64,000 nt of DNA from Stappia sp. ES.058 (GTDB taxonomy: Bacteria; Pseudomonadota; Alphaproteobacteria; Rhizobiales; Stappiaceae), in the NCBI RefSeq assembly GCF_900105595.1, contig NZ_LT629784.1, forward strand, positions 4,507,001 through 4,571,000. Direction: 5' to 3'. The notes beneath the pieces are model-generated. The model saw only the letters and a list, made by a program, of their open reading frames with translations. It searched no databases and was not told where the DNA came from. Below, piece by piece: positions 1 to 64,000 of this stretch (position 1 is its first letter; each line of letters opens with the position of its first letter). The translations under genes were made by a program, and so were the position numbers.

Positions 1-1274
1 TTTCGTTTTCCGGGCAGCGCGATTTCGCGCTCGGAAACGGGCTTTTCGAGAAATTCTGGGTATCGTCGCCGGCCTCGACCCGTGCCTCCGACGGATTGGG
101 CCCGCTTTACAATGCACGCTCTTGCCAGGGCTGTCATTTGAAGGACGGTCGCGGATATCCGCCGAAGAAGGGCGAGGACGCTGTCGCATTGTTTCTGCGG
201 CTCTCGGTCCCGCCAAAAACCGAGCGGCAACGCACACGGCTAGCCAGCGGGGCGGATCTCGTCGTGCCCGAGCCGATGTACGGCACCCAGTTTCAGACCT
301 TTGCCGTTCCGGGCCTTTCGGCGGAAGGCCGACTTGCCATCGACTATGCTGAAAAGGCCGTGAAGCTTGATGATGGCACCACGGTGATGCTCCAGGTGCC
401 GACCTACGAGATGACCGATCTGGGCTATGGGGAGATGCAATCCGACGTGATGGTCTCGCCCCGCGTTGCGCCGCCGATGATTGGCCTGGGGCTTCTCGAG
501 GCCATCCATCCCGGCGACATTGTCGCGCTGGCCGATCCGGACGATGCGGATGGCGATGGCATTTCGGGCCGGCCAAGCTGGCTTGGCGAGACACCGGACG
601 GTGACCGGGCCCTCGGACGGTTCGGCTGGAAGGCGTCGGCGCCAACGGTTCGCGCGCAATCCGCTGGCGCCTTTGCGGGTGACATCGGCATTTCCTCGCC
701 GGACGCGCCGCGCCCGCATGGGGACTGCACCACGCGCCAGACAGCCTGTCTGGACATGCCGACCGGCGAGCAGGCGGACCTCGGGGAAAGCGAAGCCCCC
801 GACCCGGTGCTGGAGTTGGTCGATTTCTACGCCAGAAACCTCGCGGTGCCGGCGCGGCGAAATGCTCGCGATCCCGAGGTTCTGGCCGGAAAGGCGCTGT
901 TTTCCGATCTGGGTTGTACCGGATGTCATAATCCGAAATTCGTTACTTCGCGCGCGGCTGCGCAGCCGGAGCACCGGTTCCAGTTGATCTGGCCTTATAC
1001 GGATCTGTTGTTGCACGACATGGGCGAGGGGCTTGCCGATCACCGGCCTGCCGGAACCGCGACGGGGCGAGAATGGCGCACGCCGCCGCTGTGGGGGGTC
1101 GGCCTCACCGAGATGGTGGGCGGGCGCGAAGCCTATCTTCATGACGGGCGTGCCCGTACGCTTGAAGAGGCGATCCTTTGGCATGACGGAGAGGGAAAAT
1201 CCGCCCGCGACGGATATGCCGCACTGGTGAAGAAAGACCGGGAGCGCTTGCTGCGTTTTCTGGGGTCGCTGTGA
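1..1274 (+). CDS. Di-haem oxidoreductase-like protein (DUF1111), 5' end missing
   Basis: The reading frame is open from the first bases of the window, so the true start lies upstream; the TTG at 96 falls inside the conserved stretch DGLGPLYNARSCQGCH and is not a start. Two c-type haem motifs are seen, CQGCH near the N-terminal side and CTGCH in the C-terminal third. This is the layout of the DUF1111 / thiol-oxidoreductase family of periplasmic di-haem proteins related to cytochrome c peroxidases. It precedes an imelysin and a DUF1513 gene on the same strand, the usual order of alphaproteobacterial iron-uptake clusters, so a role in periplasmic iron redox chemistry is inferred. Family assignment is firm; the substrate is unknown. 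Confidence 0.88.
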   Translation, partial: SFSGQRDFALGNGLFEKFWVSSPASTRASDGLGPLYNARSCQGCHLKDGRGYPPKKGEDAVALFLRLSVPPKTERQRTRLASGADLVVPEPMYGTQFQTFAVPGLSAEGRLAIDYAEKAVKLDDGTTVMLQVPTYEMTDLGYGEMQSDVMVSPRVAPPMIGLGLLEAIHPGDIVALADPDDADGDGISGRPSWLGETPDGDRALGRFGWKASAPTVRAQSAGAFAGDIGISSPDAPRPHGDCTTRQTACLDMPTGEQADLGESEAPDPVLELVDFYARNLAVPARRNARDPEVLAGKALFSDLGCTGCHNPKFVTSRAAAQPEHRFQLIWPYTDLLLHDMGEGLADHRPAGTATGREWRTPPLWGVGLTEMVGGREAYLHDGRARTLEEAILWHDGEGKSARDGYAALVKKDRERLLRFLGSL

Positions 1275-1353
1275 TCAACGGCAACGTGAATGGCGACGCG
1301 GTCCCGACCTTGCTCCGGGCCGATCGCTGCGACATTGGGAAAGGGTCCCGACG

Positions 1354-2478
1354 ATGAGAGCCTTGCGATTGTCCGGCATTGCCGGACTCATTGCCCTTGT
1401 GGCGGCTTCCGTGCCACCACGGATCGCGCTTGCCGATGAAAGCGAAAAGAACCCGCAGACGAACGCGTATTCATCTCTGGTTCCGGCTCTCGTGAGCGAT
1501 TATGCGGTGCCGGCGGCACGCGACCTGGAAGCACGGCTTGTGACGCTTGACGAGCGCATTGGCGATCTTTGCGCGGAGGCGGCCGACGATGATGCCGGTC
1601 GCGCGTTCGACGCTGCGTTTGGCGCGGCGGTGACGGCCCATGGCCGGCTTTTCGTGGTGCGCTTCGGCGCCCTGGCGGAAGACACGCGGCTGGAGCGGCT
1701 TGCTTTTGTGCCAGACCGGCGCGGTGTGGTGCGGCGCCAGGTGACCCGGTTGATGGCCGACCCGGACGCGTCGGCGACCGATCCGGTGTCCCTGCGAGAC
1801 AAGAGCGTGGCGCTTCAGGGTCTTTCCGCGCTCGAATGGATCGCCTACGGCGCCGACGGCACCGTGGCGCTTGGCGACCGGGATCCGGAAAGGGCATTTC
1901 GGTGTGCCTACGCCCGCGCGCTCGGTGCGCGCCTCGTCCTGCTCGCGGATGAGATCGTGGAAGCCTTTCGCGCGCCGAGCGGACAGACGGCCCTGTTGCT
2001 GAGCCCGGGACCCGGAAATCCGCTGGCGGCCGATGCTTCAGCGGCGGCCGGATTTGCGTTTCACCAGATTGTCACAAGCTTGTCGTTGCTGTCCGATCAG
2101 GTGCTTGCCCCGGTCTTGGAAGAGGGGCCGCCCGCCGCTCGGGCCACGCGCGCGCCCTTTTCGCGGTCGCACCATGCGCTTTTGCATCTGCGGGCATCGC
2201 TGCGCGGGATCGAGGCGGCGCTGCGCACTGCGGGCTTCGCCGGGATGGACGCGGATGCGGCCTGGATCGGCGACACGCTTGCGTTCGAAACGAAGAATGC
2301 GGTCACCGCGCTGGCGAGCCCGCCGGACAACCTGGCCGCCGTGCTGGCCGATCCCGAACAGCGCGCGAAACTCGCATATGTTGCGCTCGTTCTTGACGGT
2401 TTGAAACAGACGCTCGGTGGCGAACTGGCCGGCCACCTCGGCTTCCAGGGAGGCTTCAATGCCCTCGATGGAGATTGA
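1354..2478 (+). CDS. Imelysin family protein (peptidase M75-like)
   Basis: A 374-residue protein with a Sec-type signal peptide (hydrophobic residues about 8-27, ending near ALADE), so it should be periplasmic. The mature part is all-helical in composition and carries ALEWIAYG, the equivalent of the conserved glutamate-containing imelysin segment. Imelysins such as IrpA and EfeO-related proteins act in iron uptake, and the peptidase label is historical. It lies 79 bp after the di-haem gene and its end overlaps the start of the DUF1513 gene, consistent with one operon. The direct ligand cannot be read from the sequence. Confidence 0.85.
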   Translation: MRALRLSGIAGLIALVAASVPPRIALADESEKNPQTNAYSSLVPALVSDYAVPAARDLEARLVTLDERIGDLCAEAADDDAGRAFDAAFGAAVTAHGRLFVVRFGALAEDTRLERLAFVPDRRGVVRRQVTRLMADPDASATDPVSLRDKSVALQGLSALEWIAYGADGTVALGDRDPERAFRCAYARALGARLVLLADEIVEAFRAPSGQTALLLSPGPGNPLAADASAAAGFAFHQIVTSLSLLSDQVLAPVLEEGPPAARATRAPFSRSHHALLHLRASLRGIEAALRTAGFAGMDADAAWIGDTLAFETKNAVTALASPPDNLAAVLADPEQRAKLAYVALVLDGLKQTLGGELAGHLGFQGGFNALDGD

Positions 2479-3598
2479 CCGGAGGCAGTTTTTTCTGGGG
2501 ATTGGCGGGGGCGCTCTCGCATGCCTTGCAATGGCTGAAGCGCACGCAGCCGGAATCGAAGACGGCGAACCCTTGTTCGCCTCTGCAAGGCGTGAGGCGG
2601 ACGGGTCGTATTCCGTTGCCGTCGTCGGTATCGACGGGCTTGACCGCATGGTCATCCCGTTGCCGGGACGCGGCCACGACGTGACGGTTTGTCGGACAAC
2701 CGGCCGGTGTCTCTCCTTCGCGCGGCGGCCCGGCACCTTCGCGGTGCTGTTCGATCCCTTGGGCAAAACGCCACCGTCCGCCTTCGCCGCCGTGCCGGGA
2801 CGGCATTTTTACGGTCATGGCGCCTTTTCCCCCGACGGGCGTCTCGCCTATGCGACGGAAAACGACTATGCGGCCATGCGCGGGGTCATCGGCGTTTACG
2901 ACGTCTCGGGAGACATGCCGCGCCGGATCGGGGAATTCGACAGCGGCGGTATCGGACCGCACGACATCCTGCCGATGCCGGACGGACGCACGCTGGTGGT
3001 GGCCAACGGCGGCATCGCCACGCACCCGGATACGGGCCGGGACAAGCTCAATCTCGACGACATGCGGCCGAACATCGCGATGATCGACAGCACGACCGGC
3101 GGACTTGTGGGAATGGTGGAAGGCGACACCGGCCTGAGCCGGCTTTCGCTTCGTCATATGGATGTCGGCGCGGATTCGCGCGTCTGGATCGGCGGCCAGT
3201 TTCAGGGCGTGGCGAGCGAGCATCCCCCGTTGATGGCCTCGCTCGATCCGGCCGAGGGGCGCCTGCGCATGCACGACGTGCCGGACAAGTTGCGGCCCAA
3301 GCTTGAGAACTACATTGGTTCGGTGACCCTCAATCGCGACGGCAGCATTGTGGCGGCGTCCTGTCCACGCGGGGGCCGCGTGCTCTATTTCTCCGCGCGC
3401 GACGGCGCGTTCGTCGCAAGTCAGGCGCGAAATGATGCCTGCGGTCTTGCGCCCCTCGACGCCCGGTCGTTCCTGGTGTCCGACGGCGGAGGCGCGCTTC
3501 TGGAGAGCGCCAGCCCCGATCGTCCGCCGCTGTTGGCTGCGGCGCGCGCCGGTCTTGCCTGGGACAACCATCTGGTCGCGCTGCCATTGGCAGCGTGA
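2459..3598 (+). CDS. DUF1513 periplasmic protein with Tat signal
   Basis: The chosen ATG (2459; a second in-frame ATG lies at 2468) overlaps the end of the imelysin gene by 20 bp and gives an N-terminus containing RRQFFLGIGGG followed by a hydrophobic stretch ending in AHAAG, a twin-arginine signal. The body is a repetitive beta-propeller-like sequence with motifs such as YGHGAFSPDGRLAY and GPHDILPMPDGRTLVVANGG, typical of DUF1513. These proteins accompany imelysin and DUF1111 genes in proteobacterial iron loci. Export in folded form fits a cofactor- or metal-containing protein, but no function is established here. Confidence 0.85.
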   Translation: MPSMEIDRRQFFLGIGGGALACLAMAEAHAAGIEDGEPLFASARREADGSYSVAVVGIDGLDRMVIPLPGRGHDVTVCRTTGRCLSFARRPGTFAVLFDPLGKTPPSAFAAVPGRHFYGHGAFSPDGRLAYATENDYAAMRGVIGVYDVSGDMPRRIGEFDSGGIGPHDILPMPDGRTLVVANGGIATHPDTGRDKLNLDDMRPNIAMIDSTTGGLVGMVEGDTGLSRLSLRHMDVGADSRVWIGGQFQGVASEHPPLMASLDPAEGRLRMHDVPDKLRPKLENYIGSVTLNRDGSIVAASCPRGGRVLYFSARDGAFVASQARNDACGLAPLDARSFLVSDGGGALLESASPDRPPLLAAARAGLAWDNHLVALPLAA

Positions 3599-3603
3599 TC
3601 GCG

Positions 3604-4128
3604 TCAGCCGATATCGGTAAAATCGATCTCGGCCATCAGGTCTCCGGCGAGCTCTTCCAGCGCGTGCGATAGCGACTGCGGCGTAACGTCCACGGGCAGA
3701 ACGACGTCGAGTTCGGCGCGGAACATGCGCTCGCCGCTCATCGAGCCGGCATAGACTTCGGTCGACAGGTTGGTGATGCTCACGCGATGATCGGCCAGCG
3801 ATGCCGACAGCGCCTGTACGATGCCGGCATGGTCCTGGCACATCACGTTGATACGCGCGGCCTGCCCATGCGATTCGCGATCCGTCTCGCCACGCTTGAC
3901 GGTGATGTGCAGACCGCTCTCGGCGAGCCCCGAGAGTGCGCTTTCAAGGGCTGCGATCTGTGTCTTCGGCGCCTCCACCCGCACGATTCCGGCGAACTCG
4001 CCCGCCAGACGGGCCATGGAGCTCTCGATCCAGTTTCCCTCATGGGCGGCAATCGCTTCCGCGATCCGGCGCACCAGACCGGGACGGTCGTCTGCAATGA
4101 CGGTCAGAACGAGTGAAATCGTGGACAT
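3604..4128 (-). CDS. ACT-domain regulator, GcvR-like
   Basis: A 174-residue cytoplasmic protein made of two ACT domains: residues about 4-75 (VLTVIADDRPGLVRRIAEAIAAHEGNW) and about 95-170 (NVMCQDHAGIVQALSASL). This is the architecture of GcvR, the repressor partner in glycine-cleavage control, and of related amino-acid-sensing ACT proteins. No glycine cleavage genes are nearby, so the GcvR role is inferred from family only. The gene is convergent with the DUF1513 gene, ending 5 bp from it. Confidence 0.78.
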   Translation of the reverse strand: MSTISLVLTVIADDRPGLVRRIAEAIAAHEGNWIESSMARLAGEFAGIVRVEAPKTQIAALESALSGLAESGLHITVKRGETDRESHGQAARINVMCQDHAGIVQALSASLADHRVSITNLSTEVYAGSMSGERMFRAELDVVLPVDVTPQSLSHALEELAGDLMAEIDFTDIG

Positions 4129-4233
4129 GGCGCGTCTCCCCTTTCGTTTTGCGGGAAGACTAGAGCATCGGACGCAAGAGTGGGAACCGGTTTTCGGATC
4201 CGCGCGATGCGCCGCGATGACGGGCGTGCCCTG

Positions 4234-4752
4234 TCACGAGGCCTTGCGGCGGATCGGGGCGTTCCTTGCGCCGAATGCGACGGTGTAGAGCTTGTCGGCG
4301 ATTGTCGAGAGCTTGTTCAGCACCTTGAGCGGCACGCGGGCGAGGCTCGGCACGACCCTGTGGCAGAAGGCGACTTTCCGCACATAGGTCGGCACATGCC
4401 ACTCGAACCATGTATATGCCGGGAAGTAGGCCGTATCGCCGGCGCTCAGGTCGCGCGTCTCGCCGTCGGGGCCGGTCACGGTGACGCTTCCTTCGAGGAT
4501 GAAAACCGCCTCGTCGCAACCGAAATACCAGTTGAAGCGTCCCGCAGTGCAGTCCCACATGGCCATCGTCGCTCCCGCATCGGTGCCTTCTGCGATCTGG
4601 GCAACGCGCGCCTGCGGAGCGCCTTCCAGGATCCAGTCGGGATCGATCGGCGCTTGCGAAAGCTCAAGTGCGTCCAGGCGCGCGTGGGTGAGGCCGGTCG
4701 CCGTGCGTGCGGTGCTTGGCAGCAGTGGAGATTGCCCTTTGCCGGTCAACAT
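4234..4752 (-). CDS. Cupin-domain protein
   Basis: The ATG at 4752 gives a 172-residue protein; a longer frame to 4905 adds unlike sequence and runs toward the candidate riboswitch, so the shorter start was chosen. The C-terminal two thirds are a single cupin: FNWYFGCDEAVFILEGSVTVTGPDGE, then DLSAGDTAYFPAYTWFEW, matching the (S)-ureidoglycine aminohydrolase-like cupin_3 group. Cupins of this kind are metal-binding barrels with very diverse roles. Nothing in the neighbourhood points to a substrate. Confidence 0.72.
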   Translation of the reverse strand: MLTGKGQSPLLPSTARTATGLTHARLDALELSQAPIDPDWILEGAPQARVAQIAEGTDAGATMAMWDCTAGRFNWYFGCDEAVFILEGSVTVTGPDGETRDLSAGDTAYFPAYTWFEWHVPTYVRKVAFCHRVVPSLARVPLKVLNKLSTIADKLYTVAFGARNAPIRRKAS

Positions 4753-4914
4753 GTGAGGCGAATTCCTTGTCCAGTGGGTCAGCCTATGCACGTTAGACGG
4801 GAAGTGGTGAAGATCCGGTTTCCGTTGTCCCGACAATTGTACGCATCGGACGGACGGGTGCCACACCGCGTCGTATTTCGGGCTTGATGGCCGCGCGCCC
4901 CTCAACTAGCGTGC

Positions 4915-5115
4915 GCGGCCTGGGAACACTTCCCTTCGACGGCGTCCCGAAAGGGGCTGAAAACGAGTCCGGTGGCGGCCGACCCAAGTCGGGGGCCCAG
5001 TCCGGGGCTGTCCGACCGGTGACCAGGCCCGCGTGTGACGCGCGGCCGGATTTGCGGCCGGCCGATCGGTTTCCAGTCTCCCGGATCAGCACCGTTGCAG
5101 GGACATGCCACACTT
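4915..5115 (+). promoter_or_regulatory. Candidate divergent cobalamin riboswitch
   Basis: This 405-bp gene-free stretch (4753-5157) precedes the cobalamin operon. From 4941 it reads ggcgtcccgaaaggggctga, then aaaacgagtccggtg, and at 5001-5013 tccggggctgtcc followed by gaccggtgacc. These blocks resemble, in order, the first hairpin, the GGTG element and the CCGGGGCTGYCC core of alphaproteobacterial B12 riboswitches. The canonical GCAACTGT and the downstream B12 box are not clearly present, so the element may be divergent or decayed. Its position right before cbiX supports the call. A covariance search would decide. Confidence 0.5.
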
Positions 5116-5157
5116 CACCCGTGCGTTTCGCAAGGGTCGATGAGGGAGCCTATCGAG

Positions 5158-5403
5158 ATGAAACGCATATTTGCCCCAGCGGGTGTTCTGGCACAGCTTG
5201 TCGCCGGCACGAGTGCGGCGCAGGCTCATGGCGGACATATCGGCGAAGTCGCCGGTCATGCCCATTGGATCGGGATTGCGGCTGTGGCGGCAGCTGCCAC
5301 CCTTGCCGCAGGCGTGGCGCTGGCGGGCCGCAAGCGGCGGTCCAAAGCAACGGTCGACGGTGACGAAACAGCGGAGACGGCTCCGAACGAGGGTGCGGCA
5401 TGA
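5158..5403 (+). CDS. Small His-containing membrane protein (DUF6732-like)
   Basis: An 81-residue protein starting at the ATG at 5158. It has an N-terminal signal-like segment ending AQAHGG, a short HGGHIGEVAGHAH histidine cluster, one transmembrane helix (about residues 39-60) and a basic then acidic tail. Small proteins of this type often sit beside cobalamin or cobalt-transport genes. Its stop codon overlaps the cbiX start (ATGA), so the two are translationally coupled. A role in cobalt handling is inferred from histidines and position only; the DUF6732 label is from memory of the family pattern. Confidence 0.62.
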   Translation: MKRIFAPAGVLAQLVAGTSAAQAHGGHIGEVAGHAHWIGIAAVAAAATLAAGVALAGRKRRSKATVDGDETAETAPNEGAA

Positions 5404-6524
5404 TGGCGGATGCATTGATGGACCCGACACAAAACGGCGAGAAACTCGGCCTGATGATCTGCGGCCATGGCAGCCGCAATCGCGGAGCGGTGCAGGAGTT
5501 CGCGCGGCTCGCGGAAGGCTTGCGCACCCGCTTTCCCGGCTGGCCGGTGGAATACGGCTACCTCGAGTTTGCCAATCCGGTGATCAAGGACGGGCTGGAC
5601 AAGCTGTGCGATCAGGGCTGCACGCGTATCCTCGCGGTGCCGGGCATGCTGTTTGCGGCCGGTCATGCCAAGAATGACATCCCCTCCGTTCTCAACACCT
5701 ATCAGGCGCAGAACCCGGGCGTGACCATCGACTACGGACGCGAGCTGGCCGTTGATCCGCGGATGATCCGCGCGGCCGCTGCGCGCATCCAGGAAGCGCT
5801 CGACGCCAGCGACAGCGATGTTCCGCTGCATGAAACGCTGCTGATGGTGGTCGGACGCGGCGCCTCCGATCCGGACGCCAACTCTAACGTCGCCAAGATC
5901 ACCCGCATGCTGTGGGAAGGTTTCGGCTTCGGCTGGGCGGAGACCTGCTATTCCGGCGTCACCTTCCCGCTCGTGGAGCCCGGGCTGGAGCATGCCGCCA
6001 GGCTCGGTTACCGCCGCATCGTCGTCTTTCCGTATTTCCTGTTCTCCGGCGTCCTGGTGTCGCGTATCTACAACCGCACGGACGAGGTTGCCGAACGCCA
6101 TCCGGAGATCGAGTTTCTCAAGGCCGGCTATCTGAACGACCATCCGCAGGTGATCGACACGATGGCGGATCGGGTGCGCGAGATCCTGCAGGGCTCCAAC
6201 CTGATGAACTGCCAGATGTGCAAGTACCGGGAGCAGGTGCTCGGCTTCGAGGAGGACATCGGCCGTGCGCAGGAAAGCCATCATCATCACGTCGAGGGTC
6301 TGGGGGCGGAAGCCGAATGCCAGCTTTGCGACGTGACCTGCACCGGCGCCTGCGAGGCCCAGCCGCGGGAGCACCACCACCATCATCATCACGGTGACGG
6401 ACACGACCATCCTCACGGGCACGGGCACGGGCACGGGCATGATCATTCCCACGATCACCATCACCCGGTCTATCCGCATGCGGATCACCCGCTGGGGCCG
6501 AAGTCGATGAGGCCCAAGGGGTGA
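5400..6524 (+). CDS. cbiX: Sirohydrochlorin cobaltochelatase CbiX, long form with His-rich tail
   Basis: A 374-residue chelatase that should insert cobalt into sirohydrochlorin (factor II) in the cytoplasm. The N-terminal active-site region LMICGHGSRNRG holds His23; GHAKNDIP and GRGASDPDANSN are further conserved blocks. The C-terminal extension has CQMC (271-274), then CQLC (307-310), C314 and C318, which could bind an Fe-S cluster as in long CbiX proteins, followed by a histidine-rich tail with a run of seven histidines and repeated GHGH, probably a metal store. Start and stop overlap both neighbours by 4 nt. Presence of CbiX argues for cobalt insertion early in the pathway. Confidence 0.92.
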   Translation: MMADALMDPTQNGEKLGLMICGHGSRNRGAVQEFARLAEGLRTRFPGWPVEYGYLEFANPVIKDGLDKLCDQGCTRILAVPGMLFAAGHAKNDIPSVLNTYQAQNPGVTIDYGRELAVDPRMIRAAAARIQEALDASDSDVPLHETLLMVVGRGASDPDANSNVAKITRMLWEGFGFGWAETCYSGVTFPLVEPGLEHAARLGYRRIVVFPYFLFSGVLVSRIYNRTDEVAERHPEIEFLKAGYLNDHPQVIDTMADRVREILQGSNLMNCQMCKYREQVLGFEEDIGRAQESHHHHVEGLGAEAECQLCDVTCTGACEAQPREHHHHHHHGDGHDHPHGHGHGHGHDHSHDHHHPVYPHADHPLGPKSMRPKG

Positions 6525-7183
6525 GCAGGACGCCCGCCGGCGGCTATGATTACGAACGCGATCCGGCGGCGATCTATCGCCGGTCCTTTGCCATCGTGCG
6601 CGCCGAAGCCGATCTCGATGCCGTGCCGACGGATCTCCATCCGGCGGCCATCCGCATCATCCACGCCTGCGGTATGCCGGAGGTGGCCGCCGATCTCGCC
6701 TGGAGCGATGGGGTCGCGCAGGCGGTCGCGCACGCGCTTGCGAACGGCGCGCCGGTCTTCGCCGATGTTCGCATGGTCACGGAAGGCATCATCGCCAGCC
6801 GCTTGCCGGCGGACAATGAGGTGATCTGCACCCTCAACGATCCACGCGTGCCGGAGCTGGCGGGCAGGCTTGCGACGACCCGCTCGGCGGCTGCCGTGGA
6901 GTTGTGGCGCGAGCGGCTCGACGGCGCGGTCGTGGTGATCGGCAATGCGCCGACGGCGCTGTTTCATCTGCTGGAACGGCTCGCCGACTGGGACGTCCGC
7001 CCGGCCGCAGTCCTCGGCTTCCCGGTCGGTTTCGTCGGTGCGGCGGAATCGAAGGACGCGCTTGCCGACAATCCCTTTGACGTTCCCTATTTGGTTCTGC
7101 GCGGTCGGCGCGGCGGGTCGGCGATTGCGGCAGCCGCGCTCAACGCACTGGCCGGCGGCGTGCCGGAGGAGGCCGCACCGTGA
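6521..7183 (+). CDS. cobH: Precorrin-8X methylmutase CobH/CbiC
   Basis: A 220-residue enzyme that moves the C11 methyl group to C12, giving hydrogenobyrinate or its cobalt form. The signature IIHACGMPEVAADL contains the catalytic histidine (His48 here), and LGFPVGFVGAAESK is the conserved C-terminal block. It starts at GTG 6521, overlapping the cbiX stop by 4 nt, and ends with a GTGA overlap with cobL. Length matches the family. Confidence 0.94.
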   Translation: MSRTPAGGYDYERDPAAIYRRSFAIVRAEADLDAVPTDLHPAAIRIIHACGMPEVAADLAWSDGVAQAVAHALANGAPVFADVRMVTEGIIASRLPADNEVICTLNDPRVPELAGRLATTRSAAAVELWRERLDGAVVVIGNAPTALFHLLERLADWDVRPAAVLGFPVGFVGAAESKDALADNPFDVPYLVLRGRRGGSAIAAAALNALAGGVPEEAAP

Positions 7184-8418
7184 GCGAGATTGCCGACCCT
7201 GTCGTGGATGGCCAAGCCGCCCCGTGGCTGATGCTGATCGGCCTGGGCGAGGACGGCTGGGACGGTCTGTCGCAGCTTGCGCGCGGAGCCCTGCGCGATT
7301 CGCCAAGGGTTTTTGGCGGTGCGCGCCATGCGAAACTCCTCGTCGCCCACGGCATTGAAGTCACGCTCTGGCCGTCTCCCTTTCACGAAGGGCTTGAGGC
7401 GCTGCTTTCGGCGCGCGGCACACCGACGGTGGTGCTGGCGAGCGGCAATCCGATGTGGTTCGGCATCGGATCAACGCTTGCCCGCCGTCTGTCACCGTCC
7501 GAGATGACGATCCTGCCGGGGCATTCCTCCCTGTCGCTTGCCGCGTCCCGTCTTTGCTGGCCGCTGCAGGACGTCGAGATCGTGTCGCTGCACGGCCGGT
7601 CGCTCGATTCTTTGCGCGCGCGGCTCTATCCCGGTGCGCGGCTGCTGTGCCTGACCTCCGACGGCGCGGCGGTTCACGCGATTGCCGATCTCCTCGCCGA
7701 CGAGGGCTATGGCGCAAGCCGGCTGACGGTTCTCGAACATCTCGGCGGTTCGCGCGAACGTGTCGTTGCCGGCACGGCGGAAGGCTGGGACGAAGCGGTC
7801 GCCGATCTCAATGTACTGGCCATCGAGGCCGAGGCTGTGCGCGATACACCTTTGCGCGCCTGCGTGCCGGGTCTGCCGGACGACGCCTTTCGTCACGACG
7901 GCAAGATCACCAAGCGCGAGGTGCGTGCCGTCACGCTCGCCCGTCTGGCACCGGTCCCCGGCGCGCGTCTGTGGGATATCGGCGCGGGGTCCGGCGCGGT
8001 TTCCATCGAGTGGCTGCGCGCCGCGCGCGGCACCTCGGCCATCGCGCTGGAACCCGATGACGGGCGTCGCGCCGTGGCGCTGGCCAATGCAGCTGCCCTC
8101 GGCACGCCGCAGCTTGATCTGCGCAACGCCTCCGCGCCGGAGGGACTGGACGGGCTGGAACGTCCCGATGCCGTCTTTCTGGGAGGCGGCCTTACCGCGC
8201 CGGGGATCGTCGATGCCGTCTTCGAAGCGTTGACGCCCGGCGGTCGGCTCGTTGCAAATGCCGTCACGCTGGAAAGCGAGGCCGTGCTTCTCGCCGCCCA
8301 CGCGCGACTGGGCGGGGAGCTCACGCGCATCGCCATTTCCCGAGCAAGTCCGGTTGGCGGGCTGACCGGCTGGCGCCCGTTGATGCCCGTGACGCAGTGG
8401 AGCCTGGTGAAACCGTGA
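7180..8418 (+). CDS. cobL: Precorrin-6Y methyltransferase/decarboxylase CobL (CbiE-CbiT fusion)
   Basis: A 412-residue two-domain protein. The N-terminal half (about 12-210) is the CbiE tetrapyrrole methyltransferase with GLGEDGWDGL and VLASGNPMWFGIG; the C-terminal half (about 230-412) is the CbiT class I methyltransferase with LWDIGAGSGAVSIEWLRA. Together they methylate C5 and C15 and decarboxylate the acetate side chain. GTG start at 7180, coupled to cobH by a 4-nt overlap. Confidence 0.94.
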   Translation: MSEIADPVVDGQAAPWLMLIGLGEDGWDGLSQLARGALRDSPRVFGGARHAKLLVAHGIEVTLWPSPFHEGLEALLSARGTPTVVLASGNPMWFGIGSTLARRLSPSEMTILPGHSSLSLAASRLCWPLQDVEIVSLHGRSLDSLRARLYPGARLLCLTSDGAAVHAIADLLADEGYGASRLTVLEHLGGSRERVVAGTAEGWDEAVADLNVLAIEAEAVRDTPLRACVPGLPDDAFRHDGKITKREVRAVTLARLAPVPGARLWDIGAGSGAVSIEWLRAARGTSAIALEPDDGRRAVALANAAALGTPQLDLRNASAPEGLDGLERPDAVFLGGGLTAPGIVDAVFEALTPGGRLVANAVTLESEAVLLAAHARLGGELTRIAISRASPVGGLTGWRPLMPVTQWSLVKP

Positions 8419-9173
8419 GCGATCTACACGCCCCCGCATCGAATCGTCTCGGCGGAACGTTTTACGGCGTCGGGCTTGGGCCCGGCGATCCGGAGCTGAT
8501 GACACTGAAGGCGCACCGGCTGATCTCCAATGCGCGGATCATTGCCTATCCGGCGCCCGATGATGGCGAGAGTTTCGCCCGCTCAATCGCAGCAGACGCG
8601 ATCCGGCCCGACGCCCGCGAGATCCCGATTGTTGTGCCGATGCGGGTGGACCGCTTCCCGGCCCGGGCCGTCTATGACAAGGCGGCGGAGAAGATCGGCG
8701 CGGCTCTCGACGACGGCCACGACGTGGTAACCCTGTGCGAGGGAGACCCCTTCTTCTACGGCTCCTTCATGTATCTGTTCGAGCGGCTGTCTCCGCGCTT
8801 TGCCTGCGAGATCGTGCCGGGCGTGACCTCGCTGACCGCCTGTGCCGCGCGGCTCGGACGTCCGCTCACCGCGCGCAACGATGTGCTCACCGTGATCCCC
8901 GGGCCGCTGCCGGACGACGAGATCCGTCCGCGCATCGAGGCGGCTGGAGCAGTCGCGATCATGAAGGTCGGACGCCACCTCGACCGTCTCACGCGGTTGC
9001 TCGACGAGATGGGGCTTTTATCCTTTTCCGGCTACGCGGAACGCGCAACGCTTGCAAACGAGCAGGTCATGCCGCTTGCAAGCGTTCAGGCCGCCACCGC
9101 CCCGTATTTTTCCATGATCCTGATTTACAAGGGAGATGAAGCGTGGATGCTTCCGCCGCAATCCTCGTCCTGA
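8415..9173 (+). CDS. cobI: Precorrin-2 C20-methyltransferase CobI/CbiL
   Basis: A 252-residue SAM-dependent tetrapyrrole methylase. FYGVGLGPGDPELMTLKA near the N-terminus and VTLCEGDPFFYGSFMYLFE are the hallmark blocks of CobI. The GTG at 8415 overlaps the cobL stop by 4 nt and is preferred over the GTG at 8397. With CbiX present the substrate may be cobalt-factor II or precorrin-2; sequence alone does not say. Confidence 0.93.
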   Translation: MSDLHAPASNRLGGTFYGVGLGPGDPELMTLKAHRLISNARIIAYPAPDDGESFARSIAADAIRPDAREIPIVVPMRVDRFPARAVYDKAAEKIGAALDDGHDVVTLCEGDPFFYGSFMYLFERLSPRFACEIVPGVTSLTACAARLGRPLTARNDVLTVIPGPLPDDEIRPRIEAAGAVAIMKVGRHLDRLTRLLDEMGLLSFSGYAERATLANEQVMPLASVQAATAPYFSMILIYKGDEAWMLPPQSSS

Positions 9174-10963
9174 CGCCGGCCGCCGAGGCGACCGCGCGCC
9201 GGGTGGCGGCCGCGTTGCCGGGCGCAACGCTGCACGGCCTTGCCCACCGGGTGCCGGGCCTCGATGCGTCCTTCGCCGAAACGCTCAACCATATCCGCTC
9301 GCTCTATCAGGCGGGGACGCCGATCATCGGCGTTTGCGCCTCCGGGATCCTGATCCGTGCGCTGGCGGCGGTGATCTCCGACAAGCGGCTCGAGCCTCCG
9401 GTGCTTGCCGTCTCCGAGGATGGCGCAAGCGTGATCCCGCTGCTTGGCGGGCACCGTGGAGCCAACTCGCTGGCGCGGCAGATCGCCGAGGCGCTCGATG
9501 GGCATGCAGGCGTGACGACCGCAGGCGATACCGCGCTCGGGATTGCACTGGATTCCCCGCCCGCCGGATGGTGGCTCGCCAATCCCGAACACGCCAAGGG
9601 CTTCATGGCGGAACTTCTGGCGGGTGCGCCGGTGCGCATCGAGGGCAATGCGGAGTGGATCGCCCGCTCGCGGCTCGCGGTCTCCGACAAGGCCGATCTG
9701 ACGATTTGCCTGACCGAGGAACGCCGCACATCAGACGACAAGACGCTGGTCTATCACCCCCGTCGTCTCGCGGTCGGCGTTGGCTGCGCACGCGGCTGCC
9801 CGGCGGATGAGCTTTCCGCGCTCGTGCGCGAGACGCTGGAGGCCGAGGGCCTGGCGGAAGGGGCCGTGGCATGCATTGCAACCCTCGATCTCAAGGCCGA
9901 CGAGCCGGCGATGAACGCGCTGGCCGACGCGCTCAAGGTGCCCTTGCGCGTCTTCGACGCCGAAACGCTGGAGGCAGAGATGCCGCGCCTTGAGAACCCG
10001 TCGGAGGTCGTCTTCGCCGAGGTCGGTTGCCACGGGGTCAGCGAGGGGGCCGCCCTTGCCGCCGTCGGGCCGCAAGGCTCCCTTCGCGTCGCCAAACGCA
10101 AGACCGCGAACGCGACGGTGGCGGTTGCCCTGTCGCTGGCGCCGTTGAAACCCTCCGAGGTCGGCCGTGAGCGCGGCCGGCTGTCGGTGATCGGCATCGG
10201 TCCGGGGCGTGACGACTGGCGCACACCGCAGGCCTCGCGCCTTCTGGCGGAGGCCGACGAGATCGTCGGCTATTCGCTCTATCTCGACCTTGTCGCCCCC
10301 CTCATTCAGGGCAAGCCGCGCCATGCCTTTCCGCTCGGCGCGGAGGAGGAGCGCGTGCGTTTCGCGCTGGAACGGGCCGGCGAGGGGCGGTCGGTCGCGC
10401 TGGTGTCGTCGGGTGACGCCGGCATCTACGCCATGGGCGCGCTGGTGTTCGAACTGCTCGACAGGCCGCAAGCCGACGGCGGGGTTTCGGATGCCGCGCG
10501 CCGTATCGAGGTGACCAACGCGCCGGGAATCTCCGCGCTTCAGGCGGTCTCCGCGCTGATCGGCGCGCCGCTCGGCCATGACTTCTGCACCATTTCGCTC
10601 TCCGATCTCCTGACTCCCTGGGAGGCGATCGAACAGCGCCTCAAGGCTGCGGCGATGGGCGATTTCGTCATCGCCTTCTACAATCCTGTCTCCAAGCGCC
10701 GCCGCACCCAGCTTGCTGCAGCCCGTGAGATCCTGCTGGCGCACAGGCCTGCCGATACGCCCGTCGTGCTTGGCTTCAATCTGGGCCGCGAAGGCGAGAC
10801 CGTGCGCGTCACCACGCTTGCAGCGCTCACCGTCGACGAGGTCGACATGCTGACCACCGTGCTTGTCGGTTCCTCGGCATCGCGTGCGGTCATGACCGGT
10901 GCCGGCAAACCCTTCGTCTACACGCCGCGCGGCTACGCCAAGCGCATCGAGGAAAAGCTATGA
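9143..10963 (+). CDS. cobJ: CbiG-CobJ fusion: cobalt-precorrin-5A hydrolase plus precorrin-3B C17-methyltransferase
   Basis: A 606-residue fusion. Residues about 5-120 are the CbiG N-terminal domain (PIIGVCASGILIRALA, PLLGGHRGANSLA), about 215-330 the CbiG/CobE C-terminal domain (VGVGCARGCPADE), and about 345-606 the CobJ methylase (LSVIGIGPGRDDW, VALVSSGDAGIYAMGAL). CobJ methylates C17 with ring contraction; CbiG opens the ring-A lactone in the cobalt-early pathway. It begins at GTG 9143 with GGGAG upstream, inside the end of cobI (31-nt overlap), and its stop overlaps cobM. No cobG or cobZ is in the window, so the mechanism of ring contraction here is open. Confidence 0.92.
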   Translation: MDASAAILVLTPAAEATARRVAAALPGATLHGLAHRVPGLDASFAETLNHIRSLYQAGTPIIGVCASGILIRALAAVISDKRLEPPVLAVSEDGASVIPLLGGHRGANSLARQIAEALDGHAGVTTAGDTALGIALDSPPAGWWLANPEHAKGFMAELLAGAPVRIEGNAEWIARSRLAVSDKADLTICLTEERRTSDDKTLVYHPRRLAVGVGCARGCPADELSALVRETLEAEGLAEGAVACIATLDLKADEPAMNALADALKVPLRVFDAETLEAEMPRLENPSEVVFAEVGCHGVSEGAALAAVGPQGSLRVAKRKTANATVAVALSLAPLKPSEVGRERGRLSVIGIGPGRDDWRTPQASRLLAEADEIVGYSLYLDLVAPLIQGKPRHAFPLGAEEERVRFALERAGEGRSVALVSSGDAGIYAMGALVFELLDRPQADGGVSDAARRIEVTNAPGISALQAVSALIGAPLGHDFCTISLSDLLTPWEAIEQRLKAAAMGDFVIAFYNPVSKRRRTQLAAAREILLAHRPADTPVVLGFNLGREGETVRVTTLAALTVDEVDMLTTVLVGSSASRAVMTGAGKPFVYTPRGYAKRIEEKL

Positions 10964-11733
10964 CCGTCCATTTCATCGGCGCGGGTCCGGGCGACCCGGA
11001 TCTCATTACTGTGCGCGGCCTTCGCCTTATCCAGAACTGCCCGGTCTGTCTCTATGCCGGCTCGCTGGTGCCCGAAGCGGTTGTCGAGGCAGCGCCTAAG
11101 GGCGCGCGCGTGATCGACACGGCGCCGATGACGCTCGACGAGATCATGGCGGAAATCGAGGCGGCCCATGCGCGGGGCGAGGATGTCGCCCGCGTGCATT
11201 CCGGCGATCCGTCGCTTTATGGCGCGATCGCCGAACAGATCCGGCGCCTGCGCGCGAAGGACATTCCCTTCGACGTCACGCCGGGCGTGCCGGCCTTCGC
11301 GGCGGCCGCCGCAGCGCTCGGGCAGGAACTCACCGTTCCCGAAATTGCCCAGACGGTGATCCTGACCCGCACGGCGATGAAATCCTCAGCCATGCCCGAA
11401 GGCGAGGATCTGGAAACGCTCGGTCGCTCGGGCGCAACGCTTGCGATCCATCTGTCGATCCGAAATCTGCGCGAGATCGAACGCCAGCTCAGCCCGCTCT
11501 ACGGGGCGGACTGCCCGGTTGTGGTGGCCTATCGCGTCGGCTGGCCGGACCAGGCCTTCATTCACGGAACGCTCACCGACATTCGCGACAAGGTGCGCGA
11601 GGCCAAGCTCACCCGCACGGCGCTGATCTTCGTCGGGCGCGCGCTCGAACCCGCCGCAGACTTCCGCGACAGCGCGCTCTATGACGCAGACCACGTCCAT
11701 GTGCTGCGTCCGAAACGAAAGGCAAAGAGCTGA
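10960..11733 (+). CDS. cobM: Precorrin-4 C11-methyltransferase CobM/CbiF
   Basis: A 257-residue SAM-dependent tetrapyrrole methylase with VHFIGAGPGDPDLITVRG at the N-terminus, ARVHSGDPSLYGAIAEQ and TPGVPAFAAAAAALGQELTVPE. It is the last member of the cbiX-cobM run, coupled to cobJ by an ATGA overlap. Length and motifs fit the family throughout. Confidence 0.94.
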   Translation: MTVHFIGAGPGDPDLITVRGLRLIQNCPVCLYAGSLVPEAVVEAAPKGARVIDTAPMTLDEIMAEIEAAHARGEDVARVHSGDPSLYGAIAEQIRRLRAKDIPFDVTPGVPAFAAAAAALGQELTVPEIAQTVILTRTAMKSSAMPEGEDLETLGRSGATLAIHLSIRNLREIERQLSPLYGADCPVVVAYRVGWPDQAFIHGTLTDIRDKVREAKLTRTALIFVGRALEPAADFRDSALYDADHVHVLRPKRKAKS

Positions 11734-11743
11734 ATTTTCAGCC

Positions 11744-11782
11744 GAATTTGCATCTGGTGCCCGTCTTCCCCTAGGATCGGAC
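11744..11782 (+). promoter_or_regulatory. Duplicated upstream element, copy 1 (contains CCTAGG)
   Basis: The 39 bp before the first methyltransferase read as a diverged copy of the 37 bp before the second: ATTTGNA, then CGTYTTYC, then CCTAGG (11770-11775) and GGAC. The spacing from CCTAGG to the ATG is 30 bp here and 32 bp in the second copy, so the promoter or leader was probably duplicated with the gene. Confidence 0.45.
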
Positions 11783-11805
11783 ACGCCGAACAGGGGAGGA
11801 CTGCC

Positions 11806-12432
11806 ATGTCGCCGGAAAATCCGTTGCTTGTGCGCGCCATCTCGCTCGGGGGCGACAAGCGGAAGATCACCGAGTTCTACGACGAGTGGGCAAAGGCCTA
11901 CGACCACGACATGACCGACACCATCGGCTATGTCGGCCATGTGGTCACGGCCGAGGCGCTCGCCCCGCTCGTCTCCGGCGACGCGGAAATCCTCGATGCG
12001 GGCTGCGGCACCGGTCTTGTCGCGGTGGAACTGAAGAACCGCAATGCCGCCCTTCGCATCGACGGCATTGACCTGACGCAGGGCATGCTCGACGAGGCGG
12101 CAAAGACGGGTGCCTATCGACAGCTCGTTCCCGGTGACCTGACCGCGACGCTTCCCTTTCCCGACAATTCCTATGACGGCATCGTCAGCGCCGGCGTCTA
12201 CACAAACGGCCATGTCGGGCCGGAAGGCATCGAGGAACTGGTGCGCATCGCCAAACCGGGCGCTCCCATCGTTCTGACGGTGCGCGACACCGCCTGGGAG
12301 GCGGACGGCTTCGACGTCCATATCCGCGATCTGGAAACGGCCGGGCGCATCCGTGTGCGCGAAATCCGCCACAGCCCCTATCATGCCAACGAGGACATTT
12401 TCTGCCATCTGTGCACGCTGGAAGCCGTTTGA
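11806..12432 (+). CDS. Class I SAM-dependent methyltransferase, tandem copy 1
   Basis: A 208-residue soluble protein with a Rossmann methyltransferase core: ILDAGCGTGLVAVEL (motif I, about residues 63-77), IDGIDLTQGMLDEA (motif II) and YDGIVSAGVYTNGHVGPEG (motif IV). The N-terminus MSPENPLLVRAISL is shared with the next gene, which is clearly a paralogue. GGGGAGGA lies just upstream of the ATG. It sits between cobM and the cobB-cobA pair but has no known place in cobalamin synthesis; substrate unknown. Confidence 0.82.
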   Translation: MSPENPLLVRAISLGGDKRKITEFYDEWAKAYDHDMTDTIGYVGHVVTAEALAPLVSGDAEILDAGCGTGLVAVELKNRNAALRIDGIDLTQGMLDEAAKTGAYRQLVPGDLTATLPFPDNSYDGIVSAGVYTNGHVGPEGIEELVRIAKPGAPIVLTVRDTAWEADGFDVHIRDLETAGRIRVREIRHSPYHANEDIFCHLCTLEAV

Positions 12433-12453
12433 TCGCGAACGACGCTTTCCCAA

Positions 12454-12490
12454 GGATTTGAAATCCCTGTTCGTTTTTCCTAGGCTGGAC
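12454..12490 (+). promoter_or_regulatory. Duplicated upstream element, copy 2 (contains CCTAGG)
   Basis: Second copy of the element described at 11744-11782. ATTTGAA, GTTCGTTTTTC and CCTAGG (12479-12484) align with copy 1 in the same order. The region after CCTAGG differs between the copies apart from GGAC and the purine-rich ribosome binding site. Confidence 0.45.
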
Positions 12491-12516
12491 CAAATCAGCC
12501 AAAGGAGAGACACGCC

Positions 12517-13146
12517 ATGGAGCCGGAAAACCCGCTCTTGAAACGCGCCTATGCCCTGGATGGCAACGCCACGGAAATCCGCTCGCTCTACCGCGACTGG
12601 GCACAAAGCTATGATGCCGACACGGTTGACGGCATGGGCTACGTCGCGCCCGAACAGGCCGCCGAGGTTCTCGCCGATCGGCTCGACGGCGCGGCGATGA
12701 TTCTCGACGCAGGGTGCGGAACGGGGCTTGTCGGAGAGGCGCTGAGCCGGCAAAAGACATCCGGTGTTATGATCGACGGCATCGATCTCAGCGCCGGAAT
12801 GCTGGAGCGCGCCGCGCAGAAGAACGTCTATCGCAAGCTTTCCGAGGCCGATCTCACCAAGCCGCTTGATCTGGCGAAGGACAGCTACGACGGGGTCGTC
12901 AGTGTCGGCGTCTTCACCAGCGGCCATGTCGGCCCGCTGGCCATGGACGAGCTTGCACGCATCGCGCGCCCCGGCGCGCCGGTGGTCGTGACCGTTCACG
13001 AAAAGGTTTGGGGCCCGGACGGTTACGCCGACCACCTGAAGGCGATGGAGGCGAAGGGGCTTGTCCGCGTGCGCGAGATTCGCGACGCTGCCTACCACGA
13101 AAAGGAAGGTTATTCCTGCAAGCTCTGTGTTCTGGAAGCCGCCTGA
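12517..13146 (+). CDS. Class I SAM-dependent methyltransferase, tandem copy 2
   Basis: A 209-residue paralogue of the preceding gene. Shared features include the start MEPENPLLKRAYAL, the YRDWAQSYDADT block, ILDAGCGTGLVGEAL, IDGIDLSAGMLERA and the C-terminal CKLCVLEAA (CHLCTLEAV in copy 1). The paired cysteines near the C-terminus are conserved in both copies. AAAGGAGAG provides a good ribosome binding site. The two copies have diverged well beyond recent duplication, so each probably has its own job. Substrate unknown. Confidence 0.82.
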   Translation: MEPENPLLKRAYALDGNATEIRSLYRDWAQSYDADTVDGMGYVAPEQAAEVLADRLDGAAMILDAGCGTGLVGEALSRQKTSGVMIDGIDLSAGMLERAAQKNVYRKLSEADLTKPLDLAKDSYDGVVSVGVFTSGHVGPLAMDELARIARPGAPVVVTVHEKVWGPDGYADHLKAMEAKGLVRVREIRDAAYHEKEGYSCKLCVLEAA

Positions 13147-13185
13147 GGATCGCTCATCGCCCGGCGATGACATGCCAAGACGTCG

Positions 13186-14487
13186 TCATCGCGCGGCGAT
13201 GATGTGGGCGAAGGACCCCATGACGTTGCCCACCCTAAGCCCCATGTCGGCAAGCTGCGTCCCGGTCGCGTCCACTGCAGAGAACAACCGCTCCGCCGCG
13301 CCTTCGCGGGTGGTCGAGGCATAGTGGAACTCATGGGCCGAGAGCGGTCCGGCGAAGGTCGTGTCGGACGTCGGCGTCAGCACCCGGTAGCCCAGCTGCA
13401 GCTTGCGCGTCGCGAAGCTCGTCTCCAGCGGCAAGAGCCCCGCCATGGCATGGCGGGTGCCATCGGCGTCACGCAGACCCTGCCCGAGCGTCATGTAGCC
13501 GCCGCACTCGCCGTAGACCAGCGCGCCGCGCGATGCGGCGGCGCGCAGGCCGTCCAGAAACCGCGTGGCGGCGGCAAGCCGGCCGGCGTGCAGCTCCGGA
13601 TAGCCTCCGGGCAGATAGACGGCATCGGCGCTCGCGTCCGGGGCCTCGTCGGCAAGCGGCGAGAAGACCGTCAGCTCCGCGCCCGCCGCGCGCCAACTCC
13701 CAAGCAGGTGCGGATAGCAAAAGGCGAAGGCGATGTCGCTGGCAATGGCGATCCGCTGGCCGGGCGGCGGCAGGAGCGAGGCTCCTGGCGCTGCCGCGAC
13801 GGGAGTGGACAACGCCCGCAGCCCGTCCAGATCGATATGTTGCGCGCAGATCGTTGCGGCCGCGTCCAGAAAAGCGCCGAGTTCGGCGTGTTCGTCCGCC
13901 TGCACCAGTCCCAGATGCCGTTCGGGAAGCGCAAGGGCCGAATCGCGCGGCACCGCGCCCAGCACCGGTATCCCGAGTGGGCGAAGTGCGGATCGCAGCA
14001 TCGCCTCGTGGCGGGGGCTGCCAATGCGGTTGAGGATCAGGCCGGAAATGGAAATGTCCGCGCGATGGTCTCGAAACCCGCGCACGAGCGCTGCAACGGA
14101 CTGCGCCTGTTTCGCGCAGTCGACGACGAGCACGACCGGAATGTTCAGGATCGCGGCGAGGTCGGCGGCCGAGCCGCTGCCATCGGACGCGCCGTCGAAC
14201 AGCCCCATGGCGCCCTCGACGAGAAGAAGCTCCGCGTCCTCGCCGAAACGCGACGCGAGCCCTCGGATATGGTCGGCCGACATCGCCCAGGCATCGAGAT
14301 TGACGCAAGTTCGACCGCTGGCGGCTTCGTGGAACCTCGGGTCGATGTAGTCCGGGCCGGATTTGGCGGAGGCGACATTGACGCCCGCGGTTTTCAGGGC
14401 GCGCAGCAAGGCGAGCGTCAGGGTGGTCTTGCCGGCGCCGGAGTTCGGCGCCGCGATCAGAAGACCGGCGGCGCGTGGCTGGCTCAT
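13186..14487 (-). CDS. cobB: Cobyrinic acid a,c-diamide synthase CobB/CbiA
   Basis: A 433-residue ATP-dependent glutamine amidotransferase that amidates the a and c side chains. The N-terminal P-loop is APNSGAGKTTLTLALLRAL, followed by SGPDYIDPRFH; the C-terminal class I amidotransferase domain has VYLPGGYPELHAG and the nucleophile region VYGECGGYMTLG with the catalytic cysteine. It overlaps the cobA stop by 4 nt and is read from the cobA side. Confidence 0.93.
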   Translation of the reverse strand: MSQPRAAGLLIAAPNSGAGKTTLTLALLRALKTAGVNVASAKSGPDYIDPRFHEAASGRTCVNLDAWAMSADHIRGLASRFGEDAELLLVEGAMGLFDGASDGSGSAADLAAILNIPVVLVVDCAKQAQSVAALVRGFRDHRADISISGLILNRIGSPRHEAMLRSALRPLGIPVLGAVPRDSALALPERHLGLVQADEHAELGAFLDAAATICAQHIDLDGLRALSTPVAAAPGASLLPPPGQRIAIASDIAFAFCYPHLLGSWRAAGAELTVFSPLADEAPDASADAVYLPGGYPELHAGRLAAATRFLDGLRAAASRGALVYGECGGYMTLGQGLRDADGTRHAMAGLLPLETSFATRKLQLGYRVLTPTSDTTFAGPLSAHEFHYASTTREGAAERLFSAVDATGTQLADMGLRVGNVMGSFAHIIAAR

Positions 14488-15356
14488 CCGGTTTCTGACG
14501 TTCGCCTGAGATTGAGCGGGTCGGGGTCGAGGCTGCGGCCCTGAGCCGCACCGAGCCAGTCGAGCCCCGCGCGCAGGCGCACCACCTCCCCGACACAGAC
14601 GATGGCCGGCGGTTCCAGCGTGGCCTTGGCGGCATCTTCGGCGGCGCGCCCGAGCGTCGTTTCCAGCACCTGCTGGTTGGTGAGCGTGCCGTTGCAGACG
14701 ATTGCCACCGGCTCGTCGGCGCGCCGTCCGGCGTCGAGCAGGTTCTGGCTGATCTGCGCCAAATGCTTCATCGCCATATACATGACGATCACGGGGGACC
14801 CCCTGGCGATTGCATCCCAGTTGATCGCCGACGGAGCAAGCCCCGTCTGGTCGTGGCCGGTGAGGAAGGTCACAGCCTGGTTGGTGTCGCGGTGCGTCGC
14901 CGGAATGCCGGCATAGGCCAGCCCGCCGATGCCGGCGGTGACGCCGGGAACGATGCGAAACGGTACGCCGGCGCCCACGAGCGTCAGCGCTTCCTCGCCG
15001 CCGCGTCCGAAGACGAACGGGTCACCGCCCTTCAGCCGCAGCACGCGGTGCCCGCCGCGGGCGTAGTCGATCAGCTTGAGCGAGATGTCGCGTTGCTTCG
15101 GGCTCGGCTTGCCGCCGCGCTTGCCGGCATAGTCGATGATCGCGCCGGGTTTGGCGAGGTCGAGAATGCTGGTGTCGACGAGTGCGTCATAGACGATGAC
15201 GTCGGCGTGGCGCAGGCCGTTCAGCACATGCAGCGTCAAGAGGCCGGGATCGCCGGGACCTGCGCCGGCCAGCCACACCCAACCGGCCTCGAAATCGGGA
15301 AGGCGGAGGCGGGACGGATCAAGGCCGTCTGTGAGATCGTTTGGCGTCGTGCTCAT
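14484..15356 (-). CDS. cobA: Uroporphyrinogen-III C-methyltransferase CobA (SUMT)
   Basis: A 290-residue methylase making precorrin-2 from uroporphyrinogen III, the entry into both sirohaem and cobalamin. WLAGAGPGDPGLLTLHVL, YDALVDTSIL, LKGGDPFVFGRGGEE and the TSALAGIP-like PGVTAGIGGLAYAGIPATHR are family blocks. It is followed by cobB with a 4-nt overlap and is divergent from cbiD; the 125 bp between 15357 and 15481 should hold both promoters. Confidence 0.94.
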   Translation of the reverse strand: MSTTPNDLTDGLDPSRLRLPDFEAGWVWLAGAGPGDPGLLTLHVLNGLRHADVIVYDALVDTSILDLAKPGAIIDYAGKRGGKPSPKQRDISLKLIDYARGGHRVLRLKGGDPFVFGRGGEEALTLVGAGVPFRIVPGVTAGIGGLAYAGIPATHRDTNQAVTFLTGHDQTGLAPSAINWDAIARGSPVIVMYMAMKHLAQISQNLLDAGRRADEPVAIVCNGTLTNQQVLETTLGRAAEDAAKATLEPPAIVCVGEVVRLRAGLDWLGAAQGRSLDPDPLNLRRTSETG

Positions 15357-15481
15357 GTCCCTTCGGTTTTACGACGCGTGGGCGTCCGAGCCAAGGTCAA
15401 CTTGCGTCGGCTTCTATTGAAATCGCGACCTTTGCACCCTTTGCCGTGACGCTCATCGCGGCCCGCCCTATAGTCCGGCGC

Positions 15482-16615
15482 ATGAACGCAAGGGATACCA
15501 CCGAACTGCGCCGGGGTTGGACCACGGGCGCCTGCGCCACGGCGGCCGCCAAGGCCGCCTATCAGGCGTTGCTCACCGGTGCGTTTCCCGATCCGGTGGA
15601 GATCGTCCTGCCCAAGGGCGAACGTCCCGCATTCGCGCTTGCCCGTGAGACGCTGGAGGGAGACGCGGCGCTTGCGGCCATCGTCAAGGATGCGGGCGAT
15701 GATCCCGACGTCACCCACGGCGCGCTGGTGATCGCGCGGGTACGTCTCGCGCAGGCCGGCAGCGGCGTGGTGTTTTGCGCCGGCGAGGGCGTGGGAACGG
15801 TGACCCGCGAGGGCCTGCCGATTCCCCCCGGCGAGCCGGCGATCAATCCCGTCCCCCGCCAGATGATTGCAACCGCCATCGCCGAGGTCGCCGAGGCCCA
15901 CGGCGGCAGCGGCGATGTCGAGGTGGAAATCTCCATTCCCGGCGGCGAGGCACTGGCGCAAAAGACCATGAACCCGAGGCTCGGGATCGTCGGCGGGCTG
16001 TCGATCCTGGGCACCACCGGGATCGTGCGGCCGTTTTCCTGTGCGGCCTGGATCGCCTCCATCCATCGCGGCGTCGACGTCGCTCGTGCTGCGGGCATCA
16101 CCCATGTCATCGGCGCCACCGGCGCGACGTCGGAGACGGCTGCGCAGGCGCGCCATCCGGTCCTGCCGGAGATGGCCTTGCTCGACATGGGCGACTTTGC
16201 CGGTGGCCTGCTCAAGTATCTGCGGGCCCATCCCGTGCCGCGCCTGACGCTTGCCGGCGGCTTCGCCAAGCTGGTGAAACTGGCCCAGGGCGCGCTCGAT
16301 CTTCATTCCGCGCGCAGCCAAGTCGATTTCGAGGCGCTGGCTGACGTGCTGCACGGCGAGGGGGCATCGCCGGAGTTGGTCGCGGCCGCACGCGGCGCAA
16401 ACACCGCCAAGGAAGTACTGGACCGCGCCGAACGCGAGGGCGTTGATGTCGCGGGCGCGGTGGCGCGCGCGGCGCATGCGGCGGTGCGCAAGGTGCTGCG
16501 CGATGCGCCGGTCGATCTGGAGGTTCTCGTCGTCGACCGCGCCGGACGGATCGTCGCCGAAGTCCCGTTCCAAAGCGCTCGACCGTCACCGGGGGAGGGT
16601 GGATGCGTCTCCTGA
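15482..16615 (+). CDS. cbiD: Cobalt-precorrin-5B C1-methyltransferase CbiD
   Basis: The ATG at 15482 gives a 377-residue protein starting MNARDTTELRRGWTTGACATAAAKAAY, where GWTTGACATAAAKA is the CbiD signature; an upstream in-frame extension to 15341 would run into the cobA start and is rejected. CbiD belongs to the oxygen-independent pathway and replaces CobF. Conserved GGLSILGTTGIVRPFS and GNFAG-like GDFAGGLLKYL are present. Its end overlaps the cobK start by 13 nt. Confidence 0.93.
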   Translation: MNARDTTELRRGWTTGACATAAAKAAYQALLTGAFPDPVEIVLPKGERPAFALARETLEGDAALAAIVKDAGDDPDVTHGALVIARVRLAQAGSGVVFCAGEGVGTVTREGLPIPPGEPAINPVPRQMIATAIAEVAEAHGGSGDVEVEISIPGGEALAQKTMNPRLGIVGGLSILGTTGIVRPFSCAAWIASIHRGVDVARAAGITHVIGATGATSETAAQARHPVLPEMALLDMGDFAGGLLKYLRAHPVPRLTLAGGFAKLVKLAQGALDLHSARSQVDFEALADVLHGEGASPELVAAARGANTAKEVLDRAEREGVDVAGAVARAAHAAVRKVLRDAPVDLEVLVVDRAGRIVAEVPFQSARPSPGEGGCVS

Positions 16616-17346
16616 TTCTCGGTGGAACGGGCGACGCGCGCGCGCTCGCCGCCCGGCTTTGCGAAGATGCACGGTATTCCGTGATCGTGTCGTTGGCCGG
16701 CGTTGTCGCGCGGCCCGAGGTTTATGGCGCCGAAACGCGGGTTGGCGGATTTGGCGGAATCGATGGGCTTTCCGTCTATCTCGCGGAAAGCGAAATTGAT
16801 GCGGTTGTCGATGCCACCCACCCTTTCGCGGCGATGATGTCTGAAAACGCGGCCGTCGCCTGTCGCCGGACCGGGGTCGCTCTGCTGCGCCTCGACCGGC
16901 TGCCGTGGGCGCCGGAGGCGGGCGACGACTGGCATGAGGTCGCCGACCTGTGCGGCGCGGCGAGTGCGCTTCCCCTCGCAGCACGTCCCTTTCTGGCCAT
17001 CGGGCGCAAGGAAATCGGCGTTTTCGCGCCGCGCGGCGATCTTGACTGCCTGATGCGAATGATCGATCCGCCCGCCCCCGATCAGCCGCTGCCGCCCGGT
17101 CGGCTGGTGCTTGGCCGTCCCCCTTCGGACCCGGAGATGGAATGCGCGGCGTTTCGCGACCATGGCGTGACCCATGTGGTCACCAAGAACAGCGGCGGCC
17201 CCTGGGGCTATGCCAAGCTCGAGGCGGCGCGGCGTCTCGGTCTTCCGGTGATCATGGTGCGCCGCCCGCCGGGGCCCGGCGGCGAAACGGCCTTGGATGT
17301 CACGGAGGTCCTGACCTGGCTCGAGCGCCGCATCGGCGAGGACTGA
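16603..17346 (+). CDS. cobK: Precorrin-6A reductase CobK/CbiJ
   Basis: A 247-residue NAD(P)H-dependent reductase of the corrin macrocycle. MRLLILGGTGDARALAARL is the nucleotide-binding start, VDATHPFAAMMSENA is the substrate-site block, and VTKNSGGPWGYAKLEAARRLGLPVIMV the conserved C-terminal region. GGGGGAGGG lies just upstream within the end of cbiD. It is the last cobalamin gene in this window. Confidence 0.93.
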   Translation: MRLLILGGTGDARALAARLCEDARYSVIVSLAGVVARPEVYGAETRVGGFGGIDGLSVYLAESEIDAVVDATHPFAAMMSENAAVACRRTGVALLRLDRLPWAPEAGDDWHEVADLCGAASALPLAARPFLAIGRKEIGVFAPRGDLDCLMRMIDPPAPDQPLPPGRLVLGRPPSDPEMECAAFRDHGVTHVVTKNSGGPWGYAKLEAARRLGLPVIMVRRPPGPGGETALDVTEVLTWLERRIGED

Positions 17347-17355
17347 AGGCCGGTT

Positions 17356-18141
17356 TCAGGCGCGTGCGCGCTTTGCGCCGAGCCATAGGCCGCCGATCTT
17401 CAACAGATAGCGGACAATGCCGAGCGTATAGCGACCGCCGAGGCGTTTGGGCTCCTGCGCAAAGCGGAAGACCCATTCCAGTCCGAGCCGGCGCAGAATG
17501 CCGGGTGCGCGCGTAACTTCGCCGGCGGTGAAATCGAACAGCGCGCCGACGCCGAGCGCAAGCGGCACGTCGAGTGAGGGCGACAGGGCCTCGATCAGGT
17601 ATTCCTGCTTCGGGTTGCCCATCGCCACCAACAGGATATCGGGAGCGGCCGCGTTGATGCCCGCGACGATTTCCGCGTGATCGTCGGGGCTGAAATAGCC
17701 GTCGCGGTGACCGCAGATGACGATGTTTTCATGCGTGAGGGCGAATCGCTCCGCTGCACGGGCGACGATGTCCGGCTTCGCGCCGAGAAGATACACGCGT
17801 GTCTTGGACGGCGCGGCCGCGAGAAGGGCGGGAATAAAGTCCGTGCCGTTGAGATTGCCGGGAAAGCCCTCGCCGGTGAGAAGCTTTGCGCCGATTTCCG
17901 CGCCGATCCCGTCATTGAGCACGAGAAAACCTTCAAGGGTTTGCGCGAATTCCGGGTTGTCCATCGCCAGCAACAGTCCATGCGCATTGGCGAAGGCGAC
18001 GCGCAGCGGCGGACCGTCCGGGACGCGGGCAAGCAATTGCTCGATGGCCTGAGGCCGCGACAGTCGGGCAACAGCGACCGGGCCGATGCGAACCTGCGCC
18101 GGCGTTTTCGTCGCGTGTTCGGTTGGACGCTCGCTGTTCAT
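17356..18141 (-). CDS. WecG/TagA/CpsF family glycosyltransferase
   Basis: A 261-residue GT26-family protein, the type that adds the second sugar to a lipid-linked sugar at the inner face of the membrane. Family blocks are ANAHGLLLAMDNPEF, VLNDGIGAEIGAK with the conserved Asp-Gly, and LLVAMGNPKQEYLI; a basic C-terminus (RRLGLEWVFRFAQEPKRLGGRY) fits membrane association. It is convergent with cobK (9 bp apart) and opens the exopolysaccharide cluster. The sugar donated cannot be read from sequence. Confidence 0.88.
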   Translation of the reverse strand: MNSERPTEHATKTPAQVRIGPVAVARLSRPQAIEQLLARVPDGPPLRVAFANAHGLLLAMDNPEFAQTLEGFLVLNDGIGAEIGAKLLTGEGFPGNLNGTDFIPALLAAAPSKTRVYLLGAKPDIVARAAERFALTHENIVICGHRDGYFSPDDHAEIVAGINAAAPDILLVAMGNPKQEYLIEALSPSLDVPLALGVGALFDFTAGEVTRAPGILRRLGLEWVFRFAQEPKRLGGRYTLGIVRYLLKIGGLWLGAKRARA

Positions 18142-18364
18142 GATCCTCGCTCTCGTGATGCTCGTCGCAGCTTAGGCGCGAAGTGCAAACCAGGTGCTAA
18201 TCGCGCAAGGAATTTTATGACAGCGTGATCACCGGTTGTCCGAGCCGCGGGATCAGCGGGCTTGCGAATTGTTAACCATGTTCAGTCATTGATTGGACTG
18301 AGACGAACCCTTTTCGGCCCCGACCAGACGGTGGCGCGAACGGATTTCCAGGCGGCGCGCGAAC

Positions 18365-20443
18365 ATGATCGATATCTATCAGATTCCCGGCATTCTGCGG
18401 AAACGAATTGGGTGGCTGATCGCGCTGCCGATTGTCTTCATGACGCTTGCATTGGTCTTTCTCGCGCTCAAGACGCCGGAATACAGCACCAGCGCCGAAC
18501 TTTTGATCGAACCGCGCGGCCTGCAGATCGTCGGCAACGACATTCTGGCCCGCGACAGCGGTGATGCGTTGCAACGGCTGGCCGTCGACAGCCAGACCTA
18601 TGTGATCCTCTCGCAGGCGGTGCTTGAGGATGTCGTCGAACGCCTCGACCTGGTCGACGATCCTGCTGTCACCCAACTGCCCGGTGGCGGTCTGCTTTCC
18701 CGCCTGCTCGGCGGTGGCGCCCCGACACCGACAAAAGAGGATATCCAGGCGGCCGCGATCGCGGGATTGAAGAAACGCCTGCAGGCGGTTCGTGTGGAAA
18801 AAGCTTTTGTCATCAATATTATCGCACGTCATCCGGATCGCTTCGCGGCCGCGGCGATCGCCAATGAGGCGGCGCGGGCCTATCTTGACGAGGCGCGACG
18901 CTCGCGGGCTGACGCCACCTTGCGGGCCAGTGTCGCGCTGCAGGCGCAGGCGGCGGACCTGAAGGAGCGCGTCGAGACGGCCGAGGCGGCGGTTGAGACG
19001 TTCCGGGCCGAAAACGGACTGATCAGCACGGGTCAGCGCGGCCTTGTGGTCGATCAGCAGCTTCAGGAGACCAACACCCAGCTCACCCAGGCGCGGGTTG
19101 AACTGGAGCGGGCGAAATCGAACGCGGAACTCCTCAAGACCCTGACCGTGACGGACATCGAGGCGGGCGGCCTGCCGGCCAATCTGCAAACCACCACGCT
19201 CGGGTCGTTGCGCGTTCAGTTCGCCCGCATCGCCGAACGCGAGGCGCAGGCGGCAACCACTCTGGGCGCAAACCATCCGCAGTTGCGCGAGCTCCGCTCC
19301 CAGCTTGACAACACCCGCCGCCTGATCGCCGATGAACTGTCGCGGGTGCGCCGCTCTGTCGACAGCGATCTGCAGCGCGCGCTGGCCAATGTCGCGGCGC
19401 TGGAAGGGGAGGCGGACCGGCTCGCCTCGAGCAATGTCGACCAGAGCCGATCGCAGATCCGCTTGCGGCAACTGGAAAACGAAGCCTCGTCTCTGGGGAC
19501 CGTTTACAACTCCTTCCTGAGCCGGGCCAACGAGCTGCAGGAGCAGCAGGAAATCGATACCAGCAACTCGCGGGTCATTTCGCGCGCGGTGGCGCCCCTG
19601 AAGGCGAACGGTCCCTCGGGCCTGATCGTTCTGGCGGCGGCAGGCGTCTTCGGTTTCGCGCTTGCGGCAGCCGGCGGCGTTGGCTGGGAGATGATCAACG
19701 GAAAGCTCAGCTCCGACCGGGAACTGGTCGAACGCACAGGCGTACCGCTCATCGCAAGGCTCAGCGCTCCCGGTGCCGGCAGGACGTCCGGTCGCTTTTC
19801 ACGCTTCGTCCCGGGCGAGGACCCGGCGACCGGTGCCGCCGAACGCCAGCTTGCTGTGGCCCGCATCGCCTACGCGCTGCGCCACGCCTTTGCCGAAGAG
19901 CGCCCGGCAAACATTCTTGTCGTCTCCGCCGGCCTGGAAAGTGCGCTGTCGCCGCTGGTGCGTGCGATCGCCAGCGGCCTGTATGATATGGGGGAAGACG
20001 TCCTGCTGGCGCGCACCGATGCGGGTGTCGCGATGACGGCGCCGCGTCGGGACATGCTTCCTGCGCAGATGCAGGAGGCGAAGCGCACCCGTTTGTCCAG
20101 CCGCCGGCGCGCGGGTCCCGCACTCGAGGAGGACGGTTTCGGCCCCGCGCCGATGCGCAGCGGCGTGGCCGCGGCACCCTTCACCGTCGAGCGTCTGGAC
20201 GGGCATGCCCATGTGCCGGGAGGCGACCAGATCGGCGCGGGCGCGGGCGAGGACGAGTTCCTTCTGATCGACGGCGGCTCAGCCCTGTCCAATCCCTATC
20301 TGCCGGTGCTGCTCGGACAATGCGACGCGATCCTTCTCGTCACGAACCTCGGGCGGACCTCGCGACAGGATCTCGACAGGACGCTGACGCTGTTGCAGCC
20401 CTGGCAGGACAGGATGATCGGCAATGTTGCGCTCGCAGCCTGA
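18365..20443 (+). CDS. Wzz/GumC-type polysaccharide co-polymerase with degenerate kinase-like domain
   Basis: A 692-residue inner-membrane protein. The first transmembrane helix is at about residues 15-35, a large periplasmic part with coiled coils runs from about 170 to 400 (LKERVETAEAAVETFRAEN), and the second helix near 420-445 follows the proline-rich RAVAPLKANGPSG. The C-terminal cytoplasmic region resembles a BY-kinase domain, but SAGLESALSPLVRAI sits where a Walker A GKS/T should be, so kinase activity is unlikely. It should set chain length and link polymerase to export. The 3' end overlaps the polymerase gene by 20 bp. Confidence 0.86.
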   Translation: MIDIYQIPGILRKRIGWLIALPIVFMTLALVFLALKTPEYSTSAELLIEPRGLQIVGNDILARDSGDALQRLAVDSQTYVILSQAVLEDVVERLDLVDDPAVTQLPGGGLLSRLLGGGAPTPTKEDIQAAAIAGLKKRLQAVRVEKAFVINIIARHPDRFAAAAIANEAARAYLDEARRSRADATLRASVALQAQAADLKERVETAEAAVETFRAENGLISTGQRGLVVDQQLQETNTQLTQARVELERAKSNAELLKTLTVTDIEAGGLPANLQTTTLGSLRVQFARIAEREAQAATTLGANHPQLRELRSQLDNTRRLIADELSRVRRSVDSDLQRALANVAALEGEADRLASSNVDQSRSQIRLRQLENEASSLGTVYNSFLSRANELQEQQEIDTSNSRVISRAVAPLKANGPSGLIVLAAAGVFGFALAAAGGVGWEMINGKLSSDRELVERTGVPLIARLSAPGAGRTSGRFSRFVPGEDPATGAAERQLAVARIAYALRHAFAEERPANILVVSAGLESALSPLVRAIASGLYDMGEDVLLARTDAGVAMTAPRRDMLPAQMQEAKRTRLSSRRRAGPALEEDGFGPAPMRSGVAAAPFTVERLDGHAHVPGGDQIGAGAGEDEFLLIDGGSALSNPYLPVLLGQCDAILLVTNLGRTSRQDLDRTLTLLQPWQDRMIGNVALAA

Positions 20444-21758
20444 TCCTGCTCCGGGATCGCGGGCCGCATCGTTGCCGCGCGGCTTTTCGTCCGTCGCGAC
20501 GCGCCCCGACACCTATGACCTGTGGCTGCGGGCGGTCTTCGCCATCGTGATCGCAGCACTGGTGTTCAACTGCCTTCTGGCATTCGTCAACACGCGGGTG
20601 ATGGGGATTTCCGCAAGCCATGTGATGCTTGTGGAAGTCCTGCTGATCGGCACGGGTTTCATGCTGGCGCTGGAGCGGCGGGTCGATCTTTATGTCGTGC
20701 TGACGATCTATCTCAGCTATATGGCGCTGATTCTGGCGATGCGCGCAGAACTCGACCTGAAGGGGATCCGTGACGGGCTTATCCCGATCTGTTTCTACTT
20801 TCTCGGTCGTGGCGTGCGCGACATCCGCTCGGTCGACAAGCTTGTGATGGCCTGTGCCGCCATCGTCATCGGGGTCGGCCTGTTTGAATACTTCCTGCTC
20901 GACGTCTTCATCGCAAACATCAACATCAATGACTATTACATCGCGCGCGGAACCATCCAGGCCGGTGACAACTTTAATGAAGGGTCCGATCTCTTCATCA
21001 GCGGCATTCGCCCCGAGGGACGGAATTTTTTCCCCTTTCTCGGCAGTCACCGCGTGTCGTCGGTGTTTCTGGAACCGGTGTCGATGGGCAACTTCGGCGC
21101 GTTTCTCGGCATGTGGGCGCTGTTTCGCAAGGACATGGCGCGGCGCAAACTGCTGTTCGCTGCCTCCGCGACCGTGATCATCCTGGGCGATGCCCGGTTC
21201 GGCCTGTTTGTGTGTTTTGCCTTCTTCGGCGCGTTCCTGGCCTATCGCTTCGTGCCGCGCGTCGTGTGGTGGCTGGTTCCGGCGATGCTGGCGTTTCTGC
21301 TCGTGCTTTACGGCCTCTCCACCACCCAGGTCGGCTGGGACGACAATCTCGGCGGGCGCTGGTTCCACTCTGCGCGCCTTTTCCTGAAGCTCGACCTTCC
21401 GGGACTGTTCGGCGTTTCAGGTGTTGAGACGTTTCTCGACGACAGTGGCTATGCCTATACGCTGCACCAGTTCGGTCTCATCGGCGTGATCGTCCTCTGG
21501 ACGGTCTTCGTCTTCGTGCCGGTGCGCTCGAGCGACGCCTGGCGGTTCCGCGCGCTTGTCATCACCTATGTCAGCCTGCTGATGGTCGTGTCGAACTCGA
21601 TCTACTCGATCAAGACGGCGGCGCTGTTGTGGCTGTGCGTCGGGGCGACGGATGTCTGGGCGGGATTTGCCGCGGGCAAGCGCGCCAGATCGAAGGCGCC
21701 CGAGGCGCCGCCGCCGTTTCGTCAGCGTCCGAGAACCTCGCGGTACAGTGCTTCGTAG
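20424..21758 (+). CDS. Polytopic membrane protein, probable Wzy-type polysaccharide polymerase
   Basis: A 444-residue protein with roughly ten or more hydrophobic segments and a large periplasmic loop around residues 165-230 containing an arginine-rich IRPEGRNFFPFLGSHRVSSVFLEP, a pattern shared with O-antigen ligase/polymerase-like proteins. It follows the co-polymerase with overlapping coding sequence, as polymerases commonly do. The specific polysaccharide is unknown. Its 3' end overlaps the convergent glycosyltransferase by 37 bp. Confidence 0.72.
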   Translation: MLRSQPDPAPGSRAASLPRGFSSVATRPDTYDLWLRAVFAIVIAALVFNCLLAFVNTRVMGISASHVMLVEVLLIGTGFMLALERRVDLYVVLTIYLSYMALILAMRAELDLKGIRDGLIPICFYFLGRGVRDIRSVDKLVMACAAIVIGVGLFEYFLLDVFIANININDYYIARGTIQAGDNFNEGSDLFISGIRPEGRNFFPFLGSHRVSSVFLEPVSMGNFGAFLGMWALFRKDMARRKLLFAASATVIILGDARFGLFVCFAFFGAFLAYRFVPRVVWWLVPAMLAFLLVLYGLSTTQVGWDDNLGGRWFHSARLFLKLDLPGLFGVSGVETFLDDSGYAYTLHQFGLIGVIVLWTVFVFVPVRSSDAWRFRALVITYVSLLMVVSNSIYSIKTAALLWLCVGATDVWAGFAAGKRARSKAPEAPPPFRQRPRTSRYSAS

Positions 21759-22927
21759 CGCAGCGCTGTCGCATCCCAGGAATAGGTTTGCGCCTGGGCA
21801 ATCGAGGTTTCGCGTGCCGCTGCCGGATCGCCGGTGATGCGCGCGTAAGCCGCGTCGATCGCTTTTGCCGCGCCCTGCGGATCGTCGAAGTCGCACAGAG
21901 CGATGCCGTCATGCTTTTGCGCGAAGGCGGTGAAGGCGGCGTTTCCCTCCACCACGCTCGACAGGCCCGCACTCATGGCCTCGATCAGCGCGATTCCGAA
22001 GCCTTCGTATTGCGAGGCGCTGACGAAGAGGCTTGCGCCGCCCAGAAGCATGCGCATCTCGCCGTCGCTTGGCCCCACATGCAGATCGACATTGTCGCCG
22101 AGATTGCGGCTTGCGATCATCGCCTCAATGTCGTCCCGGCTCCAGTCGAACGGCGTGCCGACGATGGCGAGCCGCCATTCGCGGTCATCGGCAACAAGTC
22201 GGGCCATGGTGTCGAGCAGCAGGTCGATGCGCTTGTTGTGTGCCAGCCGGCCGATGGTGATCAGCGACTTTGCCGGTGCGGGGGATCCTGCGCCGGCAAA
22301 CTTGTCGATATCGACACCGTTTTCGATCAGGCGGACCTTGTCGGGCGCGACGCCGGCGAAGCGCTCGTAGTCGCTTTCGCTGCAGCAGGCGAGCGCGCCG
22401 TAGCGCGTCGCCGATGCCCAGGTGATCGAGCGGAACCAGATCCGCTTCAACATGCGATAGTTGGAGCTGTGGAAGAAGCCGCCGTGGGTCGTTGCGATCA
22501 ACGGCTTGCGGTGCAGCCAGCGCGTTGCCGCCAGCGCATCGAAGAAGAAATCGATGGCATGGACATGCACCAGGTCGGCATCGGCGAGTTCCCGCAGGAA
22601 GCCAAGGCACACAGGATAGCGCGTCGAGCCGAAGTAGGGCAGGCGAACCACTTCCGCGCCGTCGATGATCTCGCGGCGGGCCAGCTTGGTGCCGTCGCCG
22701 CGAAACAGGCGGTCACAGGTGATGATGCGGATGCGCCGGAACCGGCCGCGCTGACGCGCCACCAGGCTGGCAACGAAATCCTCCAGCCCGCCGACGCTCG
22801 GCTTGTACTGCCGCACCACATGCACGAGCACCGCATCGCGGAACGGCGGTGGGTCGAGCATGGTTCGCGCGCCCTGTATCGCGGCGACGCCCGTGGGCTC
22901 GGGAGAAACGGTATCCGCCGGCTTCAT
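21722..22927 (-). CDS. GT4-family glycosyltransferase
   Basis: A 401-residue GT-B enzyme. The C-terminal nucleotide-sugar domain shows LITIGRLAHNKRIDLLLDTMARL, then FVSASQYEGFGIALIEAMSAGLSSVVE, the EX7E-type motif of GT4. The N-terminal acceptor domain has YKPSVGGLEDFV. It is coupled to the polysaccharide deacetylase gene by an ATGA overlap. Probably transfers one sugar of the exopolysaccharide repeat; donor and acceptor unknown. Confidence 0.88.
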   Translation of the reverse strand: MKPADTVSPEPTGVAAIQGARTMLDPPPFRDAVLVHVVRQYKPSVGGLEDFVASLVARQRGRFRRIRIITCDRLFRGDGTKLARREIIDGAEVVRLPYFGSTRYPVCLGFLRELADADLVHVHAIDFFFDALAATRWLHRKPLIATTHGGFFHSSNYRMLKRIWFRSITWASATRYGALACCSESDYERFAGVAPDKVRLIENGVDIDKFAGAGSPAPAKSLITIGRLAHNKRIDLLLDTMARLVADDREWRLAIVGTPFDWSRDDIEAMIASRNLGDNVDLHVGPSDGEMRMLLGGASLFVSASQYEGFGIALIEAMSAGLSSVVEGNAAFTAFAQKHDGIALCDFDDPQGAAKAIDAAYARITGDPAAARETSIAQAQTYSWDATALRYEALYREVLGR

Positions 22928-24033
22928 CCGCGCGCTCCCGTCGACGCGAGATGTGGACGTCCGCTTTCGACCACGACAGGATTTCCGCCTCGGGTCGCGA
23001 CGGCGCGAAACAGGCCGTTCACGCCGCAGGCGGTATAGGCCGCACTGTCCTCGGTGTATTCGCCGTTTTGCCGGGGCAGGAGAAACCGGTCGTCGAGATG
23101 GGCGGGAAACAGGCAGCCGGCGGTCGTCGTGACGCCGCTGCGAAATCCGGCAGCCCGCACGATCTCAGCCTCGCGGTGCCCGTTGATCGAAGGGGGCCCG
23201 TAAGGATAGGCGAAATGTCTGACTTCCCGGCCCAGCCGGTCTTCTAGATAGGTCTTGTTGTCCACAATATCATGGTGGACGCTGTTGGCATCCAGCAGCG
23301 TGAGGGCACGGTGGGTTGTCGTGTGCGCTCCGATCTCGATCAGCGGATGCCGGTCGATCTCCACCATTTCGCTTTCGCCGATCGCGCGCACGTCGACGAT
23401 ATCGGGCAGTGAAACGTGGTGTTTCGCAAAGGTTGCTTCCAGCATCCCGGCCCTGTGGAAGTCCTCCCAGACCCAGGCGGTCGCACGCCGCAGCCCGGCG
23501 GTCTTGCTCGCAAGGTCGGAACAGGAAAAGCGAACGCCCATCGGCTCGATCTCGACGGTGTCATTGTCGAGGAACAGGTGCTTGAGGCCGAGCCACCAGG
23601 CGTTGATCGTGCGGGTCAGCATTTCCGTTGGAACAAAGATCGTTGCCGGCGCGCGATGGCGCTCCAGCATCGGCAAGGCGATGTCGATGTTGGAGCGGTA
23701 GCCGTCATCGAACGTCAGCACCGCGAAGGGCCGCGCGCCGGGGTCGCTCAGCCGGATCAGGGCTTCGTCCATCGTGACGATGTCGCGCCCGCTTTTGCCA
23801 AGATCGTTGAGAATCCGCGCGAAGTCGGCACTGCGGCAGCCCTGGTCGAGGTCGGCTCGCGGGTCTGGCGTGAAATCGTGAAACATCAGGATCACGCCGC
23901 GCCCGCCATAGATGCGCCCGATCGCGACCGGCAGCCGACTGGCGCGCAGGAGACGCAAGCCCGCAGTCTTGACGCGGCGTTTTGCACGTTCAGCGAGGCT
24001 CAGTCCAGGAGTGACAGTCGTAAGCGGGGCCAT
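22924..24033 (-). CDS. Polysaccharide deacetylase (CE4/NodB-like)
   Basis: A 369-residue protein. ILMFHDFTPDP, FAVLTFDDGYRSN with the catalytic and metal-binding aspartates, IGAHTTTHRAL with the paired histidines, and FAYPYGPPS are the CE4 motifs. No clear signal peptide is seen, though the basic N-terminus (RAKRRVKTAGLRLLRASRLP) could bind membrane. It likely removes N-acetyl groups from a sugar of the exopolysaccharide, as in adhesin or capsule loci. First gene of a two-gene minus-strand unit. Confidence 0.86.
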   Translation of the reverse strand: MAPLTTVTPGLSLAERAKRRVKTAGLRLLRASRLPVAIGRIYGGRGVILMFHDFTPDPRADLDQGCRSADFARILNDLGKSGRDIVTMDEALIRLSDPGARPFAVLTFDDGYRSNIDIALPMLERHRAPATIFVPTEMLTRTINAWWLGLKHLFLDNDTVEIEPMGVRFSCSDLASKTAGLRRATAWVWEDFHRAGMLEATFAKHHVSLPDIVDVRAIGESEMVEIDRHPLIEIGAHTTTHRALTLLDANSVHHDIVDNKTYLEDRLGREVRHFAYPYGPPSINGHREAEIVRAAGFRSGVTTTAGCLFPAHLDDRFLLPRQNGEYTEDSAAYTACGVNGLFRAVATRGGNPVVVESGRPHLASTGARG

Positions 24034-24336
24034 GCGGATCGGCTTTCATCCTTTTTTCTGGACCGGGATCGACACACTTTTGGCGAATCAAACAGGTGCG
24101 GAGGTGACCGATCATGGAGCCGGTGGCATGAACATCCGGTTGAAAGACCTCTGGCCGGGTCGGATCCTGCGCGTATGGTAAACCAAAAGCCAACGCTCGA
24201 ATGACCCTGTGGCGCCGACGGGCCATGCTCGGAAGCGTTGGCGTGGGGTTTCCGCGTTTAACCCGCTGTTTAGACCGATTTCGAAACGCGGCGCGCGAAG
24301 CGGCGGCGATGATGATCCGGAACACGGCAGGTTAAG

Positions 24337-24351
24337 AAATACCCGGTATTT
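24337..24351. promoter_or_regulatory. 15-bp inverted repeat, candidate operator
   Basis: AAATACC-C-GGTATTT lies 53 bp before the glycosyltransferase start, inside the 371-bp gene-free divergent region 24034-24404. A second, wider inverted repeat (CCAACGCT at 24190-24197 and AGCGTTGG at 24234-24241) lies in the same region. No other gene or RNA is seen there. The perfect symmetry suggests a regulator binding site for the exopolysaccharide genes; the protein is unknown. Confidence 0.4.
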
Positions 24352-24404
24352 TCCGGATGATCGTACCTGCATGACCCAGATCCGCAAGAAAGCCAATTGT
24401 TCAC

Positions 24405-25628
24405 ATGCGCGTCCTTATGGCCTGTGCCGCCTTCCCGCCCTTCATCGATGGGGGCGGTCCGATTTCCGCTCTGCTGCTGGCGAAGATGCTGCTGGCAGAG
24501 GGGCATGATCTGCGCGTGGTGAACATGGCGGATACGGCGAAGCACGAGACGGTCGAGGGCATCGAGGTGCACCGGATTCGTCCGGCCAACGTCTACTGGA
24601 ACTACCGGCGGCCGCGTCCGGCCTGGAAGAAACTCGCCTGGCATGCGCTTGAAAATGGCAATCCGCGTGCCTACGCCGCCATGCGTCGCGAGATCCGCGA
24701 CTTCGCCCCGGACATCCTTTTGACCGACAGCATCGAGAACATCAACGTCGCCTCCTGGGCGGCCGCGCGGTCTTTGGGGGTTCCGGTTGCGCACACTTTG
24801 AGGAGTGTCTTTCTGCTGTGTTGGCGTGGCTCGATGCAGAAGGGCAGCCGAAACTGCGAAGGCCAGTGCGCCACCTGCTGGGTGTCATCGCTCGGCAAGA
24901 AGCATTTCAGCCGCTACGTCGACGGCGTATGCGGCGAAACCAACGACGTGATCGCCCGGCATGTCGACCGCGGCTATTTTCCGAATGCGCTGACGCGCCA
25001 GATTCCCGGCGCAATCGAAAAAATCGCCGTCGACGCGCCGCGCGCCGCGCCGGCGAACCGGGCATTGCGCGTTGGCTTCTTGGGGGTTCACACCCTGTAC
25101 AAGGGGCTCGACGTTCTCGGTCGCGCCGCGCTAATCCTTGGCGATCGCGAGATGGAGTTCCATGTGGCCGGCACCGGGACCCCGGCCGACGAACGGGAGC
25201 TGAGAGCGCAGTTTCCCGAACACAACACCCGCTTCTGGGGCTGGACCGATCAGCAAACGTTTTTTCCCGAAATCGACGTTCTGGTGTTTCCCTCCACTGG
25301 ACGGGAGGCCTTTGGACGGGTTGCGGTCGAGGCCTTCGCCTATGCGGTTCCCGTCATCGGCTCCGATCTCGGCGGCATCGCCGAAACGGTCGAGCCGGGT
25401 CGCAACGGCTTGCTGTTTGCGCCGGGCGACGCGGAGGCGCTTGCCGCCAACCTGACGCGACTCGCGGAAAGCCCCGACCTCTATGCGCGGCTGTCTTGCG
25501 GGGCGCTTGAAAGTGCGCAGACCTATCTGCGTCCCCGCATTGCCGCTCTCAACACCGCGTTTCTTGAAGACACGCTGCATCGCCATGCAAGTCGTACTGC
25601 CACACCGCGTGATGAGGTGGCGCTGTGA
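24405..25628 (+). CDS. GT4-family glycosyltransferase
   Basis: A 407-residue GT-B enzyme. MRVLMACAAFPPFIDGGGP is the N-terminal acceptor-domain start; LGVHTLYKGLDVLGRAAL and FPSTGREAFGRVAVEAFAYAVPVIGSD are the C-terminal donor-binding blocks. A cysteine-rich stretch, CEGQCATCW within residues about 145-165, is also seen in a subset of GT4 enzymes. Coupled to the flippase gene by a GTGA overlap, so the two are co-translated. Confidence 0.88.
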   Translation: MRVLMACAAFPPFIDGGGPISALLLAKMLLAEGHDLRVVNMADTAKHETVEGIEVHRIRPANVYWNYRRPRPAWKKLAWHALENGNPRAYAAMRREIRDFAPDILLTDSIENINVASWAAARSLGVPVAHTLRSVFLLCWRGSMQKGSRNCEGQCATCWVSSLGKKHFSRYVDGVCGETNDVIARHVDRGYFPNALTRQIPGAIEKIAVDAPRAAPANRALRVGFLGVHTLYKGLDVLGRAALILGDREMEFHVAGTGTPADERELRAQFPEHNTRFWGWTDQQTFFPEIDVLVFPSTGREAFGRVAVEAFAYAVPVIGSDLGGIAETVEPGRNGLLFAPGDAEALAANLTRLAESPDLYARLSCGALESAQTYLRPRIAALNTAFLEDTLHRHASRTATPRDEVAL

Positions 25629-27025
25629 AACGCATCCGCAGGCTGGTTGCCGGCAAGGGATTCAGGCGTCTGTTCTGGTCGCTGTTCAGCCGCTTCGGCA
25701 GCACGCTTCTCAGCTTCGCCGTTCTTTTCGCCGCCAGCCACTCGCTGGAGACGGCGGAATACGGTCTCTACATCTTTCTGTTTTCCGTCGGCACATCGCT
25801 CGGACTGATCTTCGCCCTCGGGCAGCCGGTGCTGCTGGTGAAGCATTTCCGGCTGAAAGGCCATGTGCCGGGCGAGAGCAATCAGGCACTCCTGTTTGCC
25901 AATGCGCTCTGGCTTGCCTTGGGTATCGGCATTCAACTCCTGGCGGCTCTGGTGATCTGGATTTTCTCCGACCGTTTGTCCGCGCCTTACAATTCCTTGC
26001 CGATCGCGCTTTTGTTCGGTGCGGTTTTCACCTTGAGCGAATACCTGCAAAACTACTTTCGCATTCACGGTCGGATCGTGATGGCTCTCGTGCCGCGCGA
26101 GAACCTGTGGCGGCTTTTATCGGTGATCACGTTGCCGGCGCTCGCCTACGCGGGCCTGCTCGTGAGCGGCGCGGGCGCGACCGAGATCGTGACCGGGCTG
26201 TTGTTCCTGATGGTGGGCTATCAGGCGGTATCCTTCGTCCGGCACGAGGGGCTGGGGTTCCTGTCCCGCTCAGCGGCGCGGTCACGCGACATTCCCTGGC
26301 GGCGCTGGAACGCGGAGACGCTCAACTTCAGCGCCAACGGCTTTTTCAACGCCGCCTCCTCGTATCTGGAAACAATTCTGATCGGTGTGACCATCGGGCT
26401 CGAGGTTGCCGCATTGTACTTCGTGGCCTACCGCATTGCGATGTTGCTGACCTTGCCCGTTCTGGCGATCGACACGGTCGGAATTCCGCTGATTTCGGCG
26501 AGGTTTCAGGAAAACGATCGTCCCGGCGCGCAGAAACTGGTGGCGATGCTGTCGGCCGGAAGCTTTGCACTCGCGGCTGTCGGCGGCGTGATGCTCTATT
26601 TCGTCGGGCCTTATATCCTCTACATGTTCGATCCCGCCTTCGTTGAGCATTTCGATGTGCTGGTGCTTCTGTCGCTGGCTGCTATCAGTCATGCGTTTTT
26701 CGGACCTGGCACCTGGCTGACGATGATTGGCGGCGGTGAATCGTATCTTCTTCGCATGCGCAGCGTCGTTTTCGTTCTGTATGCCGGCCTGCTCTACCTC
26801 CTCGGCCGGCAGTTCGGTCTTGAGGGCGTCGCCATCGCCGGCTGGGCGCAGCTGGTGATCGTGCACCTTCTGTCGCGCCACTGGCTGATGCGAAACTGGC
26901 GGGTTGACAATATGGCCACCGCAATCTTCGGTGTCTGGCGTGGACGCGGCGACGATGGCGACCGCCGACCCTCGAACCCCGCGGGGCTCGATCAAGGCGG
27001 GGGAAGCTCCCATGCGCGGCTCTGA
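25625..27025 (+). CDS. Oligosaccharide flippase (Wzx/MOP superfamily)
   Basis: A 466-residue polytopic membrane protein with about 12 hydrophobic helices, starting at GTG 25625. Length, the basic N-terminus followed by LFWSLFSRFGSTLLSFAVLFAAS, and the even spacing of helices match the polysaccharide-transporter branch of the MOP superfamily. It should flip the lipid-linked repeat unit to the periplasm for polymerisation by the nearby Wzy-like protein. Confidence 0.85.
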   Translation: MKRIRRLVAGKGFRRLFWSLFSRFGSTLLSFAVLFAASHSLETAEYGLYIFLFSVGTSLGLIFALGQPVLLVKHFRLKGHVPGESNQALLFANALWLALGIGIQLLAALVIWIFSDRLSAPYNSLPIALLFGAVFTLSEYLQNYFRIHGRIVMALVPRENLWRLLSVITLPALAYAGLLVSGAGATEIVTGLLFLMVGYQAVSFVRHEGLGFLSRSAARSRDIPWRRWNAETLNFSANGFFNAASSYLETILIGVTIGLEVAALYFVAYRIAMLLTLPVLAIDTVGIPLISARFQENDRPGAQKLVAMLSAGSFALAAVGGVMLYFVGPYILYMFDPAFVEHFDVLVLLSLAAISHAFFGPGTWLTMIGGGESYLLRMRSVVFVLYAGLLYLLGRQFGLEGVAIAGWAQLVIVHLLSRHWLMRNWRVDNMATAIFGVWRGRGDDGDRRPSNPAGLDQGGGSSHARL

Positions 27026-28082
27026 CGCCCGTGCCTCGTATCGCACCTGGGCCGTTTTGGGGGCGGTCCTGATGCTTGCCATTGCCCTGTCGGCAAGGCA
27101 GGCGGGTGCGGACTGCCTGCGCGGGGCAAATGTCGCAGGCGCCGAGTTCGGTGACCTGCCGGGCGTGCATGCCAAGACCTACATCTATCCCTCGCGGGCA
27201 ACGCTTTCCTATCTGCGCGCAAAGGGCATGAACGCAGTGCGCCTGCCGTTTCGCTGGGAGCGCCTCCAGCCGAAGCTCGATGCGCCGCTTTCCGACAGCG
27301 AATTCTCCTTCCTGGACAAGACGGTCGCCGAGGCGGCGGATATGGGTCTCACCGTCATCCTCGACCCGCACAACTATGCAAGATACCGGGGCGACTTCGT
27401 CGGAGGCGACACGGTTCCAGCCTCCGCCTTCGCCGATTTCTGGCGTCGGCTGGCAGTTCGCTACAAGGGCCGCGAGAAGGTCGTCTTCCTGCTGATGAAC
27501 GAGCCGACGGGGATTTTTGCGCGCGACTGGCTCCCTTCCGTCAACGCGGCGATTGCGGCGATCCGGGAGACGGGCGCCGACAATCTCGTCATGGTTCCCG
27601 GCACGATCTGGACCGGCGCGTCGCATTGGTTCGACGAACAGCCCGGCGGCTCGAACGCCGAGGTGCTGACAGGCGTCGTCGATCCTCTCAACCGGTTCGT
27701 GTTCGATGTGCATCAGTATATGGACGCGGACTTTTCCGGCACGAAAACCGCCTGCAGCCGCGTCGACGATGCGATGACCGCGATCGGGCGGCTGACGCGG
27801 TGGCTGGAGGAGACCGGCAATGCGGCTTTTCTCGGCGAGTTCGGTGGTCATGCAAGGCCCGATTGCTATCGCGGGCTTGTGCGCCTGGCCGGCTATCTCA
27901 ATGCGCGACCCGACGTCTGGGCCGGCTGGGCGATCTGGGCGGCAGGCGACTGGTGGGGCGACTATCCCTTGTCGGTGCAGCCGGAAGACGGGCTCGACCG
28001 GCCGCAGATGGTGGCGATTTCCCGCCTGATCGCCCGGCGCTCGCAAGGCGAGAAAGCCTGCCCGGCGTTGGACAGACCATAA
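27012..28082 (+). CDS. Glycoside hydrolase family 5 (cellulase-like), secreted
   Basis: The ATG at 27012 gives a 356-residue protein beginning with a signal peptide (hydrophobic about 15-30, ending SARQAGADC) and overlaps the flippase end by 14 nt. The GH5 catalytic pair is visible: LLMNEPTG holds the acid/base glutamate and AFLGEFGGHARPD the nucleophile. AVRLPFRWERLQP and DVHQYMD are further family blocks. Hydrolases of this kind in polysaccharide loci trim or release the polymer in the periplasm. Exact linkage unknown. Confidence 0.9.
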   Translation: MRGSDARASYRTWAVLGAVLMLAIALSARQAGADCLRGANVAGAEFGDLPGVHAKTYIYPSRATLSYLRAKGMNAVRLPFRWERLQPKLDAPLSDSEFSFLDKTVAEAADMGLTVILDPHNYARYRGDFVGGDTVPASAFADFWRRLAVRYKGREKVVFLLMNEPTGIFARDWLPSVNAAIAAIRETGADNLVMVPGTIWTGASHWFDEQPGGSNAEVLTGVVDPLNRFVFDVHQYMDADFSGTKTACSRVDDAMTAIGRLTRWLEETGNAAFLGEFGGHARPDCYRGLVRLAGYLNARPDVWAGWAIWAAGDWWGDYPLSVQPEDGLDRPQMVAISRLIARRSQGEKACPALDRP

Positions 28083-28092
28083 GGACCGAAAC

Positions 28093-29889
28093 ATGACGTC
28101 GAGCGGGATCACTTCGGGTGAAAAGGTCGGCAAAGACGGCGCTTTGATGCCCTTGACCGTTGCCGGAACGTTTGCCGTACTGCATTCGGCGCAAGGGGCC
28201 GTGGGCGTCGTGATTGCCGGCGCCTGGGGTTATGAGGATCTGTGCGCGCGCCGTTCGATGCGTCATCTTGGCGATCAACTCGCGGCATCGGGGTATCCGA
28301 CGCTGCGGTTTGACTGGCCGGGCACGGGCGACGCGCCAGAGCCGGCCGCAGAAGTCGATGGCCTGGCCAACTTTGAGGCGACACTGGATGCAGTCTGCGC
28401 CTGGTTGCGGCAGATGCCCGGCGTGGAGCAAATCGTTCTGATCGGCTTCGGTCTCGGGGCGACGCTTGCCCTCAAATCGGTCGCGGAGGACCGCCAGGAC
28501 GTGGCGGCGCTTGCCCTGCTGGCTCCCGTGGTGAAGGGGCGACCCTATCTGCGGGAACTTCAGGCGCGTGCGGCTATGATCGGCGAGATCACCGGTGCGG
28601 CGCCGGATTGCGCGCCGGGCGAGATGCTCTCCATCGGCGGTCTCGGGCTCAGTGAGCGTCTGGCTGCCGATATTCGTGTGCTTGATGTCACCGCGCTCGC
28701 CGGACAGTCCGACTTGCCGCCGGCCCTCGTGCTGTATCGCTCCGGCAAGAGCGCGGAAGAGGCGTTCGGCGAGGCGTTGCGGGTCCGTCCGGGCGGCGAG
28801 GCGCATGTCTTTGCCGGCTACGATGATCTGATGAGCGACCCGACCGCCTCGATCTGTCCGCACCCGGATTTCGACCGGCTGGTCGGCTGGCTGGTGCGCA
28901 CCGTCCCGCCGCGCACATCCGGCGTGGCGCCCGTGCTGCCGTGTCCGCCCGTCCTTCAGGTTGCCGGGGGCGCGAGCGAGACGCCGCTCGCCTTCGGCAC
29001 ACAAGGCGGTCTGATCGGCATCTGGTGCGCACCGCATTCTCCCGCGTCCGGCGCGCTTCCCGTCGTCTTCCTCAATGCCGGCGCAACACCGCGTGCCGGC
29101 TGGGCGCGTGGCGCGGCCGAGGTCGCACGGGCGCTGGCCGCGCGCGGCATTCCCTCGTTGCGCATCGACCTTTCCGACATCGGCGACAGCCGGCCCCAGG
29201 CTGGCGGGCCGCCGATCGTGCACTATCACCCGGCCCAGATTGCGGATCTGCGTGCCGCCCTCGACCTGGTGGAACGGCAGGGGTACGGGGCCGGTGCCGT
29301 TGTCACCGGAAGCTGCGGCGGCGCCTATCTGGCGCTGAACGGCGCGGTGGAAGAGCCCCGCGTGCGCAAGGTGGTCGCCGTCAACCTTCAGCGCTTCCTC
29401 TGGGATCCGCGTGACGACGTCAACGAGGCGCTTCGCTTCGGCCACACTTCGGTCGGCGGCTATGGTCGCAAGATGCTGAGCGTCGAGAAGTGGAAACGGG
29501 TCCTGTGCGGAAAGACCAACGGTCTGGCGCTCTTGCGCTCGCTCCTGCGCCGGGGCTTCCGGCGGACAGAGCGCGATCTCGCGCCCTGGCTGCTCGGCCT
29601 TGCGCCCTTTTCCAGGCTCTATGCGAAGGTGCATTCGAACCTGGCGGCGCTCCGCGACCGGGGCGTCGGGGTGTGGCTGGTCTTCGGTGACGGCAATTCC
29701 GGACTTGCGCAGCTTCCGGTTTTCTTCGGCAAGGACCTCCGCCGACGCGTCGCCTATCCCAATCTCGCGATCATTGAGCTTTCCGACGCCGATCACAATC
29801 TGACCCAGCGCGGCGCGCGTGCGGAACTGGTCGATCTGTTGGCGTCTGCGGCGGCCGAGGGCGAGGTGCCGCGTCAGGTCGCGGAATAG
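28093..29889 (+). CDS. Tandem alpha/beta-hydrolase-fold protein with unusual nucleophile positions
   Basis: A 598-residue soluble protein built from two alpha/beta-hydrolase units. In the first (about 30-230) the nucleophile elbow reads GFGLG (118-122), with glycine at 120 where serine is expected. In the second (about 290-598) it reads GSCGG (406-410), with cysteine at 408. RFDWPGTGDAP and RIDLSDIGDSRPQ mark equivalent strands in both halves, and DADHNL near the end may carry the catalytic histidine. It lies 10 bp after the GH5 gene. It could be an acyl-transferring or de-esterifying enzyme of the polysaccharide cluster; no function is assigned. Confidence 0.75.
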   Translation: MTSSGITSGEKVGKDGALMPLTVAGTFAVLHSAQGAVGVVIAGAWGYEDLCARRSMRHLGDQLAASGYPTLRFDWPGTGDAPEPAAEVDGLANFEATLDAVCAWLRQMPGVEQIVLIGFGLGATLALKSVAEDRQDVAALALLAPVVKGRPYLRELQARAAMIGEITGAAPDCAPGEMLSIGGLGLSERLAADIRVLDVTALAGQSDLPPALVLYRSGKSAEEAFGEALRVRPGGEAHVFAGYDDLMSDPTASICPHPDFDRLVGWLVRTVPPRTSGVAPVLPCPPVLQVAGGASETPLAFGTQGGLIGIWCAPHSPASGALPVVFLNAGATPRAGWARGAAEVARALAARGIPSLRIDLSDIGDSRPQAGGPPIVHYHPAQIADLRAALDLVERQGYGAGAVVTGSCGGAYLALNGAVEEPRVRKVVAVNLQRFLWDPRDDVNEALRFGHTSVGGYGRKMLSVEKWKRVLCGKTNGLALLRSLLRRGFRRTERDLAPWLLGLAPFSRLYAKVHSNLAALRDRGVGVWLVFGDGNSGLAQLPVFFGKDLRRRVAYPNLAIIELSDADHNLTQRGARAELVDLLASAAAEGEVPRQVAE

Positions 29890-32360
29890 GAGACCGTGTC
29901 GCTGTAAAGCGCGCGAACGAGGCCTGTCGGACCGGTCTCCTCCGCCCTGCCGCGCCGCCGGATCAGCCGGATCCGCTTCGCCCGTTCGGGCGCGAGATGA
30001 AACCAGTTGTCCTCCGCCTCGAAGCATGCGTCCTCGATCGAGACGGATTGCGCCACCCGGTCTGTTTTCAGCACCAGCACGTCGGAGCCGTCTGCGTCCC
30101 GGTCCATCGAGGCTGAAATCACCGCGCCGCGCGCGCACTGCGAGCGCCCGAGCGGAAAGTGAAACGCTTCGTCCAGCATGGTGCCGTCGGCATCGCTGAG
30201 CCGCACATGCACGCAGTCGTGCGAGGGCGGGCCGAAGCGGAAGGCGTATGTCACATCGAAAAAGGCGCCGATCAGGTCGGTGGCGGCGAGCGTACGCGCC
30301 TCGCGGGGAGCGAGCACCAGATCGCTTGATCCGGAGGCGACGGCAAGCCGACCATCGCGCAGGCAGGAGAGGTCGACCCGTAGCGCCTGTTCTTCCGCCG
30401 TCTCGTTCACGACATGGATGGCAAGGCCGTTGGTGCCTTCATCGGTGACAGAGACCGCCACGGGCCTGAAGGCCCGCTTCAAGGCGTACCAGGCCGATTT
30501 CGGCCGCCCGTCGTGGCCGACCACGCCCCATCCGGCACCAGGCGCAAGATCCTGGAAGGTCCACACCAGCGCGCCGGCGCAGTTTGATCCGGGACGGCGC
30601 CATTCGGCAAATGTCGCCTCCATCACCTCGGCGACGGCTGCCCGGCCGAAATCGAGCCAGGCTTGCGGGTCGCCGTGGCGGAGTTTCGCGGGCGACACGC
30701 CGTAGAGCGCCTCGACATAGTGATCGCGCACATCCTCGAAGTCCCATCCGACGCCCCGGTCGCGCGGCACGCCCTTTTTCCATGCCGGGTCATGCCCGGG
30801 GGCGGTGCCGCCCGGCAGGGCGCGCGCCTCGCCGTCGGGGATATTGGAAAAGGCCAGACACTCGGCGGCAAAGCGCACATTGGCGCGCCGCGCATCCTCA
30901 AGCGGGCGCAAATAGGCGCCGACGCCGTAGTAATGCGCCACGCCGGCATCGGGAGAAAACGGCATGGCTCCGCCGCACGGCGAATTCGGCACATAGGCGA
31001 CGTCGGGGCGGATCTCGCGAACGGCCGCGGGCAGGATCTCCTCCGTCAGCGGCCCGCGCCAGCGGCTTTCGGGAAGCCCCAGCATCGCGGCCTGCTGATA
31101 CATCTCGCTCCCGCCGCACACGACGGCAAGGCTGGGGGAGGCCTGCGTCGCGCGCAGGTGATCGCGGGTCTCGCGGCTTGCGGTGTCGACGAAACTCTCG
31201 TCCTTTGCCGGGTAGTCGAAATTGGCAAAGGGCAGATCCTGCCAGACGAGAATGCCGAGTTCGTCGCAAAGCTGGTGGAAGGCGGGGCCTTCCGGCGCCA
31301 TCGTGCCGCCGATCCTCAGCATGTTCATATGGGCGTCGCGCGCGCGTTCCAGCCAGGGGCGGTAGCTTTCGCGCGATGACGGCAGCCGCAGGATGTCGGC
31401 ATTGATCCAAACCGCGCCGCGGCAAAACACCGGCACGCCGTTTACCTTCAGCGCGAAGCCCTCGCGGTCTGCGCCGGCATCGACCTCGATGCGGCGAAAG
31501 CCGGTGCGTCCGAGCGCGATCTCGCCGGCCTGCGTTTTCAGCGTTAGATCGTGCAGATGTGGCGTGCCATGGGTGTGCGGCCACCAGGCCTCGATCCCGG
31601 GCAAGAGCATGTCGGCGCGCCACTGGCCGTCCTCGCCGGCTTCAAGCTCCGCGTCCCATCCCGCGCAGCGCAGGCTGGGCGCGGGCGTCCCTGCTGCATG
31701 CGGCAGGCGCAGGGAAACCTTGAGCCGGCCGGTGCTGTCCTCGCCGAGCGTGGCCTCGATTTCGAGATCATCAATCCGCACGGCCTCTTCTGCGATGAGA
31801 TGCAGGCCGCGCCAGGGGCCGACGGCATGGACGTCGGGGCACCAGCCGGGCATGTGGCCGAGCAGCGTCGTGCGCATCAGCCTGAGCCCCGGGTGGGAGG
31901 CAAGCTGCGTGCGCCAGCGCGCGCGCGGCCCCTTGCGCTCCAGATGCGGATAGAGCGCGCGGAAGCACAGCATGAGATCGCCGGAGCCGTCGAGATCCAG
32001 CCGGACCTCGTGACGGGCATACATGCTGTCGGAAATCAGCACGGGCTGGCCGTCGAACCAGGCTTCGCAGACGGTCGCGAGACCCGGGGCGACCAGACGA
32101 TAGGCGCCGGGCGCGGGCACCTCGACACGGGCGAGATACCAGACGTCGCGGTCGTGCAAGGGCGTCGGCGCATCCAGCGAGAAAAGCCCGGCATCGGCGA
32201 GCGCGCCGGCCGCCGTGCCCGGCACGCTGGCCGGGTGCCAGGCCGCATGGGGATCGCAGTCTTCCGGCGTGGCCCAGGCGCTCGCCTCGGTGACGGTCAT
32301 GTCCCAGTCGACGCCGGCGAGCAGGTCGTCGGACGCATCGAGACGGCAGGGATCGATCAT
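29874..32360 (-). CDS. Glycoside hydrolase family 2 (beta-mannosidase-like)
   Basis: The ATG at 32360 (GGAG 7 nt upstream) gives an 828-residue protein; an upstream frame to 32423 would run into the DUF1839 gene. It has the GH2 order: N-terminal sugar-binding domain (PHAAWHPASVPGTAAGAL, VWYLARVEVPAPG), immunoglobulin-like domain, then the barrel with NMLRIGGTMAPEGPAFHQLCDELGILVWQDLPFANFDYP. The acid/base glutamate is probably in VVCGGSEMYQQ and the nucleophile in RFAAECLAFSN. No signal peptide, so cytoplasmic. It ends the minus-strand operon headed by the carrier protein gene. Confidence 0.85.
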   Translation of the reverse strand: MIDPCRLDASDDLLAGVDWDMTVTEASAWATPEDCDPHAAWHPASVPGTAAGALADAGLFSLDAPTPLHDRDVWYLARVEVPAPGAYRLVAPGLATVCEAWFDGQPVLISDSMYARHEVRLDLDGSGDLMLCFRALYPHLERKGPRARWRTQLASHPGLRLMRTTLLGHMPGWCPDVHAVGPWRGLHLIAEEAVRIDDLEIEATLGEDSTGRLKVSLRLPHAAGTPAPSLRCAGWDAELEAGEDGQWRADMLLPGIEAWWPHTHGTPHLHDLTLKTQAGEIALGRTGFRRIEVDAGADREGFALKVNGVPVFCRGAVWINADILRLPSSRESYRPWLERARDAHMNMLRIGGTMAPEGPAFHQLCDELGILVWQDLPFANFDYPAKDESFVDTASRETRDHLRATQASPSLAVVCGGSEMYQQAAMLGLPESRWRGPLTEEILPAAVREIRPDVAYVPNSPCGGAMPFSPDAGVAHYYGVGAYLRPLEDARRANVRFAAECLAFSNIPDGEARALPGGTAPGHDPAWKKGVPRDRGVGWDFEDVRDHYVEALYGVSPAKLRHGDPQAWLDFGRAAVAEVMEATFAEWRRPGSNCAGALVWTFQDLAPGAGWGVVGHDGRPKSAWYALKRAFRPVAVSVTDEGTNGLAIHVVNETAEEQALRVDLSCLRDGRLAVASGSSDLVLAPREARTLAATDLIGAFFDVTYAFRFGPPSHDCVHVRLSDADGTMLDEAFHFPLGRSQCARGAVISASMDRDADGSDVLVLKTDRVAQSVSIEDACFEAEDNWFHLAPERAKRIRLIRRRGRAEETGPTGLVRALYSDTVSYSAT

Positions 32361-32386
32361 GGAAGCTCCGATCGCCCGTTTCCGGA

Positions 32387-33403
32387 TCAGGCGGCGCGGC
32401 GGCGCGCCGGGGTGTCTTTGCACTCTTTCGCCAGGCGGGACACCGCCGGACCGAGGTCGCTCATCAGCCGGTCCCAGGCGTTTGCCGCCGGGGTCAGCCC
32501 GTCGCCGAGCCCGGCGAATTTCTTGCGTGCCAGCGCCCGGGCGAGCTGAAACTGCAGGCTCTTGCAGGTCGCGGCGATCTCGCGCGCGGCTTCCGCCGGC
32601 CCGGCGAACTCGCCGTTGGGACCGAGCCAGTCGAGATGGGTTCCGGCCAGCTCAAAGTTCGCGCCTGCCTGCCGCAGCGTGTTGAAGGCATATTTGTGAA
32701 AGATCTCGAACGGTCGGGCGCTCAGCGCCTCGATATCGGTGGCGAAGGTGGTCGCATAGGCCAGGAAGGGATTGGCCGCCGGGCGCCGGTCGTAGTGCAC
32801 TTTCAGAAGGCGCAGCGCCTCTGTGCGGCGTGTCTCGGGCGCGGTCGCCGTTGCCGGAAGCTTGGCAAACTCCGTATAGGGCAGGAAGGGCAGCGCCTGC
32901 GCATGGAGGCCGCGCTGGAACACGCCGTCGAAATCCTCGCCTTCAAGCGCGAAGAAGCCGCCGTTGTGGAAGTAGCGCATCGTGCGGGCACTGGTGTCGA
33001 GCGCGGTGATCGCGACCGTTGTCTTGCCGTGTTCGATGCGATAGCTCACGCCCGGCGTATCGGGGAGGAAATAGCTGTCGACCTCGACGAGGCACAGCCG
33101 ACCGCGCCCGATCTGGGTTGCGACGTGCCGTTCTGTAGGCTCGTAGATCGCCAGTTCCTGGGCGCGGATGTCATAGAGCGTCTCGAGGTCTTCCAGCGGC
33201 ACCTTGAAGAAGGTGAACTGGTCGCCCTCGAAATCCTGTGTGAGCGTGAAGCCGAGCATGGCCTCGGGCTCGAGACCAAGCGCATGCAGCGCCTCGATCC
33301 ACAGGTCGATGTAGCAGTTGGTTTCGGGCCAGATCCGTTCCGCGTCATGCAAGGCATGCGGGCTGTAGGTCTGCGGATCGAGGGTTGCGAGCTTTTCAAA
33401 CAT
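32387..33403 (-). CDS. DUF1839 family protein
   Basis: A 338-residue soluble protein without transmembrane segments. Blocks such as NCYIDLWIEALHALGLEP, DFEGDQFTFFKVPLEDLE and RYFHNGGFFALEGEDFDGVF match DUF1839, a family known mainly from amino acid:[carrier protein] ligase loci. It lies 14 bp after the ligase gene and 26 bp before the glycosidase. The fold and reaction are not known to me; a role in using the aminoacylated carrier protein is an inference from its constant neighbourhood. Confidence 0.78.
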   Translation of the reverse strand: MFEKLATLDPQTYSPHALHDAERIWPETNCYIDLWIEALHALGLEPEAMLGFTLTQDFEGDQFTFFKVPLEDLETLYDIRAQELAIYEPTERHVATQIGRGRLCLVEVDSYFLPDTPGVSYRIEHGKTTVAITALDTSARTMRYFHNGGFFALEGEDFDGVFQRGLHAQALPFLPYTEFAKLPATATAPETRRTEALRLLKVHYDRRPAANPFLAYATTFATDIEALSARPFEIFHKYAFNTLRQAGANFELAGTHLDWLGPNGEFAGPAEAAREIAATCKSLQFQLARALARKKFAGLGDGLTPAANAWDRLMSDLGPAVSRLAKECKDTPARRRAA

Positions 33404-33417
33404 GCCGATGCGCCCCG

Positions 33418-34326
33418 TCAGTGCCAGAGCGCGGCGCGTACGTCAGCGGGCCAGTCCGCGGTGTCCAGCCCGTGCTTTGCGAAGAGCGCGAGCGCGATGC
33501 GCTCCAGCCCGAAGCCGACACAGGCGGTATGCGCGACGTTTCCGTCGGCCGTCTCCAGCCCCCAGGTGGAGCCGAAGTGGTCCTGGTGGTAGTTGAAGCT
33601 GAGGCAGGCGGTCTTGTTGGCGGTGGACGTCACGGGGATCAGCAACTCGAACTTGAGCTTTTGTTCGCGCTGGCTGTTGCCCATCATCTTGCCCGCACGG
33701 CCGAAGAAGGGATCGTTGGCGGTGTCGAGCTCCACGTCGAGACCGACCGCTGCGATCAGCTTCGCGCCGCGCTCCATCCAGTCCTCGCGAAACGCCATCA
33801 CCTCGTCGGGCGTGCCGATGCGCACGAACTCGCGCATGCGGAAAAGCTGCATGCGGGCCGGGTCCTTCGACGGCTCGTGGCGGAAGCAATAGGACTGCAG
33901 GTCATAGAGACCACCGCCCTCGGCGAGCGGCCCGCGCTTTGCAATGCTGGGATAGAGCGGATAGCAGGCGGCGGGCGTCAGCACGATATCGGTCGCCTCT
34001 TGCCCTTCCGTCCAGTCGCCGCCCTCTGCGATGCACTCGAGCAGGTTCATGTGGTCGAGCTCGCAGCCGCAGAAGCTGTGCACCGTGCCGGCGAGCTGCG
34101 GAAAGCTTTTCATGTAGCCGGAACCCTCGAAGTGGGCGCGGTTCATGCCCGGCGGAAAGCGGATCACCTCGGGCGTTGCATCCGGCGCATGCTTGCCGAT
34201 CAGCACCTCGAAGCGCGCGATCACATCCTCGAAGGCGCCGCCGCGGCCATAGAGTCCCTCGACGCCGGTGTCGATGAGAAGTCCGGCCGAAAACAGCCGA
34301 TCGAGCAGGGACGTTTGCATGTCCAT
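33418..34326 (-). CDS. Amino acid:[carrier protein] ligase (class II seryl-tRNA synthetase-like)
   Basis: A 302-residue class II synthetase core that lacks the tRNA-binding arm of SerRS. Motif 2 is [21 protein letters not shown] and motif 3 is [14 protein letters not shown]; the zinc ligands are likely the cysteine in PAACYPLYP, the glutamate of RMREF and the cysteine of TACVGFG. Studied relatives in Bradyrhizobium and Agrobacterium load glycine or alanine onto the phosphopantetheine arm of a partner carrier protein rather than onto tRNA. The partner is encoded two genes upstream (35524-35781). The end product of such loci is, as far as I know, undescribed. Confidence 0.88.
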
Positions 34327-34342
34327 GGTCCCGTTCCTCTCC

Positions 34343-35527
34343 TCAGCCCAGAAGGCTGGTGTCCTGTTTGTGAATCAAGAGCATGTTCGACGTATTGCCG
34401 AGAATGCGGTCGTTGGAAATCATCAGCTGTGCCGAATGGGCGTCGCGCAGATGGCGACCCAGGCTGAAGGGCGTGCCGTTCTTGTAGGCGAGGATGCCGC
34501 AGATCAGCATGCAGTGATTGATGATCGTCAGGATCGTCTGCGAACTGGCGATCTTCAGGTTGTTCATCGCCACCGAGAAGCTCATCGACGACAGTCTGTC
34601 CTCGTTCCCGCGCGCGGCTTCATAAGTTTCCAGCGCAGCGATGATGCTTGCCTTCACGCCCTGGAGCAGGCTGGAGGCTTCCGCCACGCGCAGCGCGCCC
34701 GGCGGCGTCATGTCGGGGGACTTGCGCGCGGCCGCCCTGACGAAGGCCTGCGCCCGGCCGAAGGCGTCGGCGGCGATCCCGTACCATACCGCGCTCCACA
34801 GGATGTGGGCGTGGGCGAGCATGGATTCCGCTGCGATCTCGGCGAAGGGGCGCGGCAGGATCTGCCCGGCCGGTGCCTCGCCCTTGAAGACATAGCCGTC
34901 CGAACACGTGCCACGCATGCCGAGCGCGTCCCAGACGTGGGTCTTTTCCAGCGTGTACTGGTCTTTCAGGAAGACGGTCATCACCTGGTCGCTCGCTGTG
35001 GCCTCCGCATGGCTGCGCGAGGTGATCAGGATGGCGTCCGCCTGGTCCCCGTAGGAAATGACGGTGGCGTCCTTTTCCAGCCGGCAGGTGTCGCCCTCGA
35101 CTTCGATGGCGCAGATCGAATTGCGCAGGTTGCCGCCAATGCCGCCTTCGGTCGTCGCCGATCCGAGAAGCATCTGCTCGCCGGCGACCCGGGCCATGAA
35201 GCCCTGGTGCCAGGCGTCGTCCCCGCCGTGGGCGACGAGGCTCGAAACCTTGATCTGGTGCATCGCGAAGATCATGGCGGTTGCCGAACAGGCCTGTCCG
35301 AGGATGGAGCAGATTTCCGCGATTTCCGCCGTCGTAGCGCTTTCGCCGCCGAATTCGGTCGGGATCTGTACGCCCATCAGCCGCTCCGCGCGCATGGCGG
35401 CGACGGCTTCTGCCGGAAAGCGTCCGTCGCGGTCGACGCTGTCGGCGTGGGTGGCTGCAACCGTCGCGACCCGGCGGGCGCGGGCGGTCAGGTCGACATT
35501 CGGGGCGTGGGCGTGGATGTTCATCAT
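34343..35527 (-). CDS. Acyl-CoA dehydrogenase-like flavoprotein
   Basis: A 394-residue protein with the acyl-CoA dehydrogenase layout: N-terminal helices, [33 protein letters not shown], the beta domain with [15 protein letters not shown], and a C-terminal helical bundle. The C-terminal [25 protein letters not shown] retains the RDA..S block, but the usual EGT glutamate is not seen. Such members may oxidise carrier-protein-bound aminoacyl groups. It overlaps the carrier protein gene by 4 nt and is followed at 16 bp by the ligase gene. Confidence 0.83.
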
Positions 35528-35781
35528 GCGGCCTGCTGATCTTCGCTCAGCTCCGTGACGACCTCGGAGATCACCTTGATGCTGGAAAATGTCTTGCGGT
35601 TCAGCCGGTCTTCCGGGAATTCGATATCGAAATGCTCTTCGATCGCGAGCATCAACTGCACGGAGGCAAAGGACGACAGACCGGCGGCATAGAGATCTGC
35701 GTCATCCTGCAATGTTGCGACATCCACCGGCAGCTTGCCGTGTTTTGCGACAATCGAGCGAATGGCTTCAACAGCGGACAT
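35524..35781 (-). CDS. Acyl/aminoacyl carrier protein
   Basis: An 85-residue acidic helical protein of carrier-protein size. The phosphopantetheine attachment region reads YAAGLSSFASVQLML, the equivalent of GxDSL, with the second serine of LSS as the likely site. DDADLYAAGL and IEFPEDRLNRKTFSSI are typical helix II/III surroundings. It heads the operon carrier protein, dehydrogenase, ligase, DUF1839, GH2, and is the expected substrate of the ligase. Confidence 0.88.
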   Translation of the reverse strand: MSAVEAIRSIVAKHGKLPVDVATLQDDADLYAAGLSSFASVQLMLAIEEHFDIEFPEDRLNRKTFSSIKVISEVVTELSEDQQAA

Positions 35782-35799
35782 GACACTTCTCCTGTTTGT

Positions 35800-35830
35800 C
35801 GCACTCGACTTCTTGGTTTTCTTGAGTGCG
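35800..35830 (-). promoter_or_regulatory. Inverted repeat in the leader of the carrier-protein operon
   Basis: CGCACTC (35800-35806) and GAGTGCG (35824-35830) are perfectly complementary with 17 nt between, starting 19 bp before the carrier-protein ATG. It could be an mRNA hairpin close to the ribosome binding site or an operator. The remainder of the 318-bp gap 35782-36099 is AT-rich next to this gene and holds the thiolase promoter on the other side. Confidence 0.35.
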
Positions 35831-35986
35831 GTTTTGATAGGATACTTGTTTCATAGTTGTGTTTACAACATCTGAAGTCATTGATCAAAATAAGATATGT
35901 TTTTGGTAAGGTTAACCCATCCTTTTCAAGATAACGACCAGAGCTGGAATGCGACGTTGCGGAGCCGAGGGTTTGTCCGAATTAGT

Positions 35987-36015
35987 TGACCGTCCGGTCG
36001 TTTAATTATTATATG
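35987..36015 (+). promoter_or_regulatory. Thiolase promoter with overlapping operator
   Basis: A TTGACC -35 box (35987-35992) and TTATAT -10 box (36010-36015) are 17 bp apart. GACCG-TC-CGGTC (35989-36000), an inverted repeat of the type bound by TetR-family regulators, overlaps the -35 box. This would repress transcription of the thiolase gene starting at 36100, giving a leader of about 75-80 nt. The regulator is not in the window. Confidence 0.55.
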
Positions 36016-36099
36016 GGCACCCGTCAGGCGTTGACGTGGCGCGCCCGGTCGTCGAAAAACGCTTTAGGTTTAAAGTTTGCCCGCGGGAGGGGCTTCGTC

Positions 36100-37305
36100 A
36101 TGCGTCATGCCTACATTGTCGATTACATCCGCACCCCGATCGGCCGTTTCGGCGGCGCTCTGAGCGCCGTGAGGGCCGATGATCTTGGGGCGGCTCCGAT
36201 CCGTGCGCTGATGGCGCGCAATGCCGAAATCGACTGGGCGCGGGTGGACGACGTGATCTACGGCTGCGCCAACCAGGCGGGTGAGGACAACCGCAATGTC
36301 GCGCGCATGGCCGCTCTCCTTGCAGGTCTGCCGGTCGAAGTGCCGGGCACGACCGTCAATCGCCTGTGCGGCTCCGGGATGGATGCGGTGATCATGGCCG
36401 CGCGCGCGGTGCGCACCGGCGAGGCGGATCTGATGATCGCCGGCGGCGTGGAAAGCATGTCGCGCGCACCCTTCGTGATGCCCAAGGCCGACGCGGCGTT
36501 TTCCCGCAAGGCGGAAATCTATGACACCACCATCGGCTGGCGGTTCGTCAACCCGGTGATGAAAAAGCAGTACGGCATCGATTCCATGCCGGAGACGGCG
36601 GAAAACGTCGCCGCCGATTATACGGTGGCCCGCGCCGACCAGGACGCCTTCGCCGTGCGCTCGCAGGAGCGTGCGGTCGCCGCGCAGGACAACGGTCGCC
36701 TGGGCCGGGAAATCGTGCCCGTGACCATTCCGCAGCGCAAGGGCGACGCGATTGTCGTCGACAAGGACGAACATCCGCGCGCCGGCACCACAGTGGAGAA
36801 ACTGTCGAAGCTCGCGACCCCGTTCCGCGACGGCGGCTCGGTGACGGCGGGCAATGCGTCGGGCGTGAACGATGGCGCGGCCGCGCTTCTGATTGCCTCC
36901 GAGGAGGCCGTGAAGGCCTATGGCCTGACGCCGATCGCGCGTGTCGTCGGCGGTGCGGCGGCGGGCGTGCCGCCGCGCATCATGGGCATCGGGCCGGTCC
37001 CGGCCACGCGCAAGCTGATGACGCTGCTCGGCCTGTCGATTTCGGATTTCGACATCGTGGAACTGAACGAGGCTTTCGCGGCACAGGGCCTTGCGGTCCT
37101 CAGGGAACTCGGGCTCGGCGACGATTGCGAGCATGTGAACCCCAACGGCGGCGCCATCGCGCTCGGCCATCCGCTCGGCATGTCGGGCGCGCGCCTCGTC
37201 GGCACGGCGGCGCTGGAGCTTGCGGCACGCGGGGCGACGCGGGCGCTCTCGACCATGTGCATCGGTGTTGGCCAGGGGATCGCCTGCGCCATCGAGAAGG
37301 CCTGA
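36100..37305 (+). CDS. pcaF: Thiolase, probably 3-oxoadipyl-CoA thiolase
   Basis: The ATG at 36100, behind GGGAGGGG, gives a 401-residue thiolase starting [22 protein letters not shown]. The acyl-accepting cysteine is in [14 protein letters not shown], the histidine in [16 protein letters not shown] and the second cysteine in [10 protein letters not shown]. The overall sequence, including [21 protein letters not shown] and [21 protein letters not shown], is of the PcaF/PaaJ type that splits beta-ketoadipyl-CoA to succinyl-CoA and acetyl-CoA. No other aromatic-degradation genes are in the window, so it appears as a single operator-controlled gene. Confidence 0.88.
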
Positions 37306-37314
37306 AACCCGCGG

Positions 37315-38118
37315 CTAACCGGGCAACGCGGCGAGATCGCGGTGCCCGACCCGGGTGACAAGGCGTTCCGTTTCGATCTCGTGTCGTCGCCTTTCATGCC
37401 AGCGAGACAGCTCGTCGGCATCGACCGCCATCTCGCGCGCCGCCCCGGCCCAGCCGTCGACCAGCATCGACTGGAACGCCTGCTCGTGGCGCTCCGCCTC
37501 CCAGTCCGAAGCGCCTTCGACCACACGAAAGCCGGCGGCCTGAAACACATCGCGGGTATGATCGGCGGCTTGCGGTCCAAGCGCCGGGCCAAAGCCCTTG
37601 TCGCCATGCTGATGCGCGTTCATCGCGGCGCGGATGCTCTCGTCGAGGGGATCGGAGGGCGCGAGCGACAGGCGGCCGTCGTAGCTCAGCATGGCGAGGA
37701 ACGGCAGCCGACGGCCGGCAAGCTGGCGGGCAAGCGCCGCGACCCACTCCGCCGAAACGAGATCGAGAAAGGCCGAGGTCGTCACCGCGTCGACGCCCTC
37801 AAGCAACGCCTCCGGCACGCCGTCGGCGAGATCCGCCTCGACCACCTCTATGTCCCGTTCGCCCGAGAAGAGCGTTCTGGCACGGGCGATCAGCGCCGGA
37901 TCATATTCGGCGAGCCGCCATGCCTGGGGCGTCGCGACGTGCGGGGCGAACGCGCGAAGCGTCGCGCCGGTGCCGGCGCCCAGATCGAGCAGGCGGATCG
38001 GTCCGGTTGCGCTCCGCGCCGTCACATCGGCGACGAAGGCGTCGCGCACGTTTGCATTGCGGGCCCGCAGGTCGACCGGTTCGCGCGCCGACAGCCAGTC
38101 GCCGGAAAATCCGCTCAT
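37315..38118 (-). CDS. Class I SAM-dependent methyltransferase
   Basis: A 267-residue protein with motif [18 protein letters not shown] (about residues 43-59), [20 protein letters not shown] as motif II-III and [16 protein letters not shown] as motif IV. It is the last gene of a minus-strand operon (dehydrogenase, PTPS-like, glycosyltransferase, this gene), overlapping the glycosyltransferase gene by 4 nt. These genes recur with amino acid:[carrier protein] ligase loci, which is why it is thought to serve the same pathway; the substrate is unknown. Confidence 0.78.
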
Positions 38119-39191
38119 TGCTCTATGCCTTTCAAGATGGTGAGAAACCGCGCGGCTTGCGTGTCCCAGCCGGGCAGGCGCGCGACATGCGCCCGCGCGC
38201 CGCGCGACAGCGCAAGACGTTCGCCGGGCGTGTCGGCAAACCGGGCAAGGGCATCGGCGACCGCCGCGACGTCGCCAACCGGCAAAACGATGCCGGCCGT
38301 TTCCGGCACGGTATCGCGCACCGCGCCGTCACCGGTCGCGATCACCGGCAGGCCATGGGCCATCGCCTCGACGAAGGCCATGCCATAGCCCTCGTAGAGC
38401 GTTGTCAGCACGAAAAGATCCGCCGCCCGGTAGAGCGCGTCGAGCGCCTCGCGTGGCAAGGCCCCGTGGAGCGTGACCTTTTCTTCCAGCCCGAGCCGCG
38501 CGATCAACACGCGGATTTCTGCAGCGTGGTCCGGATCGAGGTCGGCGCTTCCCGCGATGTCGAGCCGGATGTCGCGGCGGGCGAGCCGGCTCACCGCATC
38601 GAGCAGCGTCGCATGGTCCTTGCGCGGGATCAGCGATCCGACACTGAGAAGCCGCAGCGGACCGGCGCCGTCTCTCGGCCTTTTCGCAGGGGCGCTCGCG
38701 ACGATCTCGACGCCCGGCTCGACGACGCTGACGGCTTCGGCCGCGACGCCCAAGGTGTCGCGCACACTGCGTGCGGTCGCCGCACTCGTCGTCACCACAT
38801 GCCGGACGTGGGCGAGGGCTGCCCGTTCCGCCGCGATCAGCGCGCGGGCGGCCGCCTCCTCCAGTCCGCTTTCATGCCCCAGCGGATGATGCAGCAGTGC
38901 AACGAGCCGAAGCCGGTCGGCATGGGGCGATAGTTCCTCGGCCATCACGCCGCAGGCCAGCCCGTCGATCACGGTGAGCCGCCCGTCCGGCAGGGCCGCC
39001 AGCGTTGTTCGCGCTTTTGCGCGTACGTCCGCATTCGGGGCGGGGTATCCGGGACCGAGCGAACGGGTCTCGACGCGCAAGCCCGCCCGCTCGAGCGCTG
39101 CGATCAGCGCCCGGTCGTAAATATAGCCGCCGGTCGGCGTCGCCAGATCGCCCGGATAGAGAAACGTCAGGTCTGGCGCGTCGGCGCGCAT
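38115..39191 (-). CDS. GT4-family glycosyltransferase
   Basis: A 358-residue GT-B enzyme with LTFLYPGDLATPTGGYIYDRAL at the N-terminus and the donor-binding blocks LLSVGSLIPRKDHATLLDAVS and FVLTTLYEGYGMAFVEAMAHGLPVIA. It shares one base with the PTPS-like gene upstream and 4 nt with the methyltransferase downstream. A glycosyltransferase beside a GH2 glycosidase in the neighbouring operon hints that the product of this locus is glycosylated. Confidence 0.87.
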   Translation of the reverse strand: MRADAPDLTFLYPGDLATPTGGYIYDRALIAALERAGLRVETRSLGPGYPAPNADVRAKARTTLAALPDGRLTVIDGLACGVMAEELSPHADRLRLVALLHHPLGHESGLEEAAARALIAAERAALAHVRHVVTTSAATARSVRDTLGVAAEAVSVVEPGVEIVASAPAKRPRDGAGPLRLLSVGSLIPRKDHATLLDAVSRLARRDIRLDIAGSADLDPDHAAEIRVLIARLGLEEKVTLHGALPREALDALYRAADLFVLTTLYEGYGMAFVEAMAHGLPVIATGDGAVRDTVPETAGIVLPVGDVAAVADALARFADTPGERLALSRGARAHVARLPGWDTQAARFLTILKGIEQ

Positions 39192-39589
39192 CAGATTTCG
39201 GCTTCGTACCAGGCCCGCGCGACGTGGGATTCGTGCAGGGTGACGCGGATCGCATGCAGCTCGGCGCCGGGACGCCCGAGCCGGTCGGCGCGCGCGGCCG
39301 TCGCGAGCGCATCGAAGATGTGCCGGGTCAGGAACTCGGTCGTGGTGTTCTTGCCCTTGAACGCCGGTACCTCGTCGAGGTTCTGGAAGTTCAGCGGCTC
39401 CAGCGTTTCCTTCAGCACCTCATGGGCGCGGCCGATGTCGATGACGATGCCGTTTGCGTCGAGATCGCGGGCGAGAAAGGCGGCGTCGACCACGAAGGTG
39501 GCGCCATGCATCTTCTGCGCCGGGCCGAAGACCTCGCCCTTGAAGGAATGGGCGATCATGATGTGGTCGCGAACTTCAACACTGTGCAT
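39191..39589 (-). CDS. 6-pyruvoyl-tetrahydropterin synthase-like protein lacking catalytic residues
   Basis: A 132-residue T-fold protein related to QueD/PTPS. The first zinc histidine (IMIAHSF) and the glutamate of NTTTEFL are kept. Against the QueD pattern CxxxHGH, this protein has AQKMHGA: the catalytic cysteine and the last zinc histidine are both alanine, and the LDH catalytic pair is replaced in LEPLNFQNLDE. It is therefore unlikely to be a pterin synthase. It starts 35 bp after the dehydrogenase gene. A binding or altered catalytic role in the carrier-protein pathway is possible. Confidence 0.82.
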   Translation of the reverse strand: MHSVEVRDHIMIAHSFKGEVFGPAQKMHGATFVVDAAFLARDLDANGIVIDIGRAHEVLKETLEPLNFQNLDEVPAFKGKNTTTEFLTRHIFDALATAARADRLGRPGAELHAIRVTLHESHVARAWYEAEI

Positions 39590-39624
39590 TGGGATACTCC
39601 AGAAACGTCGGGAAAACCGGGCCG

Positions 39625-40644
39625 TCAGTCGGTGTGGGCCGGTGTGTCGTAGGAAATCAGCGGCATCCGTCCATCGCCCTCGGGACCGAGCAGGGCCGGA
39701 ATGCGGGTTGCCGCTTCTGTCAGCGCAACGGGCGGCGAAATCAGGGCGTCGAGCGCGGGTTCACGCAAAAGTGAAAGCGCGGCCTCAAGCCGTCGCCGGT
39801 AGGTCCAGCGCGGTTGGCGCTCCGGCGGAATGCGCCCGACCTGGCTGGAGCGCAGCGTCAGCCGCCGGCTGTGAAAGGCGCCGCCCAGCGTCGCGGTGAC
39901 CGGGGCGGTGCCATACCAGCTCATCTCGACGACGCGGGCCTCGGTCCCGGCCAGCGAAAGCGCGGTATCGAGCCCGTCGGGATGGCCGCTGGCGTGATAG
40001 ACGAGGTCCTGGTCTTCCGGCGCGGCGTCGGGCGTTGCGAAACCGGCGCCGAGCGACGTCGCCGGCGCTTCGCGCGACGGATCGGTATCGATGACGGTCA
40101 CCCGCGTGCCGGGAATGCCGGCGGCGAGGTGGGCGACGAGCAGGCCGACGATTCCGCCGCCGACCACGGCAATGTGATCCCCCGGTGAGGCCCCGCCGTC
40201 CCATAACCCGTTGAGCGCGGTTTCCATATTGGCCGCAAGGATGCCGCGCGCGGCCGGCACGTCAGCCGGCAGCGGGACCGCGGCGTCGGCGGGAACGGTG
40301 TAAAGGGACTGATGGGGATGAAGCACGAAAACGGTCTCGCCGAGCCGGTCGGGCGCGCCGGCAATGATCTCGCCGACGCTGGCGTAGCCGTATTTGACCG
40401 GGAAGGGGAAGTCGCCTTCCTGAAACGGCGCGCGCATGCGGTTCCATTCGCTTTCCGGCACCTTGCCGGACAGCACCAGCCGTTCGGTGCCGGGACTGAC
40501 GCCGCTGAAGCGCGTGCGCACGCACACCTCGTCGGTACCCGGCGCAGACACGGTTTCGCTGCGAAGCGCCATGCGACCGGTCTCGATGGACCACAAGGCC
40601 TGCGTTTCGCACGGAAATTTTTTCGTGATTGTGCGGTGCGTCAC
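39625..40644 (-). CDS. Medium-chain dehydrogenase/reductase, zinc-site-poor
   Basis: A 339-residue MDR-fold protein. The N-terminal domain has RTRFSGVSPGTERLVLSG, where the usual catalytic zinc cysteine and GHE are not present, as in BchC-like members; the nucleotide-binding block is HIAVVGGGIVGLLVAHLAAG, followed by VIDTDPSR with an acidic residue favouring NAD. First gene of the minus-strand operon ending at 37315. The 88 bp between it and opgH holds divergent promoters. Substrate unknown. Confidence 0.8.
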   Translation of the reverse strand: MTHRTITKKFPCETQALWSIETGRMALRSETVSAPGTDEVCVRTRFSGVSPGTERLVLSGKVPESEWNRMRAPFQEGDFPFPVKYGYASVGEIIAGAPDRLGETVFVLHPHQSLYTVPADAAVPLPADVPAARGILAANMETALNGLWDGGASPGDHIAVVGGGIVGLLVAHLAAGIPGTRVTVIDTDPSREAPATSLGAGFATPDAAPEDQDLVYHASGHPDGLDTALSLAGTEARVVEMSWYGTAPVTATLGGAFHSRRLTLRSSQVGRIPPERQPRWTYRRRLEAALSLLREPALDALISPPVALTEAATRIPALLGPEGDGRMPLISYDTPAHTD

Positions 40645-40732
40645 AAATCCTCCTCAGTCGCGCGCAACGTATAGCCCAACGGACTGGCCGCCGCATCGGG
40701 GGTCTCCTTCTTATATGTGCAAAGGTCGTTGT

Positions 40733-42625
40733 ATGTTTCAAAAGCACCTTCCGCATTTTCTGACGCCGGACCCTGCCGGACTTGGTCGCTCGTTTGAAGC
40801 GCCCGGGTCCGATACGCCGCATATCCCGGTTGATGCGCGCCGTCTTGCGATCCGCCGCACCGTCTTCGCATCGCTGGTTCTGGCGACCGTGGCCGCGCTG
40901 ACGGCGCTTCTGGTCGTCAGTTTTTCCGGCGACGGCGTCAGTTGGGCCGAGATGCTTATGATCGGCTGTTTTCTGCTGACGCTGCCCTGGACCGCGATCG
41001 GGTTCTGGAATGCGGCGATCGGACTGACGCTGATGCGCACCAGACGCGATCCGGTGGCAGCGGTCTGCCCGATCGCGCCGGGCGACACGCGTGCGAAAAG
41101 CCGTGCCTCGACCGCGATCCTGTCGTGCATCCGCAATGAGGATGTCGATCAGGTTGCCGTCCATCTCGATGCCATGCTGGCGGATCTCGCCCGCACCCGC
41201 CATGCCGACGGCTTCACGTTGTATGTGTTGAGCGATACCGATCGGCCGGAGATCGCCGCCAAGGAAGACGCGGTTTTCGCGGCCCTGGCCGATCGCTGGG
41301 CCGATGTCCTGCCGGTTACCTACCGCCGCAGAGACGACAATCCGGGCTTCAAGGCCGGCAACATCCGCGATTTTTGCCTGCGTTGGGGCGCCCGCCATGA
41401 TTATGCACTGGTGCTCGATGCCGACAGCTTCATGTCGGGTGCCGCCATTGTCGATATGGTTGCAAAGATGGACGCCAATCCGCGTCTCGGCATCCTGCAG
41501 ACCCTGGTCGTCGGCATGCCCACCAGCAGCGCCTTCGCACGGATCTTCCAGTTCGGCATGCGGCTCGGCATGCGTTCCTATACCCTCGGCAGCGCCTGGT
41601 GGCAGGGCGATTGCGGCCCCTACTGGGGGCACAATGCGATCCTCAGGGTGAAACCTTTCACCGAGGCCTGCCACTTGCCGAAACTCTCGGGCAAGGGGCC
41701 GCTTTCGGGCTGGATCCTGAGCCACGACCAGGTCGAAGCGGTCTTGATGCGCCGCGCCGGCTACGAGGTGCGCGCGATCCCGCGCGAGACGGAGAGCTTT
41801 GAGGAAAATCCGCCGAATGCGCTGGAGTTCATCCGCCGCGAACTGCGCTGGTGCCAGGGCAACCTCCAGTATATCAAGCTGCTCGGCCTGCCGGGCCTGC
41901 TGCCCACCAGCCGGGTGCAGATGGTGCTGGCGATCCTGATGTTCGTCTCCGCGCCGGCCTGGCTCTTGTTCATGGCAACGGGTGCTGCGATCGTCGCATT
42001 CGGCGGGCATGAGCTCGTGCGCTTCGAGCAGACCTCGGGCTTCGCGCTTTTTATCGTGATCCTGACGATGATTTTCGCCCCCAAGATCGCGACCGTGATC
42101 GACATTCTTCTCGACCGGCGTCTGCGCGCGGCCTTCGGCGGGCCGCTTCGCATCGTCCTGAGCGCGCTGTCGGAGATCGTCTTCGCGGCCCTCATGGCGC
42201 CTGTTGTCGCCGTCGCCGTGTCGCTCTTCGTCGCCGGCCTGCCGTTCGGCAAGGCGATGGGCTGGGGCGCTCAGGTGCGCGATACGCGTGCCTTGCCGCT
42301 TGGCCTTTGCCTTTCGCGGTTGTGGCCGCAGATGGTCTTCGGCTTTGCCGGTTTCGCCTGGGCGGCAGCCTTCGCGCCGGACCTCTTCTGGCCGCTCCTG
42401 CCGGTGATCCTCGGTCCCGCCATCGCCGTTCCGCTGGCGCTTGGCACCTCGGGCGAGTGGATCGGACGGCTGGCGCTGGCGACGCGCCTCTGGCGTCTGC
42501 CGGAGGAAACGGCTCCGCCTGAGTGCCTGCTGCCGCTGCGCCTCTCCGCCCATACGGCGCTGGGCGTCGCCTTCGTCCCGCCCCGCGCCTTTTTCGAGCC
42601 GGAGCTGGAAAAGGCGGAGGCGTGA
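40733..42625 (+). CDS. opgH: Periplasmic glucan glucosyltransferase OpgH/MdoH
   Basis: The ATG at 40733, with AAAGG 8 nt upstream, is preferred to the in-frame ATG at 40715. The 630-residue protein has two N-terminal transmembrane helices (about 45-65 and 75-100), a GT2 catalytic domain with VLDADSFMSG as the DxD-type region and RRELRWCQGNLQY as the QRxRW-like motif, and several C-terminal helices. OpgH polymerises UDP-glucose into osmoregulated periplasmic glucan. No opgG is adjacent; an opgC gene lies 7 kb downstream. Confidence 0.92.
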   Translation: MFQKHLPHFLTPDPAGLGRSFEAPGSDTPHIPVDARRLAIRRTVFASLVLATVAALTALLVVSFSGDGVSWAEMLMIGCFLLTLPWTAIGFWNAAIGLTLMRTRRDPVAAVCPIAPGDTRAKSRASTAILSCIRNEDVDQVAVHLDAMLADLARTRHADGFTLYVLSDTDRPEIAAKEDAVFAALADRWADVLPVTYRRRDDNPGFKAGNIRDFCLRWGARHDYALVLDADSFMSGAAIVDMVAKMDANPRLGILQTLVVGMPTSSAFARIFQFGMRLGMRSYTLGSAWWQGDCGPYWGHNAILRVKPFTEACHLPKLSGKGPLSGWILSHDQVEAVLMRRAGYEVRAIPRETESFEENPPNALEFIRRELRWCQGNLQYIKLLGLPGLLPTSRVQMVLAILMFVSAPAWLLFMATGAAIVAFGGHELVRFEQTSGFALFIVILTMIFAPKIATVIDILLDRRLRAAFGGPLRIVLSALSEIVFAALMAPVVAVAVSLFVAGLPFGKAMGWGAQVRDTRALPLGLCLSRLWPQMVFGFAGFAWAAAFAPDLFWPLLPVILGPAIAVPLALGTSGEWIGRLALATRLWRLPEETAPPECLLPLRLSAHTALGVAFVPPRAFFEPELEKAEA

Positions 42626-42794
42626 GCCATGGCCGGATCACGCCGGCGTGACGCGGTTTGCCGGTTTCGTCTCGCTTCGTTGATTTGAGCGGAGCGGGCG
42701 CAGCTCCCACGTTCAAGGCATCGGGGCCGGATGACCGGCTCCGGGCGTCGCAAACCTGCCGGCATTGGCGGGTCGCTATCGGGAGTTCCTGTCC

Positions 42795-43298
42795 ATGTCC
42801 GCCTCCGCCGTTTCCGCCGTCCGGCCGCATCAAGGCCTGTTTCCCCCGCTGACGCTCGCGACGCTCGCGACCGCGATCCTCGCCGGGCTTCTCGCCGATG
42901 GCGCCTGGGAGATCTGGGCACGGTTCATCACGCCCTTGTGGGTCGGCGGCCCCTTGCAGCCGGCAGCCCTCGTTCAGTCTGTGTTCGGGTTTCAAAGTTT
43001 CGCGCTTGCCGAGGTTGTGCATCTCGTGGTCGGCATCGTCTTCTATCCACTCGGCTATCTCTTCGTTGCCAGGCCGATCGCCGACCGGTTCCTGCCATTC
43101 CTGCCCTGGCCGGTGGTCGCACTGGGGTTCGGTGTCGGTCTCTGGGTCTTCGCGCTTTACATCATGGCCCATCTGATTGCCGGACTGCCGCCGTTTCTCG
43201 GCTTCATCCAGTTGACCTGGGCCTCGCTGGTCGGGCATCTCATCTTCGGTCTCGTCTGCGGCGCCGTCGTGCGATGGCGGACCGGGGCCACGGGCTGA
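42795..43298 (+). CDS. Unrecognised four-helix membrane protein
   Basis: A 167-residue hydrophobic protein with about four transmembrane helices (roughly 18-40, 60-85, 95-120 and 135-158). No motif known to me is present. It follows opgH by 170 bp on the same strand and precedes a CoA-transferase gene by 33 bp. The 170-bp gap upstream shows no convincing gene. Confidence 0.62.
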   Translation: MSASAVSAVRPHQGLFPPLTLATLATAILAGLLADGAWEIWARFITPLWVGGPLQPAALVQSVFGFQSFALAEVVHLVVGIVFYPLGYLFVARPIADRFLPFLPWPVVALGFGVGLWVFALYIMAHLIAGLPPFLGFIQLTWASLVGHLIFGLVCGAVVRWRTGATG

Positions 43299-43331
43299 TT
43301 TCTCCCCTCCCTTGAAAGGACCTTCGCGCCG

Positions 43332-44633
43332 GTGACGACCTCTTTTGAGACTGATTCCCCGCCCGATCCGTCCGGCGACATGCCACGAGGCCCGCTCACG
43401 GGCCTCGTCGTGCTCGATCTGTCGCGCATTCTCGCAGGCCCCACCGCCACGCAATTGCTGGGCGATCTCGGCGCCACCGTGTGGAAGATCGAACGCCCGG
43501 GCACGGGCGACGACACGCGCGGCTGGGGCCCGCCCTTTCTCAAGGATGCGCAAGGAAACGACACGCGGGAGAGCGCCTACTACCTTTCCGCCAATCGCAA
43601 CAAGCGCTCGCTCGCCATCGACATCGCGGCGCCCGAGGGGCGGGATCTTCTGCGACGGCTTGCGGGCAAGGCCGATGTCCTGATCGAGAATTTCAAGGTC
43701 GGCGATCTCGCCCGGCGCGGGCTTGGCTATGAGGATCTCAGGCCGCTGAACCCCGGGCTGATCTACTGCTCGATTTCCGGCTTCGGCCAGACCGGTCCCT
43801 ATGCGGCGCGCGCCGGCTATGATTTCCTGATCCAGGGGATGGGCGGGCTGATGTCGCTGACCGGGCGTCCGGACGAGGAGGGCGGCGAACCGACCAAGGC
43901 GGGCGTCGGCATCGCCGACGTCATGTGCGGCATGTATGCCTCCAACGCCATCCTGGCAGCCCTTCATCACCGCACGGCAACGGGCGAGGGCCAGCACATC
44001 GACGTCGCCCTGCTCGACACGCAGGTCGCCTGGCTGATCAACCAGGGCGTTGCCTATCTGACCGACGGCGCGGTTCCGCCCCGGCGCGGCAACGCCCATC
44101 CCGCAATCGTGCCCTATAACGCCTATCCGGCGCGCGACGGGTCGTTCATCCTGGCGGTCGGAAACGACGCGCAGTTCCGCCGTTTCTGCGAGGTCGCCGG
44201 CGCGCCGGCGCTTGCCGACGATCCGCGCTTTTCGACGAACGCGCAGCGCGTGCGCAACCGCGTGGTGCTTGAACCGGAAATCGAGCGGCTGACGCGCACC
44301 CGCGATGCCGCCGACTGGATCGCGGTGCTGGAGGCCGCCGGCGTGCCCTGCGGGCCGATAAACGATGTCGGCGAGGTCTTCGCCGATCCGCAGGTGCGCC
44401 ATCGCGGCATGCGCATCTCGATGCCGCATGAGAAACGCGCCAAGGGCAGCGTCGATTTGATCGGCAATCCGCTGAACCTCTCAAGAACGCCGGTGAGCTA
44501 CCGCCACGCGCCGCCGGAACTCGGCGCGGACACGCAAGCCGTGCTTCGTTCGGCGCTGGAGCTTGACGACGCGGAGCTGGAGCGCCTGACGGCGGAAGGC
44601 GCCTTCGGCGCGCAAGGAGACGAGACAAAATGA
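43332..44633 (+). CDS. CoA-transferase, family III (CaiB/BaiF)
   Basis: A 433-residue protein of the formyl-CoA transferase family. GLVVLDLSRILAGPTATQLLGDLGATVWKIERPGTGDDTR is the N-terminal block, and the catalytic aspartate is in GVGIADVMCGMYASNA. GTG start at 43332; the stop overlaps the following TPP-enzyme gene by 4 nt. A CoA-transferase coupled to a TPP-dependent enzyme recalls the formyl-CoA transferase/oxalyl-CoA decarboxylase pair, but the partner looks more like an acetolactate synthase, so the substrate stays open. Confidence 0.88.
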   Translation: MTTSFETDSPPDPSGDMPRGPLTGLVVLDLSRILAGPTATQLLGDLGATVWKIERPGTGDDTRGWGPPFLKDAQGNDTRESAYYLSANRNKRSLAIDIAAPEGRDLLRRLAGKADVLIENFKVGDLARRGLGYEDLRPLNPGLIYCSISGFGQTGPYAARAGYDFLIQGMGGLMSLTGRPDEEGGEPTKAGVGIADVMCGMYASNAILAALHHRTATGEGQHIDVALLDTQVAWLINQGVAYLTDGAVPPRRGNAHPAIVPYNAYPARDGSFILAVGNDAQFRRFCEVAGAPALADDPRFSTNAQRVRNRVVLEPEIERLTRTRDAADWIAVLEAAGVPCGPINDVGEVFADPQVRHRGMRISMPHEKRAKGSVDLIGNPLNLSRTPVSYRHAPPELGADTQAVLRSALELDDAELERLTAEGAFGAQGDETK

Positions 44634-46294
44634 CGACGGATGCGGGGACAACGGATGGGGGGACAACGGGTGCCGGACTGATCGCGCAAAAGCTTCGTCA
44701 GGCCGGCTGTCGCCATGCCTTCGGCATTCCCGGCGGCGAGGTTCTCGCGCTGATGGACGCGCTGGAAAGCGCCGGCATCGCCTTTCATCTGGTCAAGCAC
44801 GAGAACGCCGGCGGCTTCATGGCCGAGGGCGTGTGGCACGCCGAGGCCCGCGAAACGGGAACGCGCGCCGGGCCGGGCGTGCTGCTCGCAACGCTCGGGC
44901 CGGGTGTCGCCAATGCGGTCAATGTGGTCGCCAACGCCTGGCAGGACCGGGTGCCGCTGATCTTCCTGACCGGCTGCGTCGATGCGGCGGAGGCCGAAAC
45001 CTACACCCATCAGGTGTTCGACCATCAGCAGCTGTTGCGCCCCATCGTCAAGGCAAGCTTCCGCGCAAGCCCCGGCGCGCTCGGCGCCATGATGGACAAG
45101 GCGCTCCGCATCGCGCTCGACGGCCAGCCGGGGCCGGTGCATGTCGACGTGCCGATCTCGGTCGCGGAAAGCACAACCGACGAGGCGCTGCGTCCCTTGC
45201 CGGCCGGAATCTCTCCCGACGACCTGCGTCCGTTCGGTCCGACGCTCGATGCGGCGCGGGCGCTTTTCGCCGGTGCAAAACGCCCGATTGCGATTGCCGG
45301 CGTCGATGCGGTCAACGAGGGCGCGGGCGATGCCGTCGCCGCCTTCTGCCGCGATCATTCCGTCCCGCTCGTCACCACCTACAAGGGCAAGGGGCTGCTC
45401 GACGAGGCCGATCCGCTGGCGCTTGGCGGAGCCGGCCTGTCGCCGCGCGCCGATGCGCATCTTCTGCCGCTCTTCAAGGCCTCCGATTGCATCCTGCTCC
45501 TGGGGTACGATCCCATCGAGATGCGCATCAACTGGCGCGATCCCTGGGATCATGACGCGCCGGTGATCGAGATTGCCGCGACCCCGCGCTCGCACGGCAT
45601 GCACGGCGTGAAGCATCCGCTCGCCTCCGGCGTCGCGGCCGGGCTGGATGCGCTGGCCGATGGCGTTGCCGCCACGCCGTCCTGGGAGGGCGGCGAGATC
45701 GCCGCCGCGAAGGCAGCCCTTGCCACGCAATTCGAGCCCGAGCCGGAGGGCTGGGGGCCGGCCCGTGTCTTCCAAACTCTGCGCGACGTCTTGCCGGCGG
45801 AGACGGTCGCCACCGCCGACAGCGGCGCGCACCGCATCCTGGTCTCGCAGATCTGGCAGACGGCGGTGCCGCGCGGCATGCTGCAATCCTCCGCGCTCTG
45901 CACGATGGCTTGCGCGCTGCCGCTCGGCATGGGGCAGAAACTTGCCGATCCGCAAAGGCCCGTGATCGTCTTCGTCGGCGACGCCGGGCTGGAAATGGGC
46001 CTCGGTGAACTGGCGACGCTGCGCGACATGCGCCTGCCGGTGATCGTCTGCGTGCTGGTCGACGAAAGCCTGGCGCTGATCGAGATGAAACAGCGCGCCG
46101 GCCAGCGGGCCAATGTCGGCGTCGATTTCGATGGCACGGATTTCCCCGCACTTGCCAACGTTCTCGGTGGGCACGGCGTGTGGGTGGACGACGCCGAAAC
46201 GCTCAGGCGCGAGGCGACGGCGGCGCTCGACCGCGACGGCTACACGCTGCTGGCCTGCCGCATCGGTCGCCGCGCCTACGACGGCAAGTTCTAG
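44630..46294 (+). CDS. Thiamine-pyrophosphate-dependent enzyme, acetolactate synthase-like
   Basis: A 554-residue protein with the three TPP-enzyme domains. The catalytic glutamate is in FHLVKHENAGGFMAEG, ATLGPGVANAVNVVANAWQDRVPLIFLTG is the Pyr-domain signature, and the TPP/magnesium site is VGDAGLEMGLGELATL. The N-terminus has a short threonine/glycine repeat encoded by a roughly 15-nt DNA repeat. Coupled to the CoA-transferase gene. No small ALS subunit is nearby, so branched-chain synthesis is unlikely; a decarboxylase or carboligase acting with the CoA-transferase is more plausible. Confidence 0.85.
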   Translation: MTTDAGTTDGGTTGAGLIAQKLRQAGCRHAFGIPGGEVLALMDALESAGIAFHLVKHENAGGFMAEGVWHAEARETGTRAGPGVLLATLGPGVANAVNVVANAWQDRVPLIFLTGCVDAAEAETYTHQVFDHQQLLRPIVKASFRASPGALGAMMDKALRIALDGQPGPVHVDVPISVAESTTDEALRPLPAGISPDDLRPFGPTLDAARALFAGAKRPIAIAGVDAVNEGAGDAVAAFCRDHSVPLVTTYKGKGLLDEADPLALGGAGLSPRADAHLLPLFKASDCILLLGYDPIEMRINWRDPWDHDAPVIEIAATPRSHGMHGVKHPLASGVAAGLDALADGVAATPSWEGGEIAAAKAALATQFEPEPEGWGPARVFQTLRDVLPAETVATADSGAHRILVSQIWQTAVPRGMLQSSALCTMACALPLGMGQKLADPQRPVIVFVGDAGLEMGLGELATLRDMRLPVIVCVLVDESLALIEMKQRAGQRANVGVDFDGTDFPALANVLGGHGVWVDDAETLRREATAALDRDGYTLLACRIGRRAYDGKF

Positions 46295-46303
46295 CGTAGA
46301 AAC

Positions 46304-46795
46304 TCAGTTCGTCGCGTCTTCGGCAATCGCCTTGAACACCGCGTCGAGCTCGCCGGCCAGCGTTTCCAGCGCGTCGCCGCCTTCCGCCAGATAGGGCGCG
46401 AAGACGAAGCTCGGGTGCTTGTACGACAGCGTCGCCCCGCCGTCTGTGTCTTCCGTGACATAGAAGCGGATCGGCGCCTCGATACCGGCAGCAACGCTCG
46501 CCTTCAGCATCCGCCTTGCATAGTCGTTGCGGTAGACGCCGATCACCCGGTTGCCGGGAATGGTGACGCCCTGCATCTTCGCGCCCGCGGACGCGCTGGC
46601 CTGGGTGACGAGCCCCATTTCGGCCGCCTCGATCGCGGCCGTGAGGCTTTCCACCAGTTCGGAAAAGGCCGTGTCGGTGTCGATCACCGTCCAGCCGTCG
46701 CGCGGCGCGAGCTCGCCTTGCGCGGAGGCGGGACCGGCAGCATGGGAAAAGGCCGCCAGCATCAAGGCGGCGGCAAGGGACGTGAGACGGGTCAT
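46304..46795 (-). CDS. DUF302 domain protein, exported
   Basis: The ATG at 46795 gives a 163-residue protein with a signal peptide (hydrophobic 5-18, ending GPASAQG). The rest is one DUF302 domain: FSELVESLTAAIEAAEMGLVTQASAS, then IPGNRVIGVYRNDYARRMLKASVAAGIEAPIRFYVTE. DUF302 proteins are periplasmic or secreted small proteins of unknown or heme/sulfur-related function. It lies beside the YeeE transporter gene on the same strand. Confidence 0.82.
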   Translation of the reverse strand: MTRLTSLAAALMLAAFSHAAGPASAQGELAPRDGWTVIDTDTAFSELVESLTAAIEAAEMGLVTQASASAGAKMQGVTIPGNRVIGVYRNDYARRMLKASVAAGIEAPIRFYVTEDTDGGATLSYKHPSFVFAPYLAEGGDALETLAGELDAVFKAIAEDATN

Positions 46796-46902
46796 GACGG
46801 ATCGGCTCCCTTCAGGAAATGAACGGAAGCCGACCCTAGTGGAGATTGTCGCCCACACCGCACACGCGCCGATCACGCCTGATCACGATGTGGCGGGCCG
46901 GG

Positions 46903-48075
46903 TCAGCCCATCCCGAGCCTGAGGCGCAACCGCGTGCCGGCGAGGCTGCCGATGAAGCCGAAGACCAGCCACAGCCAGCCGTGCATCGATCCCGACACGA
47001 TCCCGCCGAGATAGGCGCCGATGTTGCAGCCGTAGGCAAGCCGCGCGCCGTACCCCATCAGCAGGCCGCCGATGATCGCGGTGAGGAGATCGCGGGTCGA
47101 AAGCTTCCACACGGGCGCGTATTTGCCGGCAAGCGCGGCTGCGGCCATGGCGCCCAGCAGGATGCCGAAATTCATCACCGAGGTCGCGTCGGCGAAAACG
47201 GAGGCCTCCAGCGCGCCCTTCTGCCACTGCCAGTAGGGCCAGTCGGTGACCGTTACGCCGAAGCCCTGCCAGATTTTCGCACCCCATAGCGCAAAGCCCG
47301 AGGTGATCCCCCATGGGCGGCCGAGAACGACGAAGGTGGCGATGCCGACGACGGCGATCATCACCGCGCCGAGACGCAGCGACCAGGGGCCGGCGAGGAA
47401 GGAGCCGGTGGGTTTCGGATCGGCGAGGCTGCCGTGCGCCTTGCGCTCGACCTTGATGCTCCACAGCGCGATCAGGCCGAGCACGGCGGCGGTCGCGGCA
47501 AAAGCGCCAAGGGCGCCGAATTCGCTGACAAGCGAAAAGGCCGGCAGTTTCGGCAGCGTCCCCCAAAGGTGCATGTGCGGGGTCGCGGCGACGGACCCGG
47601 TGACGAAGGCGGCGAGCGTCACCATCATGCGCGTCGAGCCGCCGCCGGCGGTGAACAGCGTGCCGGAGGCGCAACCGCCTCCGAGCTGCATGCCGAGCCC
47701 GAACATCGCCGCGCCGATGGCGGCCGCAACGCCGAAGGGAAAGACGAAGCCGCCCGTCGGCATGCCGAAGGACGCGCCCCACGCAATCAGCGGGAAGGAC
47801 ACCGCCGAGGTGAGCAAGATCAGCAGGAATTGCGCGCGCAGCCCCCCGCCGCGTTTTTCGGTCACGATGCGACGCCATGCGGCGGTGAAACCGAAGCTCG
47901 CGTGATAGAGCGACAGGCCGGCAAGCCCGCCGATCAGCACGGCATAGCCGAGCGTCGGACCGCCGGTGTTGCTGGCGATCAGCGCCACGGCGGCAAGACC
48001 TGCAAGCGACAGGGCGAGGATAGCCCGGTTCGCGCCGGAGAACGTTTGGGCGAGGGTCTGTGCAAGAGCTGTCAT
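46903..48075 (-). CDS. YeeE/YedE family transporter (sulfur compound uptake, TsuA-like)
   Basis: The ATG at 48075 gives a 390-residue polytopic protein. It is a full-length double-repeat member: the first half has GMQLGGGCASGTLFTAGGG and the second GYGARLAYGCNIGAYLGGI, the conserved cysteine segments that pass thiosulfate in TsuA. It has about ten helices. Which sulfur compound is moved is not visible; no sulfurtransferase or rhodanese gene is adjacent. Confidence 0.86.
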   Translation of the reverse strand: MTALAQTLAQTFSGANRAILALSLAGLAAVALIASNTGGPTLGYAVLIGGLAGLSLYHASFGFTAAWRRIVTEKRGGGLRAQFLLILLTSAVSFPLIAWGASFGMPTGGFVFPFGVAAAIGAAMFGLGMQLGGGCASGTLFTAGGGSTRMMVTLAAFVTGSVAATPHMHLWGTLPKLPAFSLVSEFGALGAFAATAAVLGLIALWSIKVERKAHGSLADPKPTGSFLAGPWSLRLGAVMIAVVGIATFVVLGRPWGITSGFALWGAKIWQGFGVTVTDWPYWQWQKGALEASVFADATSVMNFGILLGAMAAAALAGKYAPVWKLSTRDLLTAIIGGLLMGYGARLAYGCNIGAYLGGIVSGSMHGWLWLVFGFIGSLAGTRLRLRLGMG

Positions 48076-48076
48076 G

Positions 48077-48089
48077 GTTACGGTGTAAC
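48077..48089. promoter_or_regulatory. Inverted repeat just before the YeeE start
   Basis: GTTAC-GGT-GTAAC begins one base from the YeeE start codon and would cover its ribosome binding site. It may be an operator or translational element. The rest of the 361-bp gap 48076-48436 between YeeE and the TPR gene has CACAAGTTTTTGTGTG, another imperfect symmetric stretch, and no gene I can support. Confidence 0.3.
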
Positions 48090-48436
48090 GCCTTGCGCAT
48101 GGCAGAGAAAGGTATCCGGTTTTGCAAGACCGCCCGGCCGAGCAATCGGATTGCCCGGATCTGGCCCTTATTGGAAGATAGATCCATTCCCCGTCCGGTG
48201 TCGCACACGCCGGACACAAGTTTTTGTGTGTTGCACGTCATCCGCGCCACGGAAAAACTGACAGTGCGAAAAGGAATGGGCACGCGTCGATCATAGCAAG
48301 GACGGCCTTTTGGCCCCTCCCGGCGGGAAACCCGACCTTGCACCCCCAAAAGTGCCCTTGTTCTCCCCGCGCTGCGGCCTGCGCGCCGTCGCAGGAAAAC
48401 GCGTGGCCCGTTTGCCGCTGGCAGGAAGAAAGCCGA

Positions 48437-49819
48437 ATGACCCTTACCGATCGATACGGCTACCCTCTCACGATGTCGGACCCGGCTGCACTGGACGCCT
48501 GGCAGCGCACCCTCGATGCGTTTCTTGCCCATGGCACCACGACCCCGGAACACCTCGCGCGTGCCCTTTCGCTGGAGCCGCAGTTTGCGCTCGGCCATGC
48601 CGCGCACGGCCTGTTTTGCCTTTTTCTTGGCCGGCGCGAGATGGCGGATGTGGCCGAGGACGACTGGAAACAGGCCGACAGGGCGCGCGCCGCCGTCGGC
48701 GCGACCCCGCGTGAGGCGGCGGTGATCGACGCTCTGCGCGACTGGCTCGACGGTCACCCGCACGCGGCCGCCGATCGCCTCGACGCAGCCCTTGCCGTCC
48801 ATCCCGCTGATCCGCTCCTGATGAAACTGGTGCATGCCGTCCGCTTCGTGCTCGGCGATGCCGCCGGCATGCGACGCTCGGTGGAAACCGTGCTCGACGC
48901 CTATGGCGAAAGCCACTCCGCCTACGGCTATCTGCTGGGCTGCCATGCCTTCGCGCTGGAGGAAACGGGAGATTATGCGCGCGCCGAGCGCACGGGACGC
49001 CGTGCCGTGGAGGTCGCGCCCGACGATGCCTGGGGTCTTCACGCGGTTGCCCATGTGCACGACATGACCGGACGCGCCGATGAAGGCCGCCGCTGGCTGG
49101 AAGCCAACACGCAAGCCTTTTCCCATTGCAACAATTTCCGCTTTCACGTGTGGTGGCACCTCGCGCTGATGCAGCTGGACCGGGGCGACATCGCGGCCGT
49201 GCTTGCGCTCTATGACAAGGAGATCCGTAGCGAACACACCGACGACTACCGCGATGTTTCCAATGCCGCCTCCCTGCTGATGCGGCTGGAGATCGAGGGC
49301 GTGAACGTCGGCGGCCGCTGGGAGGAACTGGCGCAAATCTCCCAGACCCGGATCGACGACCGCTGCAATCTCTTCGCCGACCTGCACTACATGCTGTCGC
49401 TGGGCGGAGGACGACGACGGCAGGCTGCGGATGAAATGCTGGCCTCCGTCGCGTTGCATGCCGAGGAGCCGACCGATTTGGGACGGGTTGCGGCAACGGC
49501 CGGCCTGCCGGCCGCTCAGGGCCTCGACGCCTATTTCCGCGGCAACTTCTATTCCGCGTTCCATCACCTGGATCAGGCCCGGCCGACCCTGCGCAGCGTC
49601 GGCGGCAGCCATGCGCAGCGCGATGTGTTCGAGCGGCTCGCGATCGACGCGGCGCTGCGCGCAGGGCTCGCTGGCGAGGCGGAGCGGCTGCTGCGCGAGC
49701 GGCTTTGCCTGCGCGGCGCGCTCGACCGCTTCGCCAGCGAACGTCTGGAGCGGGTCGACAGCATGAAGCGGGCGGCAACGATCATGCAGAACGAGGCCCT
49801 GCGCGCCGTCCCGGCGTGA
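48437..49819 (+). CDS. Tetratricopeptide repeat protein, TTC38-like
   Basis: The ATG at 48437, preceded by GGAAGAAAG, gives a 460-residue all-helical protein. Repeats with the TPR spacing are visible (ALSLEPQFALGHAAHGLFCLFLG, CHAFALEETGDYARAERTGRRAVEVAPDDAWGLHAVAHVHDMTGRADEGRRWLE), and HAVAHVHDM with FRFHVWWHLAL are blocks of the TPR-38 family. No signal peptide. Function unknown; it probably acts as a cytoplasmic scaffold or a metal-dependent protein, given the conserved histidines. Confidence 0.82.
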   Translation: MTLTDRYGYPLTMSDPAALDAWQRTLDAFLAHGTTTPEHLARALSLEPQFALGHAAHGLFCLFLGRREMADVAEDDWKQADRARAAVGATPREAAVIDALRDWLDGHPHAAADRLDAALAVHPADPLLMKLVHAVRFVLGDAAGMRRSVETVLDAYGESHSAYGYLLGCHAFALEETGDYARAERTGRRAVEVAPDDAWGLHAVAHVHDMTGRADEGRRWLEANTQAFSHCNNFRFHVWWHLALMQLDRGDIAAVLALYDKEIRSEHTDDYRDVSNAASLLMRLEIEGVNVGGRWEELAQISQTRIDDRCNLFADLHYMLSLGGGRRRQAADEMLASVALHAEEPTDLGRVAATAGLPAAQGLDAYFRGNFYSAFHHLDQARPTLRSVGGSHAQRDVFERLAIDAALRAGLAGEAERLLRERLCLRGALDRFASERLERVDSMKRAATIMQNEALRAVPA

Positions 49820-49893
49820 AACGGCCTTGGTTTCGATGCAGCCGCGTGGCACAGCTTGCGCGCTTCGGCCCCTCGTGCGGGGCGGAACAGTAC

Positions 49894-51174
49894 ATGAACG
49901 GTTTCAAGGACCTGCGTCTCGTGAACATGCATTCAACGTCCGCCGCCACAGTGCCCCGCCCGCGCGATCCGCGCCTCGACTTCTTTCGCGGCATCGGCAT
50001 GTTCATCATCTTCATCGCCCATCTGCCGGCCAACACCTGGACCTTGTGGATCCCGGCCCGCTTCGGCTTTTCCGATGCGACCGAGATCTTTGTCTTTTGC
50101 TCGGGCATGGCCTCGGCCATTGCCTTCGGAAAGGTGTTCGACCAGAGCGGCTGGCTGATGGGAGCGGCGCGCGTCAGTCACAGGGTCTGGCAGGTTTACT
50201 GGGCGCATGTCTGCCTGTTCCTGGTCATTGCCGCCGGGCTTGTGGCAGTGCAGACCAGCGGCGTTCTCAACCGGTGTTGCGGCCTGACCGAGGATTATGT
50301 GAATTCCCTCAATCTTTGGCATTTCTTCAACAAGACCGCCGAGGCGCTGCCGGGGCTTTTGACCCTGACCTATGTTCCGAACTACTTCGATATCCTGCCG
50401 ATGTATATCGTCATCCTGGTGCTTCTGCCGGCGATCATGGCGCTCTCGCGCCTCGGGCGTGCACCGGTTTTCATCTTCATGGGCGCGGTCTGGGTCGGCG
50501 CCAATCTCGGGCTTCTGGGCCTTCCGGCAGAACCCTGGTCGGATCGGGTCTGGTTCTTCAATCCCTTCGCCTGGCAGCTTCTGTTCTTCACCGGCTTTGC
50601 CTTTATGCGCGGCTGGATCCCGGCGCCGCCGGTGCGCCATTCCTTGATCCTGGTGGCCATTGCCATCGTTGTGCTGACCGTCCCCTTCGCCTGGTTTCGC
50701 GTCTATCGGACCGTTCCCGTTCTGCTCGAGATCCGCACCGCGATTGAACCGCTGTGGAGCAAGACGGAATTCGGCATCCTGCGCTATGTGCACTTCCTGG
50801 CGCTCGCCTATCTCGCCTGGATCGCGGTTGGCGCGGGTGGGCGCTATCTCGTCGTCGACAATCTTTGGGGCGCGGTGGTGCGCGTGATCCAGAAGGTCGG
50901 CCAGCAGTCGCTCGCCGTCTTCATGGCAAGTCTCGTGGTGGCTCAGACCGTCGGCATCCTGCGCGATACGGTCTGGGGGCGCGGCGACATGGTGATCGAG
51001 TTCCTCGCCAACGCGGGCGGCTTCGCAGCACTCATCGCCGTTGCATATGTGGTCTCCTGGTACAAGAAGGAGCCATGGCGCAGGAAGGGCGGGGAAGCCG
51101 GGACGGGCCGCGGCGACCCGCGTTTGCAGGACCGGCAATCGGCAACACAACAGGGTGCCGGAGACCGTCGCTAG
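49894..51174 (+). CDS. opgC: OpgC-type membrane acyltransferase
   Basis: The ATG at 49894 gives a 426-residue membrane protein with about ten helices. RPRDPRLDFFRGIGMFIIFIAHLPANTW and FGFSDATEIFVFCSGMASAIAFG are the OpgC signature, where the early D-FRG and the ATE-FVFCSG segments are conserved. OpgC attaches succinyl groups to periplasmic glucans. This ties it to opgH at 40.7 kb. It converges with the esterase gene with a 4-nt overlap. The exact start is uncertain (49927 is possible). Confidence 0.87.
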   Translation: MNGFKDLRLVNMHSTSAATVPRPRDPRLDFFRGIGMFIIFIAHLPANTWTLWIPARFGFSDATEIFVFCSGMASAIAFGKVFDQSGWLMGAARVSHRVWQVYWAHVCLFLVIAAGLVAVQTSGVLNRCCGLTEDYVNSLNLWHFFNKTAEALPGLLTLTYVPNYFDILPMYIVILVLLPAIMALSRLGRAPVFIFMGAVWVGANLGLLGLPAEPWSDRVWFFNPFAWQLLFFTGFAFMRGWIPAPPVRHSLILVAIAIVVLTVPFAWFRVYRTVPVLLEIRTAIEPLWSKTEFGILRYVHFLALAYLAWIAVGAGGRYLVVDNLWGAVVRVIQKVGQQSLAVFMASLVVAQTVGILRDTVWGRGDMVIEFLANAGGFAALIAVAYVVSWYKKEPWRRKGGEAGTGRGDPRLQDRQSATQQGAGDRR

Positions 51175-52040
51175 TCCGTCCATCCCAGATGACGAGCGAG
51201 CGCGCGCCAGGCCCGTTCCACCCATTCGGCCCGCACGCTGTGGCCGCCGGAATGCAGGCATACCTCCAGCAGCGGTGTGGCGCCTCCGCCTTTTTTCCGC
51301 GCTTCCTGAAGCTGGCAGTTGAGGCCGGTGTCGGGTGCGAAGGCGGGAAAGACGCGCGGCAGGCCTGCCTGCGCCTGCCAGACGGCGAGACTGTCGGCGA
51401 CATCCGACTGGTGCCAGCGCTCGCCGATCGGGCGCCCCTCCAAGGGCACGGTGCGGTCTGCCGTGCCATGGACGTGGAAGAGCACAGGGGCGGGCGACGG
51501 GCAGGTTTCCGGGATCGGATCCCAGAATGCACCTGCGATCGGCGCGAAGCCGGCGAAGAGCCTGCCGCGATAGCAGGCGAGGTTCCACACCATCGACCCG
51601 CCCATGGAAAAGCCGGTGGCCATCATCCGATCCGCGCGCAACGGAAAGCGTGCGGTGAGATCCTCGACGAGGGCGTCGAAGAAGGCGAAGTCGTCGCGCA
51701 AGGCGCGCGGCGCGCCGGGGTAGGACCAGGTCTTGCCCGCGCCCTGGGGGGCGACGAAAGCGACGTTGAGCCGGTCGGCCAGCCGCGCCCAGGCCGCGTT
51801 GCGCATTTCGCCGGCTGCCGATCCGCGCCAGCCGTGCAGAAACACGATGGCGCCGAGCGGGCTGTTTCCGTCCCAGCCTTGCGGAAAGCGGATGCGGTAT
51901 TCGCCGTTTGCGATCTCGCAAGGGGTCTCGACGCCGCATTGCGCCTGCGGTTCATTTGCCGCGCCGGCCGGTGCCGTCGCCGCGACGAGCGCAAGTGAGA
52001 GTGCGGCGGCAATCGAAAGGGCAGGCGCGATGTGGGGCAT
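51171..52040 (-). CDS. PHB depolymerase/feruloyl esterase-like secreted hydrolase
   Basis: A 289-residue alpha/beta hydrolase with a signal peptide ending near APAGAAN. The catalytic triad can be placed: serine in MATGFSMGGSM, aspartate in VHGTADRTVP and histidine in HSGGHSV. IVFLHGWRGSA forms the oxyanion region. Relatives (LpqC family) cleave polyhydroxybutyrate or aromatic esters. Secretion suggests action on an external or periplasmic ester. Confidence 0.85.
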   Translation of the reverse strand: MPHIAPALSIAAALSLALVAATAPAGAANEPQAQCGVETPCEIANGEYRIRFPQGWDGNSPLGAIVFLHGWRGSAAGEMRNAAWARLADRLNVAFVAPQGAGKTWSYPGAPRALRDDFAFFDALVEDLTARFPLRADRMMATGFSMGGSMVWNLACYRGRLFAGFAPIAGAFWDPIPETCPSPAPVLFHVHGTADRTVPLEGRPIGERWHQSDVADSLAVWQAQAGLPRVFPAFAPDTGLNCQLQEARKKGGGATPLLEVCLHSGGHSVRAEWVERAWRALARHLGWTD

Positions 52041-52165
52041 GTCCGACGGTCCTTTGCAAAAAAAGGTCTGCGTTTAAGGATGCGCGTCGATCGGCAAAGG
52101 ACAAGGGGCGCGGGCTAAGAGACCCGTCACGCATCGGTGATTGCGGGCCCGACCGGCGGCTTTTC

Positions 52166-52327
52166 CTACAGGATCGCCCAGCGGATCACGCTGGCAATGA
52201 CGAAGAGCGTGCCGACGCCGGCGAGCCACAACGCGGCGAACCAGGCAAGGCGGCGCGGCAGGCCTGCCGTCCTGCCGTGCCTTGTGTCTGTCTCATCGCG
52301 GTCTTGAGTGTGCCGCGCGCGCGCCAT
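52166..52327 (-). CDS. DUF2474 small membrane protein of the cytochrome bd operon
   Basis: A 53-residue protein whose ATG shares one base with the cydB stop (TGATG). After an acidic/basic N-terminus it has RRLAWFAALWLAGVGTLFVIASVIRWAIL, a single transmembrane helix with the conserved W and LW residues of DUF2474, the small protein usually found after CIO-type cydAB genes. By analogy with CydX it may stabilise the oxidase. It is too short for most gene callers. The 125 bp after it is empty. Confidence 0.85.
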   Translation of the reverse strand: MARARHTQDRDETDTRHGRTAGLPRRLAWFAALWLAGVGTLFVIASVIRWAIL

Positions 52328-53334
52328 CAGTGGTAGCCGTCGCCGGGGCGCACCTTGCCGCGAAAGATCCAGTAGGCGTAAGCCGAATAGGCCAGGATCA
52401 TCGGGATCAGAACGGCGGCGCCCACGAGGAGAAACGCCAGCGAACTGTCGGGCGCGGCCGCGTCCCAGATGCTGATTGCCGGCGGCACGATGTTGGGATA
52501 GAGGCTGATGCCCAGCCCCGCGAAGGTGACAAGAAACAGCGCCAGGCTCGCCAGAAAGGGCACGACGTCGCGCGTGCCGTTCAGGCTCCTGAACAGCACC
52601 ACGGCAAGGCCGAGCACCATCAGCGGGACCGGCGCGGTGTAGAAGATCTGCGGCACCTCAAACCAGCGCGCGGCGATCGCCGGGTCGAGCGCCGGCGTCC
52701 ACAGGCTGACGATGCCGATGACGGCGAGCATGGCGAACATCAGCGCCATCGCCTTGCCCCGGAAATGGTCCTGCATCGGGCCTTCGCATTTCCACACCAG
52801 CCAGGTGGCGCCGAGGAGCGCATAGCCGATGACGACGGCAACGCCGGTCATCAGCGAAAACGGCGTGAGCCAGTCGAGCCAGCCGCCGGCATAGGCGCGG
52901 CCCTCCACGGCAATTCCCTGAACGATGGCGCCCAGGATGATGCCCTGCGACAGCGCCGCCGTCAGGGATCCGAGGAAGAAGGCGATGTCCCAGATCCAGC
53001 GCCGTTCCTCGCTCGATTTGAAGCGGAACTCGAACACCACGCCGCGAAACACCAGGCCGAACAGCATGGCGAAGATCGGCGCGTAGAGCGCCGGCATCAG
53101 AATGGCGTAGGCAAGCGGAAACACCGCGTAGAGGCCACCGCCGCCGAGCACCAGCCAGGTTTCGTTGCCGTCCCACACCGGGGCGACGGAATTCATCATC
53201 ACGTCGCGTTCTGTGGCCGAGCGGGCGGTGGGGAACAGGATGCCGAGGCCGAGGTCGAACCCGTCGAGCACGACGTAGAGAAAGACGGCGGTGGCAATCA
53301 GCAGCGCCCAGATGAGGGGAAGGTCGAGCTCCAT
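52327..53334 (-). CDS. cydB: Cytochrome bd ubiquinol oxidase subunit II (CIO type)
   Basis: A 335-residue membrane protein with about eight helices, starting MELDLPLIWALLIATAVFLYVVLDGFDLGLGIL, the CydB signature. VAPVWDGNETWLVLGGGGLYAVFPLAYAI is the most conserved region. It forms the quinol oxidase with CydA in the inner membrane. It starts 4 bp after cydA and is coupled to the DUF2474 gene. Confidence 0.94.
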   Translation of the reverse strand: MELDLPLIWALLIATAVFLYVVLDGFDLGLGILFPTARSATERDVMMNSVAPVWDGNETWLVLGGGGLYAVFPLAYAILMPALYAPIFAMLFGLVFRGVVFEFRFKSSEERRWIWDIAFFLGSLTAALSQGIILGAIVQGIAVEGRAYAGGWLDWLTPFSLMTGVAVVIGYALLGATWLVWKCEGPMQDHFRGKAMALMFAMLAVIGIVSLWTPALDPAIAARWFEVPQIFYTAPVPLMVLGLAVVLFRSLNGTRDVVPFLASLALFLVTFAGLGISLYPNIVPPAISIWDAAAPDSSLAFLLVGAAVLIPMILAYSAYAYWIFRGKVRPGDGYH

Positions 53335-53338
53335 GACG

Positions 53339-54748
53339 TCACTCCGCCGGTTTGGGGGTGTGCGGATCGTGATAGGCGAAGGCCGGCGTCACGCCCGCCG
53401 CGCGGGTCGGCTCGGCGCCGAGCTCGCCGTTGCCGTCGTCGGGCGGCGCGGCCATCGAGCGCAGCAGGTAGAAGGTGCCGATGCCGAAGACGATGAAATA
53501 GACGACGATGAACACCAGCAGCGAGGTCGCGACCGCCGGCGCATCGACCGGCGATATGCTGTCGGTGGTGCGCAGCAGCCCGTAGACCGTGAAGGGCTGG
53601 CGGCCGACCTCCGTCGTGATCCATCCCGCGAGCACCGCGATGAAGCCCGTCGGCCCCATCGCCAGCGCCAGCTTGTGAAACAGCTGCGCATCGTAAAGCC
53701 GTCCCCGGGCACGCAGGTAGAGGCTGAGGAGGCCGACCCCGAGCATGGCGAACCCGATCCCCACCATCACCCGGAACGAGAAGAACACGATGGTCGCGTT
53801 CGGACGGTCCTCGGGCGGGAAGTCGTTGAGACCGGGTACGCGCCCATTGAGCGAATGGGTCAGGATCAGGCTGCCGAGCTTGGGGATCTCGACCTTGTAG
53901 CGGGTCTCGCCGGCGGCCATGTCGGGTACACCGAACAGGATCAGCGGCGCGCCTTCCTCGGCCTCGAAGTGGCCTTCCACGGCGGCGATCTTCGCCGGCT
54001 GGTGCTCCAGCGTGTTGAGCCCGTGCATGTCGCCGGCGACAATCTGCAGCGGGGTGACGAGAGCCGCCATCCACATCGCCATGGAAAACATCACCCTTGC
54101 CGCGTCGCTGGTGCGGTCCTTCAGGAGATGCCAGGCGCCGACCGCGCCGACCACGAAGGCTGTGGTCAGATAGGCCGCCAGCATCATGTGGACGAAGCGG
54201 TAGGGGAAGGAGGGGTTGAAGACGATCTCGAACCAGTTTTCCGGCACGAACTGTCCGACCTCATTGATCGAATAGCCCGCCGGCGTCTGCATCCAGCTGT
54301 TGACCGACAGGATCCAGAAGCCCGACAGCGCCGTGCCGAAGGCGACCATGCAGGTCGCGGCGAAATGCAGGCGCGGGCCGACGCGGGTCAGGCCGAACAG
54401 CATGATGCCGAGGAAGCCGGCCTCCAGAAAGAACGCCGACAGCACCTCGTAGCCCATCAGCGGGCCGAGCACCGGACCGGTCTTGTCGGAAAAGACCGAC
54501 CAGTTGGTGCCGAACTGGTAGGTCATGACGATGCCGGAGACGACGCCCATGCCGAAGGCGACGGCAAAGATCTTCATCCAGTATTTGAACAGCCGCAGGT
54601 AGACGTCGCGCCCGCTCGTCAGCCACAGGCCCTCGAGCACCATCAAAAAACTGGCAAGACCGATGGTGAAGGAGGGAAAGATGATGTGGAACGAGACGGT
54701 GAATGCGAACTGGAAGCGGGCCAGGTCGACTGCGGAAAAATCCATCAT
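53339..54748 (-). CDS. cydA: Cytochrome bd ubiquinol oxidase subunit I (CIO type)
   Basis: A 469-residue membrane protein with about nine helices. HIIFPSFTIGLASFLMVLEG near the N-terminus, FGTNWSVFSDKTGPVLGPLMGYEVLSAFFLEAGFLG and GRQPFTVYGLLRTTDSISP are CydA blocks, the last typical of the cyanide-insensitive (CioA) group. The quinol-binding loop between LQIVAGDMHGLNTLEHQPAKIAA and the next helix is short. First gene of a three-gene operon. Confidence 0.94.
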   Translation of the reverse strand: MMDFSAVDLARFQFAFTVSFHIIFPSFTIGLASFLMVLEGLWLTSGRDVYLRLFKYWMKIFAVAFGMGVVSGIVMTYQFGTNWSVFSDKTGPVLGPLMGYEVLSAFFLEAGFLGIMLFGLTRVGPRLHFAATCMVAFGTALSGFWILSVNSWMQTPAGYSINEVGQFVPENWFEIVFNPSFPYRFVHMMLAAYLTTAFVVGAVGAWHLLKDRTSDAARVMFSMAMWMAALVTPLQIVAGDMHGLNTLEHQPAKIAAVEGHFEAEEGAPLILFGVPDMAAGETRYKVEIPKLGSLILTHSLNGRVPGLNDFPPEDRPNATIVFFSFRVMVGIGFAMLGVGLLSLYLRARGRLYDAQLFHKLALAMGPTGFIAVLAGWITTEVGRQPFTVYGLLRTTDSISPVDAPAVATSLLVFIVVYFIVFGIGTFYLLRSMAAPPDDGNGELGAEPTRAAGVTPAFAYHDPHTPKPAE

Positions 54749-54805
54749 GTTCCCTCGGGCTTGCGGCGGCGGCGGTGCGCTCGCGGGATTGCGCGGAACG
54801 ATGCG

Positions 54806-54818
54806 TCCCTGTCAGGGA
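54806..54818. promoter_or_regulatory. Inverted repeat upstream of cydA
   Basis: TCCCTG-T-CAGGGA, perfectly symmetric, 57 bp before the cydA start codon in the 158-bp gap to the channel gene. The position fits an operator for the oxidase operon. It is not an FNR-like (TTGAT-N4-ATCAA) box and the regulator is unknown. Confidence 0.4.
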
Positions 54819-54906
54819 GAGTGTCGCGCGCACGTTCAAAAGCGATGTGACAGATTGAAGCTTTCCAGCGCCTTAATGCAAGGCCGTGTGACATTGCCGC
54901 ACTGTG

Positions 54907-55743
54907 TCAGGCCCATTCGCCTTCGGTCGGAATATTGATCGTGCGGCCGCAATGCTTGCAGTGCACCGCATCCGGATCGTGGCGCGACAGCCCGCAGTCG
55001 GGGCAGTCGTAGGCGACCTTCTGCGGCCGGAAGATCGTCTGGATCAGGCGCAGGAACAGCCCGACGCCGAAGATCATGATCAGCACGGTCAAGAGCCGCC
55101 CGAAGCTGTCGGTCATGGTGATGTCGCCGAACCCGGTGGTGGTCAGCGTCGTCACGGTGAAATAGAGCGCGTCCAGATAGTTGTTGATCGACGGATTCTG
55201 GTGGCCTTCGGTGACGAAGACGATGGCGGTGACGACGAACACAAAGACGATCAGATTGATTGCCGACTGGATGATCTCCTCGTTGCGACGGAAGAAATGC
55301 GAGGCGGAGCGCAGTTCGCGCAGCAGATGGTAGGAGCGCAGCAGGCGCAGCATGCGCACCACCCTGAGGAACGCGAGATTGTCGATGAAGGCGCTGGCGA
55401 GGAGCGACAGGATCACGATCAGGTCGGCGATATTGGTGAATTCGAACACCATCCGCCACGGCCGGTGGGCGGCATACATCCGCAACCCGTAGTCGACGAT
55501 CAGAACCGCCGCGATGACATAGTCGATCAGGTGATATGCAATCGCGGTTTCCATCATCGAGGACACCACGAAATAGGCGATCGTCACGAGGTCGAAGACC
55601 AGAAGCGCCATCCGCCAGCGCCGCGCGCCCGGCGTCATTCCGTAGTAGAGCCGTCGCACACGGGCGCGGGCCCCGGTCGGTGCCTGGGTTTCGGCTTCGT
55701 CTTCGCCGGAATTTTCCATCGTGTCGCGCGTATCGCTGATCAT
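54907..55743 (-). CDS. Voltage-gated-type K+ channel with C-terminal zinc ribbon
   Basis: The ATG at 55743 gives a 278-residue protein (55719 is an alternative). It has six transmembrane segments: a voltage-sensor-like part with LAFLRVVRMLRLLRSYHLLRELR as S4, and a pore loop TVTTLTTTGFGDIT as selectivity filter (GFGD in place of GYGD). After the last helix the C-terminus is a four-cysteine ribbon, CPDC...CKHC, over about 25 residues. Zinc ribbons are uncommon at this position. GFG filters are found in some K+ channels. Physiological role unknown. Confidence 0.85.
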   Translation of the reverse strand: MISDTRDTMENSGEDEAETQAPTGARARVRRLYYGMTPGARRWRMALLVFDLVTIAYFVVSSMMETAIAYHLIDYVIAAVLIVDYGLRMYAAHRPWRMVFEFTNIADLIVILSLLASAFIDNLAFLRVVRMLRLLRSYHLLRELRSASHFFRRNEEIIQSAINLIVFVFVVTAIVFVTEGHQNPSINNYLDALYFTVTTLTTTGFGDITMTDSFGRLLTVLIMIFGVGLFLRLIQTIFRPQKVAYDCPDCGLSRHDPDAVHCKHCGRTINIPTEGEWA

Positions 55744-55902
55744 CGCAGGACAAGACCCCAGCGGGCGGGCGGCGTCAATCCCGCAGGCGCAGGGCGGGGG
55801 GCGCGCCGCTGAACGGGCTGCGCATTGGCTTTGGACTCTTTCGCGAATCGTCGCAAACTTTTTGTTAACCAATTCGGCGAAGGGCGTTCCGGGGTGTCAC
55901 CG

Positions 55903-56277
55903 ATGAATTCACACACGAGTTTCCTTGACTGGGCGCGGGCGGCCAATGCGGGCGGCGGCGGCACGGCGGCTCGAACGGGGGATGCAATGCCCGACTTTCA
56001 GAACGCGCTCCCGACCCTGGACGACTCGCTGCGGTTTGCCGAGCAGCATGTCGGCGACATCCTGCACACGCCGAAATCGCGTGACGGCGCGGCCTATCGC
56101 TTCATCGTGCGTGGCACGGGCCGGTTCGGCGACGGCGCGCGCTCGAGCAGCCCGAGCGAGGTGCTTGCCGCCACCCGCCGCGAGGCGGAACTGCGCCGTC
56201 TGCATGCCGTTGCGACCAGCATCGCCAGCTACCTTGAAGAGCGCATCAAGGCGGAAGCGCCGCTCCACGACGCATAG
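55903..56277 (+). CDS. Unrecognised small protein
   Basis: A 124-residue soluble protein starting at ATG 55903, or 96 residues from ATG 55987. It has a glycine/alanine-rich N-terminus, a middle part (DSLRFAEQHVGDILHTPKSRDGAAYRFIVRGTGRFGDG) and a C-terminal amphipathic helix (ATRREAELRRLHAVATSIASYLEERI). I do not recognise a family. It is divergent from the channel gene and convergent with the dipeptidase gene. Confidence 0.55.
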   Translation: MNSHTSFLDWARAANAGGGGTAARTGDAMPDFQNALPTLDDSLRFAEQHVGDILHTPKSRDGAAYRFIVRGTGRFGDGARSSSPSEVLAATRREAELRRLHAVATSIASYLEERIKAEAPLHDA

Positions 56278-56309
56278 GACGCCCTTGCCGGCCGGACACG
56301 TCTCAAGGC

Positions 56310-57365
56310 CTACGCCCAGGTGCGTTCCAGCACCGACAGCCAGTTGCGCCAGGCGATCTTCTCGATCAGTTCCTCGCCGTAGCCGGCGCTGCGAAACGCC
56401 TCGATCAGCCGGGGCAGTCCGGCGACGTCGCCGATGGCGCGGGGCACGAAACAGCCATCGAAATCCGAACCCAGCGCGACCCCGTCCTCGCCGAGCCGCG
56501 ACAGCATGTGATCCGTGTGACGCACCATGATCTCCAGCGGCGTGTCGCCCTTGTGGGCACCGTCCGGCCGCAGGAAGGCGACATGGAAGTTCAATCCCGC
56601 CAGCCCCTTGCTCTCCGCCATTGCGTCGAGTTGACGGTCGGTGAGATTGCGTGACGACGGGCACACCGCATGGGCGTTCGAGTGGGAGGCGACGAGCGGG
56701 CGGTCGCTGATCTCCGCCACGTCCCAAAACCCCTTTTCCGTCAGGTGCGACAGGTCGATCATGACCCTCAGCTCGTTGCAGGCCCGGATCAGCGCCTTTC
56801 CGGTATCGCTCAGGCCCGGTCCCGTGTCCGGGGAGGACGGGCAGGCCATCGGCACGCCGTCGCCGAAAACGTTCGGCCGGCTCCAGACGGGACCGAGCGA
56901 ACGCAAGCCCGCTGAATGCAACACCTCGAGCGCGCAGAAGTCCGGGTCGATGGCCTCCGCGCCCTCGATGTGCAGCACCATGGCGAGGGCGTCGTCGGCC
57001 ATTGCCTTCCGGATACCCGGCACATCGGTGCAGATCGCCACCGCGCCCTCCGCCTCCCGCTCGATCCGGCGCGCGCGGGCGGCCATGCGCAGGGTGAACC
57101 CCAGCGCGACGTCCTGCGCGACCGGCGCGAAATTCGCCGGATCGCTCGGATTGTAGCGCACCGTGAGATCCAGCCCCGTGCGCGAGGGCACATACATCGC
57201 GAACAGCCCGCCGGCGAACCCGCCCTCGCGGGCGCGCGGCAGGTCGATGTGATCGCGGTCCGCGCGGGCGAGGAACGAGCGTTCGCGCGCGGTGCCCGCG
57301 CCCAGCTCCAGTTTCAGCAAGGTGTCGTTGTGTCCGTCGAAGACGGGCACCAAGTCGGGACGCAT
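56310..57365 (-). CDS. Membrane-dipeptidase family protein (peptidase M19)
   Basis: The ATG at 57365 gives a 351-residue zinc-dependent dipeptidase of the renal dipeptidase family. Metal ligands are seen in VFDGHNDTLL (His, Asp), LHIEGAEAI (Glu), IDLSHLTEKGF and PLVASHSNAHAVC (His), with GSDFDG near the end. There is no signal peptide, so it is cytoplasmic. It is divergent from the aminotransferase operon. Confidence 0.9.
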   Translation of the reverse strand: MRPDLVPVFDGHNDTLLKLELGAGTARERSFLARADRDHIDLPRAREGGFAGGLFAMYVPSRTGLDLTVRYNPSDPANFAPVAQDVALGFTLRMAARARRIEREAEGAVAICTDVPGIRKAMADDALAMVLHIEGAEAIDPDFCALEVLHSAGLRSLGPVWSRPNVFGDGVPMACPSSPDTGPGLSDTGKALIRACNELRVMIDLSHLTEKGFWDVAEISDRPLVASHSNAHAVCPSSRNLTDRQLDAMAESKGLAGLNFHVAFLRPDGAHKGDTPLEIMVRHTDHMLSRLGEDGVALGSDFDGCFVPRAIGDVAGLPRLIEAFRSAGYGEELIEKIAWRNWLSVLERTWA

Positions 57366-57528
57366 GCGGTTCTCCGGATAACGGCGTCGGGAGCGGTACA
57401 CTCGCCACACAGGCCTGGCGTTGCAAGAAAGAACTGCCGACGGAAGGGTCGGGAAGATGCGGTTTGTACAACTCGAATTGTCGACTGGGATATATCTGGT
57501 AAACGACGTAGAGTAATATAAATAATAT

Positions 57529-57555
57529 ATAGAAGATTTCTATTTAATATAGAAA
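57529..57555. promoter_or_regulatory. Nested AT-rich inverted repeats
   Basis: ATAGAA-GAT-TTCTAT (57529-57543) overlaps TTTCTAT-TTAAT-ATAGAAA (57537-57555), giving three alternating half-sites. The stretch 57480-57665 is strikingly AT-rich beside GC-rich genes and lies in the 304-bp gap between the dipeptidase gene and the aminotransferase operon. This looks like a cooperative regulator binding site. Confidence 0.5.
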
Positions 57556-57569
57556 AGCAAGGATAAAAA

Positions 57570-57614
57570 ATGAGTCATCGCAACAAATTTGTTGCGCATT
57601 TCGGCTGTCTATGA
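57570..57614 (+). CDS. Possible 14-residue leader peptide
   Basis: An ATG with AAGGA six nt upstream opens a short frame, MSHRNKFVAHFGCL, ending in TGA at 57612-57614. It precedes the aminotransferase gene by 55 nt, and the 18-bp palindrome lies inside it. It may be a regulatory leader or chance; no run of one amino acid is present that would signal classical attenuation. Confidence 0.25.
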   Translation: MSHRNKFVAHFGCL

Positions 57615-57615
57615 T
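57579..57615 (+). promoter_or_regulatory. 18-bp palindrome and promoter of the aminotransferase operon
   Basis: CGCAACAAATTTGTTGCG (57579-57596) is a perfect palindrome. Its right arm overlaps a TTGTTG -35 box (57589-57594); a TATGAT -10 box (57610-57615) follows after 15 nt. The arrangement suggests repression of the operon 55-80 bp downstream. The short spacer may make the promoter dependent on supercoiling or an activator. Confidence 0.55.
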
Positions 57616-57669
57616 CGTATTGCGAGCATAGCTAAAATATACAATTTAATTGAGATTTTGGGTGGTGCC

Positions 57670-59151
57670 ATGATGTGTGAACGTGTGGCCGGCCCCGGGG
57701 ATGGCCCGGCAGTCGAGAAATTGCGCCGCGCCCGGCTCGCCCTGATGGGTCTGGGGGAGGACGGCGCGCGCATTGGTCCCGGGATGTTTGATGCGGGTGT
57801 TGTGTCCTTCGCGCATGGCGAAGGCGTGCGGCGGCCGTTTCCCGGCGCCATTCGCAATGCCGTTGCCGCCCTGCGCGACGCCGAAGCCGCGCCGATCGAG
57901 AACTACATGTTTCTCAAGCGCTTCCCCGATCTTGAGGCGGAGATTGCGCAAAGCTTTCGGCGCATCGCCGTGCCCGACATCTACGCGCGGAATGTGGTTC
58001 TTGACGCTGGGTCCACCCGCTTGATGGTCGCGGCGCTCGGCCTCATGACGCGCGGCGGTGCCGAGGTCGTGACGTCGCCTGGCTTCTATCATCCGCTGGC
58101 CGGCTGGTGCGGCTATCTCGACCGGGCACTGCATGTGCTGCCAACAACCCGAACCTGCGCCTACAAGCTACGAGCGCAGGAGCTGCGGGACTGGCTCACC
58201 CGGACACGGCCCGCAACGCCGCCGCTTCTCGTTCTGTTCAACCCGACGATGACAGGGGCCGTTTACACGCAAGACGAAATGAACGCTCTCGGCGAGGTGC
58301 TGGTCGAGGCGGACATGCTTGCCATCGAGGACGCCCTGTTTGCCGGCTCGGAATACGACGCCGACGCGACGGGCGGACGTCTTGCCGCATCCTCGGCTGG
58401 CGAGCGCTGCCTCACGGTGGCCGGGGCCAGCAAGCTGCATTGCCTGGCCAATCTCAGGATCGGGTGGGGATGCGGTCCAGACTGGCTGACCGACGCATTG
58501 CAGGACTATGTGACCAGCAGTGCCGCCAGCATACCGCACGTCGCCAAGGCGGCGGCGCTCGGCGCCCTGCGCGCGCCGGAGGCTTTCGTGCGCCGCAATG
58601 TCGAGGAGTGCAGGCAGCGGATCGCGCTTGTGTGCGAACTCGTTCACGGACTGGATGCGCGCCTTCGTGCCGCGACGCGCATGAACGCACCGATGGTGAC
58701 GATCGGTCATGAGGTGGCGGCGGGGCACTCGGTGCTGCTCGAGTTTCCCTGCCTTGTCGGCCACGAACCGCCCGGCGGTGGCGATGTGCGCGACGGCGCG
58801 GATTTGACACGCTTGTTTCTGCACGAGGCCAGGGTTGCCTTCGCGCCGGCGGTCTCGCATGGCTTCGACGGGCCGCGCGTGCGCGCCAATGTGGCCTCGA
58901 TCGGCACGAACCTCACCTATGGGGCGTCCAGGCTGTGGGAGAATTGCGCCGACGAGGACTGGGGCGAGGAACAGGAACGCAGCTTCGACGCCGGCTTCGC
59001 CCAGGCGCGGGAACTGATTTCCTCGACATTCGCGGAGCGCATCGAACCTGCGCTGTTTCGGCTTCTGGACCAGCCGGCGGAATCGGCGCGGCCCCTGCCG
59101 CGCAGGCCTTCTCCGGCTGCGATCGCGGCCGGACAGGGAGCGGCGCTATGA
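57670..59151 (+). CDS. PLP-dependent aminotransferase, fold type I
   Basis: The ATG at 57670 gives a 493-residue class I/II aminotransferase. Cofactor residues can be placed: Asn191 in LFNPTMTG, Asp221 in AIEDALFAGSEY, the Schiff-base lysine Lys255 in GASKLHCLANLRIGW, and the carboxylate-binding Arg405 in PRVRANVASIG. The protein is about 100 residues longer than usual, mostly at the ends. First gene of a coupled operon with HAD phosphatase, dehydrogenase and methyltransferase, followed by the unusual tRNA. It presumably installs or removes an amino group on a small molecule; the substrate is unknown. Confidence 0.87.
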   Translation: MMCERVAGPGDGPAVEKLRRARLALMGLGEDGARIGPGMFDAGVVSFAHGEGVRRPFPGAIRNAVAALRDAEAAPIENYMFLKRFPDLEAEIAQSFRRIAVPDIYARNVVLDAGSTRLMVAALGLMTRGGAEVVTSPGFYHPLAGWCGYLDRALHVLPTTRTCAYKLRAQELRDWLTRTRPATPPLLVLFNPTMTGAVYTQDEMNALGEVLVEADMLAIEDALFAGSEYDADATGGRLAASSAGERCLTVAGASKLHCLANLRIGWGCGPDWLTDALQDYVTSSAASIPHVAKAAALGALRAPEAFVRRNVEECRQRIALVCELVHGLDARLRAATRMNAPMVTIGHEVAAGHSVLLEFPCLVGHEPPGGGDVRDGADLTRLFLHEARVAFAPAVSHGFDGPRVRANVASIGTNLTYGASRLWENCADEDWGEEQERSFDAGFAQARELISSTFAERIEPALFRLLDQPAESARPLPRRPSPAAIAAGQGAAL

Positions 59152-60170
59152 GCCCGCGCACCGACGCGGGCGTCGCCAAATCCGCTGTCGTCATGTCCGC
59201 AAGCCTGCCGCCCGGCCCTGACCTTCTTGAAAAAACTGAAGTTTCCGCCCAGCCGGAGCGGATCGACGGGCTTGGCGCGCTGTTCGATGGTGCGGCCGGC
59301 GCGTCGCCGCGCGCCGCCCTTGTCGATGTCTGGGGGGTTCTCACTGACGGGGCACGGGCCTATCCGCCCGCAATCGATGCGCTCAAGCGTTTGCGCGGGC
59401 GCGGCGTGCGGGTGGCGCTCGTCTCCAACACGTCGCGTCGCGGCGCGGATCTGGCCCGCCTGCTTGAGGGGCAGGGGCTCGACCCGGATCTCTACGATGC
59501 GGTTGTCACCGGCGGGGAACTGGCGTTTGCGCAACTGTCGGGCGAAGTGGCGCGGCGCCGGCGCTGCGGTGGCGACGCTCTGCGCTGTTTGGTCGTTGGA
59601 ACCCAGCCCGGAGGCGATTGGGCGCGCGAGGCCGGTCTCCAGTGCGTCGACACGCCCGACGCGGCGGATCTTGTTCTCGGCTTCGGCGTGCTGGGCGAAG
59701 GCGATCCGCGTGCCGGCGCGCCGCTGCCCACGCTCGACGTGGAGACCCGCCGTCTTCTGCGCGCCGCCGCGCGCTCCGGCCTGCCTCTGGTTCTGACCAA
59801 TGCGGACACCAGCGTCCGCATCGCCGGATCGCTTTATCTCGGCATCGGCGCGCTCGGTGCCGTTTACCAGTCGTTCGGCGGCAACGTTCGCATCTACGGA
59901 AAACCCGCCCCGGAAATGTACGCCGCTGCCTTGAAGGCGGCCGGCATGTCCGATCCGGCCCGCGCCGTGATGATCGGCGACACGCTGGCGACCGATATCG
60001 CCGGCGCGCGGGCCGCCGGCCTTGCGACCGTTCTCGTGACCGGTTCGGGGTCCCATGCCCATGAACTTCATGCCGGCCCCGGCGGCGGGCTCTGTGCCGA
60101 CGCGCTTGCGGATCTTGTCCAGCGCGCGCGGGTCTGTCCGGACCATGTGATGGAGGCGATGCAATGGTAG
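59148..60170 (+). CDS. HAD-superfamily class IIA hydrolase (TIGR01459-like)
   Basis: A 340-residue protein. Motif I is ALVDVWGVLTDGARAYP with the nucleophile Asp60 and tryptophan at the second acidic position, as in the TIGR01459 group. Motif II is in VALVSNTSRRG, and motifs III/IV are in RIYGKPAPEMY and RAVMIGDTLATDIAGARAAG. It is likely a phosphatase for a small phosphorylated metabolite. ATGA overlap with the aminotransferase gene; a 60-residue N-terminal extension is unusual for the family. Confidence 0.85.
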   Translation: MSPRTDAGVAKSAVVMSASLPPGPDLLEKTEVSAQPERIDGLGALFDGAAGASPRAALVDVWGVLTDGARAYPPAIDALKRLRGRGVRVALVSNTSRRGADLARLLEGQGLDPDLYDAVVTGGELAFAQLSGEVARRRRCGGDALRCLVVGTQPGGDWAREAGLQCVDTPDAADLVLGFGVLGEGDPRAGAPLPTLDVETRRLLRAAARSGLPLVLTNADTSVRIAGSLYLGIGALGAVYQSFGGNVRIYGKPAPEMYAAALKAAGMSDPARAVMIGDTLATDIAGARAAGLATVLVTGSGSHAHELHAGPGGGLCADALADLVQRARVCPDHVMEAMQW

Positions 60171-61309
60171 ACGGCAGAAAACGCGACCGCGTCCTGATCT
60201 TCGGCGCCGGCGTCATCGGCGGCCATGTCTGCGATCTGCTGTCGCGCATGGACGACCGCTTCGATCTCGTCGTCGTGGCGCGGCGTCACGATCTGCTCTC
60301 GCAGCGCGTGAACCTGTCGATCACCTCGGCGCTGTGTCTGGGGTTCGATCCGCGCATCGAGGCGGTCGCCTGCGATGTGTTCGAGACCGACGCCTGCGCG
60401 GCGCTGATCGACCGCGTCCGCCCCGACATGATCGTCAATGCAACGAGCCTGCAGACCTTCTGGGAAATCGGCCAGCTTCCGGTCGATGCCTACCGGCACC
60501 TGGAGCGCGCGCGGATCGGGCCGTGGCTTCCCAATCATCTGGCGACCGCGCGCGCCGTGATGCGCGCGGTGCGCACGTCCGGCAGCGCCGCGCTGGTGGT
60601 CAATGCCTCCTTCCCGGATGCGGTCAATTCCGCGCTTGAAACGGTCGGCCTCGCTCCGCATGTCGGCGGCGGCAACATCGCCAACATCGTTCCCACGCTG
60701 ACCCGGGCGGCCGCCCGCCAGCTCGGCGTCGAGCGCGGCGCGCTGACGGTTCATTTCGTCGCCCATCATGTCGCCTGCAACGCGATCTCCTCCTATGGCA
60801 CGCCCGGCGATGCGCCCTACCGGCTGAGCGTCGTGCTCGACGGCGGCGAGGTCGCCGATACGCTCGATCACACGGCGCTCTTTGCCAGCGTGATCGGCGA
60901 GTTCAGGCGCGTGCGCGGCGTCACCGGTCAGATCGTCGCCGCGTCCGGCGTCGCCGCGGTGACGGCTGCCCTGGGCGATCCCGACCGGGAAAGGGCGATG
61001 CACGTGCCGGGTCCCAATGCGCTTCCCGGCGGCTATCCGGCGCTCGTCGGCAAGGGCGAGGTGCGCCTTGCCCTGCCCAACGGCCTGCCGCAGGAGGAGG
61101 CGATCCGCGTCAACCTCGACGGACAGGCAGTGGAAGGCATTTCCGAAATCCGCGCCGACGGCACCATCGTCTACGAGCCAGAGGAAATGGCGGTGCTGCG
61201 CGAGGCTTTCGGCTACGACTGTGCGCAAATGCATGTCGACGAGGTCGACGCCTGGGCGGGCGAACTGCAGGCGCGCTACCGCGCCTATGCCGAACGGGTG
61301 AGCGCATGA
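60164..61309 (+). CDS. NAD(P)-binding dehydrogenase, saccharopine-dehydrogenase-like
   Basis: A 381-residue protein with a Rossmann start, RVLIFGAGVIGGHVCDLLSRM, and the acidic or polar switch region VVVARRHDLL. RPDMIVNATSLQTFWEIG and VVNASFPDAVNSALETVGLAPHVGGGNIANIVP resemble the substrate domain of saccharopine- or opine-type dehydrogenases. Overlaps the HAD gene by 7 nt and the methyltransferase gene by 4 nt. Such an enzyme could make or break a C-N bond on an amino acid. The exact family is uncertain. Confidence 0.7.
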   Translation: MVDGRKRDRVLIFGAGVIGGHVCDLLSRMDDRFDLVVVARRHDLLSQRVNLSITSALCLGFDPRIEAVACDVFETDACAALIDRVRPDMIVNATSLQTFWEIGQLPVDAYRHLERARIGPWLPNHLATARAVMRAVRTSGSAALVVNASFPDAVNSALETVGLAPHVGGGNIANIVPTLTRAAARQLGVERGALTVHFVAHHVACNAISSYGTPGDAPYRLSVVLDGGEVADTLDHTALFASVIGEFRRVRGVTGQIVAASGVAAVTAALGDPDRERAMHVPGPNALPGGYPALVGKGEVRLALPNGLPQEEAIRVNLDGQAVEGISEIRADGTIVYEPEEMAVLREAFGYDCAQMHVDEVDAWAGELQARYRAYAERVSA

Positions 61310-62094
61310 GCGGGGTGGACGCAATGGCGCAGGACGAGACAACCGGCGATGCGACACCGGTCAGCCTGGTCACGGCCAACCGGCGCGGGCGCACCACGAC
61401 GCGGCTGAACGAGATCAACATGCGCTTCGCCGATCTCGCAGGGACGGCGAATTTGCCCGTGCTCGATCTCGGCTGCGCCTTCGGCGTCGCCACCCACGCA
61501 GCCCTTGAGGCCGGCGCCACCGTTCATGCCAACGACATCGACCCGGCGCATCTGGAGGCGACGGCCCGCGACGCGCCGCCGGGGACCTGGGAGCGTCTGC
61601 ATCTGGCGCCGGGCGCCTTTCCCGCAGAGCTCGATTTCCCGCCCGAAAGCCTGTCGCTGGTGCATGCCTCCAATCTGCTCAATTTCCTCACCGGCGAGGA
61701 GATCGAGGCAGGCTTTGCCAAGATCGCAGGCTGGCTGGAACCGGGCGGCCGGTTCCTGTCGATTTCGGGATCGCCCTATGCCGCCAACATCCGCGCGTTC
61801 GGACCCGTCTACGACTCCAATCGCGCCGCCGGACTGCAATGGCCCGGCGAATGCCACGATCTGCCGGCGGTGTCGGACGACCCGACGATCCGCGAACTGC
61901 CGATGTTTCTGCATCTCGTTGACCCTGACGTGCTGACCCGCGCCGCGCGGGCGGCGGGTCTCGTGGTCGAGGAGGCGCGGTTTTTTCATCGTGCGGGGAC
62001 GCCCGACTACATCGCGCTCGACGGGCGCGAGAACGTCGTCTTCGTCGCGCGAAAACCCATCCCCGAGGACGAAAAGGGGCAAATGCATCCGTAG
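61306..62094 (+). CDS. Class I SAM-dependent methyltransferase
   Basis: A 262-residue methyltransferase. Motif I is PVLDLGCAFGVATHAALEAGA (first 20 residues cited: PVLDLGCAFGVATHAALEAG), motif II VHANDIDPAHLEA and motif IV LSLVHASNLLNFL. It is coupled to the dehydrogenase gene by an ATGA overlap. Its last codons (CAT CCG TAG) lie inside the 5' half of the tRNA candidate, so the operon transcript must run into the tRNA. It probably methylates the small molecule built by the operon. Confidence 0.82.
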   Translation: MSGVDAMAQDETTGDATPVSLVTANRRGRTTTRLNEINMRFADLAGTANLPVLDLGCAFGVATHAALEAGATVHANDIDPAHLEATARDAPPGTWERLHLAPGAFPAELDFPPESLSLVHASNLLNFLTGEEIEAGFAKIAGWLEPGGRFLSISGSPYAANIRAFGPVYDSNRAAGLQWPGECHDLPAVSDDPTIRELPMFLHLVDPDVLTRAARAAGLVVEEARFFHRAGTPDYIALDGRENVVFVARKPIPEDEKGQMHP

Positions 62095-62272
62095 CTTAAC
62101 CGGTAAAATGCTGCAGCGGAACGCCTGGAAGGCCTGGCGACTGGGGAATGATTTCACCAGGGCATCGTCATTCCACCCCGACCCGGATCCCGGAACGGCG
62201 GACTTTACGTGGCTTAAGAGCACCAGCTTTGGGAGTTGGTAGGTGCGGGTTCGAGTCCCGTCGGATGCGCCA
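62085..62272 (+). tRNA. Atypical tRNA with UGG anticodon and about 110 extra nucleotides
   Basis: GCATCCG (62085-62091) pairs perfectly with CGGATGC (62262-62268), followed by discriminator G and encoded CCA. After the 5' acceptor strand come TA and GCTTAACCGGTAAA, a D-arm-like segment. The 3' half has an anticodon arm CCAGC-TTTGGGA-GTTGG (62223-62239, anticodon TGG at 62230-62232), variable TAGGT and a T arm GCGGG-TTCGAGT-CCCGT. Between the halves lie about 110 nt, with a hairpin GGAATGA/TCATTCC (62145-62151, 62168-62174). A near-repeat CGTRGCTTAA flanks the insert (62090-62099, 62208-62217). G1-C72 and G73 differ from bacterial tRNA-Pro. It may be a functional variant, an interrupted gene or a pseudogene. 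Confidence 0.65.
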
Positions 62273-62371
62273 TTTTCTGCGATTTCGCGGGCCCGGAACG
62301 GATCGCGACATGGGGTCAGGCCTCCCGGATTTCGCTCCGGTCGAGGCCAAACGGTTTCCTGCATGGGAAGG

Positions 62372-62383
62372 AAAGGAGGTGAT
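62372..62383 (+). promoter_or_regulatory. Near-perfect Shine-Dalgarno sequence
   Basis: AAAGGAGGTGAT matches the whole anti-Shine-Dalgarno stretch at the 3' end of 16S rRNA, nine bases between GGAGG and the ATG at 62389. No other ribosome binding site I examined in the window is this complete, so the short gene behind it is probably well translated. Confidence 0.85.
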
Positions 62384-62388
62384 TATTC

Positions 62389-62718
62389 ATGGACAAAGTG
62401 ATGGCTATCCGGGAGATCAAGGCCGCGCTCGCTCTGACGAGCTCGCGTCTCTCCGAGACCGCTGCGCCAATGGCGAACCGGTCTGTACCAGCGGCTGGGG
62501 TTCCAGCCGCGATGCCAAAGCTGGCCGTTCCAGCCGCTGCTCCAGCGGGCAAGGGCGTGCCAGTGAGCGGGATGCCACCCGCTGTGCCAGCCAAGGATCT
62601 TGATGATCTGGCTGTCCCAGCGGCGCATCCACTGGCGCGTGATGCGGCGCCAATCGCCAGCTCGGCTCCAATTGCCGCTGGCGCGCTCGCCAAGTTCGAT
62701 GCCGTTCCAGCCCGCTAA
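62389..62718 (+). CDS. Short gene with 14 CCA codons, unknown product
   Basis: A 109-codon frame behind a near-perfect Shine-Dalgarno sequence. Residues 1-26 (MDKVMAIREIKAALALTSSR...) look like a helix without proline; the rest is alanine/valine-rich with 15 proline codons, 14 of them CCA (residues 27, 34, 39, 43, 48, 52, 58, 63, 67, 77, 81, 88, 94, 107), one CCC and no CCG or CCT. In the adjoining methyltransferase gene proline is CCG or CCC. Alanine GCT is also frequent, unlike the neighbours. The gene lies 116 bp after the UGG tRNA. No known family. The complementary strand would read these codons as TGG but has no ribosome binding site. Confidence 0.6.
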   Translation: MDKVMAIREIKAALALTSSRLSETAAPMANRSVPAAGVPAAMPKLAVPAAAPAGKGVPVSGMPPAVPAKDLDDLAVPAAHPLARDAAPIASSAPIAAGALAKFDAVPAR

Positions 62719-62798
62719 GGCCTGACAGGTTGGCGGGAAACCGTCGCCTCAAAGCCGCAGCACCGGAACGCGCGCGAACTTGCGCTTTCGCAAAATGT

Positions 62799-62835
62799 GA
62801 TGCCCTGGAAATGATGCCCTGGAAACGATGCCCTG
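62799..62835. repeat. Tandem 14-bp repeat
   Basis: GATGCCCTGGAAAT (62799-62812), GATGCCCTGGAAAC (62813-62826) and the partial copy GATGCCCTG (62827-62835) follow directly on each other. They lie in the 353-bp gap 62719-63071 downstream of the CCA-rich gene. No convincing gene is seen here, although a 70-codon open frame (62730-62942) crosses the repeats. Confidence 0.7.
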
Positions 62836-62951
62836 TAGAACTCCGCGCCGCGGGAGGGACGGCCGTCTCGGCCATGCCCTTCCGCGGATGCCACCGCAAG
62901 CGTTCAAGCGAAACCGCTGTCTTTTCAATCGCATGCGGCTGATGGTCAATT

Positions 62952-63009
62952 TCGCTTAATTTTGCACCGAAAATTGCGAAGTTTGATCTCGAAATTGATG
63001 AAATTGATC
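62952..63009. promoter_or_regulatory. Hairpin and tandem 9-bp repeat in an AT-rich patch
   Basis: TTCGC-TT-AATTTT (62952-62964) is complementary to AAAATT-GCGAA (62971-62981), a stem with a two-base bulge and a six-base loop. Two perfect tandem copies of GAAATTGAT follow (62992-63000, 63001-63009). It may combine a terminator for the upstream gene with a binding site; there is no U-run right after the stem. Confidence 0.4.
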
Positions 63010-63071
63010 GCCGAGGCGGAATATTGCCGCACCCGCCCATCGCACCGGCGGCGGGGACAAACCGGCGTTTG

Positions 63072-64000
63072 CTATCCGGTTCGCGATGTCCCTGCAGCGG
63101 GTGCATCCGCGCCCGGCACCGCGTCCGGCAACAGTCCGCAGGCGGTCATCGCCGCCCTGACCTGCGGCTGAAGCACCGCGTCCGCCTCCGGGTCGATATC
63201 CCCGTCGCGGCGTGCTTGCGCAAGCCGTGCCAGAAACCGGGCCGGCGCCACCGGATCGTCGCGCTCGGATGCCTGGATCAACACCCGCCGGAGCCGTTCG
63301 CCCTGCAGCAGCGCGAAGCGGCCTGCGTCGTTTTGCAACAATCCGGCGGCGGGTGCCGGGCCGAGCGCGAGTGCCGCGAGATCGAAGCCCGGATTGCGCG
63401 CCGGATCGGTCAGCGCCGCAAGGTCGATCTCCAGCGCGACGCCGGCCTCCGCGATCAGGAACGGGGTGAGCGCGATGGCCGCCACAGCGCGGGCTTGCGT
63501 CTCTGCGGGCAGGTCGGCGAGCGGGGCGGGAAGCGCATGGGCGAGCGTGTCGAGCAGGTCGTCGATCAACAGCGTGTTGCCGGCGCTCGATTTCATCGTC
63601 GAGCCCTCAAGCCGCACCAGTTGATGGGCCAGCATCCGGTAGCGTTCGAGACCGGCCCTGGCGCCGAGCGCTTGCAGGGCCTCGACGCGGATCTGCGTGC
63701 TGGTCAGCCACTCCTCGCCCATGACATGCACGATGCGGTCTGCCGGCGCATCGCCGTCGGCGATTTCCAGCCAGAGAACCAGCGCGCGCAGGTGCTCGGT
63801 GGCGAAGCCGTCGCTGCGGGTCAAAGGGCAGCGCGGGTAGTCGTCGCGGCCCGTCTCCAGGATCACCACGCCGTCGTCCTCGCGGCGCGCGAGACCGAGG
63901 TCGACCAGCCGGTCCGCAAGCGCCAGTGCCGGCCCGATCGCATCCGATTCGCGCAGCTGGAGGTCGTGGCGCTGGCCGAGCCGGGCGAGCGTCGCCGCCT
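63072..64000 (-). CDS. Unrecognised protein, 5' end beyond the window
   Basis: The frame is open to the window edge; the GTG at 63869 is inside the coding sequence, since DAIGPALALADRLVDLGLARREDDGVVILETG precedes it in frame (first 20 residues: DAIGPALALADRLVDLGLAR). At least 309 residues are visible. The N-terminal visible part resembles a winged-helix-like segment, followed by a helical region rich in alanine and leucine. No motif I know is present. The C-terminus is proline/alanine-rich. Confidence 0.65.
   Translation of the reverse strand, partial: AATLARLGQRHDLQLRESDAIGPALALADRLVDLGLARREDDGVVILETGRDDYPRCPLTRSDGFATEHLRALVLWLEIADGDAPADRIVHVMGEEWLTSTQIRVEALQALGARAGLERYRMLAHQLVRLEGSTMKSSAGNTLLIDDLLDTLAHALPAPLADLPAETQARAVAAIALTPFLIAEAGVALEIDLAALTDPARNPGFDLAALALGPAPAAGLLQNDAGRFALLQGERLRRVLIQASERDDPVAPARFLARLAQARRDGDIDPEADAVLQPQVRAAMTACGLLPDAVPGADAPAAGTSRTG

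What the first reader, a model, noticed from the sequence alone, without database searches (positions are those of the whole stretch)
62389..62718. A short gene using CCA for 14 of 15 prolines directly after a UGG tRNA
Seen: 14 CCA, 1 CCC, no CCG or CCT, in a genome region where proline is mostly CCG/CCC, behind a near-perfect Shine-Dalgarno. A UGG anticodon reads CCA. Inference: the tRNA and gene may form a pair, either to translate a CCA-rich peptide efficiently or to place a different residue at CCA. All bacteria have a normal tRNA-Pro(UGG), so competition would need explaining; CCA does occur elsewhere here, for instance in the imelysin gene.
Basis: partly seen in the sequence, partly recalled or inferred. 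Interest (0 to 1): 0.95.

Follow-up and report, generated by a model that had tools for sequence, protein, structure and literature searches.

The report
Dedicated CCA-codon recoding cassette in Stappia
A group of marine bacteria appears to carry a self-contained genetic cassette (its own tRNA, its own tRNA-charging enzyme, amino-acid-making enzymes and one target gene) that probably lets the ordinary codon CCA mean something other than proline in that one gene, which would be a new kind of natural extension of the genetic code; no experiment has tested it yet.

Summary
The 109-aa ORF uses CCA for 14 of 15 prolines where nearby ORFs use it for 4.9%. The upstream tRNA is not an ordinary tRNA-Pro: Arg-type body, G1:C72, G73, UGG anticodon and a 112-nt insert in its D arm. 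It is an extra, because the genome has ordinary tRNA-Pro UGG, CGG and GGG. Just downstream, running past the window end, lies a second, divergent arginyl-tRNA-synthetase-like gene ("ArgX"), beside the CCA gene in exactly the 5 of 14 genus genomes that hold it. ArgX keeps the ArgRS fold and HIGH motif, but the columns of yeast ArgRS Tyr347 and Asp351 hold other residues in 40 of 40 family members. Upstream lies an amino-acid-type operon. Seven of seven fetched genus genomes without the system lack the whole block. Best reading: a dedicated aaRS-tRNA pair inserts an amino acid that is probably neither Pro nor Arg, likely made by the operon, at CCA codons of one gene. A 3' triple repeat complementary to the tRNA insert may supply mRNA specificity (weak evidence). 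Nothing is shown biochemically.

The parts
57670..59151 (+). PLP-dependent enzyme, aspartate-aminotransferase type; first gene of the operon
   Evidence: NCBIfam PRK06107 3.7e-22, GntC 8.6e-16, VioD 1e-14, all far below the curated cut-offs (run on 57589-59151); PDB 6f77 7.5e-16; stop
59148..60170 (+). HAD-type phosphatase-like protein (TIGR01459 family); start 59148 or 59193
   Evidence: TIGR01459 2e-36, 125.6 bits, over the cut-off of 103.75 (run on 58935-60170); possible starts
60164..61309 (+). NAD(P)-binding dehydrogenase-like protein
   Evidence: NAD_binding_3 / Sacchrp_dh_NADP, weak and below cut-off; in 7 of 87 family genomes, including all 5 with the CCA gene
61306..62094 (+). class I SAM methyltransferase-like protein; its stop codon TAG lies inside the tRNA gene
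   Evidence: Methyltransf_25 9.3e-12; overlap read
62085..62272 (+). 188-nt tRNA gene: Arg-type body, anticodon UGG (62230-62232), G1:C72, G73, encoded CCA
   Evidence: 181 of 187 columns (last A left out) invariant in 5 genomes against 38 of 116 in the spacer that follows
62106..62217 (+). 112-nt insert between D-loop position 21 and the 3' strand of the D stem
   Evidence: insert left out gives a 76-nt canonical tRNA
62145..62174 (+). possible hairpin in the insert (GGAATGA/TCATTCC) whose loop holds CCAGGGCATCG
   Evidence: read from sequence; 30 of 30 nt identical in 5 genomes; not in the minimum-energy fold
62372..62383 (+). Shine-Dalgarno of the CCA gene (AAAGGAGGTGAT)
62389..62718 (+). 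CCA-rich target gene, 109 aa, 14 CCA of 15 Pro codons
62799..62835 (+). three tandem 3' repeats GATGCCCTG(G/T)A, complementary over 9-11 nt to the insert loop
   Evidence: 10, 10 and 11 nt here, 10, 10 and 9 nt in L041; three copies in 5 of 5 genomes; positions
63072..64000 (-). 3' part of ArgX, the ArgRS-like synthetase; the gene runs on to 64814, outside the window (580 aa)

Best explanation
This is a self-contained sense-codon recoding cassette. ArgX, an ArgRS-derived class I synthetase with a changed amino-acid pocket, charges the dedicated UGG tRNA with an amino acid that is neither proline nor arginine. That amino acid is probably a noncanonical one made by the PLP/HAD/dehydrogenase/methyltransferase operon upstream. 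The tRNA inserts it at the CCA codons (14 here) of the neighbouring small gene. CCC/CCG in that gene remain true proline, which would explain why they appear only in CCA-CCC and CCA-CCG pairs. The 112-nt D-arm insert may tether the charged tRNA to this mRNA through the three complementary 3' repeats and so favour it over ordinary Pro-tRNA(UGG), much as SECIS does for selenocysteine. Shown by sequence: the parts, their conservation, co-inheritance and codon selection. Inferred: charging, amino-acid identity, decoding and tethering.
For: CCA bias 14 of 15 against 4.9% background. CCA conserved synonymously, 0 of 14 against 19 of 52. All 8 non-CCA Pro codons in 5 orthologues directly follow CCA. 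tRNA almost invariant, 181 of 187 columns, next to a diverged spacer, 38 of 116. Body closest to tRNA-Arg(acg, ccg); no tRNA-Pro among the 15 best. Against the bacterial identity table of PMC9976931 (passages seen) it lacks Pro A73/G72 and Arg A20/C35. Three ordinary tRNA-Pro present. Second ArgRS-like gene beside the CCA gene in exactly 5 of 14 genus genomes, the same 5 with the CCA gene. ArgX model pLDDT 88.2; the top 20 Foldseek hits are all ArgRS. HIGH-motif histidines kept in 40 of 40 and the KMSKS-like M-K-S-S in 34, 31, 40 and 40 of 40, but the columns of yeast Tyr347/Asp351 hold no Tyr and no Asp in 40 of 40, while housekeeping ArgRS of 5 of 5 genomes keeps both. Dehydrogenase gene in the same 5 genus genomes. 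None of the cassette proteins matches at the site in 7 of 7 fetched genomes without the system; in 6 of them the flanking genes adjoin. ArgX and CCA-protein hits share longest-contig lengths 9502, 7769 and 8452 in a protein database.
Against: The anticodon loop keeps G35 G36 G37, which are proline determinants, so ProRS might charge the tRNA. CCA is used as an ordinary Pro codon elsewhere, also inside the module (PLP 2, DH 1, ArgX 1), so the tRNA must be kept off other mRNAs or tolerated. DH/PLP/HAD clusters occur without tRNA or ArgX (L076, L077), and DH/HAD with an alanine-racemase-type PLP gene on rhizobial plasmids, so the operon product need not be the tRNA's amino acid. Tethering support is modest: the longest match, 11 nt, is reached by 2 of 300 shuffles and 10 nt by 12 of 300; the observed duplex energy is reached by 1, 7, 7, 8 and 2 of 500 shuffles in the five genomes; and at least 7 of 638 200-nt window tiles (only the best 8 were printed), besides the tile holding the antisense of the tRNA itself, are as good. 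In L039 another 11-mer matches by chance. The tRNA fold is not more stable than shuffles (z 0.08). In samples of 397 order and 385 class genomes ArgX was found in G000 only (at most three candidates scored per genome).
Confidence: 0.66

Rival explanations
1. Canonical recoding: ArgX charges the UGG tRNA with a canonical amino acid (for example arginine or another basic residue), so CCA in this gene means that amino acid. A special case would be programmed mistranslation like ProRSx/tRNA-ProX.
For: Precedent of a variant synthetase next to an anticodon-switched tRNA (PMC10365949, part 1 of 2 of the text seen; PMC9437257 passages). tRNA body is Arg-like and the enzyme is ArgRS-like. G73 suits ArgRS.
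Against: ArgX lacks Tyr and Asp at the columns of yeast Tyr347 and Asp351 in 40 of 40 (their role in arginine binding is recalled, not from a call). The tRNA lacks A20 and C35. The linked amino-acid-type operon would be unexplained. Proteome-wide mistranslation would not need one CCA-enriched target.
Confidence: 0.18
2. Ordinary proline: the extra tRNA is charged with proline, by ProRS through its anticodon loop or by ArgX, and simply speeds translation of a CCA-rich proline protein.
For: Anticodon loop UUUGGGA is the same as in the genome's tRNA-Pro(UGG), and G35/G36/G37 are Pro determinants. Pro/Ala-rich proteins are common in high-GC genomes (general knowledge).
Against: No A73/G72. Does not explain ArgX, the D-arm insert, or the avoidance of CCG/CCC except after CCA. 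A gene written in the locally preferred CCG/CCC would need no extra tRNA.
Confidence: 0.08
3. Non-translational use: aminoacyl-tRNA made by ArgX is a substrate for small-molecule or peptide-tailoring chemistry, with the CCA-rich protein as scaffold.
For: Aminoacyl-tRNAs are used in natural-product pathways such as cyclodipeptide synthases (PMC9437257 passages). A methyltransferase relative lies inside an Agrobacterium vitis NRPS.
Against: No tRNA-dependent ligase gene among the module genes identified. The anticodon-codon match and CCA conservation would be coincidence. The tRNA has a complete cloverleaf with anticodon once the insert is set aside.
Confidence: 0.06
4. The ORF is a proline-sensing leader peptide (attenuator) or a chance composition effect.
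For: Attenuators that involve proline codons are known (PMC3641672, tandem attenuators of mgtCBR, seen only as a search listing with 10 mentions of 'proline codon').
Against: 109 aa and conserved as protein. The next gene downstream, ArgX, is on the opposite strand, so there is nothing to attenuate. Chance P = 5.8e-18.
Confidence: 0.02

Closest known systems
ProRSx / tRNA-ProX (Streptomyces, Kitasatospora)
   Same: A variant synthetase encoded beside an anticodon-switched tRNA that redirects sense codons (PMC10365949).
   Different: There the parent amino acid (Pro) is kept and codons are mistranslated in general. Here the parent enzyme is ArgRS with a changed pocket, and there is a dedicated CCA-enriched gene, an amino-acid-type operon and a 112-nt tRNA insert.
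Pyrrolysine system (pylTSBCD)
   Same: Compact cassette with a dedicated tRNA, a dedicated synthetase and biosynthetic enzymes (recalled; PMC11363022 seen as abstract start in a search listing only).
   Different: Pyl uses a stop codon and a class II synthetase (recalled). Here a sense codon, a class I ArgRS-derived enzyme, and the target gene inside the cassette.
Selenocysteine system
   Same: Codon meaning depends on an mRNA element (SECIS; PMC4513850 seen as abstract start in a search listing only); here this is only proposed.
   Different: Uses UGA and a special elongation factor (the factor is recalled). Here the proposed element is a 3' triple repeat pairing with the tRNA itself, with weak evidence.
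Canonical ArgRS
   Same: ArgRS fold (TM-score by query length 0.63 to 1iq0, 0.71 to 1f7u, with rmsd 7.1 and 5.9), HIGH motif, PF00750 over cut-off.
   Different: Set apart from the 5 housekeeping ArgRS by a long branch with 100/100 support in a tree of 35 rows, 81.6 bits against the argS cut-off of 261.65, pocket residues replaced.

Membership tests
Canonical ArgRS (TIGR00456 argS) | score over the curated cut-off | tested here: not met
   81.6 bits against 261.65
Canonical ArgRS (TIGR00456 argS) | Tyr and Asp at the positions of yeast Tyr347/Asp351 (role in arginine binding recalled) | tested here: not met
   0 of 40 have Tyr, 0 of 40 have Asp; alignment to 1bs2
Canonical ArgRS (TIGR00456 argS) | class I catalytic fold with HIGH motif | tested here: met
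   HVGHLRN, both His in 40 of 40; fold
tRNA-Pro (bacterial) | identity elements A73 and G72 | tested here: not met
   G73 and G1:C72, against A73 and C1:G72 in all three genomic tRNA-Pro
tRNA-Pro (bacterial) | G35, G36, G37 | tested here: met
   loop UUUGGGA
tRNA-Arg (bacterial) | A20 and C35 | tested here: not met
   D loop AACCGGUA, numbered by hand, gives U20; G35
tRNA-Arg (bacterial) | A/G73 | tested here: met
   G73
ProRSx/tRNA-ProX kind | variant synthetase encoded next to an anticodon-switched tRNA | tested here: met
ProRSx/tRNA-ProX kind | synthetase derived from ProRS that charges proline | tested here: not met
   ArgRS-derived; no extra PF00587 synthetase shared by the five genomes; what it charges is untested
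Natural code-expansion cassette (Pyl-like working) | dedicated tRNA and synthetase inherited together with a target gene | tested here: met
Natural code-expansion cassette (Pyl-like working) | noncanonical amino acid in the protein | not testable with these tools
   needs mass spectrometry
SECIS-like mRNA element | cis element required for recoding | tested here: inconclusive
   complementary 3' repeats conserved in 5 of 5; 1-8 of 500 shuffles and at least 7 of 638 other window tiles are as good

The most novel reading that the evidence does not exclude
A third natural genetic-code expansion and the first at a sense codon: an ArgRS-derived synthetase and a giant-D-arm tRNA insert a new amino acid, made by the linked operon, at CCA codons of one dedicated protein. 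mRNA selectivity comes from direct base pairing between the tRNA's D-arm hairpin and three 3' repeats of the message. The cassette spreads or is lost as one block.
Probability: 0.3. Interest if true: 0.99.

Novelty: categorically new. Interest (0 to 1): 0.94.

Why it matters
Natural expansion of the code beyond 20 amino acids is known for Sec and Pyl, both at stop codons (recalled). [quoted passage not shown] I found no description of this system in the listings of ten full-text searches, of which 66, 68, 69, 76, 77, 118 and 126 bore on it directly; each listed 8-20 of up to 260 papers. The library lacks most subscription papers and all bioRxiv preprints.

Tried and rejected
Dedicated class IIa synthetase: PF00587 gives 3-5 matches per genome in 14 genus genomes, no extra one shared by the five. 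Mobile or viral origin: no CCA-gene, hairpin or ArgX match in viral contigs; no CCA gene or ArgX on plasmids. More lineages: the CCA protein was found in G000 plus one weak match that I do not believe in each of 397 order genomes (G239, E 9e-4) and 385 class genomes (G693, E 2e-4); ArgX in G000 only in samples of the same size. G239's locus L060 was looked at and shows no CCA-rich relative; L086 of G693 was not examined. Ordinary MFE fold of the tRNA: not more stable than shuffles. Substrate of the methyltransferase: the PDB searches give only assorted SAM methyltransferases, so an azetidine-2-carboxylate-synthase idea (recalled) stays untested. Dehydrogenase fold: AlphaFold model pLDDT 47.6, discarded and not searched. 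The A2 alignment was only a look. Slips in my own notes: entry 5 says 57 ORFs and 7 of 7 non-CCA prolines; one search has 58 ORFs and one search lists 8 of 8. Entry 9 says 7 of 637 tiles; only the best 8 of 638 were printed, so it is at least 7. Gene names dipeptidase, cydA, Kch, mtnA, pheS, pheT for flanking genes are my reading of the sequences; only the potassium-channel-like one and an IF-2B domain (PF01008) in an ArgX-fused record, P0025, have a call behind them.

Full report
What was checked. The window lies at 4507001-4571000 of a 4.63 Mb single-contig genome. Named relatives that carry the CCA gene are S. stellulata (L056, L059), Stappia sp. MMSF_3263 (L057) and a MAG labelled Rhodobacteraceae (L058); that the window itself is Stappia is inferred. 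ORF 62389-62718 uses CCA for 14 of 15 prolines; background 63 of 1298 in 58 ORFs. Five orthologues with DNA (G000, G085, G077, G080, G082 = L037-L041) use CCA 14/15, 14/15, 14/16, 14/16 and 15/17 times (for L037, L040, L041; for L038, L039). All 8 exceptions are CCC or CCG directly after a CCA. CCA never changes synonymously in 14 all-proline columns, while 19 of 52 other fourfold columns do. So the codon itself, not only the residue, appears to be selected.

The tRNA. Positions 62085-62272 form a 188-nt tRNA gene that overlaps the stop codon of the methyltransferase gene. Acceptor GCATCCG/CGGATGC, G73, encoded CCA, anticodon arm CCAGC-UUUGGGA-GUUGG. Between D-loop position 21 and the 3' strand of the D stem sit 112 extra nt; leaving them out gives a 76-nt tRNA called Pro(tgg) by ARAGORN, which names by anticodon. 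By simple alignment against the 42 distinct ordinary tRNAs the body is closest to tRNA-Arg acg and ccg (scores 30 and 29; next tRNA-Lys ttt 27); no tRNA-Pro is among the 15 best printed. The genome has 43 ordinary tRNA matches besides this one, including Pro UGG, CGG and GGG. By the identity table of PMC9976931 (passages seen) the odd tRNA has the Pro anticodon-loop elements but not A73/G72, and lacks Arg A20 and C35. It is conserved in 181 of 187 columns (last A left out) across the five genomes; the spacer that follows is conserved in 38 of 116.

The synthetase. A second match to the ArgRS catalytic family PF00750 lies beside the CCA gene in 5 of 14 genus genomes, exactly those with the CCA gene; in the other 9 the matches lie at one place only, the housekeeping gene. 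In the window this is the minus-strand gene 63072-64814 (580 aa), which runs past the window end. Pfam, NCBIfam and PDB sequence searches call it ArgRS-like; it scores far below the argS cut-off. A 25-member alignment gave a model of pLDDT 88.2, and the top 20 Foldseek hits are all ArgRS, most of them aligned over nearly the whole length, at TM-scores of 0.52-0.71 by query length and rmsd 5.9-8.8. HVGHLRN and an MKSS motif are kept in the window's protein. In the alignment to yeast ArgRS 1bs2 Tyr347 and Asp351 fall on E340 and A344. In the 40 proteins (the window's own included) the first column is E 33, Q 5, L 2 and the second A 35, V 2, L 2, S 1; R343, E368 and W369 are invariant; M-K-S-S stands in 34, 31, 40 and 40; the housekeeping ArgRS of 5 of 5 genomes keeps Tyr and Asp (these five are four genomes with the system and G083 without). 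That these two residues read the arginine side chain is recalled (yeast ArgRS structure), not from a call. The family is set apart from housekeeping ArgRS by a long, fully supported branch and reaches records named Salinarimonas chemoclinalis, an Oricola MAG and Alkalicaulis satelles. Three longest-contig lengths (9502, 7769, 8452) recur between the ArgX and CCA-protein hit lists, which suggests but does not prove shared contigs.

The operon. Upstream and co-directional are a PLP enzyme, a TIGR01459 HAD, a dehydrogenase and a methyltransferase. The dehydrogenase is in 7 of 87 family genomes: the same five plus G033 and G049. Those two carry dehydrogenase-PLP-HAD (in L076 with a transporter-like gene), but no methyltransferase, CCA-protein or ArgX match (E 1e-3) and no such tRNA arm in the 19 kb fetched. 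Rhizobial plasmids have dehydrogenase and HAD with an alanine-racemase-type PLP gene. So these look like a free-metabolite pathway borrowed by the cassette; the product is unknown.

En bloc inheritance. In 7 genus genomes without the system that I fetched (of 9; G079 was not fetched, G078 had no dipeptidase match), the flanking dipeptidase-like, mtnA-like, dn2 and pheS-like genes keep the same order and none of the cassette proteins matches at E 1e-10. Match edges of the dipeptidase-like and mtnA-like genes lie 79-179 bp apart in six and about 4.3 kb apart in the seventh (L100, other DNA). The ~7.5 kb between them in the window is the cassette.

mRNA specificity. CCA is an ordinary codon elsewhere, even in cassette genes (PLP 2, DH 1, ArgX 1), so one tRNA must be kept off other messages or tolerated. 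Downstream of the stop lie three tandem repeats GATGCCCTG(G/T)A, present in 5 of 5 genomes and complementary over 9-11 nt to a possible hairpin loop of the tRNA insert. The 11-nt match is reached by 2 of 300 shuffles and 10 nt by 12 of 300. Against 500 shuffles each, 1, 7, 7, 8 and 2 reach the observed duplex energy, but at least 7 of 638 window tiles besides the tRNA's own antisense tile do as well, and a chance 11-mer exists in L039. The hairpin is not in the MFE fold. I rate tethering at about one in three.

Verdict. The parts, conservation and co-inheritance make a dedicated decoding cassette very likely (about 0.9, my judgement). That the residue at CCA is not proline is likely (about 0.8). 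That it is a noncanonical amino acid made by the operon is the best single reading (0.66). The closest precedent is ProRSx/tRNA-ProX (PMC10365949), which keeps its parent amino acid and for which that text names no dedicated target gene. A Codetta-type screen would not see such a case by its authors' own statement (PMC8629427 passages).

Noticed in passing
L076 3734-12433; L077: Dehydrogenase-PLP-HAD cluster with an EamA-like transporter, LysR, a 2OG-oxygenase-like gene and a hydroxyacid-dehydrogenase-like gene in L076, and the same three core genes in L077, without CCA gene, ArgX or methyltransferase matches; a pathway of unknown product. The non-core gene labels are my reading of the ORFs.
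   Followed up: partly
L078, L079, L080 (rhizobial plasmids): Relatives of the dehydrogenase (about 40-44% identity) near a TIGR01459 HAD and an 'alr' gene, in two of the three with a DMT transporter: a recurring uncharacterised metabolite module.
   Followed up: partly
G082:C50:107066-107482: A fifth, weak PF00587 (class II synthetase) match, 30.6 bits, about 30 kb from the CCA gene in G082 only.
   Followed up: no
L100 3051-7307: The empty site of G074 holds about 4.3 kb of other DNA at the same junction, perhaps an insertion hot spot.
   Followed up: no
P0049-P0060: More distant ArgX-like proteins (33-37% identity), among which variant pocket residues occur (for example Q at the Tyr347 column in P0060); they may serve other amino acids or codons.
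   Followed up: partly
L084 6001-6750: A relative (about 34-36%) of the cassette methyltransferase lies inside a giant NRPS-like gene of Agrobacterium vitis.
   Followed up: no
window 62515-62524: A 10-nt stretch of the CCA gene (CCAAAGCTGG) is complementary to the tRNA anticodon arm; not found in L041, so probably chance.
   Followed up: partly
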